NCBI RefSeq assembly: GCF_003284725.1
Contig: NZ_PGTO01000002.1
Span: forward strand, 372,001-436,000
DNA: 64,000 nucleotides
From: Paramagnetospirillum kuznetsovii
GTDB lineage: Bacteria; Pseudomonadota; Alphaproteobacteria; Rhodospirillales; Magnetospirillaceae
Direction: 5' to 3'
Of the stretch, positions 1-64,000 are shown one piece after another. Made by a program: the position numbers and the translations under genes. Positions within the stretch are counted from its first letter, which is position 1. The number at the start of each line of letters is the position of its first letter. The notes under the pieces are model-generated. The model was given only the letters and a program-made list of their open reading frames with translations, ran no database searches and was not told where the DNA came from.

Positions 1-323
1 CCATGACCATTCCCGGCAACGACGAGGAAGGCATGCGGCGCCCCGCCACGGTGGGGCCGGTGTTCTCGGTGGATGCGGGCGGCCATCTTCACATGCGCTA
101 CACGGCGCGCGCGCGCAATGTGGAATGGTCCGAGGCGGCCCGCCCGGCCGCCGAGGCCATCCGGCGTCATCTGGACGCGCCGTCGCCTTATATATTCGAA
201 CACATCTTGCAGGCGGGCCAGGGATTGATCGCCAACAACCCGCTGCACACCCGCGAGCCCTTCACCGACGATCCCGCCCGCCCGCGCCTTTTGTATCGGG
301 CGCGCTATCACGAGAGGATTTAG
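1..323 (+). CDS. TauD/TfdA-family dioxygenase, C-terminal fragment
   Basis: Only the last ~107 codons are in the window. The frame is open at the left edge, so the ATG at 3 is probably internal and the real start lies upstream. The fragment resembles the end of Fe(II)/2-oxoglutarate oxygenases of the TauD / gamma-butyrobetaine hydroxylase type. It carries a distal iron-ligand region (NNPLHTREPF), followed by the conserved closing segment RLLYRARYHERI, whose arginines usually bind 2-oxoglutarate. The substrate cannot be told from this part. The stop codon directly abuts the ATG of the next small gene, so the two are probably co-transcribed. Confidence 0.75.
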   Translation, partial: MTIPGNDEEGMRRPATVGPVFSVDAGGHLHMRYTARARNVEWSEAARPAAEAIRRHLDAPSPYIFEHILQAGQGLIANNPLHTREPFTDDPARPRLLYRARYHERI

Positions 324-548
324 ATGACCGACGACATCAAGCACCCGGAAGAGACGGTGACAACCCTGGCGGTCATCGACGCCCCGTGGAGCCGCGAGAT
401 CACCCTGCAAAAGGTCGAACACGACAGCGGTCTCGGCATCCTTCGCATGCGGATCAAGGAAGGCCGCGCCCGCTTCACCATCATCGATCTGGACCAGCCG
501 ACGGTGGACAAGATGATGGGCGTGATGGGGGCGTGGTCAGGGAGATGA
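324..548 (+). CDS. Small conserved hypothetical protein
   Basis: This 74-residue protein starts on the base after the stop of the dioxygenase gene, which suggests translational coupling. It is acidic and soluble, with no signal peptide, cysteine motif or membrane segment. I do not recognise a family. The tight junction suggests a role linked to the upstream oxygenase, but that is inference only. It ends immediately before a palindromic doublet that separates it from a convergent gene. Confidence 0.6.
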   Translation: MTDDIKHPEETVTTLAVIDAPWSREITLQKVEHDSGLGILRMRIKEGRARFTIIDLDQPTVDKMMGVMGAWSGR

Positions 549-549
549 T

Positions 550-612
550 GGAGCGCGGGCGTCCCGCCCGCCTATCCATTTTGCAAATTGCGGGCGGGGC
601 GCCCGCGCTCCG
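550..612. repeat. Palindromic doublet, family B copy 1
   Basis: Two GC-rich imperfect palindromes of about 22 bp face each other around a short AT-richer spacer. The left unit begins GAGCGCGGGCGTCCC and the right unit is its inverse complement, ending CGCCCGCGCTCC. It fills the gap between convergent genes ending at 548 and 615. Related copies lie at 4840-4901, 19776-19830 and 33846-33901. Confidence 0.85.
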
Positions 613-614
613 GG

Positions 615-2624
615 TTAGGGCACGACCAGCCGCTTGGTCTTCTTCCCGGCGCAGGCCTCGGCCCAGATCATCTGGTAGGCCCGCTCCATGTCGGCGATGA
701 AGCCCTTGGTGTCGAATAGCGGGGTGGTCAGGCGATTGGCCGCCAGCTTGGCCTTGATGGCGGCCAATTGCGCCGGATCGGAGGCGAGGCGCGCCGCCAG
801 TTCCTCATAGGCGTCGAGATCGGGGCAGATCAGCTCCGGCAGTCCCACATGGGTCAGCAGGCTGGCCGCGACCCGAGCGGCGAACAGGCGGCCCGGCGCG
901 GTAATCACCGGCACCCCCGCCCACAGGGCGTCGCTGGCGGTCGTATGGGCGTTGTAATACAGCGTGTCCAGGAACAGGTCGGCGTGGCGGTGGCGGGCCA
1001 GATGCTGGTCCTTGGGCAGACGAGCCGCGAAGATCAGCCGGTCGGGATCGACTCCCCCGGTCTCGGCGGCGCGTCTCAGATTGGCGACCATCTCCGGGGT
1101 GCCGCCCAGCAGCCACAGCACGGAACCCGGCACCCGGCTTAAGATACGCATCCAGCGGCCGAACATCTCGGGCTCGATCTTGAAGGCCTGGTTGAAGCAG
1201 CAGAACACGAAGCCCGATGGGGGCAGTCCGCATTCATGACGGCTTGGTCCAGCATGGGAAATGATCTGGTCGCGGTCGTTGGACTGATAGCAATGGGGCA
1301 GCACCGCCACCCGCTCGCTGAAGTCGCTCTCGTGGCCGGGGGGGCAGGTCACCGCGTCCACCAGCGCCCAGTCCATGAACGAAGCGCCGCTGGTGCCGGG
1401 CAATCCAAGCCAGTTCACCGTCACCGGCGCAGGGCGCAATGCGGTCAGGGCCAGCCGGTTGCCCCTTGTATGGACGTTGATGTCCACCAGGATGTCCACA
1501 CCGGCCGCCTGGATGGCCTTGGCGGCGTCCAGGGTGTCCAGCGGGCCAAGCTCCACGAACTGGTCCGACTGCTCGCGCACCAAGCGGCGGTAATCGCTGC
1601 CGTCGTCGGGCTCCAGCGCCAGGGTCACCACCTTGAAGCGCGACCGGTCGTGTCCTGGGAACAATCCCCGCATCAGATGGGTGGTGGGGTGGTCGTGAAA
1701 ATCGGCGGACATATAGCCGATGGTCAGGCGTTCGCGCGGGCCGGGCTTGGGCGTCTTGATAACGGCTTTCAGTGGCGCCGCCTCGGCGCTCACGGTCTCG
1801 GCGCGCTGGCGGGCGAACGCCAGCAATTCCTTGGCGGTCAGCGGCAGCGGGAAGGTCAGCGACATCATGGGGCCGACGGCACCCGGCGCTTTCAAGGCAG
1901 GCCCGATCAATGAGTCCCGCAGTCCCTCCACATCGCGCCAGTCGCAAACGCCGAGCCGAGCCTCGGTCAGCCGCGCCCGCATGGCAAGGTCACTGGGCCG
2001 GGCGGCGGCGGCCTTCTCGTAGTAGGCGATGGCGCGGCCCATCTCGCCGATCTTACGCACCGCATTGCCCGCGCCCATCAAGGCTTCCGGCATGGTCGGC
2101 GCAAGGGCCATGGCCCGCTCGAATAAGGAAACCGCCTCGGCGAGCGAGCCGTGATCAGACAGCAGATTGCCCAGATTGACCAGGGTCGGCGGCGCGTCGG
2201 GGGCCAGGGCGAGGGAGCGGCGCAACAGGTCTTCCGCCTCCTTGCGGCGGCCCTGGGTGATGCGGACGCGCCCCAGGCTGGTGAGAAGCTGCCACGAGTC
2301 GGGCTTGGCGGCGAGTCCGTGCTGGAATGCCTCGGCGGCCTCGGCCCAGCGCCCGGATTCACCCAGCAAGGTGCCCAGATTCAGCCAGCCTTCCATCATG
2401 GCCGGAGCAAGGCCAAGGGCCTTGCGCAGCGCGGTCGCGGCGGCGTCGATCCTGCCCCGGTCCTTCAACACGCGGGCGAGATTGTAATGCACCATGGGAT
2501 TGTCGGGCAGCAGCCCCGCCAGCTTGCGCAAGGCGGTCTCGGCCTCGGCCAATTGCCCCGAGCGGTACAGGGCCTCGGAGCGCGATGCCAGCGCTTCGAT
2601 GTCCTGGGCCTTCGCGGGGGTCAC
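615..2624 (-). CDS. TPR protein with O-GlcNAc-transferase (SPINDLY-type) domain
   Basis: The product is about 669 residues. Residues ~1-235 are tetratricopeptide repeats (e.g. PDNPMVHYNLARVLKDRGR). Residues ~300-660 form a GT41 catalytic module with RLTIGYMSADFHDHP, a DINVHTRGNRL segment, WLGLPGTSG and CCFNQAFKI. Such proteins glycosylate protein targets or surface components. I chose the GTG at 2624 because it lies one base past the stop of the upstream membrane-protein gene. An ATG at 2693 would add an Arg-rich tail that merely overlaps the Pro-rich end of that gene. The acceptor is unknown. Confidence 0.75.
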   Translation of the reverse strand: MTPAKAQDIEALASRSEALYRSGQLAEAETALRKLAGLLPDNPMVHYNLARVLKDRGRIDAAATALRKALGLAPAMMEGWLNLGTLLGESGRWAEAAEAFQHGLAAKPDSWQLLTSLGRVRITQGRRKEAEDLLRRSLALAPDAPPTLVNLGNLLSDHGSLAEAVSLFERAMALAPTMPEALMGAGNAVRKIGEMGRAIAYYEKAAAARPSDLAMRARLTEARLGVCDWRDVEGLRDSLIGPALKAPGAVGPMMSLTFPLPLTAKELLAFARQRAETVSAEAAPLKAVIKTPKPGPRERLTIGYMSADFHDHPTTHLMRGLFPGHDRSRFKVVTLALEPDDGSDYRRLVREQSDQFVELGPLDTLDAAKAIQAAGVDILVDINVHTRGNRLALTALRPAPVTVNWLGLPGTSGASFMDWALVDAVTCPPGHESDFSERVAVLPHCYQSNDRDQIISHAGPSRHECGLPPSGFVFCCFNQAFKIEPEMFGRWMRILSRVPGSVLWLLGGTPEMVANLRRAAETGGVDPDRLIFAARLPKDQHLARHRHADLFLDTLYYNAHTTASDALWAGVPVITAPGRLFAARVAASLLTHVGLPELICPDLDAYEELAARLASDPAQLAAIKAKLAANRLTTPLFDTKGFIADMERAYQMIWAEACAGKKTKRLVVP

Positions 2625-2625
2625 G

Positions 2626-2946
2626 TCAATGGGAGCCGGGCTTTGGCGGCGGCGGGCTGCGCGGCGGCGGGGCGCTACGCGGCGGCGGCGCATCGTCGGA
2701 TTCTTCCTCCGGCGCCTTTTGGCGGATGATGAATCCCTGCAACGCCCAGCCGATCAGATAGAAGGTGGCGACGAACAGCCACAGGCCGGACAGTCCGAAC
2801 ACGATGGCGCGATGAATCGCCTCGTCCGAGGCGCCAAAGCTTCCCAAGGCCCACAGCATGGGGGCCGAGAACAGCGCCGCCATGGCGCCAGCCAGCCCAA
2901 GACGGGTCCAACCGCTGGCCTTCATGAACGATATCCGGTGAGCCAT
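2626..2946 (-). CDS. Small two-helix membrane protein with Pro-rich tail
   Basis: The 106-residue protein has two hydrophobic helices (about residues 16-36 and 46-68) and an acidic then Pro/Arg-rich C-terminal tail made of PPPRS-type repeats. It lies directly upstream of the TPR glycosyltransferase with a near-abutting stop/start, so the two probably form an operon. I recognise no family. A membrane anchor or partner for the neighbour is conceivable but unsupported. Confidence 0.6.
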   Translation of the reverse strand: MAHRISFMKASGWTRLGLAGAMAALFSAPMLWALGSFGASDEAIHRAIVFGLSGLWLFVATFYLIGWALQGFIIRQKAPEEESDDAPPPRSAPPPRSPPPPKPGSH

Positions 2947-3128
2947 TCAGGTTTCCCCCCTCGCCACGTGTTCCAGTATGATTCTCCACTTTCCTCGCGC
3001 CGCGCGCAACACCTCACATATACCAAGAAGTCCGTGACAACTTGTATCATTCGCGAGTATTTCTAGACCCATCAGAAGGTTCTTGGGGGGAACCGGGGTC
3101 TTAAGACGTCAAGCAGGGCAGCACCAGA

Positions 3129-4829
3129 ATGGTCGCGGATCGTGCAAGTTTTGAAGTACAGGTTTCCAAGGATGGCCGATGGGCCACGGAGACCATTGTC
3201 TATAAGGAAGACGAGGCTCGAGCCCTCGCCAAGAAGCTTCTCGCCGACAAGAAATGCGAAGGTGCGAAGATCGTGCGCAACTGGTTGCGCGGCGACGGCA
3301 CCATGGTGGAATCCGAGATCTTCTGCGAGACCCGCACCGTCAAGGACGACGGCCCCATCCGCATTGTTCCCATTGATTCGATTCCTGACGAAAAATGCGA
3401 GACCCCCGACGATTTCATGGGCGACGGGGCTCGCAATGTGGTCAACCGCGTCTTCCGCAACTATCTGGACAAGCAGTTCCTCACGCCCACCGAGCTGATG
3501 CACTCCTACAAGGAGCTGAAGCGCCTCCAGGAAAAGGACTCCCTGGTCCCCTCGGCGGTGGATCGCGTCGCCCAGCTTCAGACCAAGGACGGCGAGCAGG
3601 ACGCCAAGAGCCGCGGCCAGGAAATCTTCAAATCCATCGACGATATCTCGGCCCGCGCCCGGCGGGTGGAAAGCCTGAAGCTGCCCAAGCTGGACGGCAG
3701 TTTCAGCGAGATGATGGCCAAGATCGCGGCCATGGGAGAGTCCGAGGATCGCGACTATCTGGCCATGGTGGTGCTGTCGCGCGATCTGATGAATGTGCGC
3801 AACTGGGTCGGCAAGCTGGAACGCCTGTGCAATCTGGCGGTGGCCGACAGCGACCCCCACGCCCTGGAGATGCTCGACGGCGTCATCGCCGACGTGCTCG
3901 GCTCCAACGTGGTGCAGGACGTGCTGGGCTGGCAGCCGGGTCTGGGCGCCGCCATCATCGCCATGTTCGATCTGGCCGCCGGCAAGATGAAGGTGCAAAA
4001 GAGCGACGCGGGCGAATCCGCCGAGGTGCTGAACCGCCTGTTCGCCGAGAACAAGCTGCCGGTCAGCCGCGCCGGTCTGCTGGACCGCGCCCATCGCCAG
4101 ATCCGTTCACCCAATCCGCTGAACCGAACCGAGCCCGAGAAGGAAGGCGAGGAGTTCAAGCGGCTGATGATGCGGACCTTGACGCCGACCGGCTTTGCCA
4201 GTGGCGCCGAAACCGCCGAGGCCTTGACCACTCGCTTTACCAGACTGGTGGAACAAGGTGGATCGGCCGGGCGCAAGGCGGCCATGGAAAGTCTGTTCCG
4301 CACCCTGCCGGATCGTGCCTTCGGGCTGATCTATCTGTGCGATATGCTGACCACGCCCTATGGCGAGGAGCATGCCGCCACAATCAGCGAATTACTGGGT
4401 TTCGTGTTCCGGTCTCGGGCGCTGGCCGAATTTTGCGACCGCACCCTGCCTCCCAAGGACCGGATGATGCGGGCCACCAATGCCCATCGGGCGGCCATGG
4501 CCTCCCAATTCCCGGCAGAAACCAAGACCCAACTGGCGGAGCATATCGACGGCATTCTGGAACGCTATCTGATCGACGAGCAGATCGTGGAAAAGCTGGA
4601 CCATCACGAATCGCCGCTGCGTGATCGCGCCGTCCGGCTGGTCCAGTTTTGCGCCGCAGGTGTCCTGCCCGAGGGCAAGGCCATGACCCGCGCCCGCCAG
4701 CGCATCCTGGGCCTGCTGCGCATGCCCAATTTCGACGCCCACTTCATCGACGGTTTCACCGACCCGATGCGGGCGCAAAAGGCGCTGCGCGATTTCCACC
4801 AGTTGCTGGTCAAGGCCGGATTCGGCTGA
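3129..4829 (+). CDS. Conserved hypothetical protein, 566 residues
   Basis: The large soluble protein has no signal peptide or membrane segment. The first ~110 residues look like an alpha/beta domain (ASFEVQVSKDGRWATET...), and the rest is predicted mainly helical. No catalytic motif or known domain is recognised. Codon use matches the neighbouring genes and the frame is intact over 1.7 kb, so the gene is real. It stands alone, with the minus-strand gene behind it and a palindromic doublet after its stop. Confidence 0.7.
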   Translation: MVADRASFEVQVSKDGRWATETIVYKEDEARALAKKLLADKKCEGAKIVRNWLRGDGTMVESEIFCETRTVKDDGPIRIVPIDSIPDEKCETPDDFMGDGARNVVNRVFRNYLDKQFLTPTELMHSYKELKRLQEKDSLVPSAVDRVAQLQTKDGEQDAKSRGQEIFKSIDDISARARRVESLKLPKLDGSFSEMMAKIAAMGESEDRDYLAMVVLSRDLMNVRNWVGKLERLCNLAVADSDPHALEMLDGVIADVLGSNVVQDVLGWQPGLGAAIIAMFDLAAGKMKVQKSDAGESAEVLNRLFAENKLPVSRAGLLDRAHRQIRSPNPLNRTEPEKEGEEFKRLMMRTLTPTGFASGAETAEALTTRFTRLVEQGGSAGRKAAMESLFRTLPDRAFGLIYLCDMLTTPYGEEHAATISELLGFVFRSRALAEFCDRTLPPKDRMMRATNAHRAAMASQFPAETKTQLAEHIDGILERYLIDEQIVEKLDHHESPLRDRAVRLVQFCAAGVLPEGKAMTRARQRILGLLRMPNFDAHFIDGFTDPMRAQKALRDFHQLLVKAGFG

Positions 4830-4839
4830 GCGGTGTCGG

Positions 4840-4901
4840 TGCGGGCGGGACGCCCGCCCTCCATTTCATGCTTTCCGGAGCGCGGGCATCCTGCCCGCCC
4901 T
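4840..4901. repeat. Palindromic doublet, family B copy 2
   Basis: A left unit (GCGGGCGGGACGCCCGCCCT) and a right unit (GGAGCGCGGGCATCCTGCCC) are separated by a 14-bp spacer. The order is inverted relative to copy 1. It lies between genes that converge at 4829 and 4900 and touches the stop codon of the minus-strand gene. Confidence 0.85.
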
Positions 4902-5916
4902 ATTCCTCTTCCGACCTTTGATGCAACCGCAGCGGCTTGTTGCAGTGGGGACACAGATGTCCGCTCTCCACCGACTGACGCAGGATCAGGGCGGCTTCCT
5001 CGTCCGATAGCTGGAGCGCGTGGCGAGTCTTTTCCAGCATGCGGCGGTCGCTGCGTTTCAGATTGCCTTCCTCCAGCGCCTTTTCCACCGCTTCCCGGTA
5101 TTCCTCGCGGCGGATGCGCATCTGTTCGGAAAAACCCGATGCCAACACACCGGCGGGCAAGGCGATCATGCCCACGCCGAGGACGGCGGTCAGCGCACCC
5201 AGCATGCGCCCCATCATGGTGATGGGCACCATGTCGCCATAGCCGAGCGTGGTCAGGGTGACCACCGCCCACCACATGGAGGTGGGGATATCGCTGAACA
5301 CATGGGGCTGGGCGCGGTGTTCAAACAGATAGATCAGGCTGGAGGTCAGCACCAAGATCACCATCATGACGAACAGCACGGCGCCGATGGAGCGCGCTTC
5401 CTGGCGCGCCACCGCTCCCATGACGCTCATGGCCATGGAATAGCGGCCCAGCTTGAACACGCGAAGAACGCGCAGAACGCGGATGGCGCGAAGGTCCATC
5501 TCGACCACGATGCCCAGATAGAACGGCAGCACCGACAACAGATCCACCACCGCCATGGGCGATACCGCCCAGCGCAGACGTCCCCAAACCGGATGGCGAT
5601 AGCGCGGCTCGTCAATTTCCACCGCCGTCCACAGGCGCAGCAGATATTCCATGCTGAAGATGGCGACGGAAATCAGGTCGAAGGCGTGGAATACCGGACC
5701 ATGGGCGATGGACAGGTGTTCCACCGATTCCATCACCACTGCCAAGACATTCAGCCCGATCAGGATGATGAGGAAGGAATCGACGATCTTGACCAGAAGG
5801 TCGGAATGGCCTTCGCCGCCCAGCATGTGGTAGACGGTCCGCCGCAGCGTCCGCCTGCGGTGAATGTGACGATGGCTTGGGTGCGGATGGGGATGCGCGT
5901 TTTGAGCGGTCGTCAC
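4900..5916 (-). CDS. Voltage-gated potassium channel (Kv-type)
   Basis: The 338-residue inner-membrane protein has six helices. S1-S3 lie at ~46-138. An arginine-rich S4 lies at ~141-158 (RAIRVLRVLRVFKLGR). S5 is at ~175-198, the selectivity filter TTLGYGD at ~222-228 and S6 at ~238-262. A cytoplasmic helical tail follows and ends in a single CPHC pair (~322-325) that could bind metal. The N-terminus is unusually His-rich (HPHPHPSHRHIHRRR). The chosen GTG start keeps that His-rich segment; no strong ribosome site is visible. There is no cyclic-nucleotide or RCK domain, so gating is probably by voltage. Confidence 0.85.
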   Translation of the reverse strand: MTTAQNAHPHPHPSHRHIHRRRTLRRTVYHMLGGEGHSDLLVKIVDSFLIILIGLNVLAVVMESVEHLSIAHGPVFHAFDLISVAIFSMEYLLRLWTAVEIDEPRYRHPVWGRLRWAVSPMAVVDLLSVLPFYLGIVVEMDLRAIRVLRVLRVFKLGRYSMAMSVMGAVARQEARSIGAVLFVMMVILVLTSSLIYLFEHRAQPHVFSDIPTSMWWAVVTLTTLGYGDMVPITMMGRMLGALTAVLGVGMIALPAGVLASGFSEQMRIRREEYREAVEKALEEGNLKRSDRRMLEKTRHALQLSDEEAALILRQSVESGHLCPHCNKPLRLHQRSEEE

Positions 5917-6049
5917 GGAATGGCCAGGGTAAAGAAGGATCCAGGTGCAACACTATCCCGGCGCGGGTAGTTTGGGGAAGGGGTGGCGTCCCAACAAAAG
6001 CTATGATCATATTAGAATTTAATAATAAGCGGCGGTCCGGGGAGTTTTC

Positions 6050-6829
6050 ATGACGGCCAAGAGCGACAAAGCGGCGGGGCAGGTTGCCCTGGTGGGGGCA
6101 GGTCCCGGTGATCCCGACCTGCTGACGGTCAAGGCCCTGCGCCTGATCCAGGCGGCCGAGGTGGTGGTCTATGACCGGCTGGTCAGCAAGGAGATCATGG
6201 ACCTGATACCGCCCCAAACGGAACGGGTCTACGCCGGTAAGGCGCTGGGGCATCATCATCTGGTTCAAGACGAGATCAATGATCTATTGCTGCGGTTGGC
6301 GCGTTCGGGTCGCAACGTGGTCCGGCTCAAGGGCGGCGATTCCTTTGTCTTCGGTCGCGGCAGCGAAGAGGCGCTTCATTTGGCGCGCAACGGCGTCTCG
6401 TTCGAAGTCGTGCCCGGCATCAGCGCCGCCGCCGGATGTTCCAGCTATGCCGGCATACCGCTGACCCATCGCGGTCTGGCCACCGGGGTCCAGTTCGTTC
6501 CGGGACATTTGCGCGAGGGGCGCAATCTCGATCTGAATTGGGACAAGCTGGCGGACCCTCAAACCACCCTGGTCATCTATATGGGGCTGCAATCGCTGCC
6601 GGAGACTTCGGCGGAACTGATCAAGGCCGGACTGCCCGCCGACACGCCCGCCTGCGCCATCGAGAACGGCACCACGCCGCGTCAGCGCCGTGTGATCGGA
6701 ACCCTGTCCAATCTGCCCGGCCGCGCTCGGGATGCCGGTCTGCAAGCGCCAACCCTGATCGTCATCGGCAAGGTGGTCTCCCTGGCCGTGGATCTCGATT
6801 GGTTCAATCTGGACGGTGGATCGCAATGA
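6050..6829 (+). CDS. cobA: Uroporphyrinogen-III C-methyltransferase
   Basis: This 259-residue SAM-dependent enzyme methylates uroporphyrinogen III at C2 and C7 to give precorrin-2 for siroheme, cobalamin or heme d1. Family motifs are VGAGPGDPDLLTVKALR near the N-terminus, VVYDRLV, RLKGGDSFVFGRG and EVVPGISAAAG. A GGGGAG ribosome site precedes the ATG. Its stop overlaps the start of the chelatase gene cbiX, so the pair should make sirohydrochlorin and then insert metal. A paralogue (nirE) lies at 26719. The CysG dehydrogenase domain is absent here. Confidence 0.92.
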   Translation: MTAKSDKAAGQVALVGAGPGDPDLLTVKALRLIQAAEVVVYDRLVSKEIMDLIPPQTERVYAGKALGHHHLVQDEINDLLLRLARSGRNVVRLKGGDSFVFGRGSEEALHLARNGVSFEVVPGISAAAGCSSYAGIPLTHRGLATGVQFVPGHLREGRNLDLNWDKLADPQTTLVIYMGLQSLPETSAELIKAGLPADTPACAIENGTTPRQRRVIGTLSNLPGRARDAGLQAPTLIVIGKVVSLAVDLDWFNLDGGSQ

Positions 6830-7584
6830 CCACCTCGGCGTTGGTCCTGGTCGGTCACGGGTCCACCCGCCATCCCGACGGCGCCGCCCCCGTGCTTGCC
6901 TTGGCCGATGACATTCGCCGGTCGGGTCGCTTTGCCCAGGTGGCGGCGGTGTTCATGAAGCAATCGCCGAAATTGGCCGAAGCGGAAGCCATGGTGAATG
7001 CGGCCACGGTGTTCGTGGTTCCGGTCTTCGCGGGCAAGGGCTATTACACCGACACCCTGATTCCGCGCGAGATGGGCCTGGTCGGTCCGATCACCGAGCG
7101 GGGCGGCCGTCGTTTCATCTATACGGCGCCAGCGGGAACCCATCCCCGCATTCCCGGCGTCCTGGCCTGTCGCGCCGAGGGGGTGGCCACCGGCGCGGGC
7201 ATGGTGGTCGCCGAGACCACGCTGCTGCTGATCGCCCACGGTTCGTCGCGGCCCGGAGGCGCGGGCGAGACGCCGCGCGCCATAGCCGCCGCCATGGCCG
7301 CCATGAATCGCTTCGCCGAAATCGTCCTGGTCTTCCTGGAGCAGGAGCCCAAGGCCGAGACCTGGGCCTCCTTGGCGACGTGTCGCGACGTGGTGGCGCT
7401 GCCGCTGCTGGTGGCGCAGGGCATGCACGCCAGCCAGGACATTCCGCCGCTGTTCGGGCTGGAGAACGGAAATCGGGGGCCGGTTCAAAGCCAGGGACAT
7501 CGAGTCGTCCTAGGAACCGGTCTTGGGGCCGAACCCGAACTGGTGGACATCATTCTCGAAATGGCGGCGGCTGCGTCGGCCTAA
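6826..7584 (+). CDS. cbiX: Sirohydrochlorin chelatase, CbiX type
   Basis: The ATG overlaps the cobA stop (ATGA), indicating coupled translation. The 252-residue product is a two-half CbiX: LVLVGHGSTRHPDG in the first half and LLLIAHGSSRPGG in the second each provide a His-Gly-Ser metal-site motif. It would insert cobalt or iron into sirohydrochlorin made from the CobA product. The length fits a fused double-domain CbiX rather than the short archaeal single-domain form. A REPIN-like repeat follows the stop. Confidence 0.85.
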   Translation: MTTSALVLVGHGSTRHPDGAAPVLALADDIRRSGRFAQVAAVFMKQSPKLAEAEAMVNAATVFVVPVFAGKGYYTDTLIPREMGLVGPITERGGRRFIYTAPAGTHPRIPGVLACRAEGVATGAGMVVAETTLLLIAHGSSRPGGAGETPRAIAAAMAAMNRFAEIVLVFLEQEPKAETWASLATCRDVVALPLLVAQGMHASQDIPPLFGLENGNRGPVQSQGHRVVLGTGLGAEPELVDIILEMAAAASA

Positions 7585-7622
7585 CTTAGGTTGCGGAAAG
7601 CTCCTTCCCGCCCCCTTTCTAT

Positions 7623-7726
7623 CGTCACCCCCGCGCAGGCGGGGGTCCATGCTGATGCAAGACGGGGCTTTAGCGACAAGATATTGAGTGGTTGAGGCAT
7701 GGATTCCCGCTTTCGCGGGAATGACG
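7623..7726. repeat. Palindromic doublet, family A copy 1
   Basis: A first hairpin unit (TCACCCCCGCGCAGGCGGGG then GTCCAT) and a second unit (GGATTCCCGCTTTCGCGGGA then ATGACG) are separated by exactly 50 bp of unrelated sequence. The doublet lies between cbiX and the convergent small gene at 7745. The other doublets are at 31003, 44499 and 59023. Confidence 0.9.
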
Positions 7727-7744
7727 GGGCTTTTCCGCAGCCTG

Positions 7745-7915
7745 TTACATCTTCGGAAAGAACGCGAAACGCAGCGACTCGCGGGTGAACATCTCGCAGT
7801 TTTCGTCGTCCTCCGACCGGCGTCGCACGGCAGGCTCCTGGGCCGCCTTGCAGCGGCTTCCGACGCGGTAATAGCAGTCGGCGCATTGGCGAAGTGTCGG
7901 TGTCGGCGCCTGCAT
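7745..7915 (-). CDS. Small Cys-rich protein, 56 residues
   Basis: This is a short ORF that reads through four cysteines: a CADC pair at residues 11-14, then Cys22 and Cys40. The spacing CxxC-x7-C-x17-C could hold zinc or an iron-sulfur cluster. A strong ribosome site (GAGAGGAT) lies 6-7 bases before the ATG, which argues for translation. The product is basic and Arg-rich with no signal peptide. It lies between the REPIN after cbiX and the YceI gene, transcribed leftward. I recognise no family. Confidence 0.6.
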   Translation of the reverse strand: MQAPTPTLRQCADCYYRVGSRCKAAQEPAVRRRSEDDENCEMFTRESLRFAFFPKM

Positions 7916-7991
7916 GAAATCCTCTCGGCCCGCTGCAATGCAACATGGGGAGAGGATAGCGGAATTCGACGATATCGGTATGACCAGTTGG

Positions 7992-8546
7992 TTAAGGTTT
8001 CTTCGTCGCCCTGACCTCGACGATCACCGCCACTTTCAAGCCGACGGTATCGCCGCTCTTCCAGGCGCCCTGGCCGATTCCGTAATCGGTGCGGATCAAT
8101 TCAAGCCTACCGCTCGCCTTGGCCTTGGCGCCGTCGATGTCCAGGGTGAAGGGCAGCGTCACCTCCTTCTTGATTCCCCTGATGCTCAGGCTTCCGACCG
8201 CCTCAAAGGCATTGCCGCCCTTGGGCCGGAAGCTGGTGGCTTCGAACCGGGCCTGGGGAAAGGCCTTGGTGTGAAACCAATCGGATTCGGGCAGCGCCTC
8301 GTCCTTGTCGCGGCTGGCGGTGGTGGCGCTTTTCATGTCGATATCGATGACCGCCTTGCCCACCGTCGGATTGGCGGGGTCGAAATCGATGCTGCCGCTC
8401 CACTTGGTGAAGCTGCCCTGGAACGGGCTGCCGCCTTGGGTGCCCTCGAAGCCCAGGATGGAGTTGAGCGGATCGATCGCCCATTCGGCGGCCTGGGCGG
8501 AACCGCCCCACAGCAGGGCGGCGGCGAGGAAAAGGGCGGGCTTCAT
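7992..8546 (-). CDS. YceI-family periplasmic protein
   Basis: The 184-residue protein has a signal peptide (MKPALFLAAALLWGGSAQA) followed by a YceI lipocalin-like barrel: EWAIDPLNSILGFEG, GSIDFDPANP, SDWFHTKAFPQARFEATSF and LSIRGIKKEVTLPF. YceI barrels bind isoprenoid or other amphiphilic ligands and often sit beside cytochrome b561, as here. The ATG at 8546 overlaps the b561 stop by four bases (ATGA), so I preferred it to the longer reading frame. The likely role is periplasmic binding of a quinone-like molecule. Confidence 0.85.
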   Translation of the reverse strand: MKPALFLAAALLWGGSAQAAEWAIDPLNSILGFEGTQGGSPFQGSFTKWSGSIDFDPANPTVGKAVIDIDMKSATTASRDKDEALPESDWFHTKAFPQARFEATSFRPKGGNAFEAVGSLSIRGIKKEVTLPFTLDIDGAKAKASGRLELIRTDYGIGQGAWKSGDTVGLKVAVIVEVRATKKP

Positions 8547-9097
8547 GGTGATCTCCGAAAACGAGGCAGCATGCGGATAAGGACGTCGTCCTTGATAAGG
8601 AAGTGATGGCGCAGGGCCGCTCCCACATGGCCGAGTACCGCCAGGATCATCATCCAGGCCCCCGCTTCGTGCAGCAGCTTGGCCCCGTCGTTGAAGCCGC
8701 GCGGCAAGGGAAGATGGGGAACCGGGATCAGCCCGTAAAGCACGGTGGGGATGTTGTAGGGCGAGGTGGAAACCACCGCCCAGCCCGCCAGCGGCATGGC
8801 CAGCATCAGCGCATAAAGCCCCAGATGACCCGCATGGGCGAGCAGCTTTTCCCATTCGGGCATGTGGTCGGGAAGCGGTGGCGGTCGGTGCCCAAGGCGC
8901 CAGAACAGGCGCAGCAGCGTCAGCACCAGAACGGTGGCTCCCACCGATTTATGCATCTGGTACATCTGGAACTGCTGGGCCGACCCCGGCTTCAGGCCCG
9001 TCATGATGAAACCGGCCACCATCAGCCCGATGATGGCAAGGGCCATGAGCCAGTGCAAGCCCATGGCCACCCGGTCATAGCGTGTGTGTTCGCTCAT
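8543..9097 (-). CDS. Cytochrome b561-type membrane protein
   Basis: The 184-residue protein has four transmembrane helices with the conserved histidines of bacterial b561: YDRVAMGLHWLMA at the start, MYQMHKSVGATVL, LAHAGHLGLYALM and LLHEAGAWMMILAVLGHVGAALRH in part at the end. It would bind two b hemes and pass electrons between quinol and a periplasmic acceptor. It is flanked by two YceI genes on the same strand, overlapping the downstream one, so it forms a YceI-b561-YceI unit. Confidence 0.88.
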   Translation of the reverse strand: MSEHTRYDRVAMGLHWLMALAIIGLMVAGFIMTGLKPGSAQQFQMYQMHKSVGATVLVLTLLRLFWRLGHRPPPLPDHMPEWEKLLAHAGHLGLYALMLAMPLAGWAVVSTSPYNIPTVLYGLIPVPHLPLPRGFNDGAKLLHEAGAWMMILAVLGHVGAALRHHFLIKDDVLIRMLPRFRRSP

Positions 9098-9108
9098 CTG
9101 GCCGACCG

Positions 9109-9714
9109 CTACTGGCGAACGAATTCGGCGCTGATGGTCAGGGTCACCTCGTCACCGACCACGGGCACGGCGTAGGCGAGGCCGAAATCGCTGCGCTTGA
9201 CCTTGGTGGTGGCATTGAAGCCCGCCACGTATTTCTTGTTCATGGGATGGATGCCCGAACCGGCCAAGGTTGCGTCCAGCACCACCGGCTTGGTGACGCC
9301 GTGCAGGGTCAATTCGCCGCTGATCTTGCCGGAGGTCGGCCCGGTGACTTCGATCGAGGTGCTCTTGAAACTGGCGGTCGGGTATTTGGCGGTGTCGAAC
9401 AGATCGGGCGACTTCAAATGGGCGTCGAATTTCGGCACCGTGGTCAAAACCCCGTCCATGTTGACGGTGACGGCCAGGGCGCTCTTGTCCACCGCCTTGG
9501 AATCGACGGTCAGGGTCGCGTCGAAATCGCTGAACAGGCCGTAGGAGGTGGAAAAGCCCAGGTGATTGAAGGAGAAGATGATCTTGGCATGGGACTTGTC
9601 CACTTGATACTGGCCGCTTTCGACCTTGTCCGAGGCATGGGCGGCCGTGGATTGGGCAAGAACCGGGGAGGCGGCGGCGATGGCGACGGCAAAAGCGGCG
9701 GCTGCGAATTTCAT
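9109..9714 (-). CDS. YceI-family periplasmic protein
   Basis: The product is 201 residues, with a signal peptide ending at about Gln22 (ASPVLAQ) and a YceI barrel: YQVDKSHAKIIFSFNHLGFS, DLFDTAKYPTASFKSTSI and LTLHGVTKPVVLDATL. I took the ATG at 9714 because a GAGGGA ribosome site lies just before it and the mature signal peptide begins there; the frame extends 15 codons further upstream. It is only distantly similar to the YceI at 7992. The gap to the b561 start is 11 bases, indicating one operon. Confidence 0.87.
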   Translation of the reverse strand: MKFAAAAFAVAIAAASPVLAQSTAAHASDKVESGQYQVDKSHAKIIFSFNHLGFSTSYGLFSDFDATLTVDSKAVDKSALAVTVNMDGVLTTVPKFDAHLKSPDLFDTAKYPTASFKSTSIEVTGPTSGKISGELTLHGVTKPVVLDATLAGSGIHPMNKKYVAGFNATTKVKRSDFGLAYAVPVVGDEVTLTISAEFVRQ

Positions 9715-9819
9715 GGTGGTGTCCCTCGGCAGTGAAAGAATTGGATGGGCAGTGTACATGCGGTCGCCGTTGCGACAATCGCAGCATTTATAAACACATT
9801 GTCCTGCCGTGGTGGACGA

Positions 9820-10212
9820 TCATGCGTCCGACAGATGAAGATGAAAGGCGTAGTCCTCGCTTCGAATATGGTCGAGCAGCCATTGCTTCAGCAGCAACAG
9901 CTCGGCGGAAACGGATGTCAGCTCGTCCGAGCAGAAGTCCTTGAGAACCCGGCGCGCCTGCTCCACCAGCTTGTCGTGGGCGGCCTCGTGCTCGTTGATG
10001 CGGGGATAGGCGTATAGCCGCATCAGCATTTGCTCGGACATGAAATGGACTTCCGAGTAATCGACCAACTGTTTCAATATGGACCTGAGTTCGTCGAGGC
10101 CCTTGCCGGTGGCGAGCCCCTGTTCGATGGCGAGGATCAGTTCCACCTGGACACGATGTTCCAAGTCCATGGTGGCCCGTCCGGCTTCATAGCTTTCCGT
10201 GATCTTGCTCAT
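9820..10212 (-). CDS. Bacteriohemerythrin-like protein
   Basis: The 130-residue four-helix protein has spaced His/Glu/Asp metal-ligand motifs of hemerythrins: LEHRVQVELI, YSEVHFMSEQMLM, HEAAHDKLVEQ and WLLDHIRSEDYAF. These would hold a non-heme di-iron site binding O2 or NO. A GGGAGGGG ribosome site precedes the start. Such single-domain proteins are common in microaerobic and magnetotactic species as oxygen buffers or sensors. The first ligand helix looks shorter than usual, so its metal affinity is uncertain. Confidence 0.82.
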   Translation of the reverse strand: MSKITESYEAGRATMDLEHRVQVELILAIEQGLATGKGLDELRSILKQLVDYSEVHFMSEQMLMRLYAYPRINEHEAAHDKLVEQARRVLKDFCSDELTSVSAELLLLKQWLLDHIRSEDYAFHLHLSDA

Positions 10213-10273
10213 GTGGAGTCCCCTCCCTGCGTCCGCTATGCAAGGATGTGGCGACGCTCACCCTGAAATTCAA

Positions 10274-12604
10274 TCAGCCCTTGTTGCGAGGGCCCTTGCG
10301 CACGGGCCGACCGTCGCCATGATCGGGCGGCGGCAGCAAGATGGGCCGCCGGGGCGGCAGTTGCGCCTCCATGGCCCGCTCGATCATTTGCGCCGTCGCC
10401 AAGACTTCGGCCAACTTGGCACGCAGCACTTCTGCCGACAGAGGTTCGGCGAGTGCCTCAATCTTGCGGATACGCTTGGGCTTGGCGGAACTCAGGGCAC
10501 CGGCTCCGGCCAGGATGAAAGCATCGACCCATTCGTCCAGCTTGGAAACGCGAATGCCCAGTCCGGCGGCGACTGCAGACGCCGACTCGCCGCGCAGCAC
10601 CTTCATCACCGACTGGCGCTTGACCGCCTGTGTGATGGGGGGGCGCTTCTTCTGCGGCACCACCGTCAGATCGGTCACCGACGCGGGACGGCTTGGCGGT
10701 TCGATGCGGCCGGTGGCGGCCCCAATCGTACCGCCGACAGACGCTTGGGGCGCCGCTGCGGGGGCAATTGCTGCCGCTACGGGGGCGGCGCCTGGTGCCG
10801 GGATGGTGATGCGACCGCTGACCGGCGCCGGGGCCTTGGGGGCGCTGGGAGACGCCGAGATTTGCTGCGCAAGCATGCCCATTCCGGCCAAAATCGGCAT
10901 GGGCCCCATGGCGACAGTGGGCAGTGCGGGGCGCTCACCGGGCGGCAACGGCTTGGCCGTGGTCGCCACCGAGGGCAGCGTGATTCGCGATGAGGCCACG
11001 CCGAACCGTTCGCTCTCGCGGTGGGGCTTGGGTTGGGCGCTGAATTGCGGTCCGCCGGCGGCGGCGAGACGCCCGCCCACACGGGGGAGACTGGCGGGGG
11101 CAACGTGCTCGGATGACTGGGGCGCTTGCGGGCGTTGGGGCAGTTGCGGCGGGAGCGCGGTGGTTGGGACAATTCTGGCGGCAGGCGCTTGCGGGGCCGC
11201 CGCGGCGGCAGGAGCAAGAGCAGGAGCAAGAGCAGGAGCAGGAGCAGGAGCAGGAGCGGTCGCGGGTGTGGGCATCCGCGCTGGCGATTGCTGCGCGGTG
11301 GCTTCCTTGATCGCCCGTTCCGCCAGTTCCGACGCGGGCATTTTGACCGGCGTGATACGGGCCAGGGCTTGACCATCCGCCGGTGCCGCCGCGCCAGGAG
11401 GTGCGGGAAGGGCGGGCTGAGCAGGCGGCAAGACCTTTTCGGCGGTCTTGCCGATTTCTTCCAGCGCCGCCGTGGCGGCATCGATGATCGGCTGGTATTG
11501 GCGGCCCGAGGCGACCTCGTTGAGGAACGCCTGCGCCGCCGTCACATAGGCGACGGCTTCGGGGCCGCGTCCACCGGCGTCCAGAACCGCCTTGCGCAAG
11601 CGGTGCGGCATGCGGCGCAACAGGCCCTGTCGGCGGTTGGACAGCACCTTGAAGTTCAAGACTTCGGCCATTTCCTTGGGGTGACGGCCGGGATGCAGGG
11701 ATTCGAACATGATCTCGATCATTTCGATCTCGGCATGCTCGAGAACCAGGAAGGTCTGCTGCGACTTCTGCCAATCAAGGATAAAGCGGCCGATGGTGGA
11801 CAGTTGGGCCGCGATCTCTTCTTCGAAGGTGGCGGAATCCAGCATGCGCCATGCCCGCGTCGTCGCCAGCGGCAAGCGGCTGGGGCGGGCGAAGTGGCGC
11901 GACAGATGCAACGCCACCGCCAGCAGGGCGCGGCTGCGAATGCCGGAATTGCCGAAGGCGGCGAAGCAATCGCGAACCATGTCCGATACTTGGAAGTCGC
12001 TGCGCGGCAGCGGGTCGGACAAGAGCTCGGCCAGCAGATTGATGTCTTCGGGAAGGGTGTTGTCGCCCTTCTCCTCGGTCTCGGCGATGGCCCGGCGCAC
12101 CAGGGCGACGGCTTCGGGCGTGGCGGGGGTCGGCCCAGGATGGATGGCGGGCTTGGCTTGCTCGGCAAGGAAGCGGGCGTCACTGGGGCGATCGCGGACG
12201 GTGCTGGCGGGTTCGAAGGTGAAGATGGGCTTGACCAGATGGGCGACGCGCCCCTTCAAGCCTAACCAGGCGCGTCGGCCGTGGGCGACGCCAAGGGCCA
12301 GTCCGTCGGCCACGACAACAAAGGCGCGGACGAACAGCGTCAGCACACCCGAGGCCACGGCCGCCACGGGAACCACGATGACGATGATGGGCGCCCAAAT
12401 CAGCGCGGCGAGGCCACTGGGGCGCACGGCATCTCGGATCCCTTCCGGGTGGGGCGTCGCCTTGGCCTTGCCATCGGCGCGGACATTCATTCGGCGAGCA
12501 TGGGCCATCGCGGCGTCCATGCGGGCACGCAAAGACGCCCAGTGCATCCGAGATGCCTGGCGCCCATTCCCCGCATGACTGTTCCTCGCATTATACGAAC
12601 GCAT
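10274..12604 (-). CDS. Large Ala/Pro-rich membrane-anchored protein of unknown function
   Basis: The product is about 776 residues. A hydrophobic hairpin near residues 65-105 suggests membrane anchoring. A helical domain of ~200 residues follows, then a low-complexity Ala/Pro linker (residues ~400-640) containing an (Ala-Pro/Leu) run. The C-terminal ~110 residues are basic and contain a helix-turn-helix-like segment (VMKVLRGESASAVAAGLG) reminiscent of transposase-type DNA-binding helices. The start is uncertain: ATG at 12604 or TTG at 12640. I do not recognise the protein as a whole. Confidence 0.65.
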   Translation of the reverse strand: MRSYNARNSHAGNGRQASRMHWASLRARMDAAMAHARRMNVRADGKAKATPHPEGIRDAVRPSGLAALIWAPIIVIVVPVAAVASGVLTLFVRAFVVVADGLALGVAHGRRAWLGLKGRVAHLVKPIFTFEPASTVRDRPSDARFLAEQAKPAIHPGPTPATPEAVALVRRAIAETEEKGDNTLPEDINLLAELLSDPLPRSDFQVSDMVRDCFAAFGNSGIRSRALLAVALHLSRHFARPSRLPLATTRAWRMLDSATFEEEIAAQLSTIGRFILDWQKSQQTFLVLEHAEIEMIEIMFESLHPGRHPKEMAEVLNFKVLSNRRQGLLRRMPHRLRKAVLDAGGRGPEAVAYVTAAQAFLNEVASGRQYQPIIDAATAALEEIGKTAEKVLPPAQPALPAPPGAAAPADGQALARITPVKMPASELAERAIKEATAQQSPARMPTPATAPAPAPAPALAPALAPAAAAAPQAPAARIVPTTALPPQLPQRPQAPQSSEHVAPASLPRVGGRLAAAGGPQFSAQPKPHRESERFGVASSRITLPSVATTAKPLPPGERPALPTVAMGPMPILAGMGMLAQQISASPSAPKAPAPVSGRITIPAPGAAPVAAAIAPAAAPQASVGGTIGAATGRIEPPSRPASVTDLTVVPQKKRPPITQAVKRQSVMKVLRGESASAVAAGLGIRVSKLDEWVDAFILAGAGALSSAKPKRIRKIEALAEPLSAEVLRAKLAEVLATAQMIERAMEAQLPPRRPILLPPPDHGDGRPVRKGPRNKG
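11213..11265. repeat. Hexanucleotide tandem repeat (GCAGGA/GCAAGA)
   Basis: Roughly eight to nine imperfect copies of the hexamer GGAGCA lie inside the 10274-12604 gene and encode its alternating Ala-Pro/Ala-Leu run. Because the unit is six bases, copy-number change keeps the frame, so the linker length may vary between strains. Confidence 0.8.
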
Positions 12605-12746
12605 GGTACCAGTATGTCCCCAACGCAGCCTTGGAAGCAAGGTGGCCGGTAGCCATAGTGGATGTGGATAAGTTAATAATATCGTTATGAATTAAAGTGA
12701 TGGGTGGGGTTCGTCTAGTCGATCTATGTTTTGTGGTCGCGGAGTC

Positions 12747-14741
12747 TTAGAGGGCTAGCCCTAGGCGGGTTCCCTCCTCGAAGGCCGCCAGTGCGTCAAG
12801 GCGGGCCGCCTCTCTGGCGCCTCCAATCAGATGGACCGGCTTGCCGTTCGCTATCAGTTCGGCGAGAAGATCGCGTCTCGGTTCTTGGCCGATGCAGACG
12901 ACAATTGTGTCAACCTCGACCAAGCGGGCTTCATTATTAAACAGGATGTGAATGCCACTTGGGTCGATGCGTTCGTAAGTGACGCCGCTCAACATCTCGA
13001 CGCCGCGACGTTGCAGTGTCGCCTTATGAATCCAGCCGGTGGTCTTGCCGAGACTGCCGCCGGGGCGTTCCGTCTTGCGTTGCATCATGGTGATTCGCCG
13101 TGGCGGTGCGGGCGCCGTCGCGGCGGGGCGGAGACCGCCGGGAGTGGCGAAAGAGCGATCGATGCCCCAGGCGTCATAGAAGGGCTCGTGCTCGCCCAGC
13201 AGCGCCAGGGCAACGTCGAACCCGACGCCGCCGCTTCCCAGGATCGCCACGCGCTCACCGCCTTGGCGGCGGCCCGACAGGATGTCGTCGTAGCTTGCCA
13301 CCAAGGGAAGGTCCGCGCCAGGCAGGTCCAGACGACGCGGACGGATTCCGGCCGCCAGCACCACTTGATCGAAATCCTTCAATTCAGCGGTGGTGGCCGT
13401 GTGTCCGAGACGAATATTCGCGCCCGCTGCCGCCAGTTCCGAGGCGTAATAGCGCGGCGTCGCCAGATATTCTTCCTTGCCCGGAACTTGACGGGCCAAG
13501 GTGAATTGGCCGCCCAGTTCATCGGCGGCTTCGAAGAGGGTGACTTGGTGGCCGCGTCTCGCGGCTTCCAGGGCGCAGGACATGCCGGCCGGTCCTCCCC
13601 CCACCACGGCGATGGATTTGACGGCGAGACTGGGACTGGCCTTGAAGCGGATCTCGCGACCGGCGCGGGGATTGACCAGGCAGGTGGCCGAAGCGCCCGA
13701 GAAGATGGGGTCCAGGCAGCCCTGATTGCAGCCGATGCAGGCGTTGATGCTCTCGGCGCGGCCGTCGCGAACCTTGGCGGCGAAGGCCGGGTCGGCCAGC
13801 AGCGGCCGCGCCATGGACACCAGATCGGCCTCGCCCCGTTCCAACAGGGCTTCGGCCAGTTCGGGGGATTTGATGCGGTTGCTGGCAGCCACCGGAATGC
13901 CAACGGCCGCCTTGACCCGGGCGGTGGCCCAGCTCCAGGCGCCTTGCGGCACGGTATGGGCGATGGTGGGGACGCGGGCCTCGTGCCAGCCGATGCCGCT
14001 GTTGATGATGTCGACGCCCTCGGCTTCCAACGCCTTGGCCACCGTGACCACCTCGTCGGCCGCCAGTCCGTCCTCCACCAGATCCACCATGGACAGGCGC
14101 GCCGACATGAGGAGATCCGGCCCGATGCCGCCGCGGACCGATCGCACGATATCCAGCAGGAAGCGCATGCGGCCGTCCAGGTCGCCGCCCCAGCGATCCG
14201 TCCGCTTGTTGGTGCGCAACGCCAGGAACTCGTTGATGAGATAGCCTTCGGACGCCATGACCTCGACGCCGTCATAACCGGCCTGGGCCGCCAAGGCCGC
14301 CGTGCGGCCGTATTGCGCGATGGTGCCGAGGATATCCGCCTCGGTCATTTCGCGCGGCACGATGGAACTGATGGGCGCCCGGATGGCGGACGGGGCGACG
14401 ATGTCGGGATGCTTGCCGTAGCGGCCGCAATGAAGGATCTGCATGGCGATCCGGCCGCCTTCCGCATGAACCATGTCGGTGATCAGCCGATGGCCGTCCA
14501 ACTGGGATTCATTGGCCAGAACGGTGCCGTCTGGGCCGAAGCTACCTTCGGGATTGGGGGCGACGCCGCCGGTGACGATCAGTCCGATACCGCCCTTGGC
14601 CCGCTCGGCGTAGAAATGAGCCAGCCTCGGGAACGCATCGGGGGCGCTCTCGAATCCCAAATGCATGGATCCCATGATCATGCGATTGGGAAGTCGGATC
14701 GACCGGAGTTGAAGCGGCGATAGCAGGCGGGGAAACGACAT
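12747..14741 (-). CDS. fadH: 2,4-dienoyl-CoA reductase / NADH:flavin oxidoreductase
   Basis: The 664-residue enzyme matches the family length. Residues ~1-340 form the old-yellow-enzyme TIM barrel with FMN (LPNRMIMGSMHLG, QILHCGRYG, GYLINEFL). A 4Fe-4S motif CIGCNQGC with a further Cys lies at ~335-355. An FAD/NAD module follows, with IAVVGGGPAGMSCALEAARRG and a second nucleotide site near VAILGSGGVGFDVAL. FadH reduces 2,4-dienoyl-CoA from unsaturated fatty-acid oxidation, but related oxidoreductases of this architecture act on other enones, so the substrate is inferred. Confidence 0.85.
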   Translation of the reverse strand: MSFPRLLSPLQLRSIRLPNRMIMGSMHLGFESAPDAFPRLAHFYAERAKGGIGLIVTGGVAPNPEGSFGPDGTVLANESQLDGHRLITDMVHAEGGRIAMQILHCGRYGKHPDIVAPSAIRAPISSIVPREMTEADILGTIAQYGRTAALAAQAGYDGVEVMASEGYLINEFLALRTNKRTDRWGGDLDGRMRFLLDIVRSVRGGIGPDLLMSARLSMVDLVEDGLAADEVVTVAKALEAEGVDIINSGIGWHEARVPTIAHTVPQGAWSWATARVKAAVGIPVAASNRIKSPELAEALLERGEADLVSMARPLLADPAFAAKVRDGRAESINACIGCNQGCLDPIFSGASATCLVNPRAGREIRFKASPSLAVKSIAVVGGGPAGMSCALEAARRGHQVTLFEAADELGGQFTLARQVPGKEEYLATPRYYASELAAAGANIRLGHTATTAELKDFDQVVLAAGIRPRRLDLPGADLPLVASYDDILSGRRQGGERVAILGSGGVGFDVALALLGEHEPFYDAWGIDRSFATPGGLRPAATAPAPPRRITMMQRKTERPGGSLGKTTGWIHKATLQRRGVEMLSGVTYERIDPSGIHILFNNEARLVEVDTIVVCIGQEPRRDLLAELIANGKPVHLIGGAREAARLDALAAFEEGTRLGLAL

Positions 14742-14808
14742 GGGGAGCTCTCACGCGGATAATTCGGCATTACGGTACTGAATTGGGTCTGGAACGGCAA
14801 GGATGGCC

Positions 14809-15651
14809 TTACGCAGAACGTTTCGGCTCATCGCCCGCGGTGATGGCCAGCAGCGAGAAGATGTGATCGCTGAGCGATTCCACCCAACTGCGCATGAACG
14901 GATCCAGTTCGTCCAATTTGGCCCTGAATCGCTCGGGAGAGATCAACATGACCTCTGCCTGGGTTGTCGCCGTGGCGGTGACCGGTCGGGGAAAACGCTC
15001 GATCAGGGCCAATTCGCCGAACAGCTGGTAGGGCTCCAGCTCCCCCACCACCAGCGTCTCGCCATGGCGGGGGGTTGTGATCTGGACGGTGCCCGACATC
15101 AGGATATAGCCGAAATCGGGAGTATCGCCCTTGCGATAGATCGTCTCGCCGGGGCGGTAGATCCTGACCTCGTTATCGGCCACGGTCATGGCGGCGATGG
15201 CGAGGCGCGAAAACTGGCGGCGGTGGTTGGCCTGTTCCATGCTGACCCGCGCCCCTTCGGCCTCGGATTCCGAGGGCTTCAGGTTGACGTCCACGCCCAC
15301 GAGCGTCAGCTTGTCGGCCAGCGCCTCCATGGTGAAAGGCTTCATGATATATTCGTCGGCGCCTTCGGCCAGGGCGCGCTCGATGTGATCCATGGAGGTC
15401 TCCACGGTGCACATGATGATGCGGGGGGCCTTGCCCTCGGGCAGGGCGCGCACTTGGCGGACCAGGGCGAGGCCGTTCATGCCCGGCAAGTTCCAATCGA
15501 CGATCATGGCGTCGGGCAGCCGCTTGGCGCAGATGGCCAAGGCATCCTCGGCGCATTTGGCCTCGATGGAAAACAGGCCAAGCTTTCTCAGCATCTCGCG
15601 CAGAACGCGGCGAATGGTTGCGGAATCCTCGACGATCATGCAGGTCCGCAT
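14809..15651 (-). CDS. Response regulator receiver fused to cNMP-binding domain
   Basis: The 280-residue protein starts 14 bases after accC. Residues ~1-120 are a CheY-like receiver: VEDSATIRRVLREML, phospho-acceptor Asp in AMIVDWNLPGMNG and the KPF lysine in YIMKPFT. Residues ~160-270 are a cyclic-nucleotide-binding fold (RPGETIYRKGD, GELALIERFPRPVTATA). There is no DNA-binding domain, so it likely acts by protein contact. The ATG at 15651 has a GGAAGC ribosome site and fits the operon better than the upstream frame extension that overlaps accC. Confidence 0.85.
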   Translation of the reverse strand: MRTCMIVEDSATIRRVLREMLRKLGLFSIEAKCAEDALAICAKRLPDAMIVDWNLPGMNGLALVRQVRALPEGKAPRIIMCTVETSMDHIERALAEGADEYIMKPFTMEALADKLTLVGVDVNLKPSESEAEGARVSMEQANHRRQFSRLAIAAMTVADNEVRIYRPGETIYRKGDTPDFGYILMSGTVQITTPRHGETLVVGELEPYQLFGELALIERFPRPVTATATTQAEVMLISPERFRAKLDELDPFMRSWVESLSDHIFSLLAITAGDEPKRSA

Positions 15652-15664
15652 CGGCAGCTTCCGG

Positions 15665-17011
15665 TCAGGTATTGCGTTCGACGAACTTTTCCAGCCAGTG
15701 GATATCATAATCGCCGTTGACGAAATCGGAATCCTGGACCAGCCGGTTGTGCAGCGGCAAGGTCGTCTTGATCCCTTCGATCACGTATTCGCCCAGCGAA
15801 CGGCGCAGGCGCATCAGCGCCTCGTTGCGGGAATTGCCGTGGACGATCAGCTTGGCGATCATGCTGTCGTAATGAGGCGGGATGCGGTAGCCGGAATAAA
15901 GGCCCGAATCGACCCGCACGCCCAGCCCGCCGGGGGCGTGATAGCCGCTGATGCGGCCGGGGCAGGGAATGAAGCTCTGCGGATCCTCGGCATTGACGCG
16001 GCACTCGATGGCATGGCCCTGGAAGCGCACGTCGTCCTGGGTGTAGCCCAGCGGGGCACCCGCGGCGATGCGGATCTGCTCGCGCACCAGATCGATGCCG
16101 GTGATGGCCTCGGTGATGGGATGTTCCACCTGGAGGCGGGTGTTCATCTCGATGAAGTAGAACTCGCCGTTCTCGAACAGGAATTCGATGGTACCCGCGT
16201 TGCGATAGCCCAGCTTGGCGATGGCGTCGCAGGCGATCTTGCCGATGCGGGCGCGCTGGTCGGCATTGAGCGCGGGCGACGGAGCCTCTTCCAGCACCTT
16301 CTGATGCTTGCGTTGCAGCGAGCAGTCGCGCTCGCCCAGATGCACCACGGCGCCGTAATTATCGGCCAGGATCTGCATCTCGATATGGCGGGGATGGCCC
16401 AGATACTTTTCCATGTAGACATCGGCATTGCCGAAGGCGGCCTTGGCCTCGTTGCGGGCCATCTTCCAGGCCTCGACCAATTCGCCCGGCGTGCGGGCGA
16501 CCTTCATGCCCTTGCCACCGCCGCCCGCCGTCGCCTTGATCAGGACGGGATAGCCGATCTCGGCGCCGACCCGCAGCGCCTCCTCCTCGGAATCGATGGA
16601 GCCGTCCGAGCCGGGAACCACCGGAATACCGGCGTCCTTGACGGCCTGCTTGGCGGTGATCTTGTCGCCCATCATGCGGATATGGTCGGCGGTGGGGCCG
16701 ATGAAGACGAAGCCGTGTTCCTCGACCATCTGGGCGAAGTCGGCGTTCTCCGACAGGAAGCCGTAACCGGGATGGATGGCGTCGGCGCCGGTGATGGTGG
16801 CGGCCGACAGGATCGCCGCCTTGTTCAGATAGGAGTCCCTGGCCGAGGGGGGGCCGATGCAGACCGCTTCGTCGGCGAGACGCACATGCATGGCGTCGTT
16901 GTCGGCGGTGGAATGCACCGCCACGGTGCGGATACCCATCTCGCGGCAGGCGCGGTGGATACGCAGTGCGATCTCGCCCCGATTGGCGATGAGGACTTTC
17001 TCGAACATCAT
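15665..17011 (-). CDS. accC: Acetyl-CoA carboxylase, biotin carboxylase subunit
   Basis: The 448-residue protein carries out ATP-dependent carboxylation of biotin on AccB, the first step of malonyl-CoA formation. It has the ATP-grasp glycine loop ([14 protein letters not shown]), the N-terminal [13 protein letters not shown], the HxxEQ-equivalent [15 protein letters not shown] and the catalytic segment [11 protein letters not shown]. Only two bases separate it from the accB stop. The order aroQ-accB-accC is typical of alphaproteobacteria. Length and motifs are normal. Confidence 0.97.
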
Positions 17012-17013
17012 CG

Positions 17014-17472
17014 CTATTCGATGATCATCAGGGGCTCGCCGAACTCAACCGGCTGGCCGTCGGTCACCAGGATGCGGGTGAGCTTGCCGCCGCGCGACGC
17101 CCGGATGGGATTGAAGGTCTTCATGGCCTCGATCAGCATCACCGTCTGGCCCTCCGACACCGTGTCGCCGGGATTGACGAACTTGGCCGCGCCCGGTTCC
17201 GGCGACAGATAGGCGACGCCCACCATGGGCGAGGTCACCGCGCCGGGATGGTCGGCATCATAGGCCGCCGCGCCACCCGCCGCCGGCTGGGCCGTCGGCT
17301 GGCCGGGATGGGCCATGGCCGCGCCGTGATGGACGGTGAGAGGAGCCGCCGTGCGGGCCACCCTGATCTTGACGTCGCCGACGCCGTATTCGATCTCGGT
17401 GAGATTGGTTTCGTCGAGCAGTGCGGCGAGCGTGCGCACCAGTTCGCTGTCGATGGGAGTCTTGTTGCCCAT
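17014..17472 (-). CDS. accB: Biotin carboxyl carrier protein
   Basis: The 152-residue BCCP has a Pro/Ala-rich linker around residues 70-90 and a C-terminal biotinyl domain. The biotin-accepting lysine lies in [13 protein letters not shown]; the usual EAMKLMN core is EAMKTFN here, as in other alphaproteobacteria. The protein carries biotin between AccC and the carboxyltransferase. Its ATG overlaps the aroQ stop by one base (TAATG), so translation is coupled. Confidence 0.96.
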
Positions 17473-17930
17473 TATGCCTCTGAACTTCCCTTGATCAGGC
17501 GGGCCAGCGCGTCGAGCGCGAGGATGTATCCGTGGCTTCCCAGCCCGCAGATCATCCCCTTGGCCGCCTTGGCCACGTAAGAGTGATGGCGGAACGAATC
17601 CCGCTGGTGAATGTTGGACAGGTGGACTTCGATGGCCGGAACCTCGGCCGCCAGCAAGGCGTCGAGAAGGGCCACCGAGGTGTGGGTATAGGCGCCTGCA
17701 TTGATGACGATGCCCGCCGCCCGGCGCCGGGTTTCCTGAATCCAGGTGACCAGTTCGCCTTCATGGTTGCTTTGGCGAAACTCCACCGCGAGACCCAGCC
17801 CGCCCGCATGGGCGCGGCACAGGGCCTCGATATCGGCAAGGCTTTCGGTCCCGTACAGCTCGGGCTGCCGAGTTCCCAACATATTGAGGTTGGGGCCGTT
17901 GATGATGCTGATGATGGGGGCGGCGCTCAC
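17472..17930 (-). CDS. aroQ: 3-dehydroquinate dehydratase, type II
   Basis: This 152-residue type II enzyme dehydrates 3-dehydroquinate to 3-dehydroshikimate in the shikimate pathway. The signature [19 protein letters not shown] holds the active-site Asn and Tyr region. The catalytic His lies in [13 protein letters not shown], and VEVHLSN-type ligand residues appear as [19 protein letters not shown]. It is the first gene of the aroQ-accB-accC operon. Confidence 0.95.
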
Positions 17931-18030
17931 GTCGCGATCCCCTCCTTGCGCTCATTCGCCATGGCAGGGTTTATAGCACGGGACGGCGCGGGTGCAACCT
18001 GGAGAAAGGAGGGGGGCGTCCCGCCATCGG

Positions 18031-18375
18031 TCACGCCGCCTGCGTCAGGGTGAAATCCACATGAATGGCGTCATAGGGGAAGGAGACCCGACCATCCGCC
18101 CCCCGCTCGAGGATGCCGGCGTCGAGCAGGGCATGCACGTCGCCATGAACCGCCTTGACGTCTCGGCTGGAACGGCGAGCGGCCTCGCGGATGGTCATGG
18201 CCTCCTGTCCGGCCATGGTCTTCAGGAGATCCCAGCGCTTGGGCGACATCACTTTCCACAGCAGATCCACCGATGCGAATGACACATATGATCCTTGATC
18301 GGTTCCTTCGAAGGCGGCCAGTGCCCGGCGGCTCACCTCGTCACGGCTTGCGATGGAAAGGGTAAGGGTTCTCAT
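18031..18375 (-). CDS. tumA: Antitoxin-like HTH DNA-binding protein (TumA / HVO_A0114 type)
   Basis: The 114-residue protein has a winged-helix core: MSPKRWDLLKTMAGQEAMTI, ARRSSRDVKAVHGDVHALL and GILERGADGRVSFPYDAIHV. The ATG overlaps the upstream toxin stop by four bases (ATGA), so it is translated with the toxin. Family members pair with TumE/DUF6516 toxins, neutralise them and repress their own promoter. The perfect palindrome at 18671-18695 is its probable operator. The toxin-first order is the usual arrangement for this family pair. Function is assigned by family and context. Confidence 0.75.
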   Translation of the reverse strand: MRTLTLSIASRDEVSRRALAAFEGTDQGSYVSFASVDLLWKVMSPKRWDLLKTMAGQEAMTIREAARRSSRDVKAVHGDVHALLDAGILERGADGRVSFPYDAIHVDFTLTQAA

Positions 18376-18659
18376 TGTGCTCTCCATTGCTCCACATCCG
18401 CCCAGAAATCCTCCAGCAGCCGCGCGGGCGAGACGAAATCGTAGTCTGTTTCATCGCCGTCCTTGCAGTGCCTGTGATCGCCTTTTCCCGCTTCGTTGTC
18501 ATAGCGGAGAACGCATGCTCCCTGGATGACCAAGGCCAGGGAATACTTGAAGGCATGACGTGAGCCTCGAACCGGCGCCGGAACGCGGTGGATGCGAATC
18601 TCGGCAAACGTCTCCTCACCGATCAGATGACGTTCGTGCAGCAGAAGAACGGCTTTCAT
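18372..18659 (-). CDS. tumE: Toxin-like protein of the TumE / DUF6516 family
   Basis: The 95-residue protein has the family landmarks: an N-terminal MKAVLLLHERHL strand, RGSRHAFKYSLALV, RYDNEAGKGDHRHCKDGDE and the ending LLEDFWADVEQW. The KGDHRH motif is the likely active region; the cellular target of these toxins is not settled. The ATG follows a -10-like TATACT by only five bases and there is no ribosome site, so the mRNA may be leaderless. It is co-encoded with the overlapping antitoxin. Confidence 0.75.
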   Translation of the reverse strand: MKAVLLLHERHLIGEETFAEIRIHRVPAPVRGSRHAFKYSLALVIQGACVLRYDNEAGKGDHRHCKDGDETDYDFVSPARLLEDFWADVEQWRAQ

Positions 18660-18665
18660 GTTGGA

Positions 18666-18700
18666 GTATATGACAACAGCGGGGGTGTGTTGTCAATGCC
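18666..18700 (-). promoter_or_regulatory. tumE promoter and perfect palindromic operator
   Basis: Reading the minus strand, a consensus -35 TTGACA is followed by a TCATATACT -10 region immediately before the tumE ATG. A perfect inverted repeat TGACAACA-N9-TGTTGTCA (18671-18695) covers the -35 and the spacer. Binding by TumA would block the promoter, giving autorepression as in other toxin-antitoxin systems. The -35/-10 spacing is 17-20 bases depending on which hexamer is taken. Confidence 0.65.
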
Positions 18701-18796
18701 CCCAACAGTTTGGATCGGGGCGGAGCCACCCCATTGCCTCGCTGGCGCCGTCACCCCATACTCTAGGCCTTGGTTTTTTTGCCACGGGAACTGTCC

Positions 18797-19768
18797 ATGA
18801 AGCTGGTGATCAATGGTGAGGAGCGGAGCTTTTCCGCCTCCATGAGTGTCGAGGCCCTGTTGGGCGAGTTGGGCGTCGATCCGCGCAAGGTGGCGGTGGA
18901 ACGCAATCTGGAGATCGTGCCCAAATCCGCCTATGGCCAAATGGCCGTGGGTGACGGCGACAGGCTGGAAATCGTCGCGTTCATTGGTGGCGGCTCCCAT
19001 GTGGACAGCTTCACCGTGGCGGGCAAGACCTTCACCTCGCGGCTGCTGGTGGGCACCGGCAAGTACAAGGATTTCGAGGAGACGGCCAAGGCCATCGAGG
19101 AATCCGGCGCCGAGATCGTCACCGTGGCGGTGCGCCGGGTCAATCTGTCCGATCCAAGCAAGCCCATGCTGGTGGACTATGTCAGCCCCAAGAAATACAC
19201 CTTCCTGCCCAATACGGCCGGGTGCTACACCGCCGACGATTCGGTGCGCACGCTGCGGCTGGCCCGCGAGGCGGGCGGCTGGAATCTGGTGAAGCTGGAA
19301 GTGCTGGGCGACCAGACGACCCTGTATCCCAACATGCCGGAAACCCTGAAGGCGGCCGAGGCGCTGATCAAGGACGGCTTCGAGGTCATGGTCTACTGTT
19401 CCGACGATCCCATCCAGGCCAAGATCCTGGAAGACATGGGCTGCGTCGCCATCATGCCGCTGGGCTCGCTGATCGGCTCCGGCCTCGGCATCCTCAATCC
19501 CATCACCATCCGCCTGATCAAGGAGACGGTGAAGGTTCCGGTGCTGGTGGATGCGGGCGTCGGCACCGCGTCCGACGCGGCGGTGGCCATGGAACTGGGC
19601 TGCGACGGCGTGCTGATGAACACCGCCATCGCCCATGCCAAGGATCCCATTCGCATGGCGCGGGCCATGAAGCTGGCGGTGGAGGCGGGCAGGCTGTCCT
19701 ATCTGGCCGGGCGCATGCCCAAGAAGAGCTATGCCGATCCCAGCTCGCCGTTGGCCGGATTGATCTAA
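18797..19768 (+). CDS. thiG: Fused sulfur carrier ThiS and thiazole synthase ThiG
   Basis: The 323-residue protein joins two thiamine-pathway proteins. Residues 1-66 are a ThiS beta-grasp domain ([12 protein letters not shown]...[14 protein letters not shown]). Residues ~72-323 are ThiG, a TIM barrel with VGTGKY, the Schiff-base region [28 protein letters not shown] and [11 protein letters not shown]. ThiG builds the thiazole phosphate from deoxyxylulose phosphate, glycine imine and ThiS-bound sulfur. In this fusion the ThiS Gly-Gly is internal. The ATG at 18797 has a weak GGGAA ribosome site. No TPP riboswitch was seen upstream. Confidence 0.92.
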
Positions 19769-19775
19769 GAGAGAA

Positions 19776-19830
19776 GGCGGGCGGGGACGCCCGCGCTCCA
19801 AATGATGGGGAGGACGGGCGTCCTCGCCCA
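19776..19830. repeat. Palindromic doublet, family B copy 3
   Basis: A left unit (GCGGGCGGGGACGCCCGCGC) and a right unit (AGGACGGGCGTCCTCGCCC) lie around a short spacer. It sits between thiSG and nirS, which converge, and is followed by the nirS terminator. The right unit is the most diverged of the family B units in the window. Confidence 0.8.
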
Positions 19831-19843
19831 CTTTCGGTCAGCA

Positions 19844-19878
19844 CAAAAAAATCCCCGGGAACCGCAAGGTTCCCGGGG
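19844..19878 (-). terminator. Rho-independent terminator of nirS
   Basis: On the minus strand an 11-bp perfect stem (CCCCGGGAACC / GGTTCCCGGGG, loop TTGC) is followed by seven or more T residues. It lies 22 bases past the nirS stop. This is the clearest intrinsic terminator in the window and marks nirS as a monocistronic or last-gene transcript. Confidence 0.93.
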
Positions 19879-19899
19879 CGTTCAGTGCAGGGTCGATTC

Positions 19900-21643
<1,744 letters not shown>

Positions 21644-21678
21644 ATTCCGCGACGGAAAGTCCCGCATCTCTTGGTAAT

Positions 21679-22530
21679 TTACGCGGAAGGCGCCCAGTCG
21701 CCGCTGGCTTCCAGGCAGGCGCGGCGAAGCAACGCCACATCCTCTATACGGATGACATTGCCGGAAGTATGTACTCCGAGCGCTCGCAGGCGACTGAGAA
21801 CTCGCGAGAGACTTTCGCGACGGATGCCGACGCGGCTGGCCAGGACTTCCTTATTGAACGGCAGCGCGATATCGGCCTTGCCCTCGCTGGCGGCGGTTTG
21901 GGCCAACAGGAACTCGGCCACCCTTTGCCAGGGGGTACGTTCCTTCAAGTCGCGGATTTCCATGGCCAGCCGACGGTTCCACTTCACCAGTCCGGCCAGC
22001 ATGCGATAGGCCAGGGCATGGTCCGAATGCAGGGTATGCATGAAGGCGCGGCGGCCGACCCGGATCAGGCTGGCGTCCTCGATGACCTCGGCGTGCAGCG
22101 GGAACTTGCCGGTGGCCAGCATGGCGGCTTCGGCAAAGCTGGTGCCGGGGCCGAAGATCTCGACGATGCTTTCGCGGCCGTCCTGGGCCAGGGCGAACAG
22201 CTTCACCGCGCCGTCCAGCACGATGTAGAAGCAGTCGGCCTCGTCGCCCGCGCCGAACAGAAGCGTGCTGCGGCGCCGGTTGATGGCGCTGGAATCGGCC
22301 AGCAGGCGGTTGAGGACTTCGCTTTGAATGCCGTCGAACATGGGCAGGCCCATGACGACGTCCTGGGTGGAGCGCGCCCCCCGAAACAGCCGCTGGGGCG
22401 TGCCCAGGGTGCGGTCGCAGTCGGCGGTCGGGCCTTCGCAGGCCGGTCGGCATGGACAGGACGACGGACCCGCGCCCGTCGCGCCTGTCGCATGGGGCGC
22501 GCTAATGGGTGATCGCTGAGCCGTTGCCAT
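21679..22530 (-). CDS. Crp/Fnr-family regulator with N-terminal Cys cluster
   Basis: The 283-residue protein has an N-terminal extension holding four cysteines within about 13 residues (CPCRPACEGPTADC, ~25-38). A cNMP-like sensor domain follows (~60-175, FGAGDEADCFYIVLDGAVKLF). A C-terminal winged helix has the recognition helix ASRVGIRRESLSRVLSRLRA. The ATG at 22530 has a GAGGAATT ribosome site and overlaps the upstream regulator gene by 29 bases. The Cys cluster could hold an iron-sulfur cluster, but its spacing differs from classical FNR. The place between nirS and nirT suggests control of denitrification. Confidence 0.85.
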   Translation of the reverse strand: MATAQRSPISAPHATGATGAGPSSCPCRPACEGPTADCDRTLGTPQRLFRGARSTQDVVMGLPMFDGIQSEVLNRLLADSSAINRRRSTLLFGAGDEADCFYIVLDGAVKLFALAQDGRESIVEIFGPGTSFAEAAMLATGKFPLHAEVIEDASLIRVGRRAFMHTLHSDHALAYRMLAGLVKWNRRLAMEIRDLKERTPWQRVAEFLLAQTAASEGKADIALPFNKEVLASRVGIRRESLSRVLSRLRALGVHTSGNVIRIEDVALLRRACLEASGDWAPSA

Positions 22531-23194
22531 AATTCCTCAATCTTCCAACATCCGCGATTTCAACCTTGTCGGTCCTGCTGGCCACGACGCCCTTGTCGCG
22601 CAATTTGGCGAAGGCCCGCGACAGCGTCGCCGGATCCATCCCCAGATGGTCGGCCAGGTGTCGCTTTTCGAAGGGTAGCCGCACCACGATCTGTCCATTG
22701 GCCGGACCTGCCAGCATCAGCAGGTAATTGGCCAACCGCTCGGCGGTTGATTGCATTTTCAGCTCGGTGATTTCGCGCACGCGCTCCCGCAGATGAGCCG
22801 CCATGGCGGAAATCATTGCGATGGCCGAATCGAAATGGCTTTCCAGGTGGCGCATAAGGGCGTCCGCCGAAATGGCGGCGACGGTCGTCGGCCCCATGGC
22901 CGCAGCCGTGACGCAATAGGGCATACCCGCCAAGACGGCTTCCTCGCCGACGGTGTCGCCAGGGGCCAAGGGAAGGGCAAGCGGTTTGGCGCTGGATGCC
23001 GCCGAGGGGTTCAACCGCACGGCGCCGCGCAGAATCAGGAACAGATGCCGCGCCGGTTCTCCTTCCCGGAACAACTCGGCGCCATCGGCGAAGACCCTTT
23101 CCTCGTGACCGTCAAGCAGGCGGGCAAGATCCAAGGAGGGGATCGGCGCGAAAAGCTGATTTCTCTTCAGCGCACTCAAAGCGTCCGAACTCAT
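22502..23194 (-). CDS. Crp/Fnr-family regulator
   Basis: The 230-residue regulator has a sensor beta-roll (~20-120) and a C-terminal helix-turn-helix (EKRHLADHLGMDPATLSRAFAKLR). It lacks the FNR cysteine pattern and most cAMP-contact residues, so it resembles the heme-dependent Dnr/NnrR NO sensors in general plan. I chose the ATG at 23194 because GAGGGGAA lies directly before it. It overlaps the next Crp/Fnr gene and is divergent from nirT. The assignment as a nitrite/NO regulator comes from context. Confidence 0.85.
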   Translation of the reverse strand: MSSDALSALKRNQLFAPIPSLDLARLLDGHEERVFADGAELFREGEPARHLFLILRGAVRLNPSAASSAKPLALPLAPGDTVGEEAVLAGMPYCVTAAAMGPTTVAAISADALMRHLESHFDSAIAMISAMAAHLRERVREITELKMQSTAERLANYLLMLAGPANGQIVVRLPFEKRHLADHLGMDPATLSRAFAKLRDKGVVASRTDKVEIADVGRLRNYGNGSAITH

Positions 23195-23382
23195 GTTCCC
23201 CTCGCGATGCTGGAAAGGTCCGCTACAGTCCAAGCCGCGATTATCATCGCTCTAATGCAGATGTCGCGACCTTGACGTTGGTTAAGATTCCAAAGCCGCA
23301 GGTTTTCCCGCTCAATACCTTGGTATGGGGCGCAGCTTTTAGTTAATTCTAATGTAATGACGCGCAGGAATGAATGATCAAA

Positions 23383-23425
23383 TTGATCAAGGTCACGTTC
23401 ATTCGAGCATGCGAAACAGTACAGT
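23383..23425 (+). promoter_or_regulatory. Crp/Fnr-type box and -10 of the nirT operon
   Basis: TTGAT-CAAG-GTCAC (23383-23396) is followed by a TACAGT hexamer (23420-23425) whose centre is 33 bases downstream. That is close to the spacing expected when a Crp/Fnr protein binds at -41.5. The half-site GTCAC is shared with the nirS box. Confidence 0.65.
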
Positions 23426-23487
23426 CGCCTGCGCCTGAAGGTTTGATCGAACGCCGGGGGAATGGCGGTCGCGGCCGAGTCGGGAGG

Positions 23488-23522
23488 AGAGGGGTGCCGG
23501 CGGCGGCTTCGCAGCACCCCCA
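23488..23522 (+). other. Stem-loop in the nirT leader
   Basis: GGGGTGC and GCACCCC pair around a 19-base GC-rich loop, about 90 bases before the nirT start. No T-run follows, so it is not a simple terminator. It may stabilise the leader or be incidental. Confidence 0.4.
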
Positions 23523-23612
23523 TAACGATTGCCTAAGATCAAGTTTTGGCGGCCGCCCTTCGTGGTATCGCTGGATCGGGTCTTCGGGCAGATAATGGTG
23601 CTGGGGAGCGCG

Positions 23613-25238
23613 ATGGCGACCGAATCCTTGATCAACAAGCTGTGGAAAATGAAGATTCTCGGCGCCTCGCTGTTCGGCGCGGCGGTGATCTTCGTCGGCG
23701 GCATCATGTTCTGGGGCGCCTTCAACACGGCGATGGAGGCCACCAATACGCTGGGCTTCTGCATCAATTGCCACGAGATGAAGGACAACGTCTTCCAGGA
23801 ATACAAGAAGACGATCCACTACACCAATCGCTCGGGCGTTCGGGCGGCCTGCTCGGATTGCCATGTGCCCAAGGATTGGGTCCACAAGTTCATCCGCAAG
23901 ATCCAGGCCTCGGGCGAGGTCTATCACTGGCTGATGGGCTCGGTGAACACGCCGGAGAAATTCGACGAGAAGCGGTTCTACCTCGCCAAGCGCGTCTGGG
24001 AGACCATGAAGAGCACGGATTCGCGGGAATGCCGCAACTGCCATGCCTTCGACCAGATGAATCCCGACATGCAGAAGCAGCGTGCCCGCAAGCAGCACGA
24101 CAATGCGCAGAAGGAAGGTGGCACCTGCATCGATTGCCATAAGGGCATCGCCCACAAGCCGGTGCATCATTTGCTGGAACAGGAAGAAGAGCAGAAGGCC
24201 AAGGAGGCAGAAGCCAAGAAGGCCGCCGCCGCTCCCGCTCCCGCTCCCGCTCCTGTCGCCGCTCCGGCCGCATCCGCTCCGGCGGTCTCCGGCGCCGTGC
24301 TGCCGCCGGTCACCGGCAAGGCGGTGGATTGGAGCAAGGCCACCGAGACCAAGACCGTGCTGTTCTATCCCGGCCAGACCGCCATCGAATGGGTGCTGAC
24401 CGGTACCGACCACGGCGGCACCCGCGCCTTCAAGAAGGGCGACCGCTGCTTCGAGTGCCACAGCAACGAGACCGCCGACATGGGCGCCAAGATGGTGTCC
24501 GGCTCCAAGGCGGAAAAGACCCCGATTCCGGGCAAGCGCGCCTCCATTCCGCTGTCCATCAAGGCGGCCTACGACGCCGACAATCTGTACATGCGCTTCG
24601 AGTTCCCCGCCGGGCCGCACAACGACGTTCCCTTCGCCAAGGGCGGCAAGATGGATCCCGACAACGAGATCAAGCTGGCCATGATCATCGACAACGGCAA
24701 GGTGGACATGGCTGCCCGCTCGGGCTGCTGGACGTCATGCCATTCCGATGCCCGCGACATGCCCACCGCTCCCGCTGCCGTGGGCGCTGTTCCGGGCATC
24801 GACACCAAGCTCGGCTATGTCACAAAATACATTCCCGAAAGCCGGACCCAGTTCGACACCACCAAGCGCGACAACTGGGACAAGGTGAAGCCCCAGGCCG
24901 AGCTGGACGCCCTTCTGGCAGGCGGCACCTTCCTAGACCTGACCCGCTTCAAGTCCAGCGGCGCCTCGGAACAGGGCTATATCCTGGCGGAACGGGTCTT
25001 GAAGCCCGCCAACGACGTGGCCTATAGCGGCAAGAAGGAAGGCGACAAGTGGGTCGTCACCATGATCCGCCGCCTGAAGGCGACCCAGCCGGGCGAGGTC
25101 AATCTGGTGGCGGGGCAAAGCTATTCCGTCGGTTTCGCCGTGCATGACGATTTCACCGCTGGTCGCTTCCACCATGTCTCGGTGGATCTGAAGCTGGGCC
25201 TCGACGCCGAGGGTGAAATCAAAGCGGTCAAGATGTAG
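23613..25238 (+). CDS. nirT: NirT tetraheme quinol dehydrogenase fused to NirB-like cytochrome c-552
   Basis: In the 541-residue protein, residues 1-40 anchor it by one helix. CXXCH motifs at 50-54, 80-84, 140-144 and 172-176 give the NapC/NirT tetraheme fold that takes electrons from quinol. An Ala/Pro-rich linker (~200-235) leads to a ~305-residue domain of the cytochrome c-552 / ethylbenzene-dehydrogenase-like heme family. That domain has CFECH (279-283) and an unusual CWTSCH (372-377, CX3CH). In Pseudomonas stutzeri nirT and nirB are separate genes. The ATG at 23613 has GGGGAG before it. The C-terminal domain is ~85% identical to the next gene. Confidence 0.88.
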   Translation: MATESLINKLWKMKILGASLFGAAVIFVGGIMFWGAFNTAMEATNTLGFCINCHEMKDNVFQEYKKTIHYTNRSGVRAACSDCHVPKDWVHKFIRKIQASGEVYHWLMGSVNTPEKFDEKRFYLAKRVWETMKSTDSRECRNCHAFDQMNPDMQKQRARKQHDNAQKEGGTCIDCHKGIAHKPVHHLLEQEEEQKAKEAEAKKAAAAPAPAPAPVAAPAASAPAVSGAVLPPVTGKAVDWSKATETKTVLFYPGQTAIEWVLTGTDHGGTRAFKKGDRCFECHSNETADMGAKMVSGSKAEKTPIPGKRASIPLSIKAAYDADNLYMRFEFPAGPHNDVPFAKGGKMDPDNEIKLAMIIDNGKVDMAARSGCWTSCHSDARDMPTAPAAVGAVPGIDTKLGYVTKYIPESRTQFDTTKRDNWDKVKPQAELDALLAGGTFLDLTRFKSSGASEQGYILAERVLKPANDVAYSGKKEGDKWVVTMIRRLKATQPGEVNLVAGQSYSVGFAVHDDFTAGRFHHVSVDLKLGLDAEGEIKAVKM

Positions 25239-25249
25239 TCATAATATCG

Positions 25250-25348
25250 ACGAGCCCATGGGGCGAGGAGTTGCGGGCAAGGCCCGGCGCGCCACATGGC
25301 GCGGGAGCCAAGGGTTGCGGAGCATCTCGCCCGGCAATTGAGGGACAA
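25250..25348. repeat. Dispersed repeat family C, copy 1
   Basis: In the gap between nirT and nirB, the blocks GGAGCCAAGGG, CGCCCGGC and TGAGGGACAA occur in the same order and nearly the same spacing as at 30412-30505 inside nirH. GC-rich inverted segments (GGCGCG.. / CGCGCC) lie to the left. It belongs to neither doublet family. Confidence 0.7.
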
Positions 25349-25392
25349 AGGCGAGCCACGGCAGTGGTTCGCCGATACAAGGAGCAATCGCC

Positions 25393-26397
25393 ATGAGACT
25401 TTCCCTGCTTTCGACTCTTGTGGCGTCTTCGGTGATGATGGCGGGAGCGGTTTCGGCCGCTCCCAAGATCAAGGACATCAACTGGGCGGCGGTGCCAGCG
25501 ACCAAGACGGTGCTGTTCTATCCCGGCCAGACCTCCATCGAATGGATTCTGACCGGCACCGATCACGGCGGTCTGCGGGCCTTCAAGAAGGGCGACCGCT
25601 GCTTCGAATGCCATTCCGAGGAAACCGCTGATATGGGCGCCAAGATGGTGTCCGGCGCCAAGGCGGAAAAGACCCCCATTCCGGGCAAGCGCGCCTCGGT
25701 GCCGCTGACCGTCAAGGCGGCATACGATGCCGACAATCTGTACATGCGCTTCGAGTTTCCCATCGGCGCCCACGCCGACGTGCCCTTCGCCAAGGGCGGC
25801 AAGATGGACCCCGACAACGAGATCAAGCTGGCCATGATGATCGATGCTGGCAAGGTGGATATGGCGGCGCGTTCGGGCTGCTGGACCTCGTGCCATTCCG
25901 ACAACCGCGACATGCCGACGGCACCCGCCGCCACGGCCCTGGGGGGCGCCAAGGGCATCGATACCAAGGCCGGATACGTCACAAAATACGTGCCGGAAAG
26001 CCGCACCCAGTTCGACACTGCCAAGCGCGACAACTGGGACAAGGTGAAGCCCCAGGCAGAATTGGACGCCATGCTGAAGAACGGCACCTTCCTGGACCTG
26101 ACCCGCTTCAAGTCCAGCGGCGCCTCGGAACAGGGCTATATCCTGGCCGAGCGGGTGCTGAAGCCCGGCGCCGACGTCGCCTATTCCGGCAAGAAGGAAG
26201 GCGACAAGTGGGTGGTCACCATGGCCCGCGCCCTCAAATCCACCCAGCCCGGTTCGGTCGCCCTGGAGGCGGGCAAGTCCTACACCGTCGGCTTCGCCGT
26301 GCATGACGACTTCGCCGCCGGTCGGTTCCACCATGTTTCGGTGGACCTGAAGCTGGGCCTCGACGCCGAGGGTGAGATCAAGGCGGTGAAGCAATAG
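25393..26397 (+). CDS. nirB: Periplasmic cytochrome c-552, NirB type
   Basis: The 334-residue protein has a signal peptide ending near Ala22 (MAGAVSAA). Its single heme domain has CFECH at 70-74 and CWTSCH at 163-168, the latter with three residues between the cysteines. The ~305-residue domain is almost the same as the C-terminal half of the upstream NirT fusion, including the ending LKLGLDAEGEIKAVK. It would be the soluble electron carrier to NirS. A ribosome site (AAGGAGCAATCGCC) precedes the ATG. The next gene starts one base after its stop. Confidence 0.85.
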   Translation: MRLSLLSTLVASSVMMAGAVSAAPKIKDINWAAVPATKTVLFYPGQTSIEWILTGTDHGGLRAFKKGDRCFECHSEETADMGAKMVSGAKAEKTPIPGKRASVPLTVKAAYDADNLYMRFEFPIGAHADVPFAKGGKMDPDNEIKLAMMIDAGKVDMAARSGCWTSCHSDNRDMPTAPAATALGGAKGIDTKAGYVTKYVPESRTQFDTAKRDNWDKVKPQAELDAMLKNGTFLDLTRFKSSGASEQGYILAERVLKPGADVAYSGKKEGDKWVVTMARALKSTQPGSVALEAGKSYTVGFAVHDDFAAGRFHHVSVDLKLGLDAEGEIKAVKQ

Positions 26398-26398
26398 A

Positions 26399-26722
26399 AT
26401 GGCCCGGCTCGGCGTCTGCGCGGCCGCGCTTCTCATGATCCTCGCCTCGCCGGTTTGGGCGGGCGAGACCGTGCGGGTGAGCATCGACAAGATGATGTTC
26501 ACCCCCAAGATCCTGAAGGTGAAGCCCGGCACCACCGTCGAATGGGTCAATGACGAGAAGCGCAACAATCACAGCGTCCTGTTCGAGAAGGAAGGCTTGC
26601 CGGAATCCGATCGCCTGTTTCCCGGCGACAGTTGGAAGCGGAGCTTCGACAAGCCCGGCCTCTATCCCTATGTCTGCGGCCCCCATCGCGACATGACCGG
26701 CGTCATCGAAGTGGCGCCATGA
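26399..26722 (+). CDS. Periplasmic type I copper protein (cupredoxin)
   Basis: The 107-residue protein has a signal peptide (ending near Ala21) and a plastocyanin-like fold. The four type I copper ligands are His58 (RNNHSV), Cys93, His96 and Met99 (YVCGPHRDM). It is similar in size and ligand spacing to amicyanin-like proteins. Placed in the nir operon where Pseudomonas has cytochrome c-551 (nirM), it could be an electron donor to NirS. The gene lies one base after nirB and overlaps nirE. Confidence 0.85.
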   Translation: MARLGVCAAALLMILASPVWAGETVRVSIDKMMFTPKILKVKPGTTVEWVNDEKRNNHSVLFEKEGLPESDRLFPGDSWKRSFDKPGLYPYVCGPHRDMTGVIEVAP

Positions 26723-27513
26723 CCGAGGCGCCCCCCCTCGTCCATCTGGTCGGCGCCGGTCCGGGCGACCCCGATCTGCTGACCGTCAAGGCGCTGCGCC
26801 TGATCCAATCGGCCGATGTGGTGGTCTATGACCGGCTGGTGGGCGACGGCATCCTGGACCTGATCCCCGCCGGAACCACCCGCATCAGCGTCGGCAAGGA
26901 AAGCGGCCACCACCTGCTGCCCCAGGACGAGATCAACGATCTGCTGGTCAGTCTGGCGCGCCCCGACCGCACGGTGGTCCGCCTCAAGGGCGGCGATCCC
27001 TTCGTGTTCGGACGCGGCGGCGAGGAAGCACTGTATCTCGCCCGCTACGGCGTGGCGGTGGAGGTGGTTCCCGGTATCACCGCCGCCGCCGGTTGCGCCG
27101 CCATGGCGGGAATTCCGCTGACCCATCGCGACGTGGCGCGCAGTGTCCGCCTCATCACCGGCCATCTCAGCGAGGATCGCGCGTTGGAGCTTGACTGGGA
27201 CTCCCTGGCCGATCCCAGTTGCACCCTGGTGATCTATATGGGGGTCGCCACCATCGGCCGGATCGCCGAGGGATTGATGGCGGCGGGACTGCCCCCCGAT
27301 ACGCCGGTCGCGGTGGTCGAGCGCGGCACCAGCGGCGCGGCGCGCACTTTGCGCAGCGTCCTGTCCGCCATCGGAGGCGCGGTGGAGGCCTGGCACATCC
27401 GCCCGCCCGCCCTGATCATCATCGGCAAGGTGGTGGGTCTGGGCCTTGCCGCCGAGACCCTGTCGGACGACGCATTCTTGCCCAACGTCAAGCCGCTGAT
27501 CTCCGCCGAGTGA
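26719..27513 (+). CDS. nirE: Uroporphyrinogen-III C-methyltransferase for heme d1
   Basis: The 264-residue SAM methyltransferase starts with an ATGA overlap on the cupredoxin gene. Motifs match cobA (VGAGPGDPDLLTVKALR, VVYDRLV, RLKGGDPFVFGRGGEEAL, EVVPGITAAAG), and the two proteins are clearly paralogous. It makes precorrin-2, the first dedicated intermediate of heme d1. Location at the head of the heme d1 genes supports the nirE name. Its C-terminus is slightly longer than that of CobA. Confidence 0.93.
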   Translation: MTEAPPLVHLVGAGPGDPDLLTVKALRLIQSADVVVYDRLVGDGILDLIPAGTTRISVGKESGHHLLPQDEINDLLVSLARPDRTVVRLKGGDPFVFGRGGEEALYLARYGVAVEVVPGITAAAGCAAMAGIPLTHRDVARSVRLITGHLSEDRALELDWDSLADPSCTLVIYMGVATIGRIAEGLMAAGLPPDTPVAVVERGTSGAARTLRSVLSAIGGAVEAWHIRPPALIIIGKVVGLGLAAETLSDDAFLPNVKPLISAE

Positions 27514-27545
27514 TATGCATATCCTGGCCTTAGGGAGGGCTGAGG

Positions 27546-27860
27546 ATGCGGTTTTCGACGACCCTGGCGCTGATTGGGATGGGGATTGCCGCTTCGGCGG
27601 CGGCCGAGGTGCCAAGCGCGCGTCAGGATCAGTTGCGCGACATCGTCGCCCAGGATTGCGGCTCGTGCCACGGCATGACGCGCAAGGGCGGCTTGGGCTC
27701 GCCCCTGCTGCCGGAAGTCCTGGCCGCCTATACCGCCGAGGGCGTAACCGAGACCATTCTGGAGGGGCGCCCCGGCACCCCCATGCCGCCGTGGAAAACC
27801 ATGCTGAGCCGCGACGAGGCGTCATGGATCGCCCGCTATCTGATGGGAGAGGTGAAATGA
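27546..27860 (+). CDS. nirC: Periplasmic monoheme cytochrome c NirC
   Basis: This 104-residue class I cytochrome has a signal peptide ending at about Ala20, heme motif CGSCH at 38-42 and the axial Met in GTPMPPW. NirC is needed for full maturation or activation of cytochrome cd1. A TTAGGGAGG ribosome site lies upstream, and its stop overlaps the nirF start (ATGA). The short length is normal for the family. Confidence 0.93.
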   Translation: MRFSTTLALIGMGIAASAAAEVPSARQDQLRDIVAQDCGSCHGMTRKGGLGSPLLPEVLAAYTAEGVTETILEGRPGTPMPPWKTMLSRDEASWIARYLMGEVK

Positions 27861-29023
27861 GCCGACCGTTGGCCGCCGCCCTGGCCGTGATGCTGCTTGC
27901 GGGCTGTGCCGCTCCGTTGCGCGGCACCGGCGATCTCGGCGTCGTGGTGGAGCGCGCCGACGGCCGCGTCATGGTGGTGGAAAGCACCACGTCGAGCGTT
28001 CTCGCCTCGGTTCCCGGGCTCGGCGATCTCTCCCACGCCGCCCTGGTCTATTCCCGCGACGAGCGCTTCGCCTTCGTGTTCGGCCGTGACGGCGGCCTGA
28101 CCAAGGTGGATGTGCTGACCGGCTCCGTCGCGGCCCGCGTGGTGCAGTCGGGCAATTCCATCGGCGGCGCCATGTCCCAGGACGGCTCGCTGGTGGCGGT
28201 GGCCAATTACACGCCGGGCGGCATCAAGGTGTTCGACACCGCCAGCCTTTCCCTGGTGGCCGATATCCCGGCCATGGGCGCCGACGGCAAGCCCAGCAAG
28301 GTGATCGGCATCGCCGATCTGCCGGGGCGCAAATTCATCTACACCCTGTATGACGCGGGCGAGATCTGGATCGCCGATCTGGCCGATCCCGCCAAGCCCG
28401 GCCTGCGCAAATTCACCAATATCGGCAAGCTGCCCTATGACGCGCTGATCACCGGCGACGGGCGCTGGTATCTGGCCGGGCTGTTCGGCGAGGACGGCAT
28501 CGCCCTGCTGGACCTGTGGAACCCGGACAAGGGGGTGCGGCGCATCCTCGACCATTACGGCAAGGGCAAGGAGGCACTGCCGGTGTTCAAGATGCCGCAT
28601 CTGCGCGGCTGGGCGGCGGCGGGCACCGAAATCTGGCTGCCCGCCATCGGCCATCATCAGGTTCTGGTGGTCGATAAGGGGAATTGGACGGAAAAGGCGC
28701 GGGTCGAAGTGGCGGGCCAGCCGGTCTTCGTCATGGCGCGCCCCGACGGCCGTCAGGTCTGGGTCAATTTCGCGGTGCCCGACTACAACCTCATTCAGGT
28801 GATCGACGTTCCCACCAAGCGGGTGGTCAAGACCATCGAGCCGGGCAAGGCCATCCTGCACATGGAATTCACCCCCAAGGGCGAGCGGGTTTGGCTGTCG
28901 GCGCGGGATTCCGACAAGGTGGTGGTCTACGACACCGAGACGCTGGAACCGGTGGCCGAACTTCCCGCCGTGAAGCCGAGCGGCATCTTCTTCACCGCCC
29001 GCGCCCATAAGACGGGGCTCTGA
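27857..29023 (+). CDS. nirF: Heme d1 biosynthesis protein NirF (lipoprotein)
   Basis: The 388-residue periplasmic protein has a lipobox ending LLAGC (Cys17), so it is probably anchored to the membrane by lipid. The rest is a beta-propeller related to the d1 domain of NirS, with repeated blade motifs and no c-heme site. NirF acts late in heme d1 formation as a dehydrogenase-like factor that handles dihydro-heme d1. It overlaps nirC by four bases and is followed two bases later by nirD. Confidence 0.93.
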   Translation: MSRPLAAALAVMLLAGCAAPLRGTGDLGVVVERADGRVMVVESTTSSVLASVPGLGDLSHAALVYSRDERFAFVFGRDGGLTKVDVLTGSVAARVVQSGNSIGGAMSQDGSLVAVANYTPGGIKVFDTASLSLVADIPAMGADGKPSKVIGIADLPGRKFIYTLYDAGEIWIADLADPAKPGLRKFTNIGKLPYDALITGDGRWYLAGLFGEDGIALLDLWNPDKGVRRILDHYGKGKEALPVFKMPHLRGWAAAGTEIWLPAIGHHQVLVVDKGNWTEKARVEVAGQPVFVMARPDGRQVWVNFAVPDYNLIQVIDVPTKRVVKTIEPGKAILHMEFTPKGERVWLSARDSDKVVVYDTETLEPVAELPAVKPSGIFFTARAHKTGL

Positions 29024-29025
29024 CC

Positions 29026-29475
29026 ATGGATAAGCTTGATCAGAGGTTGCTCAACGACTTTCAGCGGGATTTTCCCCTGGTGGCGCGCCCCTATGCGGCG
29101 CTCGCCGAATCTCTTGGGCTTACCGAGACCGAGGTGCTGCAACGGCTGGAGCGGCTGACCCGCAACGGCGCCGTCAGCCGGGTGGGCGCGGTGTTCCGTC
29201 CCCATACGGTGGGCGGCAGCACCCTGGCCGCCCTGGCCGCCCCGCCGGAGGAGTTGGAGCGGGTGGCGGACCTGGTCAGCGCCTATCCCGAGGTCAACCA
29301 CAACTACCAGCGCGAACACCGGCTGAACCTGTGGTTCGTGGTGACGGCGCCCTCGGCCGAAGCGGTTCAGGCGGTGCTGGCCGATATTTCCGCCAGGACC
29401 GGCTTGGAGGTTCTCGACCTGCCGCTGCTGGAGCATTTCCACATCGATCTGGGGTTCGATCTGAAATGGAACTGA
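29026..29475 (+). CDS. nirD: Siroheme decarboxylase subunit NirD
   Basis: The 149-residue AsnC/Lrp-like protein has an N-terminal helix-turn-helix (LAESLGLTETEVLQRLERL) and a RAM-like C-terminal half with EVNHNYQREHRLNLWFVV. NirD, L, G and H form the enzyme that decarboxylates siroheme to didecarboxysiroheme. The conserved HNYxREH segment holds the histidine linked to activity. It resembles nirG more than nirL or nirH. Its end overlaps the nirL start. Confidence 0.92.
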   Translation: MDKLDQRLLNDFQRDFPLVARPYAALAESLGLTETEVLQRLERLTRNGAVSRVGAVFRPHTVGGSTLAALAAPPEELERVADLVSAYPEVNHNYQREHRLNLWFVVTAPSAEAVQAVLADISARTGLEVLDLPLLEHFHIDLGFDLKWN

Positions 29476-29960
29476 GCGACCGCGATCTCGCCCTGGTCTC
29501 CACCCTCGCCGACGGGCTGCCGCTGGTGGATCGGCCCTATCTGGCGGTGGGCCACATGGTCGGCATGTCCGAGGTCGAGGTGATCGAGCGCATCAAGGCC
29601 ATGCGGGAGGCCGGGATCATCCGCCGCTTCGGCGTCATCGTGCGTCATCACGAACTGGGCTTTCGCGCCAATGCCATGGCGGTCTGGGACATTCCCGACG
29701 CCGAGGTCGCAGCGTTGGGCGCCCGCCTGGGCGACGCGCCGGAAGTCACTCTGTGCTACCGGCGGCCGCGACGGCTGCCCGACTGGCCCTATAACCTGTT
29801 CTGCATGATCCACGGCCGCGACCGCGCCACGGTGGAAGCGTCGATCCGGACCCTGATCAGCCGTCACGGCCTGGACGTTCATCCCCATAGCGTGCTGTTC
29901 TCCATCCGGCGCTTCAAGCAGACCGGGGCGCGTTACGGCCGCCGTCTGGCGGCGGAGTAG
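29466..29960 (+). CDS. nirL: Siroheme decarboxylase subunit NirL
   Basis: The 164-residue Lrp-like protein starts inside the last codons of nirD (10-base overlap). Hallmarks are RRFGVIVRHHELGFRANAMAV in part and VTLCYRRPRRLPDWPYNLF, the CYxRPRRxPDWPY motif typical of the NirL/NirH type. It pairs with NirD in the siroheme decarboxylase complex. The length is normal and it is cytoplasmic. Confidence 0.92.
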   Translation: MELSDRDLALVSTLADGLPLVDRPYLAVGHMVGMSEVEVIERIKAMREAGIIRRFGVIVRHHELGFRANAMAVWDIPDAEVAALGARLGDAPEVTLCYRRPRRLPDWPYNLFCMIHGRDRATVEASIRTLISRHGLDVHPHSVLFSIRRFKQTGARYGRRLAAE

Positions 29961-29963
29961 GCC

Positions 29964-30407
29964 ATGGACCATACCGACCGCCGCATCATCAATGCCTTCC
30001 AGGGCGGCTTTCCCATTTGCGAGCGCCCGTTCGAGGCCGCCGCCGAAAGCCTGGGCCTGACCGAGGCGGAGATGATCAGCCGGGTGGCGGCGCTGCGCGC
30101 GGCGGGAACCGTCTCGCGCTTCGGCCCCCTGTGGCACGCCGAGAAGATGGGCGGCGGCCTGACGCTGACCGCCATGAAGGTGCCCGGCGACCGCTTCGAC
30201 GAGGTTGCCGACATCGTCAATTCCTTCCCCGAGGTGGCCCACAACTACGCCCGCGAGCATGCGCTGAACATGTGGTTCGTGGTGGCGACGGAAAAGCCGG
30301 AACGTATCGCCGAAGTGCTGGCGGAGATCGAGGCCAGGACCGGGCTGGCCGTCCACGACATGCCGAAGGTCGAGGAATTCTTCGTCGGATTGAGGTTCGA
30401 GGCATGA
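29964..30407 (+). CDS. nirG: Siroheme decarboxylase subunit NirG
   Basis: The 147-residue protein is of the NirD/NirG type: an N-terminal helix-turn-helix (AAESLGLTEAEMISRVAALR) and EVAHNYAREHALNMWFVV. It is closely similar to the nirD product, consistent with ancient duplication of a D/L pair to give G/H. The start lies three bases after the nirL stop and its stop overlaps the nirH ATG. Confidence 0.92.
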   Translation: MDHTDRRIINAFQGGFPICERPFEAAAESLGLTEAEMISRVAALRAAGTVSRFGPLWHAEKMGGGLTLTAMKVPGDRFDEVADIVNSFPEVAHNYAREHALNMWFVVATEKPERIAEVLAEIEARTGLAVHDMPKVEEFFVGLRFEA

Positions 30408-30988
30408 CAGAGCGAGGCGGAGCCGAGCGCGGGCGCATTGAGCGCCCCGGAGCGCAGCGGAGGAGCCAAGGGGCCGAGAGGCCCCGCCCGGCGTCTGAGG
30501 GACAATCAAGAAACCCTGCTCTCGACGCGCTCGACCGCGCCATCGTCCTCGCCACCCAGGACGGCCTGCCCATCACCGAGCGGCCCTACCATGCCGTGGC
30601 CGAGACGGTCGGCACCAGTGCCGAGGACGTCATGGCCCGCATGACCCGGTTGCTGAACGCGGGTGTGATCCGCCGCATCGGGCTGGTGCCCAATCACTAT
30701 GCGCTGGGCTATCGCTTCAACGGCATGACCGTGTGGGATGTCGCCGACGAGCACGTCGCCGAGGCGGGGCGCCGGGTCGGTGGGCTGGATTTCGTCAGCC
30801 ATTGCTATCAACGGCCGCGCCACCTGCCCGACTGGCCCTATTCGCTGTTCGCCATGATCCATGCCCGTGAACGGGCGGTGGCCGACCAACTGGTTGAACG
30901 CATCGCCGAATGTCTGGGGCCGCTGTCGCGCGGCCATCTGGTTCTGTTCAGTTCGCGCATCCTGAAGAAGACGGGATTGCGGCTTTAG
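30404..30988 (+). CDS. nirH: Siroheme decarboxylase subunit NirH with repeat-derived N-terminal extension
   Basis: The 194-residue NirL/NirH-type protein has VSHCYQRPRHLPDWPYSLF and RRIGLVPNHYALGYRFNGM. The conserved domain begins near residue 38 (PALDALDRAIVL). The first ~37 residues are Arg/Gly/Glu-rich low complexity, absent from NirL, and are encoded by a dispersed repeat (30412-30505). The ATG overlaps the nirG stop, so translation most likely begins before the repeat and the extension is made. The frame is preserved, so the insertion appears tolerated. Confidence 0.88.
   Translation: MTERGGAERGRIERPGAQRRSQGAERPRPASEGQSRNPALDALDRAIVLATQDGLPITERPYHAVAETVGTSAEDVMARMTRLLNAGVIRRIGLVPNHYALGYRFNGMTVWDVADEHVAEAGRRVGGLDFVSHCYQRPRHLPDWPYSLFAMIHARERAVADQLVERIAECLGPLSRGHLVLFSSRILKKTGLRL
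30412..30505. repeat. Dispersed repeat family C, copy 2, inside nirH
   Basis: The blocks GGAGCCAAGGG (30462), CGCCCGGC and TGAGGGACAA (30496) match copy 1 at 25304-25348 with the same order and almost the same spacing. The left part holds GAGCGAGGCGGAGCCGAGCG and short inverted GC runs. It encodes the unusual N-terminal extension of NirH. Confidence 0.75.
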
Positions 30989-31002
30989 GTCCAAAAGGCC
31001 TC

Positions 31003-31107
31003 GTTATTCCCGCGAAGGCGGGAATCCATTGGCGAGGCAGAACGGTTCTTGGTGTTTGGCGTCGATGTCGGTCCCGCCATGGACCCCCGCCTTCGCGGGG
31101 GTGACGA
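31003..31107. repeat. Palindromic doublet, family A copy 2
   Basis: A left unit (TTCCCGCGAAGGCGGGAATC) and a right unit (ATGGACCCCCGCCTTCGCGG) are separated by 51 bp of unrelated sequence, the inverse order to copies 1 and 3. It lies between nirH and nirJ, the only family A doublet not at a convergent junction. The nirJ ribosome site follows 37 bases later. Confidence 0.9.
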
Positions 31108-31154
31108 CAGAAGGATGGTCAGGGAGGTTTCCTGATCCTGGATGGAGGTTGGTC

Positions 31155-32297
31155 GTGTTCCGCGTATCCCAGTTCATGCACGAGCTTGTCGCCCCCACGC
31201 CGGTGGGGCCGCGCCGCAATCCGCCCGGACCGGTGGTGATCTGGAACCTGATCCGGCGCTGCAACCTGACCTGCAAGCACTGCTATTCCATCTCGGCCGA
31301 CAAGGATTTCGCCGGTGAACTGTCCACCGACGAGGTCTTCGGCGTCATGGCCGATCTGAAAGGCTTCAAGGTGCCGGTGCTGATCCTGTCGGGCGGCGAG
31401 CCGCTGCTGCGGCCCGATATCTTCGCCATCGCCGACAGGGCCAAGGAAATGGGCTTCTATACCGCCCTGTCATCCAACGGCACCCTGATCGACGAGGCCA
31501 CCGCCGACCGCATCAGCGCCACCGGCTTCGACTATGTGGGCATCAGCATCGACGGCATCGGCGCCACCCATGACCGGTTCCGCGCCCTGGACGGCGCCTT
31601 CGCGGCATCCTTGAAAGGGATTCGCGCCTGCGTGAAGCGGGGCGTCAAGGTGGGACTGCGCTTCACCATGACCATGGATAACGCCCATCAGCTGCCCGAG
31701 GTGGTGGGGCTGATGGAGGCGGAGGGGGTGAGCAAGTTCTACTTCTCCCACCTCAATTACGCCGGTCGCGGCAACAAGAACCGCTTGGACGACGCCTCGG
31801 TGAAGATCACTCGCGACGCCATGGATTTCCTGTTCGATACCGCCTGGACCCATGCGGAGGCGGGGCGCGAGCGGGAGTTCGTCACCGGCAACAACGACGC
31901 CGACGGCCCCTATTTCCTGTCCTGGGCGAAGACCCGCTTTCCGGCCCAGGCCGATCACATGGCCGCCAAGCTGGCGCAGTGGGGCGGCAACGCGTCGGGC
32001 GTCAACGTGGCCAATATCGACAATCTGGGCGATGTCCATCCCGATACCATGTGGTGGAATCACAAGCTGGGCAATGTGCGGGACCGGCCGTTCTCCGCCA
32101 TCTGGCCCGACACCTCGGACGCCCTGATGGCGGGGCTGAAGAAACATCCCCGGCCGGTGGAGGGGCGCTGCGCCGCCTGCGCTCATCTCACCGCCTGCAA
32201 CGGCAATACGCGGGTTCGCGCCCAGCGGGTCACCGGCAATGTCTGGGCCGAGGATCCCGGCTGCTACCTGACCGACGAGGAGATCGGCATCGCATGA
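31155..32297 (+). CDS. nirJ: Radical SAM heme d1 synthase NirJ
   Basis: The 380-residue radical SAM enzyme replaces two propionate side chains of didecarboxysiroheme with keto groups. The cluster motif CNLTCKHC is at residues 36-43, and a C-terminal Cys-rich SPASM-like region (CAACAHLTAC...C) holds a second cluster. The GTG at 31155 gives the typical N-terminus (FRVSQFMHELVAPTP) and has a GGAGG site six bases upstream. The longer frame would translate the REPIN. Its stop overlaps nirN. Confidence 0.94.
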   Translation: MFRVSQFMHELVAPTPVGPRRNPPGPVVIWNLIRRCNLTCKHCYSISADKDFAGELSTDEVFGVMADLKGFKVPVLILSGGEPLLRPDIFAIADRAKEMGFYTALSSNGTLIDEATADRISATGFDYVGISIDGIGATHDRFRALDGAFAASLKGIRACVKRGVKVGLRFTMTMDNAHQLPEVVGLMEAEGVSKFYFSHLNYAGRGNKNRLDDASVKITRDAMDFLFDTAWTHAEAGREREFVTGNNDADGPYFLSWAKTRFPAQADHMAAKLAQWGGNASGVNVANIDNLGDVHPDTMWWNHKLGNVRDRPFSAIWPDTSDALMAGLKKHPRPVEGRCAACAHLTACNGNTRVRAQRVTGNVWAEDPGCYLTDEEIGIA

Positions 32298-33841
32298 AAT
32301 CCGCATTGATCGCGCTGGCGCTGCTGATCGCCACTCCCGCCCTGGCGGCCGAGGATGCGCCTCGCCTGTTCTCCGAGCATTGCGCCGCCTGCCATGGCGG
32401 CGATCGGCTGGGCGCCATCGGGCCTGCCTTGCTGCCCGAGAATTTGGGGCGCCTGAAGAAGGCCGAGGCGGAAAAGGTCATCGCCGAGGGCCGCATCGCC
32501 ACCCAGATGCCCGGCCATGCCGACAAGCTGACGCCCGCCCAGATCAAGGCCCTGGCCGACTACGTCTTCACCCCGCTGGCCAGCGTGCCGACATGGGGCA
32601 TGGAACAGATCGCAGCCTCCCGGGTGCTGAACGTGAATCCCGACCTGCTGCCCGCCAAGCCGGTCTGGACCGCCGATCCGCTCAACCTGTTCACCGTGGT
32701 GGAGACCGGCGATCACCACGTCACCATCCTGGACGGCGACAGTTTCACGCCGCTGGCCCGGTTCCAAAGCCGCTTCGCCCTGCATGGCGGCGCCAAGTAC
32801 TCGCCCGACGGCCGCTTCGTCTATCTGGCGTCCCGCGACGGCTGGATCACCAAATACGACCTCTACACCCTGCAGATCGTCGCCGAGATCCGTGCCGGGG
32901 TGAACACCCGCAACGTGGCGGTCTCCCATGACGGCCGCTTCCTCATGGTCGGCAATATGCTGCCCCATACGCTGGTGGCGCTGGACGCTCGCGATCTGTC
33001 GCCGATCCAGGTGATCCCGGTGGCGGGCGACAAGGGCGTGACCTCAAGGGTCTCGGCGGTCTATACCGCGCCGCCACGCTCCAGCTTCGTGGTGGCGCTG
33101 AAGGATATCATGGAGGTCTGGGAGATTCCCTATGCCGACGATGCCGGGCCGGTGATGAACGGCTTCGTTCATTCCTACGAGAAAGGCCACGAGGAAGGCA
33201 TCAGCGAGGGGGGGCGCTTCCAGGCCATCCGTATCCGCACCCCCGATTATCTCGACGACTTCTTCTTCGACAGCACCTATGAACGCGCCATGGGCGCATC
33301 GCGCGACGGCACCAAGGGCCTGGTGGTGGATCTGGACATCAAGCGCAAGGTGGCCGAGATCGACCTGCCCGGCATGCCCCATCTGGGCTCGGGCATCATC
33401 TTCAAGATGGACGGCCGCGACGTCATGGCGACACCCCACCTCAAGGAAGCGGTCGTCAGCGTCATCGACATGCAGACCTGGAAGACCATCAAGCGCATTC
33501 CGACCCTGGGGCCGGGATTCTTCATGCGCGGCCACGAGAACAGCCCCTATGCCTGGATCGACGTATCCATGGGCAAGGACAAGGACGCCATCCAGATCAT
33601 CGACTTGGGCAGCCTGGGCATCGTCAAGACCCTGCGGCCGGCGCCGGGCAAGACCACCGCCCATGCCGAGTTCGACCGGTCCGGCAAGCATGTGCTGATC
33701 TCGGTGATGGAAGCCGACGGTGCCCTGATCGAATTCGACGCCGCCAGCTTCGACGAGGTCGCGCGCTTGCCCATGAAGCGGCCGGTGGGCAAGTACAACG
33801 TCTTCAACAAGATCAATTATTCGTCGGGGACGAGCCACTAG
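32294..33841 (+). CDS. nirN: Heme d1 maturation cytochrome NirN
   Basis: The 515-residue paralogue of NirS has a signal peptide ending near Ala19 (LIATPALAA) and c-heme motif CAACH at 30-34. The d1-type propeller ends KRPVGKYNVFNKINYS. NirN completes heme d1 by oxidising dihydro-heme d1 and hands it to NirS. In Magnetospirillum gryphiswaldense, NirN is reported to be needed for proper d1 assembly. The ATG overlaps the nirJ stop. This is the last gene of the operon, and a palindromic doublet follows within five bases. Confidence 0.92.
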   Translation: MKSALIALALLIATPALAAEDAPRLFSEHCAACHGGDRLGAIGPALLPENLGRLKKAEAEKVIAEGRIATQMPGHADKLTPAQIKALADYVFTPLASVPTWGMEQIAASRVLNVNPDLLPAKPVWTADPLNLFTVVETGDHHVTILDGDSFTPLARFQSRFALHGGAKYSPDGRFVYLASRDGWITKYDLYTLQIVAEIRAGVNTRNVAVSHDGRFLMVGNMLPHTLVALDARDLSPIQVIPVAGDKGVTSRVSAVYTAPPRSSFVVALKDIMEVWEIPYADDAGPVMNGFVHSYEKGHEEGISEGGRFQAIRIRTPDYLDDFFFDSTYERAMGASRDGTKGLVVDLDIKRKVAEIDLPGMPHLGSGIIFKMDGRDVMATPHLKEAVVSVIDMQTWKTIKRIPTLGPGFFMRGHENSPYAWIDVSMGKDKDAIQIIDLGSLGIVKTLRPAPGKTTAHAEFDRSGKHVLISVMEADGALIEFDAASFDEVARLPMKRPVGKYNVFNKINYSSGTSH

Positions 33842-33845
33842 ACAA

Positions 33846-33901
33846 GGCGGGCGGGACGCCCGCGCTCCCAATCGCGCCGGAGCGCGGGCGTCTCGCCCGC
33901 C
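33846..33901. repeat. Palindromic doublet, family B copy 4
   Basis: A left unit (GCGGGCGGGACGCCCGCGCT) and a right unit (GGAGCGCGGGCGTCTCGCCC) flank a 10-bp spacer. It fills almost the whole 59-bp gap between the convergent nirN and the membrane-protein gene, and reaches the stop codon of the latter. Confidence 0.88.
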
Positions 33902-35322
33902 TAAACGCCCGATGTCTTATTGTTTTCCGCTTCCAAGGCGTCATTCTCGGCCCGAATGACCAGGCGGCGCTGACCGGCGAAGCGCTGGTCGAGGCGTACC
34001 GCCCCGATCACCGAGGTGAACAGCGCCAGCCACACCACCCGGTTCTGATAGCGGTCGTGGGGATTGGAAATGGCGCCGCAGACGATGGCGTTGCCGATGA
34101 TGGCGGCCGCGACCATCAGGGCAAGTCCGGTGGTGGTGCGGTCGCGCCGCCGCCATGCCAGGGCCAGCAGCCCCACCGTCACCACTTCCGCCGCCTGATT
34201 GATGGGAATCTGGAAGTCGTTGATGGGCTTGAAGTTGATGGGCGGCCGCCTTTGCTGGCGGGCATAGCGGAAGGCCTTGAACTCGTCAGGATAGCGCCGC
34301 AGCATGGTGCGCACGAAGTGCCAGGTCATGGGGACAAGGTCTTCGCCGCTTTCGATGGAATCCAATTGCTCGACGAAATTATCGGCCGCCGCTCCCAGAA
34401 CCTGGAGCGGAAAGCGCCGGATGGCGTCGTCGACGATGAATTCCGATTCGTCGTGCAAGGCTTTCCAGCCGCCCATTTCGTCGAACGGGCTGTCGCCCCA
34501 CAGGAATTCGTCGGCGGTACGGGGCAGCTCATCCTTGTGGTCGCACATCTCCAACTGGGCGCCAGTCGGGCAGACCTCGTCCAGATACATCTTGGCGACG
34601 CCGTTTTGGACGAATAGCGCCAGTTGCAGCACCTTGCCCGATTCGGTGAACACGAAGCGCCCCATGGCGAAGTAATGGGTGGTTGGCACCAGCAGGATGC
34701 CGCAGATGATGGCCATGGACGCGGCCCCCATCCGAGGCCGCGGCATGCGGCGCAGGAACCGCGACAGACCCCACATGGCCAGCAGCACCAGCAGCAGGCC
34801 CGCCGCCACTGCCACATGGGACATGTGGACGCAGATGGAAATGGCGGTGATGATCCCCAAGGCGGCGCGGCGCCAGGGTTGCAATCCTTCTCCGAAGGCC
34901 AGCGCGGCCACGCCGAGGACGGCGGTGCCTGCGAAGACATCGGCCAGCAATTGCGAGGCCACCCAAGGCAAGCCGGTGAACAGCGCCAGGGCGAGGCCGA
35001 CGCCCAGGAACACCATATGCCGCCAACGGCCGATGAATCCCATCACAGCTTCATGCAGCACCCAGGTCACCAGGATGGCATGAACCAGCGGCAGTGCCCA
35101 CAGGCTGCCGAAGAAGCGGGCGACGGTGCAGAACACGCCATAGGTCATGATCCGCCAGACGATGGGCTGGAACGTGAAGGCCATCTCCACGTAGTCCTCG
35201 CTGTCGTAATAGACCAGCGGATAGCCGTTCCAGAAGGCCGGGGCCATCAGCAGAACCACCACCAGCACGAAGGTCAGGGAATGCCACCCCAACGTCCAGC
35301 CGGTGAGCGGAGTTCGAGCCAT
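33901..35322 (-). CDS. Polytopic membrane protein of unknown function
   Basis: The 473-residue protein has about nine to ten hydrophobic helices and a large hydrophilic loop (~residues 235-345) rich in acidic residues. An N-terminal YYDSEDYVEM segment after the first helix resembles the acidic loop of GT-C glycosyltransferases. I suspect a lipid-linked sugar transferase fold but no family can be named. The gene ends four bases before cysS begins to end on the same strand, so both may be in one transcript. Confidence 0.65.
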   Translation of the reverse strand: MARTPLTGWTLGWHSLTFVLVVVLLMAPAFWNGYPLVYYDSEDYVEMAFTFQPIVWRIMTYGVFCTVARFFGSLWALPLVHAILVTWVLHEAVMGFIGRWRHMVFLGVGLALALFTGLPWVASQLLADVFAGTAVLGVAALAFGEGLQPWRRAALGIITAISICVHMSHVAVAAGLLLVLLAMWGLSRFLRRMPRPRMGAASMAIICGILLVPTTHYFAMGRFVFTESGKVLQLALFVQNGVAKMYLDEVCPTGAQLEMCDHKDELPRTADEFLWGDSPFDEMGGWKALHDESEFIVDDAIRRFPLQVLGAAADNFVEQLDSIESGEDLVPMTWHFVRTMLRRYPDEFKAFRYARQQRRPPINFKPINDFQIPINQAAEVVTVGLLALAWRRRDRTTTGLALMVAAAIIGNAIVCGAISNPHDRYQNRVVWLALFTSVIGAVRLDQRFAGQRRLVIRAENDALEAENNKTSGV

Positions 35323-35326
35323 GGGC

Positions 35327-36700
35327 TTAGGCCCGCTTCCAACTGGTGCCGCTTGGTCCGTCTTCCAGCACCACGCCCTGGTCCAGCAACGCGTTGCGGA
35401 TGCGGTCGGATTCCGCGAAGTTCTTGGCCTTGCGCGCTTCGGCGCGGGCGACGATCAGGGCGTCGATCTCGTCGTCGGCGGGGCCTCCCGCCGCTCCGCC
35501 CTTGAACCAGGCCTCGGGATCTTGGTGCAGCAGGCCGAGCAGATGGCCCGAGGCCAGCAGGCGGCCCTTGGCGCGGGCCTTGTCTTCCAGATGGGTCGCC
35601 TTGTTGAGGGCGCCGACCAGTTCATGCAGATGGCTGATGGCGAGCGGCGTGTTGAGGTCGTCCTCCAAGGCGGCCAGAACCTCGATGGGCGCCTCGTCAT
35701 AGCCGTTGGCGTCGATATCGGCGACGCCGCGCAGCGCCGTATACAGCCGGTCCAGCGTCGCCTTGGCCTGTTTCAACCCGTCATTGGTCCAGTCGAACGG
35801 CTGGTGGTAATGGGTGGTCAGCATGGCCAGCCGGATCGCCTCGCCCGGCGCCTTGTCCAGCAGGTCGCGCACGGTGAAGAAGTTGCCCAGGGACTTGGAC
35901 ATCTTCTCGCCTTCCACCATCAGCCAGCCGTTGTGCAGCCAGACGCGGGCGAAGGGGGCGCCGTTGGCGCAGGTGCTTTGCGCGATTTCGTTCTCGTGGT
36001 GGGGAAACACCAGATCCTGACCGCCGCCATGGATGTCGAAGGTCTCGCCCAGATGTTCCAGGCTCATGGCCGAGCATTCGATATGCCAGCCCGGCCGCCC
36101 GCGACCCCAGGGGCTCTCCCAGCCGGGCAAATCGGGGGATGACGGTTTCCACAGCACGAAGTCGCCCGCATCCTTCTTGTAGGGCGCGACCTCGACGCGG
36201 GCACCGGCGATCATCTCGTCGGAGCTGCGGCCGGACAGCTTGCCGTAATTGCCCATGGAGCCGACGGCGAACAGCACATGGCCCTCGGCCGCATAGGCAT
36301 GGCCCTTGGCGATCAGCCGCTCGATCATGGCGATCATCTGGGTGATATGGGCGGTGGCGCGGGGCTCCACATCGGGGGGAAGGCAGTTCAGCGCCCCGAT
36401 ATCCTCGTGGAACATGCGGGTGGTGCGCTCGGTGATGGCGGAAATGGGCTCGCCGGAATCCTTGGCGCGCTGGTTGATCTTGTCATCCACGTCGGTGATG
36501 TTGCGGACATAGCGCACCGAGGGATACAGGCTTTTCAGCAGCCGGTAGAGCACGTCGAACACGATGACCGGCCGGGCGTTGCCGATATGGGCGCGGTCAT
36601 AGACGGTGGGGCCGCAGACATACATGCCCACATGGCCGGGAACCAGCGGTTCGAACACATCCTTGGTCCGGGTCAGGGTATTGTAGAGAACCAGCGGCAC
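35327..36700 (-). CDS. cysS: Cysteinyl-tRNA synthetase
   Basis: The 457-residue class I synthetase charges tRNA-Cys. It has the zinc-site CGPTVYD with HIGH-equivalent AHIGNARPV, the Cys/His zinc ligands in [16 protein letters not shown] and the EKMSKSLGN loop. The GTG start has a GGGGAG ribosome site eight bases upstream. The length is normal. No T-box leader is visible, as expected for a proteobacterium. It lies downstream of gltX on the same strand. Confidence 0.97.
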
Positions 36701-36723
36701 CGATCAAACTCCCCAGTACTGAA

Positions 36724-38058
36724 TTAGGCCGATTGCCCTTTGAGACGGCTCATGGCTCGCGCCCGTCCCATCAGAGGTAGCAGAGTCTTCAACTCGGGTC
36801 CATTCTCGCGCCCGGTCAAAGCCATGCGCAAGGGGTGGAACAGGGCCTTGCCCTTGGCGCCCGTCGCCTGTTTGACGGCTTCGGTGAACAGGCTCCAGGT
36901 GCCCGCGTCCCAGGGCTCGGGCGGCAGCAAGTCGGCGGCGGTCTCGGTGAAGGCGGCGTCCTCGATGACGGGGGCCAGTTCGGCGCGGCAGATGGCCCAC
37001 CACAGGGCGGCGTCGGACAACTGGGTCAGATTGGCGCGGATGGCCAGCCAGAACGCTTCGTCGGCGTCGGGGATGTCCAGGCGGTCCCGGACTTCCTCGA
37101 AACCGGCGGAATGCAGCAGGCGGGCATCGAGGCGTTCCAGCTCGGCCGGATCGAATTTGGGGGTGCCGCGTCCGAACTTGCTCCAGGCGAATTCGGTGGC
37201 CAGATCGGCCAGGGAATGGCGGATCTCGATGGCGTCGGAACTGCCCAGCTTGGCCAGCATGGAATTCAGCGCCATGGCCTCGACGCCGCGTTCGCGCAAT
37301 TCGCGCAGGGAACCGGAGCCCAGCCGCTTGGACAGGCCCTCGCCGCCCACGCCGGTCAGCAGCGGCAGATGGGCGAAGGCGGGGGCCACGCCGCCCAGCG
37401 CCTGGAACAGCTGAATCTGCGGCGCGGAATTGGTGACATGGTCTTCGCCGCGCACGATATGGGTGACGCCGAACTCCATGTCGTCCACCACGCTGGGCAG
37501 GGTGTAGAGAAAGCTTGCGTCACCCCGGATCAGCACCGGGTCGGACAGATTGGCGCCGTGGTAATGGCTGGCGCCGCGCACCAGATCGTCCCAGCGCACA
37601 TCCTCGTGATCCAGCTTGAAACGCCAATGGGGTGTTCTGCCCTCGGCTTCCAGCTTGGCGATGTCGGCGGGCGACAGCGTCAAGGCGGAGCGGTCATAGA
37701 CCGGCGGCTTGCCGCGCGCCATCTGGCGCTTGCGCTTGTAGTCCAACTCATCGGCGGTTTCCCAGCAGGGATACAGCCGCCCCATGGCCTTCAGGCGCTC
37801 GGCCGCCGCGTGGTAGCGATCCAGCCGTGCCGACTGGAATTCCTTGCGGTCCCAGGCGAGGCCCAGCCAGCCGAGGTCTTCCTCGATGGCGGCGACGAAT
37901 TCCGGTTTGGAACGCTCCAGATCGGTGTCGTCCAGGCGCAGGATGAAGCGCCCGCCATTGGCCTTGGCGAACAGCCAATTGATCAGGGCGACACGGGCAT
38001 TGCCCACATGCAGCAGGCCGGTGGGGCTGGGGGCGAAGCGAACGGTGGGGGAGGCCAT
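36724..38058 (-). CDS. gltX: Glutamyl-tRNA synthetase
   Basis: The 444-residue class Ic synthetase begins [20 protein letters not shown] (HIGH-equivalent HVGN) and contains the KMSKS-equivalent [11 protein letters not shown]. The C-terminal anticodon-binding helices are shorter than in E. coli GltX. Many alphaproteobacteria carry two GltX proteins, one charging tRNA-Gln for amidation, and this could be either. The ATG at 38058 starts the canonical N-terminus; the frame extends upstream without support. It is followed by cysS after 23 bases. Confidence 0.93.
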
Positions 38059-38131
38059 TTCAATCCGTTGAAAAACAGCGGGATTCAGTGGCCCCCTATA
38101 CCATCCACGGCCCCCGGGCAACAACCCTGCT

Positions 38132-39064
38132 CTACGCGCAGGCCTCGCCGACGCAGGGCAGAACCTCGATGGTGATATGGCTCAACTCGTGAACCGGGGC
38201 CAGCAGGCGCTTGTAATGCTCCGGCGGCCGGGGCTCGTGGGTGACGACGGAGACGATGGCGGCCCAGTGGCCGGTGCCGATCCGCCACAGGTGAAGGTCG
38301 GTCAGGCGGTTGTCGGCGTCGCCTTCGATGGCGGCCCGAACCTCTTCCTCCAGCTCACGGTCGTCGTTGTGGTCCAGCAGCACGGCGCCGGTTTGGGCCA
38401 TCAGGCCCCAGGACCACTTGGCGATCACCGCCGCGCCCACCAGCCCCATGACCGGGTCCATCCACCACCAGCCGAGATATTTCCCCAGCAGCAACGCCAT
38501 GATGGCCAGCACCGAGGTCACCGCGTCGGCCACGACGTGGATATAGGCGGCGCGCAGATTGTGGTCGTGATGATCATGATCATGATGATCGTGGTGATGC
38601 TCGTGGCCGTGGCCGCCGAGGATCAGGGCGCTGACCAGATTGACCACCAGCCCGATGACGGCGACCCACAGGGCCTCGTCGAAGCCGATGGTCTGGGTCT
38701 CGGTCAGGCGCGAGGCGGATTCCCACACCATCAGCAGCGCCACGATGCCCAGGATGATGGCGCTGGCGAAGCCGCCCAGCACGCCGACCTTGCCGGTGCC
38801 GAAGGTGAAGCGTCCGTCCTCGGCGTGGCGCCGGGCGAAGCCATAGGCGAAGGCGGCGATGCCCAGCGCCCCGGCATGGGTGGACATGTGCCAGCCATCG
38901 GCCAGCAGGGCCATGGAATTGAACAGGGTTCCGGCGGCGATCTCGGCCACCATCATGACCACGGTCAGGCCGACGACGATCAGGGTCCGGCGCTCGGCCG
39001 CCTCCTCGTTGCCGCCGAAATATTTGTGGGCGTGCTGCCAGGGCGTCAGGTCATGGGCATGCAT
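38132..39064 (-). CDS. dmeF: Cation diffusion facilitator, DmeF type (Co/Ni efflux)
   Basis: The 310-residue inner-membrane exporter begins [18 protein letters not shown], and six helices follow. Metal-site motifs are [15 protein letters not shown] (TMS2, HxxxH form) and [13 protein letters not shown] (TMS5). A His-rich cytoplasmic loop of about 16 residues (~155-172) is typical of DmeF cobalt/nickel exporters. A C-terminal cytoplasmic domain follows. The ATG at 39064 has a GGGAGG ribosome site; the longer reading frame is not supported. It lies between nadE and gltX. Confidence 0.88.
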
Positions 39065-39090
39065 GGAAAACCTCCCACGCCCGGTCTGCC

Positions 39091-40746
39091 TCAAATCTGC
39101 GAGGTGAAGGCGTTGGTGATGGGATAGCGGCGTTCGCGGCCGAAGGATTTGGACGATACCTTGACGCCGGGCGGCGCTTGGCGGCGCTTGTATTCGGCGC
39201 GGTCCAGCATGCGCCAGACCCGGCGGACCGTCTGTTCGTCGAAGCCCTTGGCGCAGGCTTCGAACACGCTCATCTCGCCCTCGATCAGGCATTCCAGCAC
39301 GCCGTCCAGCACGTCGTAGGGCGGCAGGGTGTCCTGGTCGGTCTGATTGGGCTTCAATTCGGCCGAGGGCGGCTTGGTGATGACGCGATCGGGCATCACC
39401 GCCCCCATGGGGCCGAGGCAGCCGGGGGGGCGCTGGTGATTGCGCCAGGAGGACAGGGCGAAGACGGTGGTCTTGTAGATGTCCTTCAGCACCGCGTAGC
39501 CGCCGCACATATCGCCGTACAGGGTGGCGTAGCCGCAGCTCATCTCACTCTTGTTGCCGGTGGACAGCACCATGGGGCCGAATTTGTTGGACAGGCCCAT
39601 CAAGGTGACGCCCCGGGCGCGGGACTGAAGGTTTTCCTCGGTGCTGTCGGGCTCGCGGCCGGCGAACATGGGGGCCAGCATGGCGTCGTAGGCGGCCATG
39701 GCGGGGCCGATATTGACGGTATCGAGACGAATGCCCAGCAATTGGGCCACCGCGGCGGCGTCCTCCAGGCTTTCCGTCGAGGTATAAGGCGACGGCATCA
39801 TCACCGCCCAGACCTTGTCGGCGCCCAGTGCGTCCACCGCCACGGCGGCGCACAGCGCGCTGTCGATGCCGCCCGACAGGCCCAGCACCACGCCGGGAAA
39901 GCGGTTCTTGGTCACATAATCGCGCAGGCCGATCACCATGGCCTGATAGATGCCTTCCAGCCGCGACGTGGGCGCGGCCTTCGGTCCCTCACACATCCAG
40001 CCGCTGGCTTCGCGGCTCCAGCGGGTCAGCACCACCTCGCTGCCCCAGGGGGCGACGCTGGCCGCCACCTGGCCGTCGCCGTCCACCACGAAGGAGGCGC
40101 CGTCGAACACCAGTTCATCCTGGCCGCCCACCTGGTTGACGTAGATCAGCGGCAGGCCGGTCTCTTCCACGCGGGACCGCGCGTGTTCGAGGCGGATGCC
40201 CGACTTGTCGGCCTCGAAGGGCGAGCCGTTGGGCACCACCAGCATTTCGGCGCCGCTTTCCACCAGGGTTTCGGCCACGTCGGCGAACCACATGTCCTCG
40301 CAGATCATGACGCCAAGGCGAATGCCGCGAAAGGAGATGGGGCCGGGGGCGGGGCCGTGGGCGAAGACGCGGGCTTCGTCGAACACGCCGTAATTAGGCA
40401 GGTGATGCTTCAGCCGGGTGGCGGCGACGCGGCCGTGATCCAGCAGCAGGGCGGCGTTGTGAGTCTTGCCGCCGACCCGCCAGGGCGAGCCGATCAGCAT
40501 GGCGGGACCAGACACCGTCTCGGCCGCCAGTTCCTGGACGGCCGTCTCGCAGGTGTCGAGGAACGAGCCCTTCAGCACCAGATCTTCCGGCGGATAGCCG
40601 CTGATGCAGAGCTCGCCGAACACCACCAGATCGGCCCCCATCTCCACCGCCTTGGCCCGTGCGTCGCGTATCAGGCGGGTATTGCCGACCACATCGCCCA
40701 CGATGGGATTGATTTGGGCGAGCGCAATGGAAAGATCATCAGACAT
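39091..40746 (-). CDS. nadE: Glutamine-dependent NAD+ synthetase
   Basis: The 551-residue two-domain enzyme converts deamido-NAD to NAD. The N-terminal nitrilase-type glutaminase has Glu (FGELCISGYPP), Lys (ATRLKHHLPNYGVFDEAR) and Cys (GVMICEDMWF). The synthetase domain has the P-loop-like LGLSGGIDSALCAA and STGNKSEMSCGYATLYGD. The glutaminase domain lets it use glutamine rather than only ammonia. The length fits the family. The neighbouring dmeF starts 27 bases after its stop. Confidence 0.96.
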   Translation of the reverse strand: MSDDLSIALAQINPIVGDVVGNTRLIRDARAKAVEMGADLVVFGELCISGYPPEDLVLKGSFLDTCETAVQELAAETVSGPAMLIGSPWRVGGKTHNAALLLDHGRVAATRLKHHLPNYGVFDEARVFAHGPAPGPISFRGIRLGVMICEDMWFADVAETLVESGAEMLVVPNGSPFEADKSGIRLEHARSRVEETGLPLIYVNQVGGQDELVFDGASFVVDGDGQVAASVAPWGSEVVLTRWSREASGWMCEGPKAAPTSRLEGIYQAMVIGLRDYVTKNRFPGVVLGLSGGIDSALCAAVAVDALGADKVWAVMMPSPYTSTESLEDAAAVAQLLGIRLDTVNIGPAMAAYDAMLAPMFAGREPDSTEENLQSRARGVTLMGLSNKFGPMVLSTGNKSEMSCGYATLYGDMCGGYAVLKDIYKTTVFALSSWRNHQRPPGCLGPMGAVMPDRVITKPPSAELKPNQTDQDTLPPYDVLDGVLECLIEGEMSVFEACAKGFDEQTVRRVWRMLDRAEYKRRQAPPGVKVSSKSFGRERRYPITNAFTSQI

Positions 40747-40880
40747 TGAGAATCGGCCGGAAATGGAGTGCGATCACCGCACACTATGGACCGGGGCCCG
40801 GCCTGTCAACGCGCTGGACACATCGGCAAGGTAATCGGGCCAGGGCAAAACCCGTCCCGCCCCTGGAATAGGGAATGACG

Positions 40881-42719
40881 TCAAATGTCGTACTGATAAT
40901 GTTGTCCGGTACCCTGCCGATCGTCCGCTTCCACATCATGTCGCGGCAGTGTGACGGTGACGATGGTTCCTTGGCCCACCTGGCTATGAATGGCGAGGCT
41001 GCCGCCGTGAAGATCCACCATCTCGCGGACCAGGGCCAGCCCCAGGCCGGTGCCGCCGAAATTGCGGCTGGTGGCGGATTCCACTTGATAGAAGGGTTCG
41101 GTGACCCTGGCGATATGTTCCGGGGGGATGCCGATGCCGGTGTCTTTCACGTTGATGCGAAGGCCAAGGGGCTCGACGTCCACCGACACGGTCACGCTGC
41201 CGCCATCGGGCGTGAATTTCACCGCGTTGCCCAGAATATTCACCATGATCTGCATCAGCCGCGTGCGGTCGGCGGTCAAAGGCGGCAGGTTGTCCAGGCC
41301 AGAGTGACGGAGGGTGACGCCACCCGCATTGGCGCGGGCGCCCAGCATGGCGAGACTGGATTTGATCAAATCGGCGAGGTCGATCTCATCAAGGTCCAAT
41401 TCCACATGCCCGGCCTCGATCTTCGCGATGTCCAAGATGTCATTGACGATGGCCAGCAGATGTTGGCCGGCATTGTGGATGTCGTCGCAATAGGATTTCA
41501 CCTTGCCGTCCACCGGCACGATGATTCCGGTTCGCAGCACTTCGGAAAAGCCGATGATGGCGTTCAAGGGGGTGCGAAGCTCGTGGCTCATATTGGCGAG
41601 GAATTCGCTTTTGGCGCGGTTGGCGATCTCGGCGTCCCGCACCGAGGCCCGCAAGATACGGTTGCCCTCGCTGACGGCGATGCGCATGGCGGTGAAGGCG
41701 CGGGCCAATTCCCCCAACTCGCCGGGGGCCGAGGTATCGAGCGATAGTCCTGGACGCCCCAGCGTGAAGTCGCGGGTCGCCTTGGTCAGGGCGGCCACCG
41801 GCTTGACGAAGCTTCGCGCCACGGCGATCGACACCGCCGCGGCAGCCAAAAAGAACACGACGGCAAGGGACGACATCTTTGTCCGCAACTGGTCCAGAGG
41901 CGCGAGTGCTTCCGCTTGATCCACATGGGCCATGATGCAGCCGCCGCCGATTTCGGGCACGAAGTGGTAACCGTGGATGATGTCCACGTCGCGGTAATCG
42001 AGATCGAGCACTTGGCCCGTCTTGCCGGACAGGCAGGACTGCATGGGGCGGGCTGAAATGGGGTGGTCGTGGCCCTGGGTCGACTCGTAGCGGGCCTTGG
42101 TTATGAACATTCCCTCGCCATCGGCCAGGAAGACCTCGCCCGAATTCCCCAGATCGGCGGTGGGCAGGAACAGGCCCTGAAGAAGGCTGGACGGGAACAG
42201 CAAAGCCAGTTGCAGGTTGCGTTTCGAGTCGATGACGACCATGAAGTAGCTTCGCTCGTCCTCACCGAGCTTCGGCAGAATTCCGACAAGTTGATCGCGA
42301 CCTAATGGCGGGAGCGCGGCGACCTGATCCGGAGCTTCTCCAAATCGTATGTCATCGTTGCGACCAGTTTGATGAAGTACCGCCCCAAGGGCACGCTCGC
42401 TGTGGACAAAGGCCTCCATCGCGCTTTGAAGGCACAGGGATTGGACGGGACGGTTCAGACTGGAACATCGCAGGTCGGTGTCCGCCAGGAATGCCCGCGC
42501 GCGGGCATTTGTCCGCTGGAAAATGGTGACCAACTGGTCATGCTTGGATGTCGCGACTCGGCCGACGCTGTGAAACCGTTCATTGACAATGCTGTCGAAT
42601 GTCGCGTCATAGCTGACCCACCCAACCACAATAGTCGGCAATAGCAGGCAGCCGAATATGATGGCGGCAAGCCGCAGTTCCAATGACCGTGGAGCCCTAT
42701 TTAGCCAGGGATAAGTCAT
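40881..42719 (-). CDS. Membrane sensor histidine kinase
   Basis: The 612-residue protein has TM helix 1 at ~17-36 and a ~245-residue periplasmic sensor region of Cache-like length. TM helix 2 lies at ~284-302, then HAMP. The phospho-acceptor His379 is in NMSHELRTPLNAIIGFSEVL. The ATPase domain carries an N box NILGNAVKFTPDGG, DTGIGIP and GGTGLGLAL. No response regulator is adjacent, so it is an orphan kinase. Cys84 and Cys96 in the periplasmic part might form a disulfide. The signal is unknown. Confidence 0.9.
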   Translation of the reverse strand: MTYPWLNRAPRSLELRLAAIIFGCLLLPTIVVGWVSYDATFDSIVNERFHSVGRVATSKHDQLVTIFQRTNARARAFLADTDLRCSSLNRPVQSLCLQSAMEAFVHSERALGAVLHQTGRNDDIRFGEAPDQVAALPPLGRDQLVGILPKLGEDERSYFMVVIDSKRNLQLALLFPSSLLQGLFLPTADLGNSGEVFLADGEGMFITKARYESTQGHDHPISARPMQSCLSGKTGQVLDLDYRDVDIIHGYHFVPEIGGGCIMAHVDQAEALAPLDQLRTKMSSLAVVFFLAAAAVSIAVARSFVKPVAALTKATRDFTLGRPGLSLDTSAPGELGELARAFTAMRIAVSEGNRILRASVRDAEIANRAKSEFLANMSHELRTPLNAIIGFSEVLRTGIIVPVDGKVKSYCDDIHNAGQHLLAIVNDILDIAKIEAGHVELDLDEIDLADLIKSSLAMLGARANAGGVTLRHSGLDNLPPLTADRTRLMQIMVNILGNAVKFTPDGGSVTVSVDVEPLGLRINVKDTGIGIPPEHIARVTEPFYQVESATSRNFGGTGLGLALVREMVDLHGGSLAIHSQVGQGTIVTVTLPRHDVEADDRQGTGQHYQYDI

Positions 42720-42984
42720 ATTTCCCGATTGCTTTGGTGGGATTATTTAGTTGGCCGAGTACGTCACTATAGTAAATCCATCATATTTTTACGAGTTTCT
42801 CTTGCGGTGGGGGTAATTCAATCTGTGGTTCATCATACTTGCATCCGCACGATGGGGTTGCCGTGACCATGGCGGGGCCGATGGGGAAGGGTTCTAACGG
42901 ATTGATTTATAAAGGGTCATTTGGGGGCGGTGAAAAAACGCGCAATCGCCGGAAATTTTTACTTTTCATCCCTCGAAAACGGCG
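42720..42984. other. AT-richer intergenic region upstream of the decarboxylase leader
   Basis: These 265 bases hold no plausible gene. The region is AT-rich against a ~65% GC background, as expected where the leftward kinase promoter and the rightward decarboxylase promoter diverge. Beyond that I see nothing specific. Confidence 0.5.
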
Positions 42985-42998
42985 TATATAGCGCCGTC
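42962..42998 (+). promoter_or_regulatory. Probable promoter of the decarboxylase leader
   Basis: A TATATA -10 hexamer (42985-42990) sits in the palindrome ACGGCGTATATAGCGCCGT, with a weak CTTTTC -35 about 17 bases before it. A start near 42998 would place the whole speF-type leader in the transcript. Confidence 0.4.
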
Positions 42999-43111
42999 AG
43001 GACAGACGTACAGCGCACGTGCCTCTGACCAGGGTCTGGTCAGGCAACGACGTCAAAGGCGTCTTCCGGGTGCAAGCGGGGTGAAAGCCCCCGGTGCTTG
43101 GAGGAAATCTT
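42998..43111 (+). ncRNA. speF-type leader RNA upstream of the decarboxylase gene
   Basis: Ordered structures precede a 42-codon ORF and a type III ornithine/lysine decarboxylase gene. These are hairpin 43020-43046 (TGCC..TGACCA/TGGTCA..GGCA), a small GACG/CGTC hairpin, then nested AAGC-GGGG/CCCC-GCTT (43074-43099). CCGGG (43066) can pair alternatively with CCCGG (43090). The alphaproteobacterial speF motif is known upstream of ornithine decarboxylase genes. Match by memory of that motif and context; a covariance search would settle it. Confidence 0.65.
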
Positions 43112-43240
43112 ATGAACTCGATTGCTCGGCACGCTTCGGCGTCGTCCGGATTCATTTCCCCGCACTTTTCGGAACCCGTATTCCAGCCGGGCTGGGCCCT
43201 GCTGTGGTCCGATGTTCGAAGTACGTCCAAACGGGCCTGA
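43112..43240 (+). CDS. Candidate leader peptide, 42 residues
   Basis: The short ORF has a strong ribosome site (TTGGAGGAAATC) placed right at the end of the leader structure. The peptide has no family I know; it contains SPHFSEPVFQPGWALLWSDV and ends in basic residues (SKRA). Codons near the end include CGA, AGT and AAA, uncommon in this genome. Its stop codon is the first triplet of an 8-bp hairpin (43238-43262). The layout suggests a regulatory uORF, though translation is unproven. Confidence 0.55.
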   Translation: MNSIARHASASSGFISPHFSEPVFQPGWALLWSDVRSTSKRA

Positions 43241-43317
43241 CGGCATCCCTCCATTGCCGTCACTGACCGGTCTGGCGCCATCCGCGTGATGGAGCGCCGG
43301 TGCCGACGTCTCTTTTC
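43238..43317 (+). promoter_or_regulatory. Two hairpins with U-rich tail between leader ORF and decarboxylase
   Basis: TGACGGCA/TGCCGTCA forms a perfect 8-bp stem starting at the leader-ORF stop. A larger stem (43266-43301, ACC..GGCGC-CATC / GATG-GCGCC..GGT) follows, then TCTCTTTT at 43310-43317. This could be an attenuator controlled by ribosome position on the leader ORF. Confidence 0.45.
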
Positions 43318-43358
43318 CGCCTCATCGTAGACTTTACGGTTCGTTTGGAGCTCTCGCC

Positions 43359-44489
43359 ATGACCGCCAAGATTGCCCGCTTCCTGGATGATGTTCAGCCC
43401 GCCACCCCCTGCCTGGTGGTGGATCTGGACGTGGTCCGACAGAACTATCTCGACATCCGCCACTGGCTGCCGGTGGCCGAGGTGTTCTACGCCGTCAAGG
43501 CCAATCCGGCCCCCGAGATCGTCGCGCTGTTGACCGGGCTGGGCTCCAATTTCGATGTCGCCAGCCCCGGCGAGATCGATCTCTGCCTCGCGGCGGGGGC
43601 CTCGGCGGATCGCATCTCGTTCGGCAACACCATCAAGAAGCAGCGCGACATCGCCTATGCCTATTCCAAGGGCGTCACCCTGTACGCCTTCGACTCCGAG
43701 GCGGAGTTGGAGAAGCTGGCCGAATCCGCCCCCGGCGCGCGGGTGTTCTGCCGCATCCTGATGACCTGCGACGGCGCCGAATGGCCGTTGTCGCGCAAGT
43801 TCGGCTGCGAGGTCGACATGGCCCGTGACCTGCTGGTGCGCGCCCGCGACCTCGGCCTCGACCCCTATGGCGTGTCCTTCCATGTGGGCAGCCAGCAGAC
43901 CGACCTGTCGCAGTGGGATATCGCGGTGGGCAAGACCGCCATGCTGTTCACCGCCCTGGCCGAGGCGGGCATCGAGCTGCGCATGGTCAATCTGGGCGGC
44001 GGCCTGCCCACCAAGTATCGCACCGACATTCCGGCCATGGAGCGTTACGCCGACGCCATCATGACCGCCATGACCGATCACTTCGGCAACAACATCCCCA
44101 CCATGATCATCGAGCCCGGTCGCGGCATGGTGGGCAATTCCGGCATCCTGGAAGCGGAAGTGGTGCTGATCAGCCGCAAGAGCTATGACGACGAGGTGCG
44201 CTGGGTCTATCTGGACGTGGGCAAGTTCGGCGGTCTGGCCGAGACCATGGACGAGGCCATCAAGTACCGCATCGAGACCCCTTACCAGAACGACGAGACC
44301 GGCCCGGTGGCCCTGGCCGGCCCCACCTGCGATTCCGCCGACATCATGTACGAGAAGTGCGGCTATCACATGCCGCTGTCCCTGAAGGTGGGCGACAAGG
44401 TGCGCATTCTGTCCACCGGCGCCTATACCAGCAGCTATTCGGCGGTCAACTTCAACGGCTTCGCCCCGCTCAAGACCTATTTCGTGTAG
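43359..44489 (+). CDS. Ornithine/lysine decarboxylase, type III fold
   Basis: This 376-residue PLP enzyme of the eukaryotic-type ODC / DAP-decarboxylase fold makes putrescine or cadaverine. PLP lysine is Lys47 (FYAVKANP). Further motifs are FHVGSQQTDL, the phosphate-binding VNLGGGLPTKY, IIEPGRGMVGN, and the catalytic Cys in GPTCDSADIMYEKC. The absence of the longer DAP-decarboxylase N-terminal part and the speF-type leader point to ornithine. Alphaproteobacterial relatives can also use lysine. A GGAG ribosome site precedes the ATG. Confidence 0.9.
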   Translation: MTAKIARFLDDVQPATPCLVVDLDVVRQNYLDIRHWLPVAEVFYAVKANPAPEIVALLTGLGSNFDVASPGEIDLCLAAGASADRISFGNTIKKQRDIAYAYSKGVTLYAFDSEAELEKLAESAPGARVFCRILMTCDGAEWPLSRKFGCEVDMARDLLVRARDLGLDPYGVSFHVGSQQTDLSQWDIAVGKTAMLFTALAEAGIELRMVNLGGGLPTKYRTDIPAMERYADAIMTAMTDHFGNNIPTMIIEPGRGMVGNSGILEAEVVLISRKSYDDEVRWVYLDVGKFGGLAETMDEAIKYRIETPYQNDETGPVALAGPTCDSADIMYEKCGYHMPLSLKVGDKVRILSTGAYTSSYSAVNFNGFAPLKTYFV

Positions 44490-44498
44490 ACGCCAGTT

Positions 44499-44602
44499 CG
44501 TCACCCCCGCGAAAGCGGGGGTCCATGGTGGCGGTGATAAATGTCCTTGATCGCACAGCGACGGGTGCCGAGGCGTGGATTCCCGCTTTCGCGGGAATGA
44601 CG
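44499..44602. repeat. Palindromic doublet, family A copy 3
   Basis: A left unit (TCACCCCCGCGAAAGCGGGG) and a right unit (GGATTCCCGCTTTCGCGGGA) are separated by exactly 50 bp unrelated to the spacer of copy 1. It lies between the convergent decarboxylase and histidine-kinase genes. Confidence 0.92.
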
Positions 44603-44622
44603 GAAGAGAAAAAGCGACGTCT

Positions 44623-46065
44623 TCACCCCCTCGGCAAACTCACCGTAACCCGCAAGCCGCCTTCCGGGCGGTTGGCCAGGGTGATGTCGCCGCCATGGGC
44701 GCGGATGGCGGCGCGGGCGACCGCGAGGCCGAGGCCGGAGCCGCCGGTATCGCGGGAGCGCGATGCTTCCAGGCGGACGAAGGGGGCGAAGACCCGCTCG
44801 AAATCCGCCTGGGGAATGCCGGGGCCGCTGTCGTCGATGGTCAGGGCGACGCCGTCCTCGGACGGGGCCAGGGTCACATGGGCGCAGCCGCCATATTTGA
44901 CCGCGTTGTCGGCAAGGTTGGTGATGGCGCGTTTCAGCGCCGCCGGTCGTGCTTGGATGACAAGGTCTCGTGGCCCGCTATAGGAGCAGCGCGCTCCCAG
45001 GTCTTCCATATCCTCCACCAGACCCTGGACCATGGCGGCCAGATCCACCCGCAGGCGCGGCTCGCTGGCGGCGTCGTCGCGGGCGAAGGCCAGGGTGGAG
45101 GCGATCATGGCCTCCATCTCTTCCAGATCACTTAGCATCTTGGCGCGCAATTCCTCGTCCTCGACGAATTCGGCACGCAGCCGCAGCCGGGTGATGGGCG
45201 TCTTCAGGTCGTGGCTGATGGCCGCCAGCATCTGCGTCCTATCCTGCACGAAGCGGGCGATGCGGCCCTGCATGGTGTTGAAGGCCTGGACGGCCTGGCG
45301 GACCTCGCGCGGGCCGTCCTCGGCCATGGGCGGCGCCGCGACATCGACGCCCAGGCGTTCGGCGGCGGTGGCGAACAGGGCGAAGGGGCGGGTCGCCTTG
45401 CGCACCGCCAGCAGCGCCACCACCGTCACCAGCACCAGCGCCAGAAGCAGGGGCAGCACAAAGCGCGGACGCCAGATGGTGTCGCCGAAATCGAAGGGGG
45501 ACAGCACATTCAGCCAGGAGCCGTCGTTCAGCTTGACGGAGATGCGAAGCGCCGGGGGAAAGATGCGGCCCGGTCCGCCCGGTCCGCCCAGTCCGCCCGG
45601 TCCGCCCGGTCCGCCCAGTCCGTCGCCCTCGCCCATATGCGGTCCCATGCCATGGCCGCGACCGCCGCCGCCCAGGCCGGTGGCGGGGCCGCCCAGGGGG
45701 CCGGGCCGGGTGGAGATCAGGATTTCACGGCCTTCCAGGCCTTTTTCCAGGACAGTGCGCACATAGCCAGCCAGGCCCAGGGTCTCGTCCTCGGTCACCA
45801 CCGGCGCGGTCCCCCAGCCGACCCGGAACCGGGCCGTCTCCAGATTGCGCAAGGTCGCCTGGCGCCGCTCTGGCGCGGTTTGCTCGGCGATGGAAACAAG
45901 GCCTCCGACCCGTTCGGCGGCGTTGCGGCCGCCGATGGCCGTCAAGGCCTCCTGGCGCTGGATGGTGAACAAGGCGACCGCCGCCGCCGCCGACAGCAGC
46001 AGCGCCGCCACCAGCACCAGCGCGGTGCGACCCAAGACGCTGTCGGGGATCAGGCGCAGAGTCAT
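44623..46065 (-). CDS. EnvZ-like sensor histidine kinase
   Basis: The 480-residue kinase has TM1 at ~15-33 and a ~175-residue periplasmic domain containing a Gly/Pro-rich low-complexity stretch (GGPGGPGGLGGPGGPG near 160). TM2 lies at ~205-225, then HAMP. The phospho-acceptor His is in ISHDLKTPITRLRLRAEF, followed by N box NLADNAVKYGG and DSGPGIP. The ATG overlaps the response-regulator stop by four bases (ATGA). The EnvZ type is judged from the SHDLKTPITRLRLR box. The stimulus is unknown. Confidence 0.9.
   Translation of the reverse strand: MTLRLIPDSVLGRTALVLVAALLLSAAAAVALFTIQRQEALTAIGGRNAAERVGGLVSIAEQTAPERRQATLRNLETARFRVGWGTAPVVTEDETLGLAGYVRTVLEKGLEGREILISTRPGPLGGPATGLGGGGRGHGMGPHMGEGDGLGGPGGPGGLGGPGGPGRIFPPALRISVKLNDGSWLNVLSPFDFGDTIWRPRFVLPLLLALVLVTVVALLAVRKATRPFALFATAAERLGVDVAAPPMAEDGPREVRQAVQAFNTMQGRIARFVQDRTQMLAAISHDLKTPITRLRLRAEFVEDEELRAKMLSDLEEMEAMIASTLAFARDDAASEPRLRVDLAAMVQGLVEDMEDLGARCSYSGPRDLVIQARPAALKRAITNLADNAVKYGGCAHVTLAPSEDGVALTIDDSGPGIPQADFERVFAPFVRLEASRSRDTGGSGLGLAVARAAIRAHGGDITLANRPEGGLRVTVSLPRG
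45572..45625. repeat. 9-bp tandem repeat in kinase gene
   Basis: Six imperfect copies of a GGTCCGCCC-type unit encode the Gly-Gly-Pro run of the periplasmic domain. Length change by whole units would keep the frame, so the sensor loop may vary between strains. Confidence 0.75.
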
Positions 46066-46787
46066 GAGGTGGTCACCTCGGCGGTGAACAGATAGCCGCC
46101 GCCGCGCACCGTCTTGATCAATTGCGGATCCTTGGCGTCGTCGCCCAGGCGGCGGCGCAGGCGGCTGACCTGGATGTCGATGCTGCGGTCGAAGGGAATG
46201 GCCGATCGGCCACGGGCGAAGTCCAGCAATTGATCGCGCGACAGCACCCGCCGGGGATGTTCCACGAAGACCTGCAACAGGCTGAACTCTCCGGCCGACA
46301 GGGCCACCATGACCTGATCGGGCGAGGTCAGGTCGCGGGTGGCGAGATCGAGGGTCCATCCCTCGAAGCGCAATTTCGCACCATGCGGCGCCGCCGGGGC
46401 GCCGTCCGCCGAAGGCTGCGCCCGGCGCAGAACAGCCTTGATGCGGGCCAAAAGTTCACGCGGATTGAAGGGCTTGGGGACGTAGTCGTCGGCGCCCACT
46501 TCCAGGCCGACGATGCGGTCAGTGTCCTCGCCCATGGCGGTCAGCATGACGATGGGCATGTTGGAACGGGCCTCGCGCAGGCGCCGCGTCAGGCTCAACC
46601 CGTCCTCGCCCGGAAGCATGAGGTCAAGCACCACCAGATCGATGCGGCGTTCGGTCAAAAGCCGCATCATCTCGGCTCCGTCCTTGGCGGTGGTGACGCG
46701 CAGCCCATGGCGGGTCAGGAATCGCGCCAGCAGGTCGCGGATGTCGCGGTCGTCGTCCACCACCAGAATGTGAGCATTGGTTTCCAT
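46062..46787 (-). CDS. OmpR-family response regulator
   Basis: The 241-residue regulator has a receiver domain with DDD near residue 11-13, phospho-acceptor Asp in LVVLDLMLPGEDG and KPFNPREL. It is followed by a winged helix (LSAGEFSLLQVFVEHPRRVL, RSIDIQVSRLRRRLGDD, IKTVRGGGYLF). It is the cognate partner of the kinase it overlaps. Its target genes cannot be told from the window. Confidence 0.94.
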   Translation of the reverse strand: METNAHILVVDDDRDIRDLLARFLTRHGLRVTTAKDGAEMMRLLTERRIDLVVLDLMLPGEDGLSLTRRLREARSNMPIVMLTAMGEDTDRIVGLEVGADDYVPKPFNPRELLARIKAVLRRAQPSADGAPAAPHGAKLRFEGWTLDLATRDLTSPDQVMVALSAGEFSLLQVFVEHPRRVLSRDQLLDFARGRSAIPFDRSIDIQVSRLRRRLGDDAKDPQLIKTVRGGGYLFTAEVTTS

Positions 46788-46910
46788 GACACCTTTATAA
46801 CGCGGCGGCGTTCCGGCGTCGGTTTGATTTCGGTAACCGATGGTAACAGCGACTTAAAGTCTGGCCGATTTATGTCGAAGCGCCCTCTCTTCGGCATGGA
46901 ACTCGAAAAG

Positions 46911-47056
46911 GAATCACCACCAAGGCACCAAGGACACCAAGAGAGCGGAGCAAACGGTCAGTCCTTCCTCTTTCGCCATGCCCAGTTGTCGGGGCAAGAC
47001 GGAAGGCGAAGAACCGTGTCGGCTTCTTGGTATCCTTGGTGCCTTGGTGGTGAATC
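46911..47056. repeat. Large inverted repeat (CACCAAGG type), MITE-like
   Basis: The left arm (CACCACCAAGGCACCAAGGA, then CACCAAGA, 46915-46942) and the right arm (TTCTTGGTATCCTTGGTGCC, then TTGGTGGTG) are inverse complements with one mismatch over about 27 bp. About 80 bp separate them, and an inner TCTTTCGCC/GGCGAAGA pair extends the stem. No transposase is present. Confidence 0.8.
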
Positions 47057-47123
47057 TGCGGCGGCGGCCATGGGGGCGGCGGCCGGGAATGAAACCGGAT
47101 AGCCGTGGGACAGGCCCGGCCAT

Positions 47124-47157
47124 CCATGGACCCTCGGGTCAAGCCCGAGGGTGACGA
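47124..47157. repeat. Single REP-like palindrome related to family A
   Basis: CCATGGACCCTCGGGTCAAG then CCCGAGGGTGACG resembles one half of a family A doublet. It has the same GGAC..GTGACG borders but a different stem (CCCTCGGG/CCCGAGGG). It is the only unpaired unit found in the window. Confidence 0.75.
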
Positions 47158-47262
47158 AAAGAAAAAACCGATTCCACCAAACTCTGGCGGACTCTAGGTT
47201 CTGGTGTGTTGGCGCGAAACCTTGTAGATATTTCAGCCCCCGAAGGAACGAGTTCTGGAATC

Positions 47263-47922
47263 GTGCCGTTGCAAGACAAATTGGTCATCGCCCTGCCCAA
47301 GGGCCGCATCCTCGACGAAGCGATGCCGCTGGTGCGTGCCGCCGGCATCGAGCCCGAACCGGCGTTCGACGATCCGAAAAGCCGCCTGTTGCGCTTTGCC
47401 ACCAACCATCCCCATATCGATATCATCCGGGTGCGTTCGTTCGACGTGGCCACCTTCGTGGCCTTCGGCGCCGCCCATCTGGGAATCGCGGGAAACGACG
47501 TCTTGATGGAATTCGACTATCCCGAAATCTACGCGCCGCTGGATCTGGGCATCGGCAAGTGCCGCCTGTCGGTGGCCGAGCCGTCGGAAGACGCCGAGTC
47601 CGATGATCCGTCGCGCTGGAGTCATGTGCGCATCGCCACCAAATATCCGGAAGTGACCCGCCGCCACTTCGCCGCCCGTGGCGTGCAGGCGGAATGCGTC
47701 AAGCTCAACGGCGCCATGGAACTGGCCCCCAGCCTGGGTCTGTGCACCCGCATCGTCGATCTGGTGTCGTCGGGGGCGACGCTGCTGGCCAATGGATTGA
47801 AGGAAGTGGAGGTCATCGCCGAGGTGACCTCGCGCCTGATCGTCAACCGCGCCGCGCTGAAAACCCGCTCCGACGAGATGTCGGGCTGGATCGACGCCTT
47901 TCGCAAGGCGTGCCAGGCATGA
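47263..47922 (+). CDS. hisG: ATP phosphoribosyltransferase, short form
   Basis: The 219-residue HisG-S enzyme performs the first step of histidine synthesis, joining PRPP and ATP. Motifs are [17 protein letters not shown], the D/E-containing strand [12 protein letters not shown], and PRPP loop [14 protein letters not shown]. The C-terminal regulatory domain is missing, so activity should need HisZ, which is not in this window. The GTG at 47263 gives the canonical start; a TTG 19 codons upstream seems less likely. The stop overlaps hisD. Confidence 0.93.
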
Positions 47923-49217
47923 TCGAGCTGCTGTTTTCCGATCCGGGCTTCGAGACCGCCTTCGCCGCCCTGCTGGATATGAAGCGGGAAGCCGACGAGA
48001 ACGTGGATACCCAGGTCGCCAAGATCCTGGCCGAGGTCAGGAAGCAGGGCGATGCCGCCCTGATCAGCTACACCGCCCGCTTCGACCGCATGGAGTTGAA
48101 GCCCGAGACCCTGCGCATCACCGAAGCCGAGGTGGATGAGGCGGTGGCCGCCTGCGATCCGGCGTTGATCAAGGCGCTCAACGCCGCCGCCAAGCGCATC
48201 CACGCCTTCCACGCGAAGCAATTGCCCAAGGACTACGCCTTCACCGACAAGGTCGGGGTGCGTCTCGGCCTGCGCTGGACGCCGGTGCAGGCGGCCGGTC
48301 TGTACGTGCCGGGCGGCACGGCGGCCTATCCGTCCTCGGTGCTGATGAACGCCATCCCGGCCAAGGCCGCAGGGGTCGAGCGTCTGGTCATGGTGGTGCC
48401 GACACCGGGTGGGCGGCTCAATCCGCTGGTGCTGGCGGCCGCCAAGGTGGTCGGCATCGAGGAAATCTACCGCATCGGCGGCGCCCAGGCGGTGGCCGCC
48501 CTGGCCTACGGCACCGAGACCATCCGTCAGGTGGACAAGATCGTCGGGCCCGGCAACGCCTATGTGGCCGCCGCCAAGCGCCGGGTGTTCGGCGCCGTCG
48601 GCATCGACATGATCGCGGGGCCCTCGGAAATCCTGGTGGTGGCCGACGGCACCAACGATCCCGCCTGGATCGCCGCGGATCTGCTGAGCCAGGCCGAGCA
48701 CGACAGCGCCGCCCAGAGCATCCTGATCACCGATGACCGGGACTTCGGCCAAAGGGTGGTCCAGGCGGTGGAGTCTCATCTGAAGACCCTGTCGCGGGCC
48801 GCCATCGCCAAGGAAAGCTGGGACAAATACGGCGCCATCATCGTGGTGCCGACCATCGACGAAGCGGTGCCTCTGATCGACCGCATCGCGCCGGAGCATC
48901 TGGAACTGGCGGTGGACGATCCCGATGCCCTGGCGGACAAGGTGAGGAATGCGGGCGCCATCTTCCTGGGCCGCTATACCCCGGAAGCCGTCGGCGATTA
49001 TGTGGGTGGCCCCAACCACGTGCTGCCCACGGCGCGCTCGGCCCGCTTCTCCTCGGGACTGGGCGTGCTGGACTTCATGAAGCGGACCACGCTGCTGGGG
49101 TGCGACGCCGACAGCTTGCGGGCCATCGGTCCGGTGGCGGTGACCCTGGCCGAGGCGGAGGGGTTGGGGGCGCATGGATTGTCGGTGTCCATCCGGCTCA
49201 ATCCAGGGGAGCCCTGA
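47919..49217 (+). CDS. hisD: Histidinol dehydrogenase
   Basis: The 432-residue enzyme carries out the last two oxidations of histidine synthesis, histidinol to histidine, with zinc. Motifs are [65 protein letters not shown] and the zinc-site IAPEHLEL. The ATG overlaps the hisG stop (ATGA) and the stop overlaps the next start by one base. Confidence 0.97.
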
Positions 49218-49690
49218 TGCCCCATCGGCAAAAGCTGATCCATGTGCAACTGGACGAAAAGACCATGGTTCGGCGCGCCGCCGAGGTGGAGCATGAGCGC
49301 GCCGTCGCCATCTACGACCTGCTGGAAGAGAACTACTTCGCGCTGCACGGGGACTTCGTCGGTCCCTATGCCCTGCATATCCGTCTGGAAGACAACCGGC
49401 TGATCTTCGACGTGCGCACCGAGGACGGCATGCCGCTGACCGAGGTTCCGCTGCCGCTCAAGACCTTTCAGTCGGTGGTGAAGGACTACTTCCTGATCTG
49501 CGAAAGCTATTACAGCGCCATCAAGAAATCGTCGCCCGCTCAGATCGAGGCCATCGACATGGGACGACGGGGCCTGCACAACGAAGGCTCGGAACTGCTG
49601 CGGGAACGCCTGGGGGGGAGAGTGGACGTGGATTTCGATACGGCTCGACGCCTGTTTACCCTTATCTGCGTCTTGCACATTAGGGGGTAG
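49217..49690 (+). CDS. UPF0262 family protein
   Basis: The 157-residue protein belongs to the alphaproteobacterial UPF0262 family, with no known role. Conserved stretches are VEHERAVAIYDLLEEN, LPLPLKTFQSVVKDYF and AIDMGRRGLHNEGSELLRE. It regularly lies between hisD and a low-molecular-weight phosphatase gene, as here. The start overlaps the hisD stop (TGATG). It is soluble and probably cytoplasmic. Confidence 0.88.
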   Translation: MPHRQKLIHVQLDEKTMVRRAAEVEHERAVAIYDLLEENYFALHGDFVGPYALHIRLEDNRLIFDVRTEDGMPLTEVPLPLKTFQSVVKDYFLICESYYSAIKKSSPAQIEAIDMGRRGLHNEGSELLRERLGGRVDVDFDTARRLFTLICVLHIRG

Positions 49691-49693
49691 GGG

Positions 49694-50137
49694 GTGGGCG
49701 ATCTGCCGTCCGCCGTCCTGTTCTGCTGCACCATGAACGCGGTGCGTTCCCCCATGGCGGAAGGCATCATGAAGCGCATCCACGGCAAGCGTGTCTATGT
49801 CTATTCCGTCGGCGTGCGGCGCGGCGAGTTGGACCCCTTCGTGGTCCAGGTGATGGACGAGATCGGCGTCGATCTGTCCAAGCACCGGCCCCGCCTGTTC
49901 GACGAGTTGGAGGACGACAGCTTCGACGTGGTGGTCTCGCTGTCGCCGGAAGCCCAGCACAAGGCGGTGGATCTGACCCGGCACAACGCCTGCGAGGTGG
50001 AGTATTGGCCCACCTTCGACCCGTCCATGGTGGAGGGAAACCGCGAGGTGATGTTGGACGCCTACCGCAAGGTGCGCGACGAGTTGGAGGCCCATATCCG
50101 CAGGCGCTTCCCCATCGGCGGCATGGCCCGCGAGTAA
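49694..50137 (+). CDS. Low-molecular-weight protein phosphatase-like protein
   Basis: The 147-residue protein of the LMW-PTP / arsenate reductase fold starts with GTG after a GGGGGTAGGGG stretch. The phosphate loop is CTMNAVRSP (C-x5-R-S) just after the first strand, and a DPS-type acid appears in FDPSMVEGNRE. The fold uses Cys as nucleophile. The second Cys of the loop region (FCC) might form a disulfide. The physiological substrate is unknown; the linkage to UPF0262 and infA is conserved in the group. Confidence 0.85.
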   Translation: MGDLPSAVLFCCTMNAVRSPMAEGIMKRIHGKRVYVYSVGVRRGELDPFVVQVMDEIGVDLSKHRPRLFDELEDDSFDVVVSLSPEAQHKAVDLTRHNACEVEYWPTFDPSMVEGNREVMLDAYRKVRDELEAHIRRRFPIGGMARE

Positions 50138-50534
50138 ATCGTCGCTTGTGAGAAAGTCCCTCGCTGCGCTCGGTGTACTTTCTCACAGTGGATGATGGTG
50201 AAGGAAATGATCTCGGGGCGGCCCTGCGCTCATTTCCTCACCTTTTTCCTTTTGCAAGATTGCAGGCCCATCGGGCCTGGAATCTTGCAAAAGCGGCCTT
50301 CGGACCGGCGGACTTTGTCCGCCGGTCCGAAGGGAAAACAACATCAATCCCGCGCGGAAAGCCGCCTTGAGCACGGGATTGGCCTTAGAGAACGGGGAAA
50401 AGTACACTGAGGCCAAAGGCCGAAGGACTTTTTCCCGAATGGCCAAACCTTTTCCGCTCTTGCGAAAAGGCTTGACCAAACCCCTGCCAGCGCTCAACTT
50501 TCGACGCTTCGCAAGAACCCGGTTCGGAGGACCA
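50138..50534. other. Gap filled by a chain of unlike hairpins
   Basis: This 397-bp stretch before infA holds no credible gene. Inverted repeats fill most of it: 50147-50187, 50197-50242, 50249-50293, 50297-50333, 50346-50380, 50393-50437 and 50448-50470. Only the last bases (CGGAGG) are clearly the infA ribosome site. Confidence 0.8.
50147..50470. repeat. Chain of seven consecutive palindromes
   Basis: Stems in order are TGTGAGAAAGT/ACTTTCTCACA; GGTGA(A)GGAAATGA/TCATTTCCTCACC; CTTTTGCAAGATT/AATCTTGCAAAAG with inner CAGGCC/GGCCTG; and a perfect 17-bp CCTTCGGACCGGCGGAC stem with a TTT loop. They continue with AATCCCG/CGGGATT; CGGGGAAAAGT/ACTTTTTCCCG with inner GGCC/GGCC; and CCTTTTCCGC/GCGAAAAGG. 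The stems share no sequence with one another or with the REPIN families. Confidence 0.85.
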
Positions 50535-50753
50535 ATGGCGAAAGAGGATGTGATCGAGTTTTCGGGAACAGTGACGGAACTGCTGCCCAATGCCATGTTC
50601 AGGGTTAAGCTCGACAATGAACACGAAATCCTTGCCCATACCTCGGGCAAGATGCGCAAGAATCGCATTCGCGTGCTGGCCGGTGATCGGGTCAACGTGG
50701 AAATGACGCCCTACGACCTGACCAAGGGCCGCATCACCTTCCGCTACAAGTAA
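50535..50753 (+). CDS. infA: Translation initiation factor IF-1
   Basis: The 72-residue OB-fold protein binds the ribosomal A site during initiation. It has the canonical sequence [40 protein letters not shown] and [20 protein letters not shown] site precedes the ATG. The longer frame upstream runs through the hairpin chain and is not coding. The maf gene starts on the base after its stop. Confidence 0.98.
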
Positions 50754-51359
50754 ATGGCGGACGCGGTCGAGAACCCGGCGCTGGTTCTGGCGTCGGCGTC
50801 GCCTCGACGCCTTGATCTGCTTCGCCAGATCGGCATTGCGCCCAAGATCGTCGATCCCGCCCATCTGGACGAGTCGCCGCGCGCAGCCGAATTGCCCGCT
50901 CCCCATGCCCGCCGTCTCGCCGAGGAAAAGGCCCGCGCCGTCGCCGCCCGCCATCCCGGCTGCTACATCCTTGCCGCCGACACGGTGGTCGCCTGCGGTC
51001 GCCGCATCCTGCCCAAGGCGGAAGACGCCGCCACCGCCCGCAAATGCCTGGCGCTGCTGTCCGGCCGCCGTCATCGGGTCCATGGCGGGGTCTGCCTGAT
51101 CGGTCCCGACGGACGGGCAAGGCTGCGCGTCGTCTCCACCATCGTATCCTTCAAGCGCCTGACCCCCGGCGAGATCGATTCCTATGTCGCGTCCGGCGAA
51201 TGGGACGGCAAGGCGGGCGGCTATGCCATCCAGGGCCTGGCGGCGCGCTTCGTGACCGCCGTGTCGGGCTCGTACTCCAATATCGTCGGCCTGCCGCTGT
51301 TCGAGACCGCCGCCATGCTGGACGGTCTGGGGTTCAAGAGTGCCGAGCCTTTGAAATGA
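50754..51359 (+). CDS. maf: Maf-like nucleotide pyrophosphatase
   Basis: The 201-residue Maf/Ham1-fold enzyme hydrolyses non-canonical or canonical NTPs to NMPs. Motifs are LVLASASPRRLDLLRQIGI, EEKARAVAARHPGCYILAADTVV and the C-terminal GYAIQGLAARFVTAVSGSYS. It is immediately downstream of infA with no gap, and its stop overlaps the rng start. The length is normal. Confidence 0.94.
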   Translation: MADAVENPALVLASASPRRLDLLRQIGIAPKIVDPAHLDESPRAAELPAPHARRLAEEKARAVAARHPGCYILAADTVVACGRRILPKAEDAATARKCLALLSGRRHRVHGGVCLIGPDGRARLRVVSTIVSFKRLTPGEIDSYVASGEWDGKAGGYAIQGLAARFVTAVSGSYSNIVGLPLFETAAMLDGLGFKSAEPLK

Positions 51360-52420
51360 TGGGGATCGACCGGATCGTCTGGTCGTGGGGGCCGGGGGAC
51401 TCCCGTTTCGCCCTTCTGGCCGGCGACCGGTTGCTGGAACTGCGGGTTCATCGCCCCTCCATGCTGCTGGGTTGCGCCTTTCGCGCAAGGGTGGCGCGGG
51501 TGGAAGCGTCCCTGGATGCCGCCTTCGTCGATCTGGGGGAGGGGGATCGCCCCGGTTTCCTGAACGGCGCCAAGGCGCTGGGCCTGTCCGAGGGCATGAG
51601 CGTCCCCGTCCGGGTCAAGGCCGAGGCGGTCGGCGCCAAGGGACCGAAGCTGGTCCACGCCCCCGAGCTGGTGGGCGATGCCCGCCGTCCCCATCCGCTG
51701 GAAATGCTACTGGCCGCCCATCCCGGCGTTTCCGACGTGGCGGTCAGCGATGCCGCCGCCCTGGCCGAGGCGCGCCGCCTGTTTCCCGCCGCCCGGCTGG
51801 ATCGCGGCATCAGCCTGGACGACGAGATGGAAGCGGCGCTGTCGCCGGTGGTCGGTCTGCCGTGCGGCGGGCGTATTATTCTTGAGCAGACGGCGGCGCT
51901 GACCGCCGTGGATGTGGATTCCGGCGCGGCGCGCCCCAATGACGCCAATCGTCAGGCGGTGGCCGAGATCGCCCGCCAATTGCGCCTGCGCGGCATCGGC
52001 GGCCAGATCGCGGTGGATTTCGTCTCCGGTCCCAAGGGCACCGCCTACAAGCTGGCGGCGGCCCTGAAGAAGGCGGTGGTGGATGACCCCGTCCCCACCC
52101 ATGTGTTCGGGGTTTCGCCCCTGGGTCTGGTGGAACTGACGCGGGAGAGGTCGGGGGCTTCGCTGACGGAACTGCTGTGCCGTCGGGTGAACGAGCCGTC
52201 CGCCGAATCGGTCGCCCTGGCCGGTCTGCGCCGCCTGTTGGTGGAAGCCGAAGCCCGCCCAGGCGCTCGTCTGGCCCTGGTCATGGCGCCCGAGGCCCTG
52301 GCCTGCCTTGCCCGATTGGGCGAAGCGGTGGCGGAGACCGAACGGCGCTTGGGCCGCAAGCTGGTCCTGCGGCCGCAGGTCGGTCTCGACCAGGCGATGA
52401 TCGAGGAGATCCGTGCATGA
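51356..52420 (+). CDS. rng: Short RNase E/G-family ribonuclease
   Basis: The 354-residue protein is shorter than E. coli RNase G (489). It has an S1-like part at ~35-75 (ARVARVEASLDAAFVDLGEG) and the catalytic Mg-site TAVDVDSGAARP. A second acidic strand is IAVDFVSGPKG, then VFGVSPLGLVELTRER. The Zn-link CPxC pair of RNase E/G is reduced to a single Cys (ELLCRRVNEP), and the DNase-I-like/5'-sensor middle part appears shortened. It is probably active, but its oligomer state may differ. The ATG overlaps the maf stop. Confidence 0.85.
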   Translation: MMGIDRIVWSWGPGDSRFALLAGDRLLELRVHRPSMLLGCAFRARVARVEASLDAAFVDLGEGDRPGFLNGAKALGLSEGMSVPVRVKAEAVGAKGPKLVHAPELVGDARRPHPLEMLLAAHPGVSDVAVSDAAALAEARRLFPAARLDRGISLDDEMEAALSPVVGLPCGGRIILEQTAALTAVDVDSGAARPNDANRQAVAEIARQLRLRGIGGQIAVDFVSGPKGTAYKLAAALKKAVVDDPVPTHVFGVSPLGLVELTRERSGASLTELLCRRVNEPSAESVALAGLRRLLVEAEARPGARLALVMAPEALACLARLGEAVAETERRLGRKLVLRPQVGLDQAMIEEIRA

Positions 52421-52590
52421 CCGATCAGCCAGCAGCCTGCCCTATCTGCGGCAATCCCGCGCTGGAGCCCAAATACAAGCCGTTCTGCTGTGGCCGTTGC
52501 GCCGACGTGGATCTGCACCGCTGGCTGAGCGGCGTCTACAAGGTGGAAACCGACGAGGTTCCCGACGGCGAGGACGATGGGAATCCATAG
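52417..52590 (+). CDS. yacG: DNA gyrase inhibitor YacG
   Basis: The 57-residue zinc protein has CPICG near residues 8-12 and CCGRCADVDLHRWL near 28-42, which provide the four zinc cysteines and the conserved DLxRW motif. It ends in an acidic tail. YacG binds gyrase B in E. coli. The ATG overlaps the rng stop (ATGA). It is the last gene of the infA-maf-rng-yacG run. Confidence 0.94.
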   Translation: MTDQPAACPICGNPALEPKYKPFCCGRCADVDLHRWLSGVYKVETDEVPDGEDDGNP

Positions 52591-52623
52591 GGGCGCCGGA
52601 ATCGGTCCCGGGCTTTGACCCGA

Positions 52624-55600
52624 TCAGCGGAAATCACGCGACGGGTATTTGCCGCCCTCGGCCAGTCGGCCAAGATGGGCGGTCAGATCCTCCACCCGTT
52701 CCGCCACCACATGGATGACGCCATCTTGGGCCTGGACGCGGCCGTCCACCCGCAGCAGGCGCCCCCCCAGGATCGGGCGGCGGAATTTTTCGAACTGGTC
52801 GGGCCAGACCACGATATTGGCGATGGCGGTCTCGTCTTCCAGGGTGATGAACAGCACTCCATTGGCGCTGCCCGGCCGCTGGCGGACCAGCACCAGCCCG
52901 GAGACCACGGCCTTGCCGCCCTTGCGGCTTTGTAGCGAGACGTTGGGCGCGATGCCCTGGCGGCTGAAATCGTCGCGCAGCAGCGCCAGGGGATGGCATT
53001 TCAGCGACAGCTTAAGGGCGGCGTAATCGCCGATCACCTCTTCCCCGGCACTGGCCTTGGGCAGGGTGACCTTGGGTTCGGGCGGCGGTGGAGCATCGTC
53101 GAACAGGGGCAATGGGGGCGCGTCCAGCGCCTTGACAGCCCATGCCGCGTCGCGCCGCGTCAATCCCATGGAGCCGAAGGAATCGGCGGCGGCCAGTCGC
53201 TCCAGGGTGGCCCGGGCGAGCCCGGAACGCCGCCACAGGTCGTAAGGGCTGGCATAGCCGGCGGCACGGGCCGCCAGCAGGCGGGCCACATCGCGTTCCG
53301 CCAATCCGTCCACCAGACGCAAGCCAAGGCGCAAGCGGCCGTCTTCCAAGGCGCAGTCCCATCGGCTGTGGTTCACATCCACCGGCAGCACGGTCACCCC
53401 ATGGTCGCGGGCGTCGCGCACGATCTGGGCGGGGGCATAAAAGCCCATGGGCTGGCTGTTGATCAGGGCGCAGGCGAAGGCGGCGGGGTAATGGCATTTC
53501 AGCCAGGCCGAGACATAGACCAGATGGGCGAAGGCGCAAGCGTGGCTTTCGGGAAAGCCGTATTCGCCGAAGCCCTCGATCTGCTTGAAGACCCGCTCGG
53601 CGAAGTCGCGTTGGTAGCCCCGCGCCAGCATGCCCGAGATCAGCTTGTCGCCATAGGCGCCGACCGTTCCGGCGTGGCGGAAGGTGGCCATGGCACGGCG
53701 CAGGCCGTCGGCCTCGCTGGGGGTAAAGCCTCCGGCCACCATGGCGATTCTCATGGCCTGTTCCTGGAACAGCGGTACACCCAGGGTCTTTTCCAATACG
53801 CGGCGCAGCGCGTCGGACGGATATTCCACCGCTTCCTTGCCCTGGCGGCGACGCAGATAGGGGTGAACCATGTCGCCCTGGATGGGGCCGGGCCGCACGA
53901 TGGCGACCTGGATGACCAGATCGTAGAACCGGCGCGGCCTCAGGCGCGGCAGCATGCTCATCTGGGCGCGGCTTTCCACTTGGAAGACCCCCACCGAATC
54001 GGCCTTGCACAACATGTCGTAGGTGGCGCCATCCTCGCGCGGCAGGGTCGCGAGGCTGAGGTCTCGGCCATGATGGGCGCGCAGCAAGTCGAAGCTCTTG
54101 CGGATGCAAGACAGCATGCCGAGCGCCAGCACATCCACCTTCATCAGGCCGAGGGCGTCGAGATCGTTCTTGTCCCACTGGATGACGGTACGGTTGTCCA
54201 TACCGGCATTCTCGATGGGAACCAGTTCGTCCAGGCGGAACTTGGAGATGACGAAGCCGCCCACATGCTGGGACAGATGACGGGGAAAGCCGGTCAGCTC
54301 CTCGGCCAGGGCCAGGGTACGGGCCAGATCGGGCTGGTCGGGATCAAGCCCCAGCTCTCGCACATGCTCGTCCTTGATGCCGCGCCGCCCCCAGCCGGAA
54401 TTGGATTTGGCCAGGGCGGCGATGCAATCCTCGCTCAGTCCCATGACCTTGCCAACGTCGCGGATGGCCGAGCGGGTGCGGTAGTGGATCACCGTGGCGG
54501 TCAGCCCGGCGCGGTGGCGGCCATAGGTGTCGTAGATGTGCTGGATGACCTCCTCGCGGCGCTCGTGCTCGAAATCCACGTCGATATCGGGTGGTTCGCC
54601 CCGTTCGGCGCTCATGAACCGCTCGAACAGCAGATCCATATGGGCGGGATCGACCGGGGTGATGCGCAGGCAGTAGCACACCGCCGAGTTGGCGGCCGAG
54701 CCGCGTCCCTGGCACAGGATGCCGCGACTTTCGGCGAAGGCGACGATGGCGTGGACCGTCAGGAAATAGGGTGCGAAGCCCAACTGGCGGATCAGTGCCA
54801 GTTCATGGCGGAGGGTGGCGGCGACCTTGTCGGGCACGCCCTCGGGATAGCGCTGGGCCGCCCCCTCCCAGGTCAGATGGTCCAGCCGCTCCTGCGGATC
54901 CTGGCCGGCGGCGACCTCGTCGGGATATTCATAGCGCAGCTCGTCGAGGGAAAAGCGGCAGCGTTCGACGATACGCGACGCATTGGCCAAGGCCTCGGGA
55001 TGATCGGCGAACAGGCGCTCCATCTCGGCCGGTGGCTTCAGGTGGCGCTCGGCATTGGCGGCCAGCGCCCAGCCCGCCTCGGTGATGGCGCAGCCCCGCC
55101 GGATGCAGCTCAGCACATCGGCCAGGGGGCGGCGCGACGGCGCGTGATACAGCACGTCGTTGACCGCCGCCAGGGGAATGCCGAGCCCGGCCAATAACCT
55201 CAACCGCTGGCGGTCATCGGATCTGAAGCGGCGGGCGGCGGCAAGATACAGCCGATCGCCAAGCAAGGCGCGCCACGCGGCCGCCTGGGCGGCAAAGCCG
55301 TCGTCCAGCGGATCGGGCGGGATCAGCATCAAGATCTGGCCCTCGGCATGCTCGGCCAGATCGGCGCGGCTCAGATGGCATGCCCCCTTGGCGGCGCGTC
55401 GACGCCCCAGGGTCAGCAGGCGACACAGACGGCCATAGGCGGCGCGATCGGTGGGATAGCACAATAGCGAGGCGCCGTCGGTCAGATCCAGCCGCGCTCC
55501 CACCACCAGGCGGATCCCCGCCGTCTTGGCCGCTACATGGGCGCGCACGATTCCCGCCAAGGTGTTGCGGTCGGTGATGGCGATGGCGGACAGGCCCAGG

Positions 55601-55692
55601 GCGGCGGCGGTGACGGCCAATTCATCGGGATGGGAGGCGCCTTCCAGAAAGCTGTAGTTGGAGAGGCCTTGAAGCTCGGGATATGGAGTCAT
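52624..55692 (-). CDS. dnaE2: Error-prone DNA polymerase III alpha homologue DnaE2
   Basis: The 1022-residue polymerase has an N-terminal PHP domain (SNYSFLEGASHPDEL, AIAITDRNTLAGIVRA). C-family polymerase motifs follow (GRGSAANSAVCYCLRI, PDIDVDFEHERREEVI, LMKVDVLALGML, GVFQVESRAQMSMLPRLRP). It ends in an OB domain (VVSGLVLVRQRPGSANGVLF). It lacks the beta-binding C-terminal extension of DnaE1. With ImuA and ImuB it carries out SOS mutagenesis. The ATG overlaps the imuB stop; the upstream frame extension is antisense-like and not used. Confidence 0.96.
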   Translation of the reverse strand: MTPYPELQGLSNYSFLEGASHPDELAVTAAALGLSAIAITDRNTLAGIVRAHVAAKTAGIRLVVGARLDLTDGASLLCYPTDRAAYGRLCRLLTLGRRRAAKGACHLSRADLAEHAEGQILMLIPPDPLDDGFAAQAAAWRALLGDRLYLAAARRFRSDDRQRLRLLAGLGIPLAAVNDVLYHAPSRRPLADVLSCIRRGCAITEAGWALAANAERHLKPPAEMERLFADHPEALANASRIVERCRFSLDELRYEYPDEVAAGQDPQERLDHLTWEGAAQRYPEGVPDKVAATLRHELALIRQLGFAPYFLTVHAIVAFAESRGILCQGRGSAANSAVCYCLRITPVDPAHMDLLFERFMSAERGEPPDIDVDFEHERREEVIQHIYDTYGRHRAGLTATVIHYRTRSAIRDVGKVMGLSEDCIAALAKSNSGWGRRGIKDEHVRELGLDPDQPDLARTLALAEELTGFPRHLSQHVGGFVISKFRLDELVPIENAGMDNRTVIQWDKNDLDALGLMKVDVLALGMLSCIRKSFDLLRAHHGRDLSLATLPREDGATYDMLCKADSVGVFQVESRAQMSMLPRLRPRRFYDLVIQVAIVRPGPIQGDMVHPYLRRRQGKEAVEYPSDALRRVLEKTLGVPLFQEQAMRIAMVAGGFTPSEADGLRRAMATFRHAGTVGAYGDKLISGMLARGYQRDFAERVFKQIEGFGEYGFPESHACAFAHLVYVSAWLKCHYPAAFACALINSQPMGFYAPAQIVRDARDHGVTVLPVDVNHSRWDCALEDGRLRLGLRLVDGLAERDVARLLAARAAGYASPYDLWRRSGLARATLERLAAADSFGSMGLTRRDAAWAVKALDAPPLPLFDDAPPPPEPKVTLPKASAGEEVIGDYAALKLSLKCHPLALLRDDFSRQGIAPNVSLQSRKGGKAVVSGLVLVRQRPGSANGVLFITLEDETAIANIVVWPDQFEKFRRPILGGRLLRVDGRVQAQDGVIHVVAERVEDLTAHLGRLAEGGKYPSRDFR

Positions 55693-57170
55693 GGGAAGAC
55701 CCCGTGCAGATACCAGCGCGGCGGCTCCGGCTGCCCGTAATGGCCCTGGCGGTACAGCCAGAAGCGCAGGCCTTGGGTATCTTCCACCCGATAGTAATCC
55801 CGCTCCTCGGCATCCTCGTGCCACCATTCGGGGGCGATGCGCTCGGGGCCATCGGCCCGCACCACCTGATGCAGGCGGCCCTGCCAGCGAAAGCGCAAGG
55901 GCGGCGCGTCGGGGATGGGGGCCATGGCGTCGATGGGATCGGGATGGGCCAGCAGGCGGATCGGATAGCGCCCGGCCGGCCATTCCCCCACGGTGGTCGG
56001 GGCGCCGGGCGGCCGACGTCGGACACAGCGTTCCGGGATATGGCTGGGGTGGGGCAGAAGGCGCATCAGACGGCGCGGCCCCAGCCGATTGCTCAGGCTG
56101 TCCAGCAGATGGGGCAGATCGCCGCCACCCGCCGGGCCGTCCAGATCGCTCTGCTCGGCGGTCTGGGCCTGGGTGGCGACGGCGTCCAGGCGAACGGCCT
56201 CGATGCCGAAGCCGGGGCGGATATCGGCCAGCCTGTCGCGGAACAGGCGGAACAGATGGCCGGGGTCGTGGGACGGCGCCCCGGTGCCGATCTCGACCCG
56301 ACACAGGGTTCCATCCACCCGGAACAAGGTGAAGTCCAGCCGTCGTGCCCCCAAGCCGTCTTGGATCAGGCGATTGCACAACTCGGCCAGCAGGCGCCTC
56401 AGGGCTTCGGCGATGTCTTCAACCCGTGACATGGGCTCGACGAAGGCCATATGGACCCGGTGGGGCGCCACCGGCCGGATGGAGGAGATGGGCTCGGGCT
56501 CGACGCCCAGGGCTTGGTCCAGCCGCCACAGGACGTCACGGCCAAAGCGCAACGACACCTGTGGGCGTGGCAGATCCAACAGCTCGCCGATGCGGCGCAG
56601 GCCCAGGGCGGCCAGATCTCCGACCATGCGGGGCGACAGTCGCAGCGCCGCCAGGGGCAGCGGGGCCAGTTGATCCATCTCCTCCAAGATGGGGGCGGCG
56701 GGATCGCCGAACCGGGCCCAGGCCCAGGCAGCTCCGGGGGTCGGAGCCAGGGCGGCGCGGTTGGTCAAGCCCAGGCTTTTCAGCTTGCCGCTCAATTGAT
56801 CCAGCAAGTCGGTTTCGCCACCGAACAGATGGCCGCAGCCAGCCACGTCCAGCCAGAGACCGCAGGCGCCTTCCGTCGCCGTCCAGGGGGAATACAGACC
56901 GCAGCGTTCCGCCAGCACGTCCAGCAGGCGGCGGTCGGTATCGGGGTCATGGGGCGCGACGACGGCGTCGGGGGCCAAGGCCATGGCCTGGGCCAGGGGC
57001 ATGCCGGGCCGCAAGCCGTGGGTCTGGGCCGGGCCATTGGCCGCCATCACCTGCCGGGTGGTTCCCGAATTGGCGGTGATCAGCTTGGCGCTACGCCACG
57101 CGGGCCGCGTCCGGCACAGCCGGTCGGTGGCCAGTCGAGGCAACCAGACCGAGACGACGCGCCGTTCCAT
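55689..57170 (-). CDS. imuB: ImuB, Y-family polymerase-like protein
   Basis: The 493-residue protein resembles Y-family polymerases (RRVVSVWLPRLATDRLCR at the start, then LRLSPRMVGDLAALGLRRIG helix-hairpin-helix). The catalytic acidic residues are not in their usual place, as is normal for ImuB. It links DnaE2 to the beta clamp. The ATG at 57170 has a GGAGGTGG site and gives the canonical start. It overlaps imuA by 80 bases in another frame. Confidence 0.92.
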   Translation of the reverse strand: MERRVVSVWLPRLATDRLCRTRPAWRSAKLITANSGTTRQVMAANGPAQTHGLRPGMPLAQAMALAPDAVVAPHDPDTDRRLLDVLAERCGLYSPWTATEGACGLWLDVAGCGHLFGGETDLLDQLSGKLKSLGLTNRAALAPTPGAAWAWARFGDPAAPILEEMDQLAPLPLAALRLSPRMVGDLAALGLRRIGELLDLPRPQVSLRFGRDVLWRLDQALGVEPEPISSIRPVAPHRVHMAFVEPMSRVEDIAEALRRLLAELCNRLIQDGLGARRLDFTLFRVDGTLCRVEIGTGAPSHDPGHLFRLFRDRLADIRPGFGIEAVRLDAVATQAQTAEQSDLDGPAGGGDLPHLLDSLSNRLGPRRLMRLLPHPSHIPERCVRRRPPGAPTTVGEWPAGRYPIRLLAHPDPIDAMAPIPDAPPLRFRWQGRLHQVVRADGPERIAPEWWHEDAEERDYYRVEDTQGLRFWLYRQGHYGQPEPPRWYLHGVFP

Positions 57171-57798
57171 CCCATTCCACCTCCCATTCCCCCACCACCC
57201 CCCGTTCGTCCGGCGATCGCCCCCGGCAGCGGAGCAAACCCAGTCGCCAGCGGTCGTCGGCTCCGGCCAGCCCATTCACCCGCCAGCGGGTTTGGGCGGG
57301 CGCGATGGCGGCGGCGGCGCGGTTGAGCAGCAGAACCGTCACGCCGCTGCCCCTGGCGGCCAAATGCAGGCGGCGGGCGGCGGTGAAATCCATGCCGCGC
57401 ACCTCGCCCAGTACGGCGGCCAGGGCGGGGGAGCGGGCCGCTTCCTCCAACGCCCACAAATTGGCCTTGGGCTGACCGGCGATTCCCACCACCAGCCGTT
57501 CGGGACCGAGTCCGAACCCGGCCAGGGCGGGGGCATGGGGAAGCCCTCCCTCGGCCAGCCACAGGGCGGGCTTGCCCATGAGGCGAACCAGACCGCCCAG
57601 CAGAGCGGCGGAAAATCCCAAGGCGGCGCCATCGTGATCGCAAGCCAGGGCGGCGGGCGAAATTTCGTGCAGCGCGCCGGTTCCAATCCCCTCGAACCCC
57701 GGCAGGCCCAGCGGCATGACCGGCCCGTGCCCGTCTCCGCCGACTCCTTCCAGGGCGGCGATGCGTCGGCGCAGGCGGGCAAGGGCGGGGGAGGGCAT
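57091..57798 (-). CDS. imuA: ImuA, SOS mutagenesis accessory protein
   Basis: The 235-residue RecA/SulA-like protein has no clear Walker A. Family stretches are LHEISPAALACDHDGAALGF, GKPALWLAEGGLPHAPAL, RLVVGIAGQPKANLWALEEA and GSGVTVLLLNRAAAA. It works with ImuB and DnaE2 in translesion synthesis. The ATG at 57798 is 13 bases from the LexA box, with GGAG before it. It is first in the imuA-imuB-dnaE2 cassette. Confidence 0.92.
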   Translation of the reverse strand: MPSPALARLRRRIAALEGVGGDGHGPVMPLGLPGFEGIGTGALHEISPAALACDHDGAALGFSAALLGGLVRLMGKPALWLAEGGLPHAPALAGFGLGPERLVVGIAGQPKANLWALEEAARSPALAAVLGEVRGMDFTAARRLHLAARGSGVTVLLLNRAAAAIAPAQTRWRVNGLAGADDRWRLGLLRCRGRSPDERGVVGEWEVEWDGTARRLGLVASTGHRPAVPDAARVA

Positions 57799-57811
57799 GG
57801 CATCTCCAAAT

Positions 57812-57826
57812 GTTCGATAAATGTTC
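57812..57826 (-). promoter_or_regulatory. LexA (SOS) box upstream of imuA
   Basis: GTTC-GATAAAT-GTTC is an exact match to the alphaproteobacterial LexA site GTTC-N7-GTTC. It lies 13 bases before the imuA ATG, so repressor binding would block transcription of the whole cassette until DNA damage. Confidence 0.9.
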
Positions 57827-57971
57827 ACATTTTGATCTGGAAGAGTCAAGCCCGCCCTTTGAACTGTTTTCATTCACCCGTCCGGGGGTTTGCGCTACCA
57901 TGCCCTTGGTGCCGGGCGAAGAGTCGGCCCGTCCACGACACCGAATCCAGCCAATCGAGGGGGAGTGTTTC

Positions 57972-58331
57972 ATGAGGGTTTTCGTCGCTGCCGCGCTTAT
58001 CGCCGCTTTCGCCGGTGTCACTCCCGTTTGGGCCGCCGATCCGCCTGCCGCCTTCACGGTCTGCAAGTCCTGCCACAAGGTGGATGCGGGCGCCAACGGC
58101 GTCGGCCCCAGCCTGTTCGGCGTGGCGGGCGCCAAGGCCGGGACCGCGTCGGCGGGCTTCAAGTATTCTCCCGCCATGACCGGCTGGGGCAAGGTTTGGG
58201 ACGATGCCGCTCTCACCGCCTATCTGGCCGACCCCAAGGGATCGATCCCGGGCAATAAGATGGTCTTCGCCGGAATGAAGAATCCCGACGAGATCGCCGC
58301 CGTGATCGCCTATCTCAAGACGCTGAAATAG
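57972..58331 (+). CDS. Periplasmic class I cytochrome c
   Basis: The 119-residue cytochrome has a signal peptide ending near Ala21 (GVTPVWAA), heme motif CKSCH at 31-35, GVGPSLFGVAG and the axial Met in GNKMVFAGMKNPDEIA. It resembles cytochrome c2/c-550 electron carriers. A GGGGGAG site lies upstream. It is divergent from imuA across the LexA box region and is followed by a glutathione peroxidase gene 67 bases later. Possible partners are terminal reductases, including NirS, but nothing shows which. Confidence 0.92.
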   Translation: MRVFVAAALIAAFAGVTPVWAADPPAAFTVCKSCHKVDAGANGVGPSLFGVAGAKAGTASAGFKYSPAMTGWGKVWDDAALTAYLADPKGSIPGNKMVFAGMKNPDEIAAVIAYLKTLK

Positions 58332-58357
58332 CCGCCTTCCTCCCTCCCCCTTGATTC

Positions 58358-58373
58358 GGCGGCTTCGGCCGCC
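58358..58373 (+). other. UUCG stem-loop between cytochrome c and peroxidase genes
   Basis: GGCGGC-TTCG-GCCGCC forms a very stable tetraloop hairpin 27 bases past the cytochrome stop. No T-run follows. It may protect the upstream mRNA end or act as a weak terminator. Confidence 0.5.
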
Positions 58374-58398
58374 AATCTCTGGGCGGAAGGAGACAGAC

Positions 58399-58992
58399 AT
58401 GCACCGATTGTTGCCGCGTAATCCGCTGGGAGCCCTGGTCGCCTCGGCGCTTGCCGTCATGGGGGTGGGAGGCAGCGCCGCCGCCGCCGACGCCGGTCGT
58501 CTCGACTGGGCGGCGCTGCCGCTGCCCGCATTGAACGGCGGCGTCCTGAAACCCGACAGTTTCCGCGACCGGGTGGTGCTGGTGGTCAATACCGCGTCCA
58601 AATGCGGCTTCACCCCGCAATACGAGGGGTTGGAGGCCCTGTGGAAGGAATATCGCGGCCGTGGTCTGGTGGTGCTGGGGGTGCCGTCCAACGATTTCGG
58701 CTCTCAGGAGCCGGGCAGCAACGCCGAGGTCGCCACCTTCTGCGAGATCAATTACGGCGTCGATTTCCCGCTCATGGAAAAGCAGGTGGTGGTGGGCGAG
58801 GCCGCCCATCCGCTCTATCGCTGGGCGGCCGAGCGTACCGGCCCGCTGGGCGTGCCGCGCTGGAACTTCCACAAGTTGCTGATCGGCAAGGACGGGCGGC
58901 TGCTGGACTGGTTCTCCAGCATGACCGCCCCCGACGCCACCCGTCTGCGCGCCGCCATCGACAAGGCGCTGGCGGCGCCGTCGGGCGGTTAA
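58399..58992 (+). CDS. Exported glutathione peroxidase-family protein
   Basis: The 197-residue protein has an N-terminal export-type segment (ALAVMGVGGSAAAADA) followed by a GPx fold. The peroxidatic Cys is in VNTASKCGFTPQYEGLEAL, then VLGVPSNDFGSQEPGS, ATFCEINYGVDFPLM and RWNFHKLLIGKDG. The Cys (not selenocysteine) form and a second Cys in the ATFCE region suggest thioredoxin-type resolution. It removes hydroperoxides, here in the periplasm. A GGAAGGAG site precedes the ATG. Confidence 0.92.
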   Translation: MHRLLPRNPLGALVASALAVMGVGGSAAAADAGRLDWAALPLPALNGGVLKPDSFRDRVVLVVNTASKCGFTPQYEGLEALWKEYRGRGLVVLGVPSNDFGSQEPGSNAEVATFCEINYGVDFPLMEKQVVVGEAAHPLYRWAAERTGPLGVPRWNFHKLLIGKDGRLLDWFSSMTAPDATRLRAAIDKALAAPSGG

Positions 58993-59022
58993 CAAGCCGC
59001 GCAAAAATGCCTTTGTCCCATT

Positions 59023-59126
59023 CGTCATTCCCGCGAAAGCGGGAATCCATGCGTCAACGCCCGATATTTTATGGGTATGGCGCAGATTCGCCGCACCATG
59101 GACCCCCGCTTTCGCGGGGGTGACGA
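59023..59126. repeat. Palindromic doublet, family A copy 4
   Basis: A left unit (TCATTCCCGCGAAAGCGGGA) and a right unit (ATGGACCCCCGCTTTCGCGG) are separated by 49 bp of unrelated sequence. It lies between the convergent peroxidase and acyl-CoA dehydrogenase genes, in the same order as copy 2. Confidence 0.92.
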
Positions 59127-59161
59127 GGAATAAGACCCGTCAGGAATTTTTCCGCAGTCTG

Positions 59162-60940
59162 CTATAGCAGCGCCTCGTCCATCCCCATGACCACGGCGGC
59201 GCCGCTGGTGACGGCAAGCTCCAACGCTTCCGCATGGGGCAGGATGTGCTCGGCGTAGAAGCGGGCGGTAGCCAGTTTGGCGCCGTAGAAGCCGTCGTGG
59301 TCCTTGCCCGTCTCCATGGCCGCCTTGGCCACCCTGGCGGCCAGGGCCACCTGTTGGCCGCCCACCACCACCCCCATCAGTTCCAGCATGGGAACCGCCG
59401 AAGCCGCCACCAGGGCGGGATGTTCCGCGCCGTCCTTGACCAGCCAGGATACCGCGCGGGCGGCGGCGGCGGCGGCGGCGGCGAGGCGCCCGCCCATCGC
59501 CCGCAGCGCGGGATCCGCGCTTGCCGACAGGTCGCCCGCCAGATCGGCGATTTCGGTCAGCAGTTGCCCGGCGAAAGCGCCCTTGTCGCGCAGGATCTTG
59601 CGATTGACCAGATCGTTGCCCTGGATGGCGGTGGTGCCTTCGTAGATGGTGGTGATGCGGGCGTCGCGCAGATGCTGGGCGGCGCCGGTCTCCTCGATAT
59701 AGCCCATGCCGCCGTGGACCTGGACGCCCATGGAGGCGATGGCCTGTCCCACCTCGGTGCACCAGCCCTTGGCGATGGGGGTCAGGAATTCCACCCGCAG
59801 TCCGGCCTGGCGGCGGCGCTCGGGATCGGAATCGTGGTGGACGATGTCCGAGGCGGCGGCGGCGGTGTAGTGAATGCCGCGCATGGCCTCGATCTGGCAT
59901 TTCATGGTCATCAGCAGGCGCCGCACATCGGGATGATGGACGATTCCGGCCGATCCGCTTGCGGTCCAGCCCGCCGGTTTGCCCTGCACCCGGTCGCGGG
60001 CATAGGAGACCGCCTGCTGATAGGCGCGCTCGGCGATGGCGAGGCCCTGCAGGCCGACGGCGAGGCGGGCGTGGTTCATCATGGCGAACATGTATTCCAG
60101 CCCGCGATGGGGCTGGCCGATCAACTCGCCCCAGGCGCCCTCGTGGTCGCCGAAGGACATGACGGCGGTGGGGCTGCCGTGGATGCCCAGCTTATGCTCC
60201 AGCGAGACGCATTTGACGTCGTTGGCGATGCCGCCGGGCAGGATCTTGGGCACCACGAACAAAGAGATGCCCTTGACGCCGGGGGGCGCGTCGGGAAGGC
60301 GGGCCAGCACCAGATGGACGATGTTCTCGGCCATGTCGTGATCGCCATAGGTGATGAAGATCTTCTGGCCGGACAGGCGGAACTTGTCGCCGTCGGGCAC
60401 GGCCTTGGAACGCACCGCCGACAGATCCGACCCGGCCTGGGGCTCGGTCAGGTTCATGGTGCCGGTCCACTGGCCCGAGACCATGCGCGGCAGATAGAAT
60501 TCCTTCTGGGCGTCGGAACCGTAAAGGCTGATGGCGTTGACGGCGCCCTGGGTCAGCATGGGGCAGAGCGTGAAGGCCATGTTGGCCGCCTGCCACATTT
60601 CGTGCACGGCTGTGTTGAACAGATTGGGCAGACCCATGCCGCCGTATTCGGCCGGGAAGGGCAAGCCGTTCCAGCCACCATCCACCAAGGTGTTCCAGGC
60701 GTCCTTCCAGCCGGGAACGGTGCGGACCACGCCGTTTTCCTGGACGGCGCCCACTTCGTCGCCGGCCCGGTTGAGCGGCGACAGCACGCCCTCGGCGATA
60801 TGGCCCGCCTCGGTCAGGATGGAATCGGCCATCTCGCTGGTGGCTTCCTCGAAGCCGGGCAGGGCGGAAATCGCCTCAAGCCCCACGACCTCTTCCATGG
60901 TGAAGCGGATGTCGCGCAGCGGCGGAATATAGGTGGACAT
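59162..60940 (-). CDS. Acyl-CoA dehydrogenase, long C-terminally extended type
   Basis: This 592-residue FAD enzyme introduces the 2,3-double bond in acyl-CoA. Its layout matches the FadE12 / phenylacyl-type dehydrogenases of ~590 residues. Motifs are MNLTEPQAGSDLSAVRS (FAD region), QKIFITYGDHDMAENI, GYIEETGAAQHLRDARI with the catalytic-base region and IYEGTTAIQGNDLVNRK. An eight-Ala run near residue 486 comes from a GGC-type repeat. The ATG at 60940 begins the family-typical N-terminus; upstream codons are not supported. The chain-length preference is unknown. Confidence 0.92.
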   Translation of the reverse strand: MSTYIPPLRDIRFTMEEVVGLEAISALPGFEEATSEMADSILTEAGHIAEGVLSPLNRAGDEVGAVQENGVVRTVPGWKDAWNTLVDGGWNGLPFPAEYGGMGLPNLFNTAVHEMWQAANMAFTLCPMLTQGAVNAISLYGSDAQKEFYLPRMVSGQWTGTMNLTEPQAGSDLSAVRSKAVPDGDKFRLSGQKIFITYGDHDMAENIVHLVLARLPDAPPGVKGISLFVVPKILPGGIANDVKCVSLEHKLGIHGSPTAVMSFGDHEGAWGELIGQPHRGLEYMFAMMNHARLAVGLQGLAIAERAYQQAVSYARDRVQGKPAGWTASGSAGIVHHPDVRRLLMTMKCQIEAMRGIHYTAAAASDIVHHDSDPERRRQAGLRVEFLTPIAKGWCTEVGQAIASMGVQVHGGMGYIEETGAAQHLRDARITTIYEGTTAIQGNDLVNRKILRDKGAFAGQLLTEIADLAGDLSASADPALRAMGGRLAAAAAAAARAVSWLVKDGAEHPALVAASAVPMLELMGVVVGGQQVALAARVAKAAMETGKDHDGFYGAKLATARFYAEHILPHAEALELAVTSGAAVVMGMDEALL

Positions 60941-61029
60941 GCGGGCGGGCTCCCAGCGCGGTGACGGTATGGAAGATTGTGCCACAGATGGAAGAGGCGT
61001 GGCGATGGCATGATGGGGATTGCCGCGCC

Positions 61030-62193
61030 CTATATGGGGATATTGTTCTTCACCATGTGATCGACCAATTTGCCTTGCAGCAGGTCGATGCCCACCGAGC
61101 GCGCCACCCGGATGGCATTGGCATTGTCGCAGCGCGCCAGGATATAGCTGACGCCCTCGCCGTCCTCGGTGCGGCTTGTCAATTCCGTCTTCAGTTTTTC
61201 GGATTCTGTCAGGGCGTCCTCGTGCCAGAACATCTTGGCGAAGCGGAAATTCAGGCCCTTGAGGTCGAGATGGGGCAGGAAGGACGCATCGAGCGCGTCG
61301 ATGCACAGGGAATAGCCCTTTTCCACCAGTCCCGGCGCCAGTTTGCGGAACAGCGAGAAATTGGCGACCAGATCGTTGCGGTGGATCTCGATGACCACGT
61401 TGGCGCGCTGTTCGGGGCGAAGCGCCGCGTCGAAGGCGGCGAAGGTCTTGGACGAAATGGCCGACAGATTGAGGTTCAGGCTGAAGCGGCGATTGGACAG
61501 ATCGGGCGTGCGGGCCAGCATGCCGAGCACGGCGGCGTCCAGATCCTCGGTCAATTCGTTGAACAGGCCGGAACGTCCCATCAGGCTGACCCCGGGGCAG
61601 AACGCGTCCTCCAGGGCCTTGATGGAGACATAGATCTCGCGGAACACCGGGATGACTTTGCGATCCTTGTCCACCGCGTAGATTTGCTGACTAAGGATCA
61701 TGGGGCTAATATTGGTGGTCTGCAGCTGGGCCTTGATGCGCGACAACATGGAGCCGTCGATGGTCTTTCCGTCCGAGGCGGCGTCCGTGAGCTCGCCCTT
61801 GGGACCGGCGGCGGCCTCGGCGTATTGGCGAAGTCGGGCATCGTTCTCGCCAAGTTCGAACAGATGGTAGAATTCCTGGTCCCCGTAGACGTTGGAGCGC
61901 TGCAGGCCCGCATGTCCAAAAGCCTTATGGGCCTTGGACGCCGTCGAGCGCAAGGCGCCCATGTCAATATCGCGGCAGACGCAGATCAATTCCATGTTCT
62001 TCATCAGGAAGATGCTGGACGTCAAATTATTGCGGGTGGCGTCGCGCAATGCCGCCAAGGCCTGGGTCATATTATCCCGGGTTCGCAGATGGCCCGGCAG
62101 GGCGGAAATATGGCAATGAAGCACCCGATAGCCGATGGGGGTGCGTTCCAACTGCTTCAAGTGAATAAGGAGCTTGGCGTCCTGGGCCGACAC
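61030..62193 (-). CDS. Protein with degenerate EAL-type domain
   Basis: In the 387-residue protein, the C-terminal ~200 residues have the EAL-domain layout: NLNLSAISSKTFAAFD, then NVVIEIHRNDL in place of the EITE strand, CIDALDASFLPHLDL, and VGIDLLQGKLV in place of the usual YxQGY ending. The EAL tripeptide and several metal ligands are missing, so c-di-GMP hydrolysis is unlikely. It may bind the nucleotide or act through protein contacts. The GTG start has an AAGGAACG site, with a hairpin just upstream. Confidence 0.75.
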   Translation of the reverse strand: MSAQDAKLLIHLKQLERTPIGYRVLHCHISALPGHLRTRDNMTQALAALRDATRNNLTSSIFLMKNMELICVCRDIDMGALRSTASKAHKAFGHAGLQRSNVYGDQEFYHLFELGENDARLRQYAEAAAGPKGELTDAASDGKTIDGSMLSRIKAQLQTTNISPMILSQQIYAVDKDRKVIPVFREIYVSIKALEDAFCPGVSLMGRSGLFNELTEDLDAAVLGMLARTPDLSNRRFSLNLNLSAISSKTFAAFDAALRPEQRANVVIEIHRNDLVANFSLFRKLAPGLVEKGYSLCIDALDASFLPHLDLKGLNFRFAKMFWHEDALTESEKLKTELTSRTEDGEGVSYILARCDNANAIRVARSVGIDLLQGKLVDHMVKNNIPI

Positions 62194-62206
62194 TGTGGCG
62201 TTCCTT

Positions 62207-62226
62207 CCCCGGTAGCGTTACCGGGG
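62207..62226 (-). other. Stem-loop next to the ribosome site of the EAL-like gene
   Basis: CCCCGGTA/TACCGGGG forms a perfect 8-bp stem with a four-base loop, ending next to the AAGGAACG ribosome site at about 14 bases before the GTG start. Its position could tune translation of the EAL-like gene. Confidence 0.5.
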
Positions 62227-62413
62227 CGCTCCTTGCCCCGACCGATCGAAATGGGCCCATGATGTTGAAAACACGGGCGACCGATCGATCAATCTAGGCC
62301 ATGCCTAAGGCCTGACAAAGAAACAGTGGATGATGTTTTTCAACGAAAGCTGATAGGCGCACTGTATTAATAATACTTATTATTTAGAGCGTAAGGCATC
62401 GGTGCGGCGCTTT

Positions 62414-64000
62414 CTATTGCACCCATGGCCGGTTGGCCTTGTACGGAGTGGTCGCCTTCGGCTTGCGGGCAGTGTTCGAGGCCGTCTGGGTGGCGGCTTG
62501 GATGGCTTGGACCTCGCGCTGCATTTCGTCCAGGCCCACCAGCCCGGCAGTGGCCAGCATCACCACCCTGTCCTTGGCCCGGTCCAGGGGCGGGCGGCTG
62601 GCGGCGAGGCGCGGCGGATTGGCGGCCAGGATGGCGTCAAGCACCTGGGCCCTTTGGCCGTCGCCCGCCTGCAAGGCCTGCCGCGCTTGGCTGAAGTCGA
62701 AGCGTCCCGCACCGGCGAACGGAGTTGGCGCGGTGGTGGAATAGGGGAGCAAGCCGCCCAGATTGGCCGAGCGGCGGCTGGCGAATTCGTCCGGGGTGAT
62801 CAGGCCCGCCTCGGCCAATTGCTGCAAGACCACGAAGCGGCTCACCACCGGGTCGTTGGCGAAGACGCCGACCGCCGCCGAGAGCTTGGAGGGCAGGCCG
62901 CCTTCCACGGGTGGGGGCGGCGCGACCTCGGTGATCGGGGCGGGCGACATCGCGGCAGGGGGGGGCGGCGCGATCTCGGGGATCGGTTGCACCGTGGCCT
63001 GGGCGGCCGGTTGGCTGGCGGATGACGGCGGCGCAGCGGGAATCATGGCGGCGGCGAAGACCGGTGGTTTGACCAGGGCATCCTCGGCGGCCGCCCGTTC
63101 CAGCAGGCGGGCGGTCCCCTCCAGGTCATCGAACTTGGCGTCTTCCGGGATGGGATCCTTGCCCAGCGTGATCGCCAGGGCACCGGCCGAGCTTTCCAGC
63201 TCGATATAGGAGAGGTTGCGGCGGTAGAGCGAATCGATCCGAACGGCGGCGCGCCGCAGGAATTCCGCCTCGTTGACGGCGACGCCCAGATTGGCGTCGT
63301 AAAGACGCCCCTCCACATCGGCCATGCGCGACATGATGTCGTGATCGCCCGCCGCCAATTGGAACCGTCGCAGCGCCACATTGACCTGGGCGATGATGAC
63401 CATGCTGGTGGACAATCGGCGCATCTCGCCGACCTGTTCCTGGGTGCCGTAGGCGGAAACGGTGCTGGGTCCGGCGATCAGGTTCATCAGGTTCCAGGTC
63501 AGCCGCAATCCGGCCTCGGCCCAGTTGTGATTGACCAGATAGGAATTGCTGTCACGGTTGAGCGAGGTGCTCAATTCCAATCCCGGCAGCATGCGCAGGA
63601 TCGCCTTGCGGGTTTCGTCGGTATCGACGCGAGCCTGATAATCGGCCTCGCGCAGTTCCGGGCGGTTGGTCAGGGCGGTGCGTTCCATGGTGGGCATGTC
63701 CATGGACAGGAACGAGGCCTTGTCATTGAAACCGGCCGGCTCCGCCAGGGTGATCGGGCGCTGGAAATCCAGATTCATCAGCGACATCAACTCGAGGCGG
63801 CCGGTCGCCAGATCACGCCGCAGCGCCTGGAGGTGTTGCACCACGCCAAGCAGGGTCTTCTGGTATTCCAAGGCCTGGGCGGGGCTGGCCCATTTGTAGG
63901 TCCGGTCGTTCTGGACGCGGTCCCAGGCGCCTTGAACCCTGCCGATCAGGCTGTCGACCTCATAGCCCAGCTTCTGTTCGCCCAACGCCTTCCAATAGGC
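62414..64000 (-). CDS. TolC-family outer-membrane protein with Pro-rich C-terminal extension (partial)
   Basis: The reading frame is open to the right edge, so the N-terminus with its export signal lies outside the window. The first ~310 residues seen are a long helical OEP/TolC-type domain (RPELREADYQARVDTDETRK, LRLTWNLMNLIAGPSTVSAY). A Pro/Ala-rich linker and an additional ~150-residue region ending TTPYKANRPWVQ follow, which ordinary TolC proteins lack. It probably belongs to a type I secretion or RND export system whose other genes are upstream, outside the window. Confidence 0.75.
   Translation of the reverse strand, partial: AYWKALGEQKLGYEVDSLIGRVQGAWDRVQNDRTYKWASPAQALEYQKTLLGVVQHLQALRRDLATGRLELMSLMNLDFQRPITLAEPAGFNDKASFLSMDMPTMERTALTNRPELREADYQARVDTDETRKAILRMLPGLELSTSLNRDSNSYLVNHNWAEAGLRLTWNLMNLIAGPSTVSAYGTQEQVGEMRRLSTSMVIIAQVNVALRRFQLAAGDHDIMSRMADVEGRLYDANLGVAVNEAEFLRRAAVRIDSLYRRNLSYIELESSAGALAITLGKDPIPEDAKFDDLEGTARLLERAAAEDALVKPPVFAAAMIPAAPPSSASQPAAQATVQPIPEIAPPPPAAMSPAPITEVAPPPPVEGGLPSKLSAAVGVFANDPVVSRFVVLQQLAEAGLITPDEFASRRSANLGGLLPYSTTAPTPFAGAGRFDFSQARQALQAGDGQRAQVLDAILAANPPRLAASRPPLDRAKDRVVMLATAGLVGLDEMQREVQAIQAATQTASNTARKPKATTPYKANRPWVQ

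Follow-up and report, generated by a model that had tools for sequence, protein, structure and literature searches.

The ornithine decarboxylase (ODC) gene in the window, by which we mean the whole 64,000-nucleotide stretch of Paramagnetospirillum kuznetsovii DNA analysed here, is preceded by a leader of about 42997-43358 that comprises a promoter, two RNA domains, a masked ribosome site, a short upstream open reading frame (uORF) and a hairpin at the stop codon of that uORF. Together, the leader and its short conserved frame suggest an uncatalogued feedback switch for polyamine production. We tentatively propose, at a little under an even chance, a cis-acting polyamine-feedback leader, with the RNA as the gate for initiation and a ribosome pausing towards the end of the uORF as the control on the next hairpin. 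Feedback on polyamine synthesis is the most economical reading, and it is supported by the recurrence of the element upstream of enzymes that share a pathway without being homologous.

Architecture of the ODC leader

A reading made from the sequence alone had described a structured leader ending at a strong ribosome site for a 42-residue ORF, followed by two hairpins and the decarboxylase gene. Both parts of this description hold: a GGAGG lies 7 nt 5' of the ATG of the 42-residue ORF, and the ORF, the two hairpins (the second placed by eye) and the ODC gene follow in that order (Table 1). The structured stretch (42990-43125) is predicted to fold at -58.8 kcal/mol (z -2.97), a value that none of 200 shuffles equalled, and in the predicted fold the Shine-Dalgarno sequence of the uORF is wholly paired inside domain 2. 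The uORF ends 118 nt before the ODC start. The ODC protein matches lysine/ornithine decarboxylases in the PDB; NCBIfam yielded matches below its cut-offs only. A histidine-kinase gene lies upstream of the leader in the opposite orientation.

Table 1. Features of the ODC leader, in window coordinates.
Feature	Position	Strand	Basis or detail
Promoter	42962-42990	+	-35-like CTTTTC 42962-42967, 17 nt, -10 TATATA 42985-42990; sequence and conservation in the upstream alignment
RNA domain 1	43005-43063	+	alignment A1, pair counts, covariance model R1 (85.2 bits on the window)
P1 of domain 1, GACGU/GCGUC	43005-43009 / 43059-43063	+	
Domain 1 helix CGUGC/GC(A)ACG	43018-43022 / 43044-43049	+	
P2 of domain 1, CUGACC/GGUCAG	43025-43030 / 43038-43043	+	domain 1 also has a conserved internal loop
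RNA domain 2 hairpin, UCUUCCGGGUGC / GUGCUUGGAGGA	43062-43105	+	predicted fold; equivalent helices in relatives
Shine-Dalgarno GGAGG of uORF	43100-43104	+	sequence; 7 nt to ATG
uORF, 42 aa + stop, MNSIARHASASSGFISPHFSEPVFQPGWALLWSDVRSTSKRA	43112-43240	+	26 of 30 loci have an open frame with the Arg-Ser tail
CGA-AGT codons (Arg-Ser), proposed pause site	43217-43222	+	codon counts in group A and other uORFs
Stop-codon hairpin, UGACGGCA / UGCCGUCA	43238-43262	+	fold, z -2.7; covariation in 24 sequences
Second hairpin, GGCGCCAUC / GAUGGAGCGCC	43274-43298 (approx.)	+	by eye, window sequence only
Ornithine decarboxylase (Orn_Arg_deC type)	43359-44489	+	Shine-Dalgarno TTTGGAG at 43344-43350; Pfam Orn_Arg_deC

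Judged from the sequence, transcription probably starts near 42997. A -10-like hexamer, scored with a pattern of our own, was found 21-34 nt 5' of GCACGTGCC in 79 of 123 sites, compared with 1 of 85 control positions farther upstream; a generic sigma-70 scan did not pick up the promoter of the leader.

Such a leader might mainly yield a short RNA by early termination (as is reported for S. meliloti SmrC45, which overlaps RF00518). The SmrC45 transcript is 181 nt long (PMC2780559), and SmrC45 is tabulated with RF00518 (PMC2873474). The terminator scan of our leader gave one weak site, which equals the chance expectation, and no U-run terminator, so that an intrinsic terminator was rejected; moreover, the uORF and the stop-codon hairpin would be needless for that role. 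We therefore regard early termination as very improbable. A frameshift that fuses the uORF to ODC was likewise rejected, because the other frames close at 43266 and 43289. We also set aside a pairing between GUACGUC in the uORF tail and GACGUAC in P1, which, judged by eye, was confined to the subgroup with ACG after AGT.

An RNA element before genes of polyamine synthesis

Pairing in the RNA was assessed in an alignment of 74 elements, from which the covariance model R1 was also built; 11 of the 85 references were left out (L035, L043, L045, L055, L059, L098, L114, L130, L132, L140 and L141). The columns of GCACGTGCC and AACGACG are invariant by construction, since the pattern searches demand both, and R1 was trained on sequences selected by that pattern. 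We found standard pairs in 85.5% of cells, as against 82.0% in shuffled alignments and 34-50% when partners were slid, and a covariation score of 0.220, as against 0.173 shuffled and at most 0.138 slid. Double changes affected 16 pairs and 95 cells (shuffles, 11.4 and 49.6), but are no better than in the slid controls, where as many as 17 pairs and 96 cells were reached. P1 was paired in 97.8% of cells, and P2 alternates between CUGACC/GGUCAG and AUGGCC/GGUUAU among the aligned elements. Helices 3 and 4 of domain 2 were less well paired, with 80.8% and 73.7% of cells, respectively; this is due in part to the joint alignment of what are two types of this domain.

By DNA similarity, the leader aligns in whole or in part in 36 of 60 genomes, that of P. 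kuznetsovii included. R1 matched 67 of 385 genomes of the class at E<=0.001, in a scan whose filters let weak matches escape. The pattern GCACGTGCC-N(15-45)-AACGACG occurred in 73 of the 385 class genomes and in 141 of 317 genomes of the order; read backwards as a control, it still occurred in 31 and 29 genomes, respectively, by our own count, so that part of the 73 and 141 are chance matches. The claim that the element has a role is carried by gene context, not by the pattern.

That context is consistent. A gene for ODC, ODC2 or HSS (homospermidine synthase), or the LMWP neighbour, lies within 2 kb downstream of 124 of the 138 distinct pattern sites, some of which were fetched because they resemble the element. 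Among 20 newly fetched R1 matches, including L189, which has no gene assignment, 18 precede ODC, ODC2 or HSS, and one (L197) precedes speD-speE; at L197 (158-1912) speD and speE stand downstream of the element, whose uORF there has 8 residues (MSGSSLRG). A scan of contigs with the pattern returned at least 119 stretches, and the 80 that were examined lay before ODC (51), ODC2 (18) or HSS (1), were too short (7) or had no such gene (3). These 80 include Magnetospirillum, Azospirillum brasilense, Zavarzinia, Roseomonas, Parvibaculum and Magnetovibrio, as well as one Mycobacterium match, which has no polyamine gene of the set nearby and looks like a chance hit.

Most ODC leaders of the class are without the element: among ODC leaders from genomes without an R1 match, R1 detected 2 of 40, and RF00518 detected 2 of the 20 scanned. 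Some of the leaders in our sample depart from the common form. Acetobacteraceae-type leaders (L316, L324, L329, L341, L350, L351, L359, L364, L369, L372, L373, L375, L382 and L383) keep domain 1 and have a different second half, TCAAGCGTTCTGGCAACC ... GGTTCGTTCGACCGTTTCGTC, with no suitable ATG for a uORF. The ODC leaders of L273, L274 and L277 have a variant core, CCCACGUGCC or CCCACGUACC ... GUAACGAGG or CAACGAGG, to which R1 is blind, and are possibly a further subtype. One ODC locus (L123, 356-410, minus strand) contains the Rfam chrB-b RNA (RF03086).

The P. kuznetsovii genome itself has three copies of the element: one before the ODC gene of the window, one before HSS and one orphan. The copy on contig C69 precedes the HSS gene, whose product matches solved homospermidine synthases (E 3e-163), and carries the uORF MFVTHKLGYIPEICTSM. 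In the orphan copy (L097, G000:C5:80500-85500, element at about 994-1111) leader and uORF are kept, but the ODC paralogue present behind them in another genome (G009, L113) is missing; 3' of it lie a 59-residue ORF and then a low-molecular-weight phosphatase-like gene. We found no match to AdoMet decarboxylase in this genome.

A short frame with an AGU codon near its end

The uORF is open, with a tail containing Arg-Ser, in 26 of the 30 loci obtained by DNA similarity search, P. kuznetsovii included; the exceptions (L026, L028, L029 and L030) have uORFs with other ends. The ODC leader RNA with a conserved uORF, as the sequence-only reading had it, is thus real, and its role is probably regulatory.

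To describe the tail we used group A, 28 loci selected for it (27 of the window's family and L050), in which the identity of the Arg and Ser residues follows from the selection, and the codon choice and the residues W and D do not. The uORFs of this group are 33 to 49 codons long. The selected Arg and Ser are encoded by CGA and AGT in 28 of 28 loci each; W is present in 26 of the 27 loci with a residue at that place, and D in 27 of 27 (GAT 16, GAC 11). Comparison of these sequences provides strong evidence for codon- or RNA-level constraint that fixes CGA-AGU. Codon-level conservation of the frame, which had been put forward as a check on the uORF, was found in part: the tail is kept, as described above, but pN/pS in group A is only 0.86 overall and 0.68 in the last 16 codons. 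These ratios point to modest coding constraint and weakly support selection on the peptide.

The AGT codon recurs beyond this group. After removal of fused, overlapping and >120-aa ORFs, 84 non-redundant uORFs remained, and 50 of them, at least 13 being related members of the window's group, had an in-frame AGT in the last 14 codons, compared with 8 and 5 in the other frames; AGT was not present near the end in the remaining 34, which include L081, where a better uORF starts at a second ATG. The bias was replicated in 21 new, dissimilar uORFs (12 in frame, 1 and 1 in the other frames) from the 80 examined of at least 119 stretches. Furthermore, seven loci have an RxNPxSS tail with synonymous codon changes (pS 0.66, pN 0.10), a ratio biased downward because the block was chosen by its peptide pattern. 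For the uORFs of seven HSS leaders, pN/pS is 0.58. The length of the uORF differs by clade, from 8 to about 60 residues, with extremes of 2 and 70 in the same 80 examined of at least 119. Conserved uORF ends without the AGU codon also occur and are specific to clades: SFYLQLQH in L202 and L207, and HDLVVIS(K/R)FDVI in L138 and L140.

The RNA 3' of the AGU is more structured than that upstream of it (median z -1.41 in 62 windows, as against -0.43 in 48, with letter shuffles). The stop-codon hairpin of group A was examined in 24 sequences (alignment A2, made without identical rows and without L025, L050 and L009, the last of which contains Ns; L007, L008 and L023 were counted though misaligned in the 3' arm). 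In these, 94% of cells were paired, four pairs showed double changes (6 cells), and the covariation score of 0.252 exceeded those of shuffled alignments (0.192) and of all slid controls (0.203 or less). Further pair types were not distinctive in number, since 81 of 500 shuffles had as many. In the HSS leader of P. kuznetsovii (L187) the layout is the same, AGU-AUG-UGA-CGGCGG forming a predicted hairpin of -30.7 kcal/mol (z -5.0).

At other loci the uORF is fused or absent. In 13 loci of the first set, and in 13 of 70 further named sites with a gene (from the 80 examined of at least 119), the same AUG opens the frame of ODC or of its paralogue, which thereby has an extended N terminus. No suitable ATG was found in 16 of these 70 sites, 14 of which are one Acetobacteraceae-type sequence. 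Among nine rhizobial-type loci with the pattern, seven have no suitable ATG after domain 2, and the remaining two have a more distant ATG that runs into the start of ODC. Since the AUG is fused to ODC (26 loci) or missing, the RNA class does not require the uORF, and the notion of the uORF as a fixed part of the motif has to be given up in view of the fused, rhizobial-type and Acetobacteraceae-type loci. Loss of the uORF where the RNA is kept, which the sequence-only reading had named as evidence against itself, occurs outside the window's clade. As far as sequence comparison goes, it is the RNA that stays constant, with the uORF as a layer added in many lineages, the window's included.

These observations bear on an account in which the RNA acts alone, domains 1 and 2 forming a riboswitch (for homospermidine, for example) that blocks the ribosome site, with a passive uORF conserved mostly at the RNA level. 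The core indeed persists at loci that lack the uORF or have it fused to ODC, the Shine-Dalgarno of the uORF is fully paired, CGA-AGT is fixed at the nucleotide level, and homospermidine lies outside the ligand list of 2005 in the available text of that paper (PMC1273637). However, the in-frame AGU bias and the synonymous RxNPxSS changes across families point to decoding of the frame. Such a switch would also need some coupling, because the masked Shine-Dalgarno in the clade is that of the uORF and not that of ODC. We judge this account unlikely, though it deserves real weight. The converse, an arrest peptide alone, in the manner of SpeFL, would have the nascent peptide sense ornithine or a polyamine while the RNA domain only sets the level. 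The clade-specific conservation of C termini next to the stop codon and hairpin would fit this idea, but the peptides differ widely among clades while the RNA core is constant, and the fused ODC versions have no separate uORF; we consider it improbable.

We thus return to the feedback leader in which RNA and ribosome act together. Transcription would begin near 42997, and the first part of the transcript would be an RNA domain that occurs in Alphaproteobacteria before ODC, an ODC paralogue, HSS and, once, speD-speE. Domain 2 is predicted to pair the ribosome site of the first AUG, which in the window's clade would open a short uORF with CGA-AGU near its end and its stop codon in a covarying hairpin. 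Domain 1 may sense the polyamine state, directly or via a protein, and would open or close domain 2 and so set how often the uORF is translated. Ribosomes pausing near the AGU and the stop codon would then keep the stop-codon hairpin open, and the open hairpin would alter transcription or translation of ODC. At loci with a fused uORF or none, the RNA gate would act alone.

Comparison of sequences argues for the RNA with its paired ribosome site, for a conserved frame with its AGU, and for the hairpin; the ligand, the pause and the effect on ODC we infer. Our estimate rests on gene context, pairing and the AGU, and the pattern and double-change evidence is weakened by the control counts. Against a feedback leader count the near-neutral pN/pS, the AGU missing in 34 of 84 uORFs, the fused or ATG-less loci, the many ODC leaders of the class without the element and the negative ligand tests on speF in 2005. 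A broader version, which we hold to be doubtful, has a two-layer switch, widespread in Alphaproteobacteria, running a polyamine regulon (odc, odc2, hss and speD-speE): the RNA domain, possibly a homospermidine sensor, would gate one AUG, and many lineages would add a clade-specific arrest peptide that pauses at the AGU before the stop-codon hairpin. If true, an in-frame AGU common to leader peptides that differ in other respects would be a pause signal of an unusual kind, and polyamine control in Magnetospirillum, Azospirillum and their relatives would become directly testable.

Relation to speF and other known leaders

The sequence-only reading had called the leader speF-type, a label that did not survive the search it had itself suggested: the Rfam speF model gave no match up to E 10 in the 801 bases of 42700-43500, and we rejected the identification with plain Rfam speF. 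With Rfam release 15, the 64 kb contained no match at gathering score, RF00518 (37 bits) and RF02347 included. Of 20 loci scanned with Rfam, most of which carry the element, the rhizobial-type L031 alone matched there. RF00518 itself matched 6 of 190 class-sample genomes at E<=0.001, four of them above the cut-off. Conversely, R1 recovered four of these six loci, with E values of 1.5e-5 (L034), 7.8e-4 (L031), 1.4e-3 (L032) and 0.049 (L035), gave L036 at E 2 and missed L033; another six leaders of rhizobial type were matched with E values between 5.7e-5 and 9.6e-3.

A distant relation through the 5' domain is what remains of the label. Compared by eye, RF00518 leaders and the window's have the 5' domain CGCACGUGCC ... 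GCAACGACG in common, and both lie upstream of ODC; the speF leader is placed near a putative transcription start (PMC1273637). The sequence evidence for a homologous 5' domain is weak but consistent. Unlike speF, the window's element also stands before HSS, the ODC paralogue and speD-speE. A hairpin lies at the place of speF's long bulged stem-loop after the first stem, but the Rfam model does not recognise it. From their sequences, the two look like distant relatives, with the window RNA outside the Rfam family as defined. At L031 the R1 match covers a match to ar45 (RF02347) and overlaps the start of the speF match (RF00518). The ar45 RNA, listed as an sRNA, there adjoins RF00518 in one ODC leader (1501-1718, minus strand), and is probably the 5' part of that leader because of this adjacency.

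No ligand was given when the speF RNA was first described in 2005, and the available text of a 2024 review still names none (PMC11477304). Ornithine, lysine, DAP, putrescine, cadaverine and spermidine were not bound by the Agrobacterium speF RNA in in-line probing, and the available text of that paper does not name homospermidine among its ligands and describes tests on RNA without ribosomes (PMC1273637). These tests therefore exclude neither an untried polyamine nor a ribosome-based sensor. With a relative of speF before homospermidine synthase and spermidine-synthesis genes, candidate ligands can be named, homospermidine first; a ribosome-based sensor is also possible, and would escape in-line probing of bare RNA. 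The negative tests on this relative (PMC1273637), like the strong conservation of the loop sequence, would also fit a leader that is the binding site of a regulatory protein or an antisense RNA and not a metabolite sensor, an explanation that we find quite improbable. Among the matches listed in searches of the open-licence PMC literature, neither the element before hss or speD-speE nor the AGU feature of uORF ends is described; those for homospermidine synthase with riboswitch comprised, in the available text, a plasmid paper only, and a term search of the available text of the uORF4u paper found no mention.

In enterobacteria, SpeFL is encoded by a short ORF before the ODC gene, with possible arrest near the stop codon. 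Its peptide sequence and ODC family presumably differ from those of the window, and we know of no upstream RNA domain of this kind in the SpeFL leader. The window too has a short ORF before ODC, for which arrest is our proposal. In the uORFC-8-2 attenuator of cysS, a uORF with conserved codons is followed by a stem (PMC8632094); conserved uORF codons and then a stem are likewise found in the window leader, whereas its uORF has no run of codons for a cognate amino acid and the leader no U-run terminator.

Closest in setting is odc1 (uORF-25-1) of Brewer et al. 2021, a leader of alphaproteobacterial ODC in which the ribosome site is sequestered, a pair of UUG starts is separated by two nt, and the uORF, fixed at 11 residues, lies beside the main start (PMC8632094). 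Both are alphaproteobacterial decarboxylase leaders with a masked ribosome site and a short uORF. The window leader, however, has AUG at 43112 and 43359 and no UUG pair, and its uORF is of 42 residues and varies among relatives, unlike the fixed 11 of odc1. An odc1-like leader at L295 (TTG AA TTG, LNCIRFLTPRL), identified by the description and not by a published consensus, had no R1 match at E<=10 and no Rfam match at E<=1. We rejected the identity of the window leader with odc1, as start codons, uORF length, distance to ODC and sequence all differ; on sequence grounds, the two are different RNAs with a similar idea.
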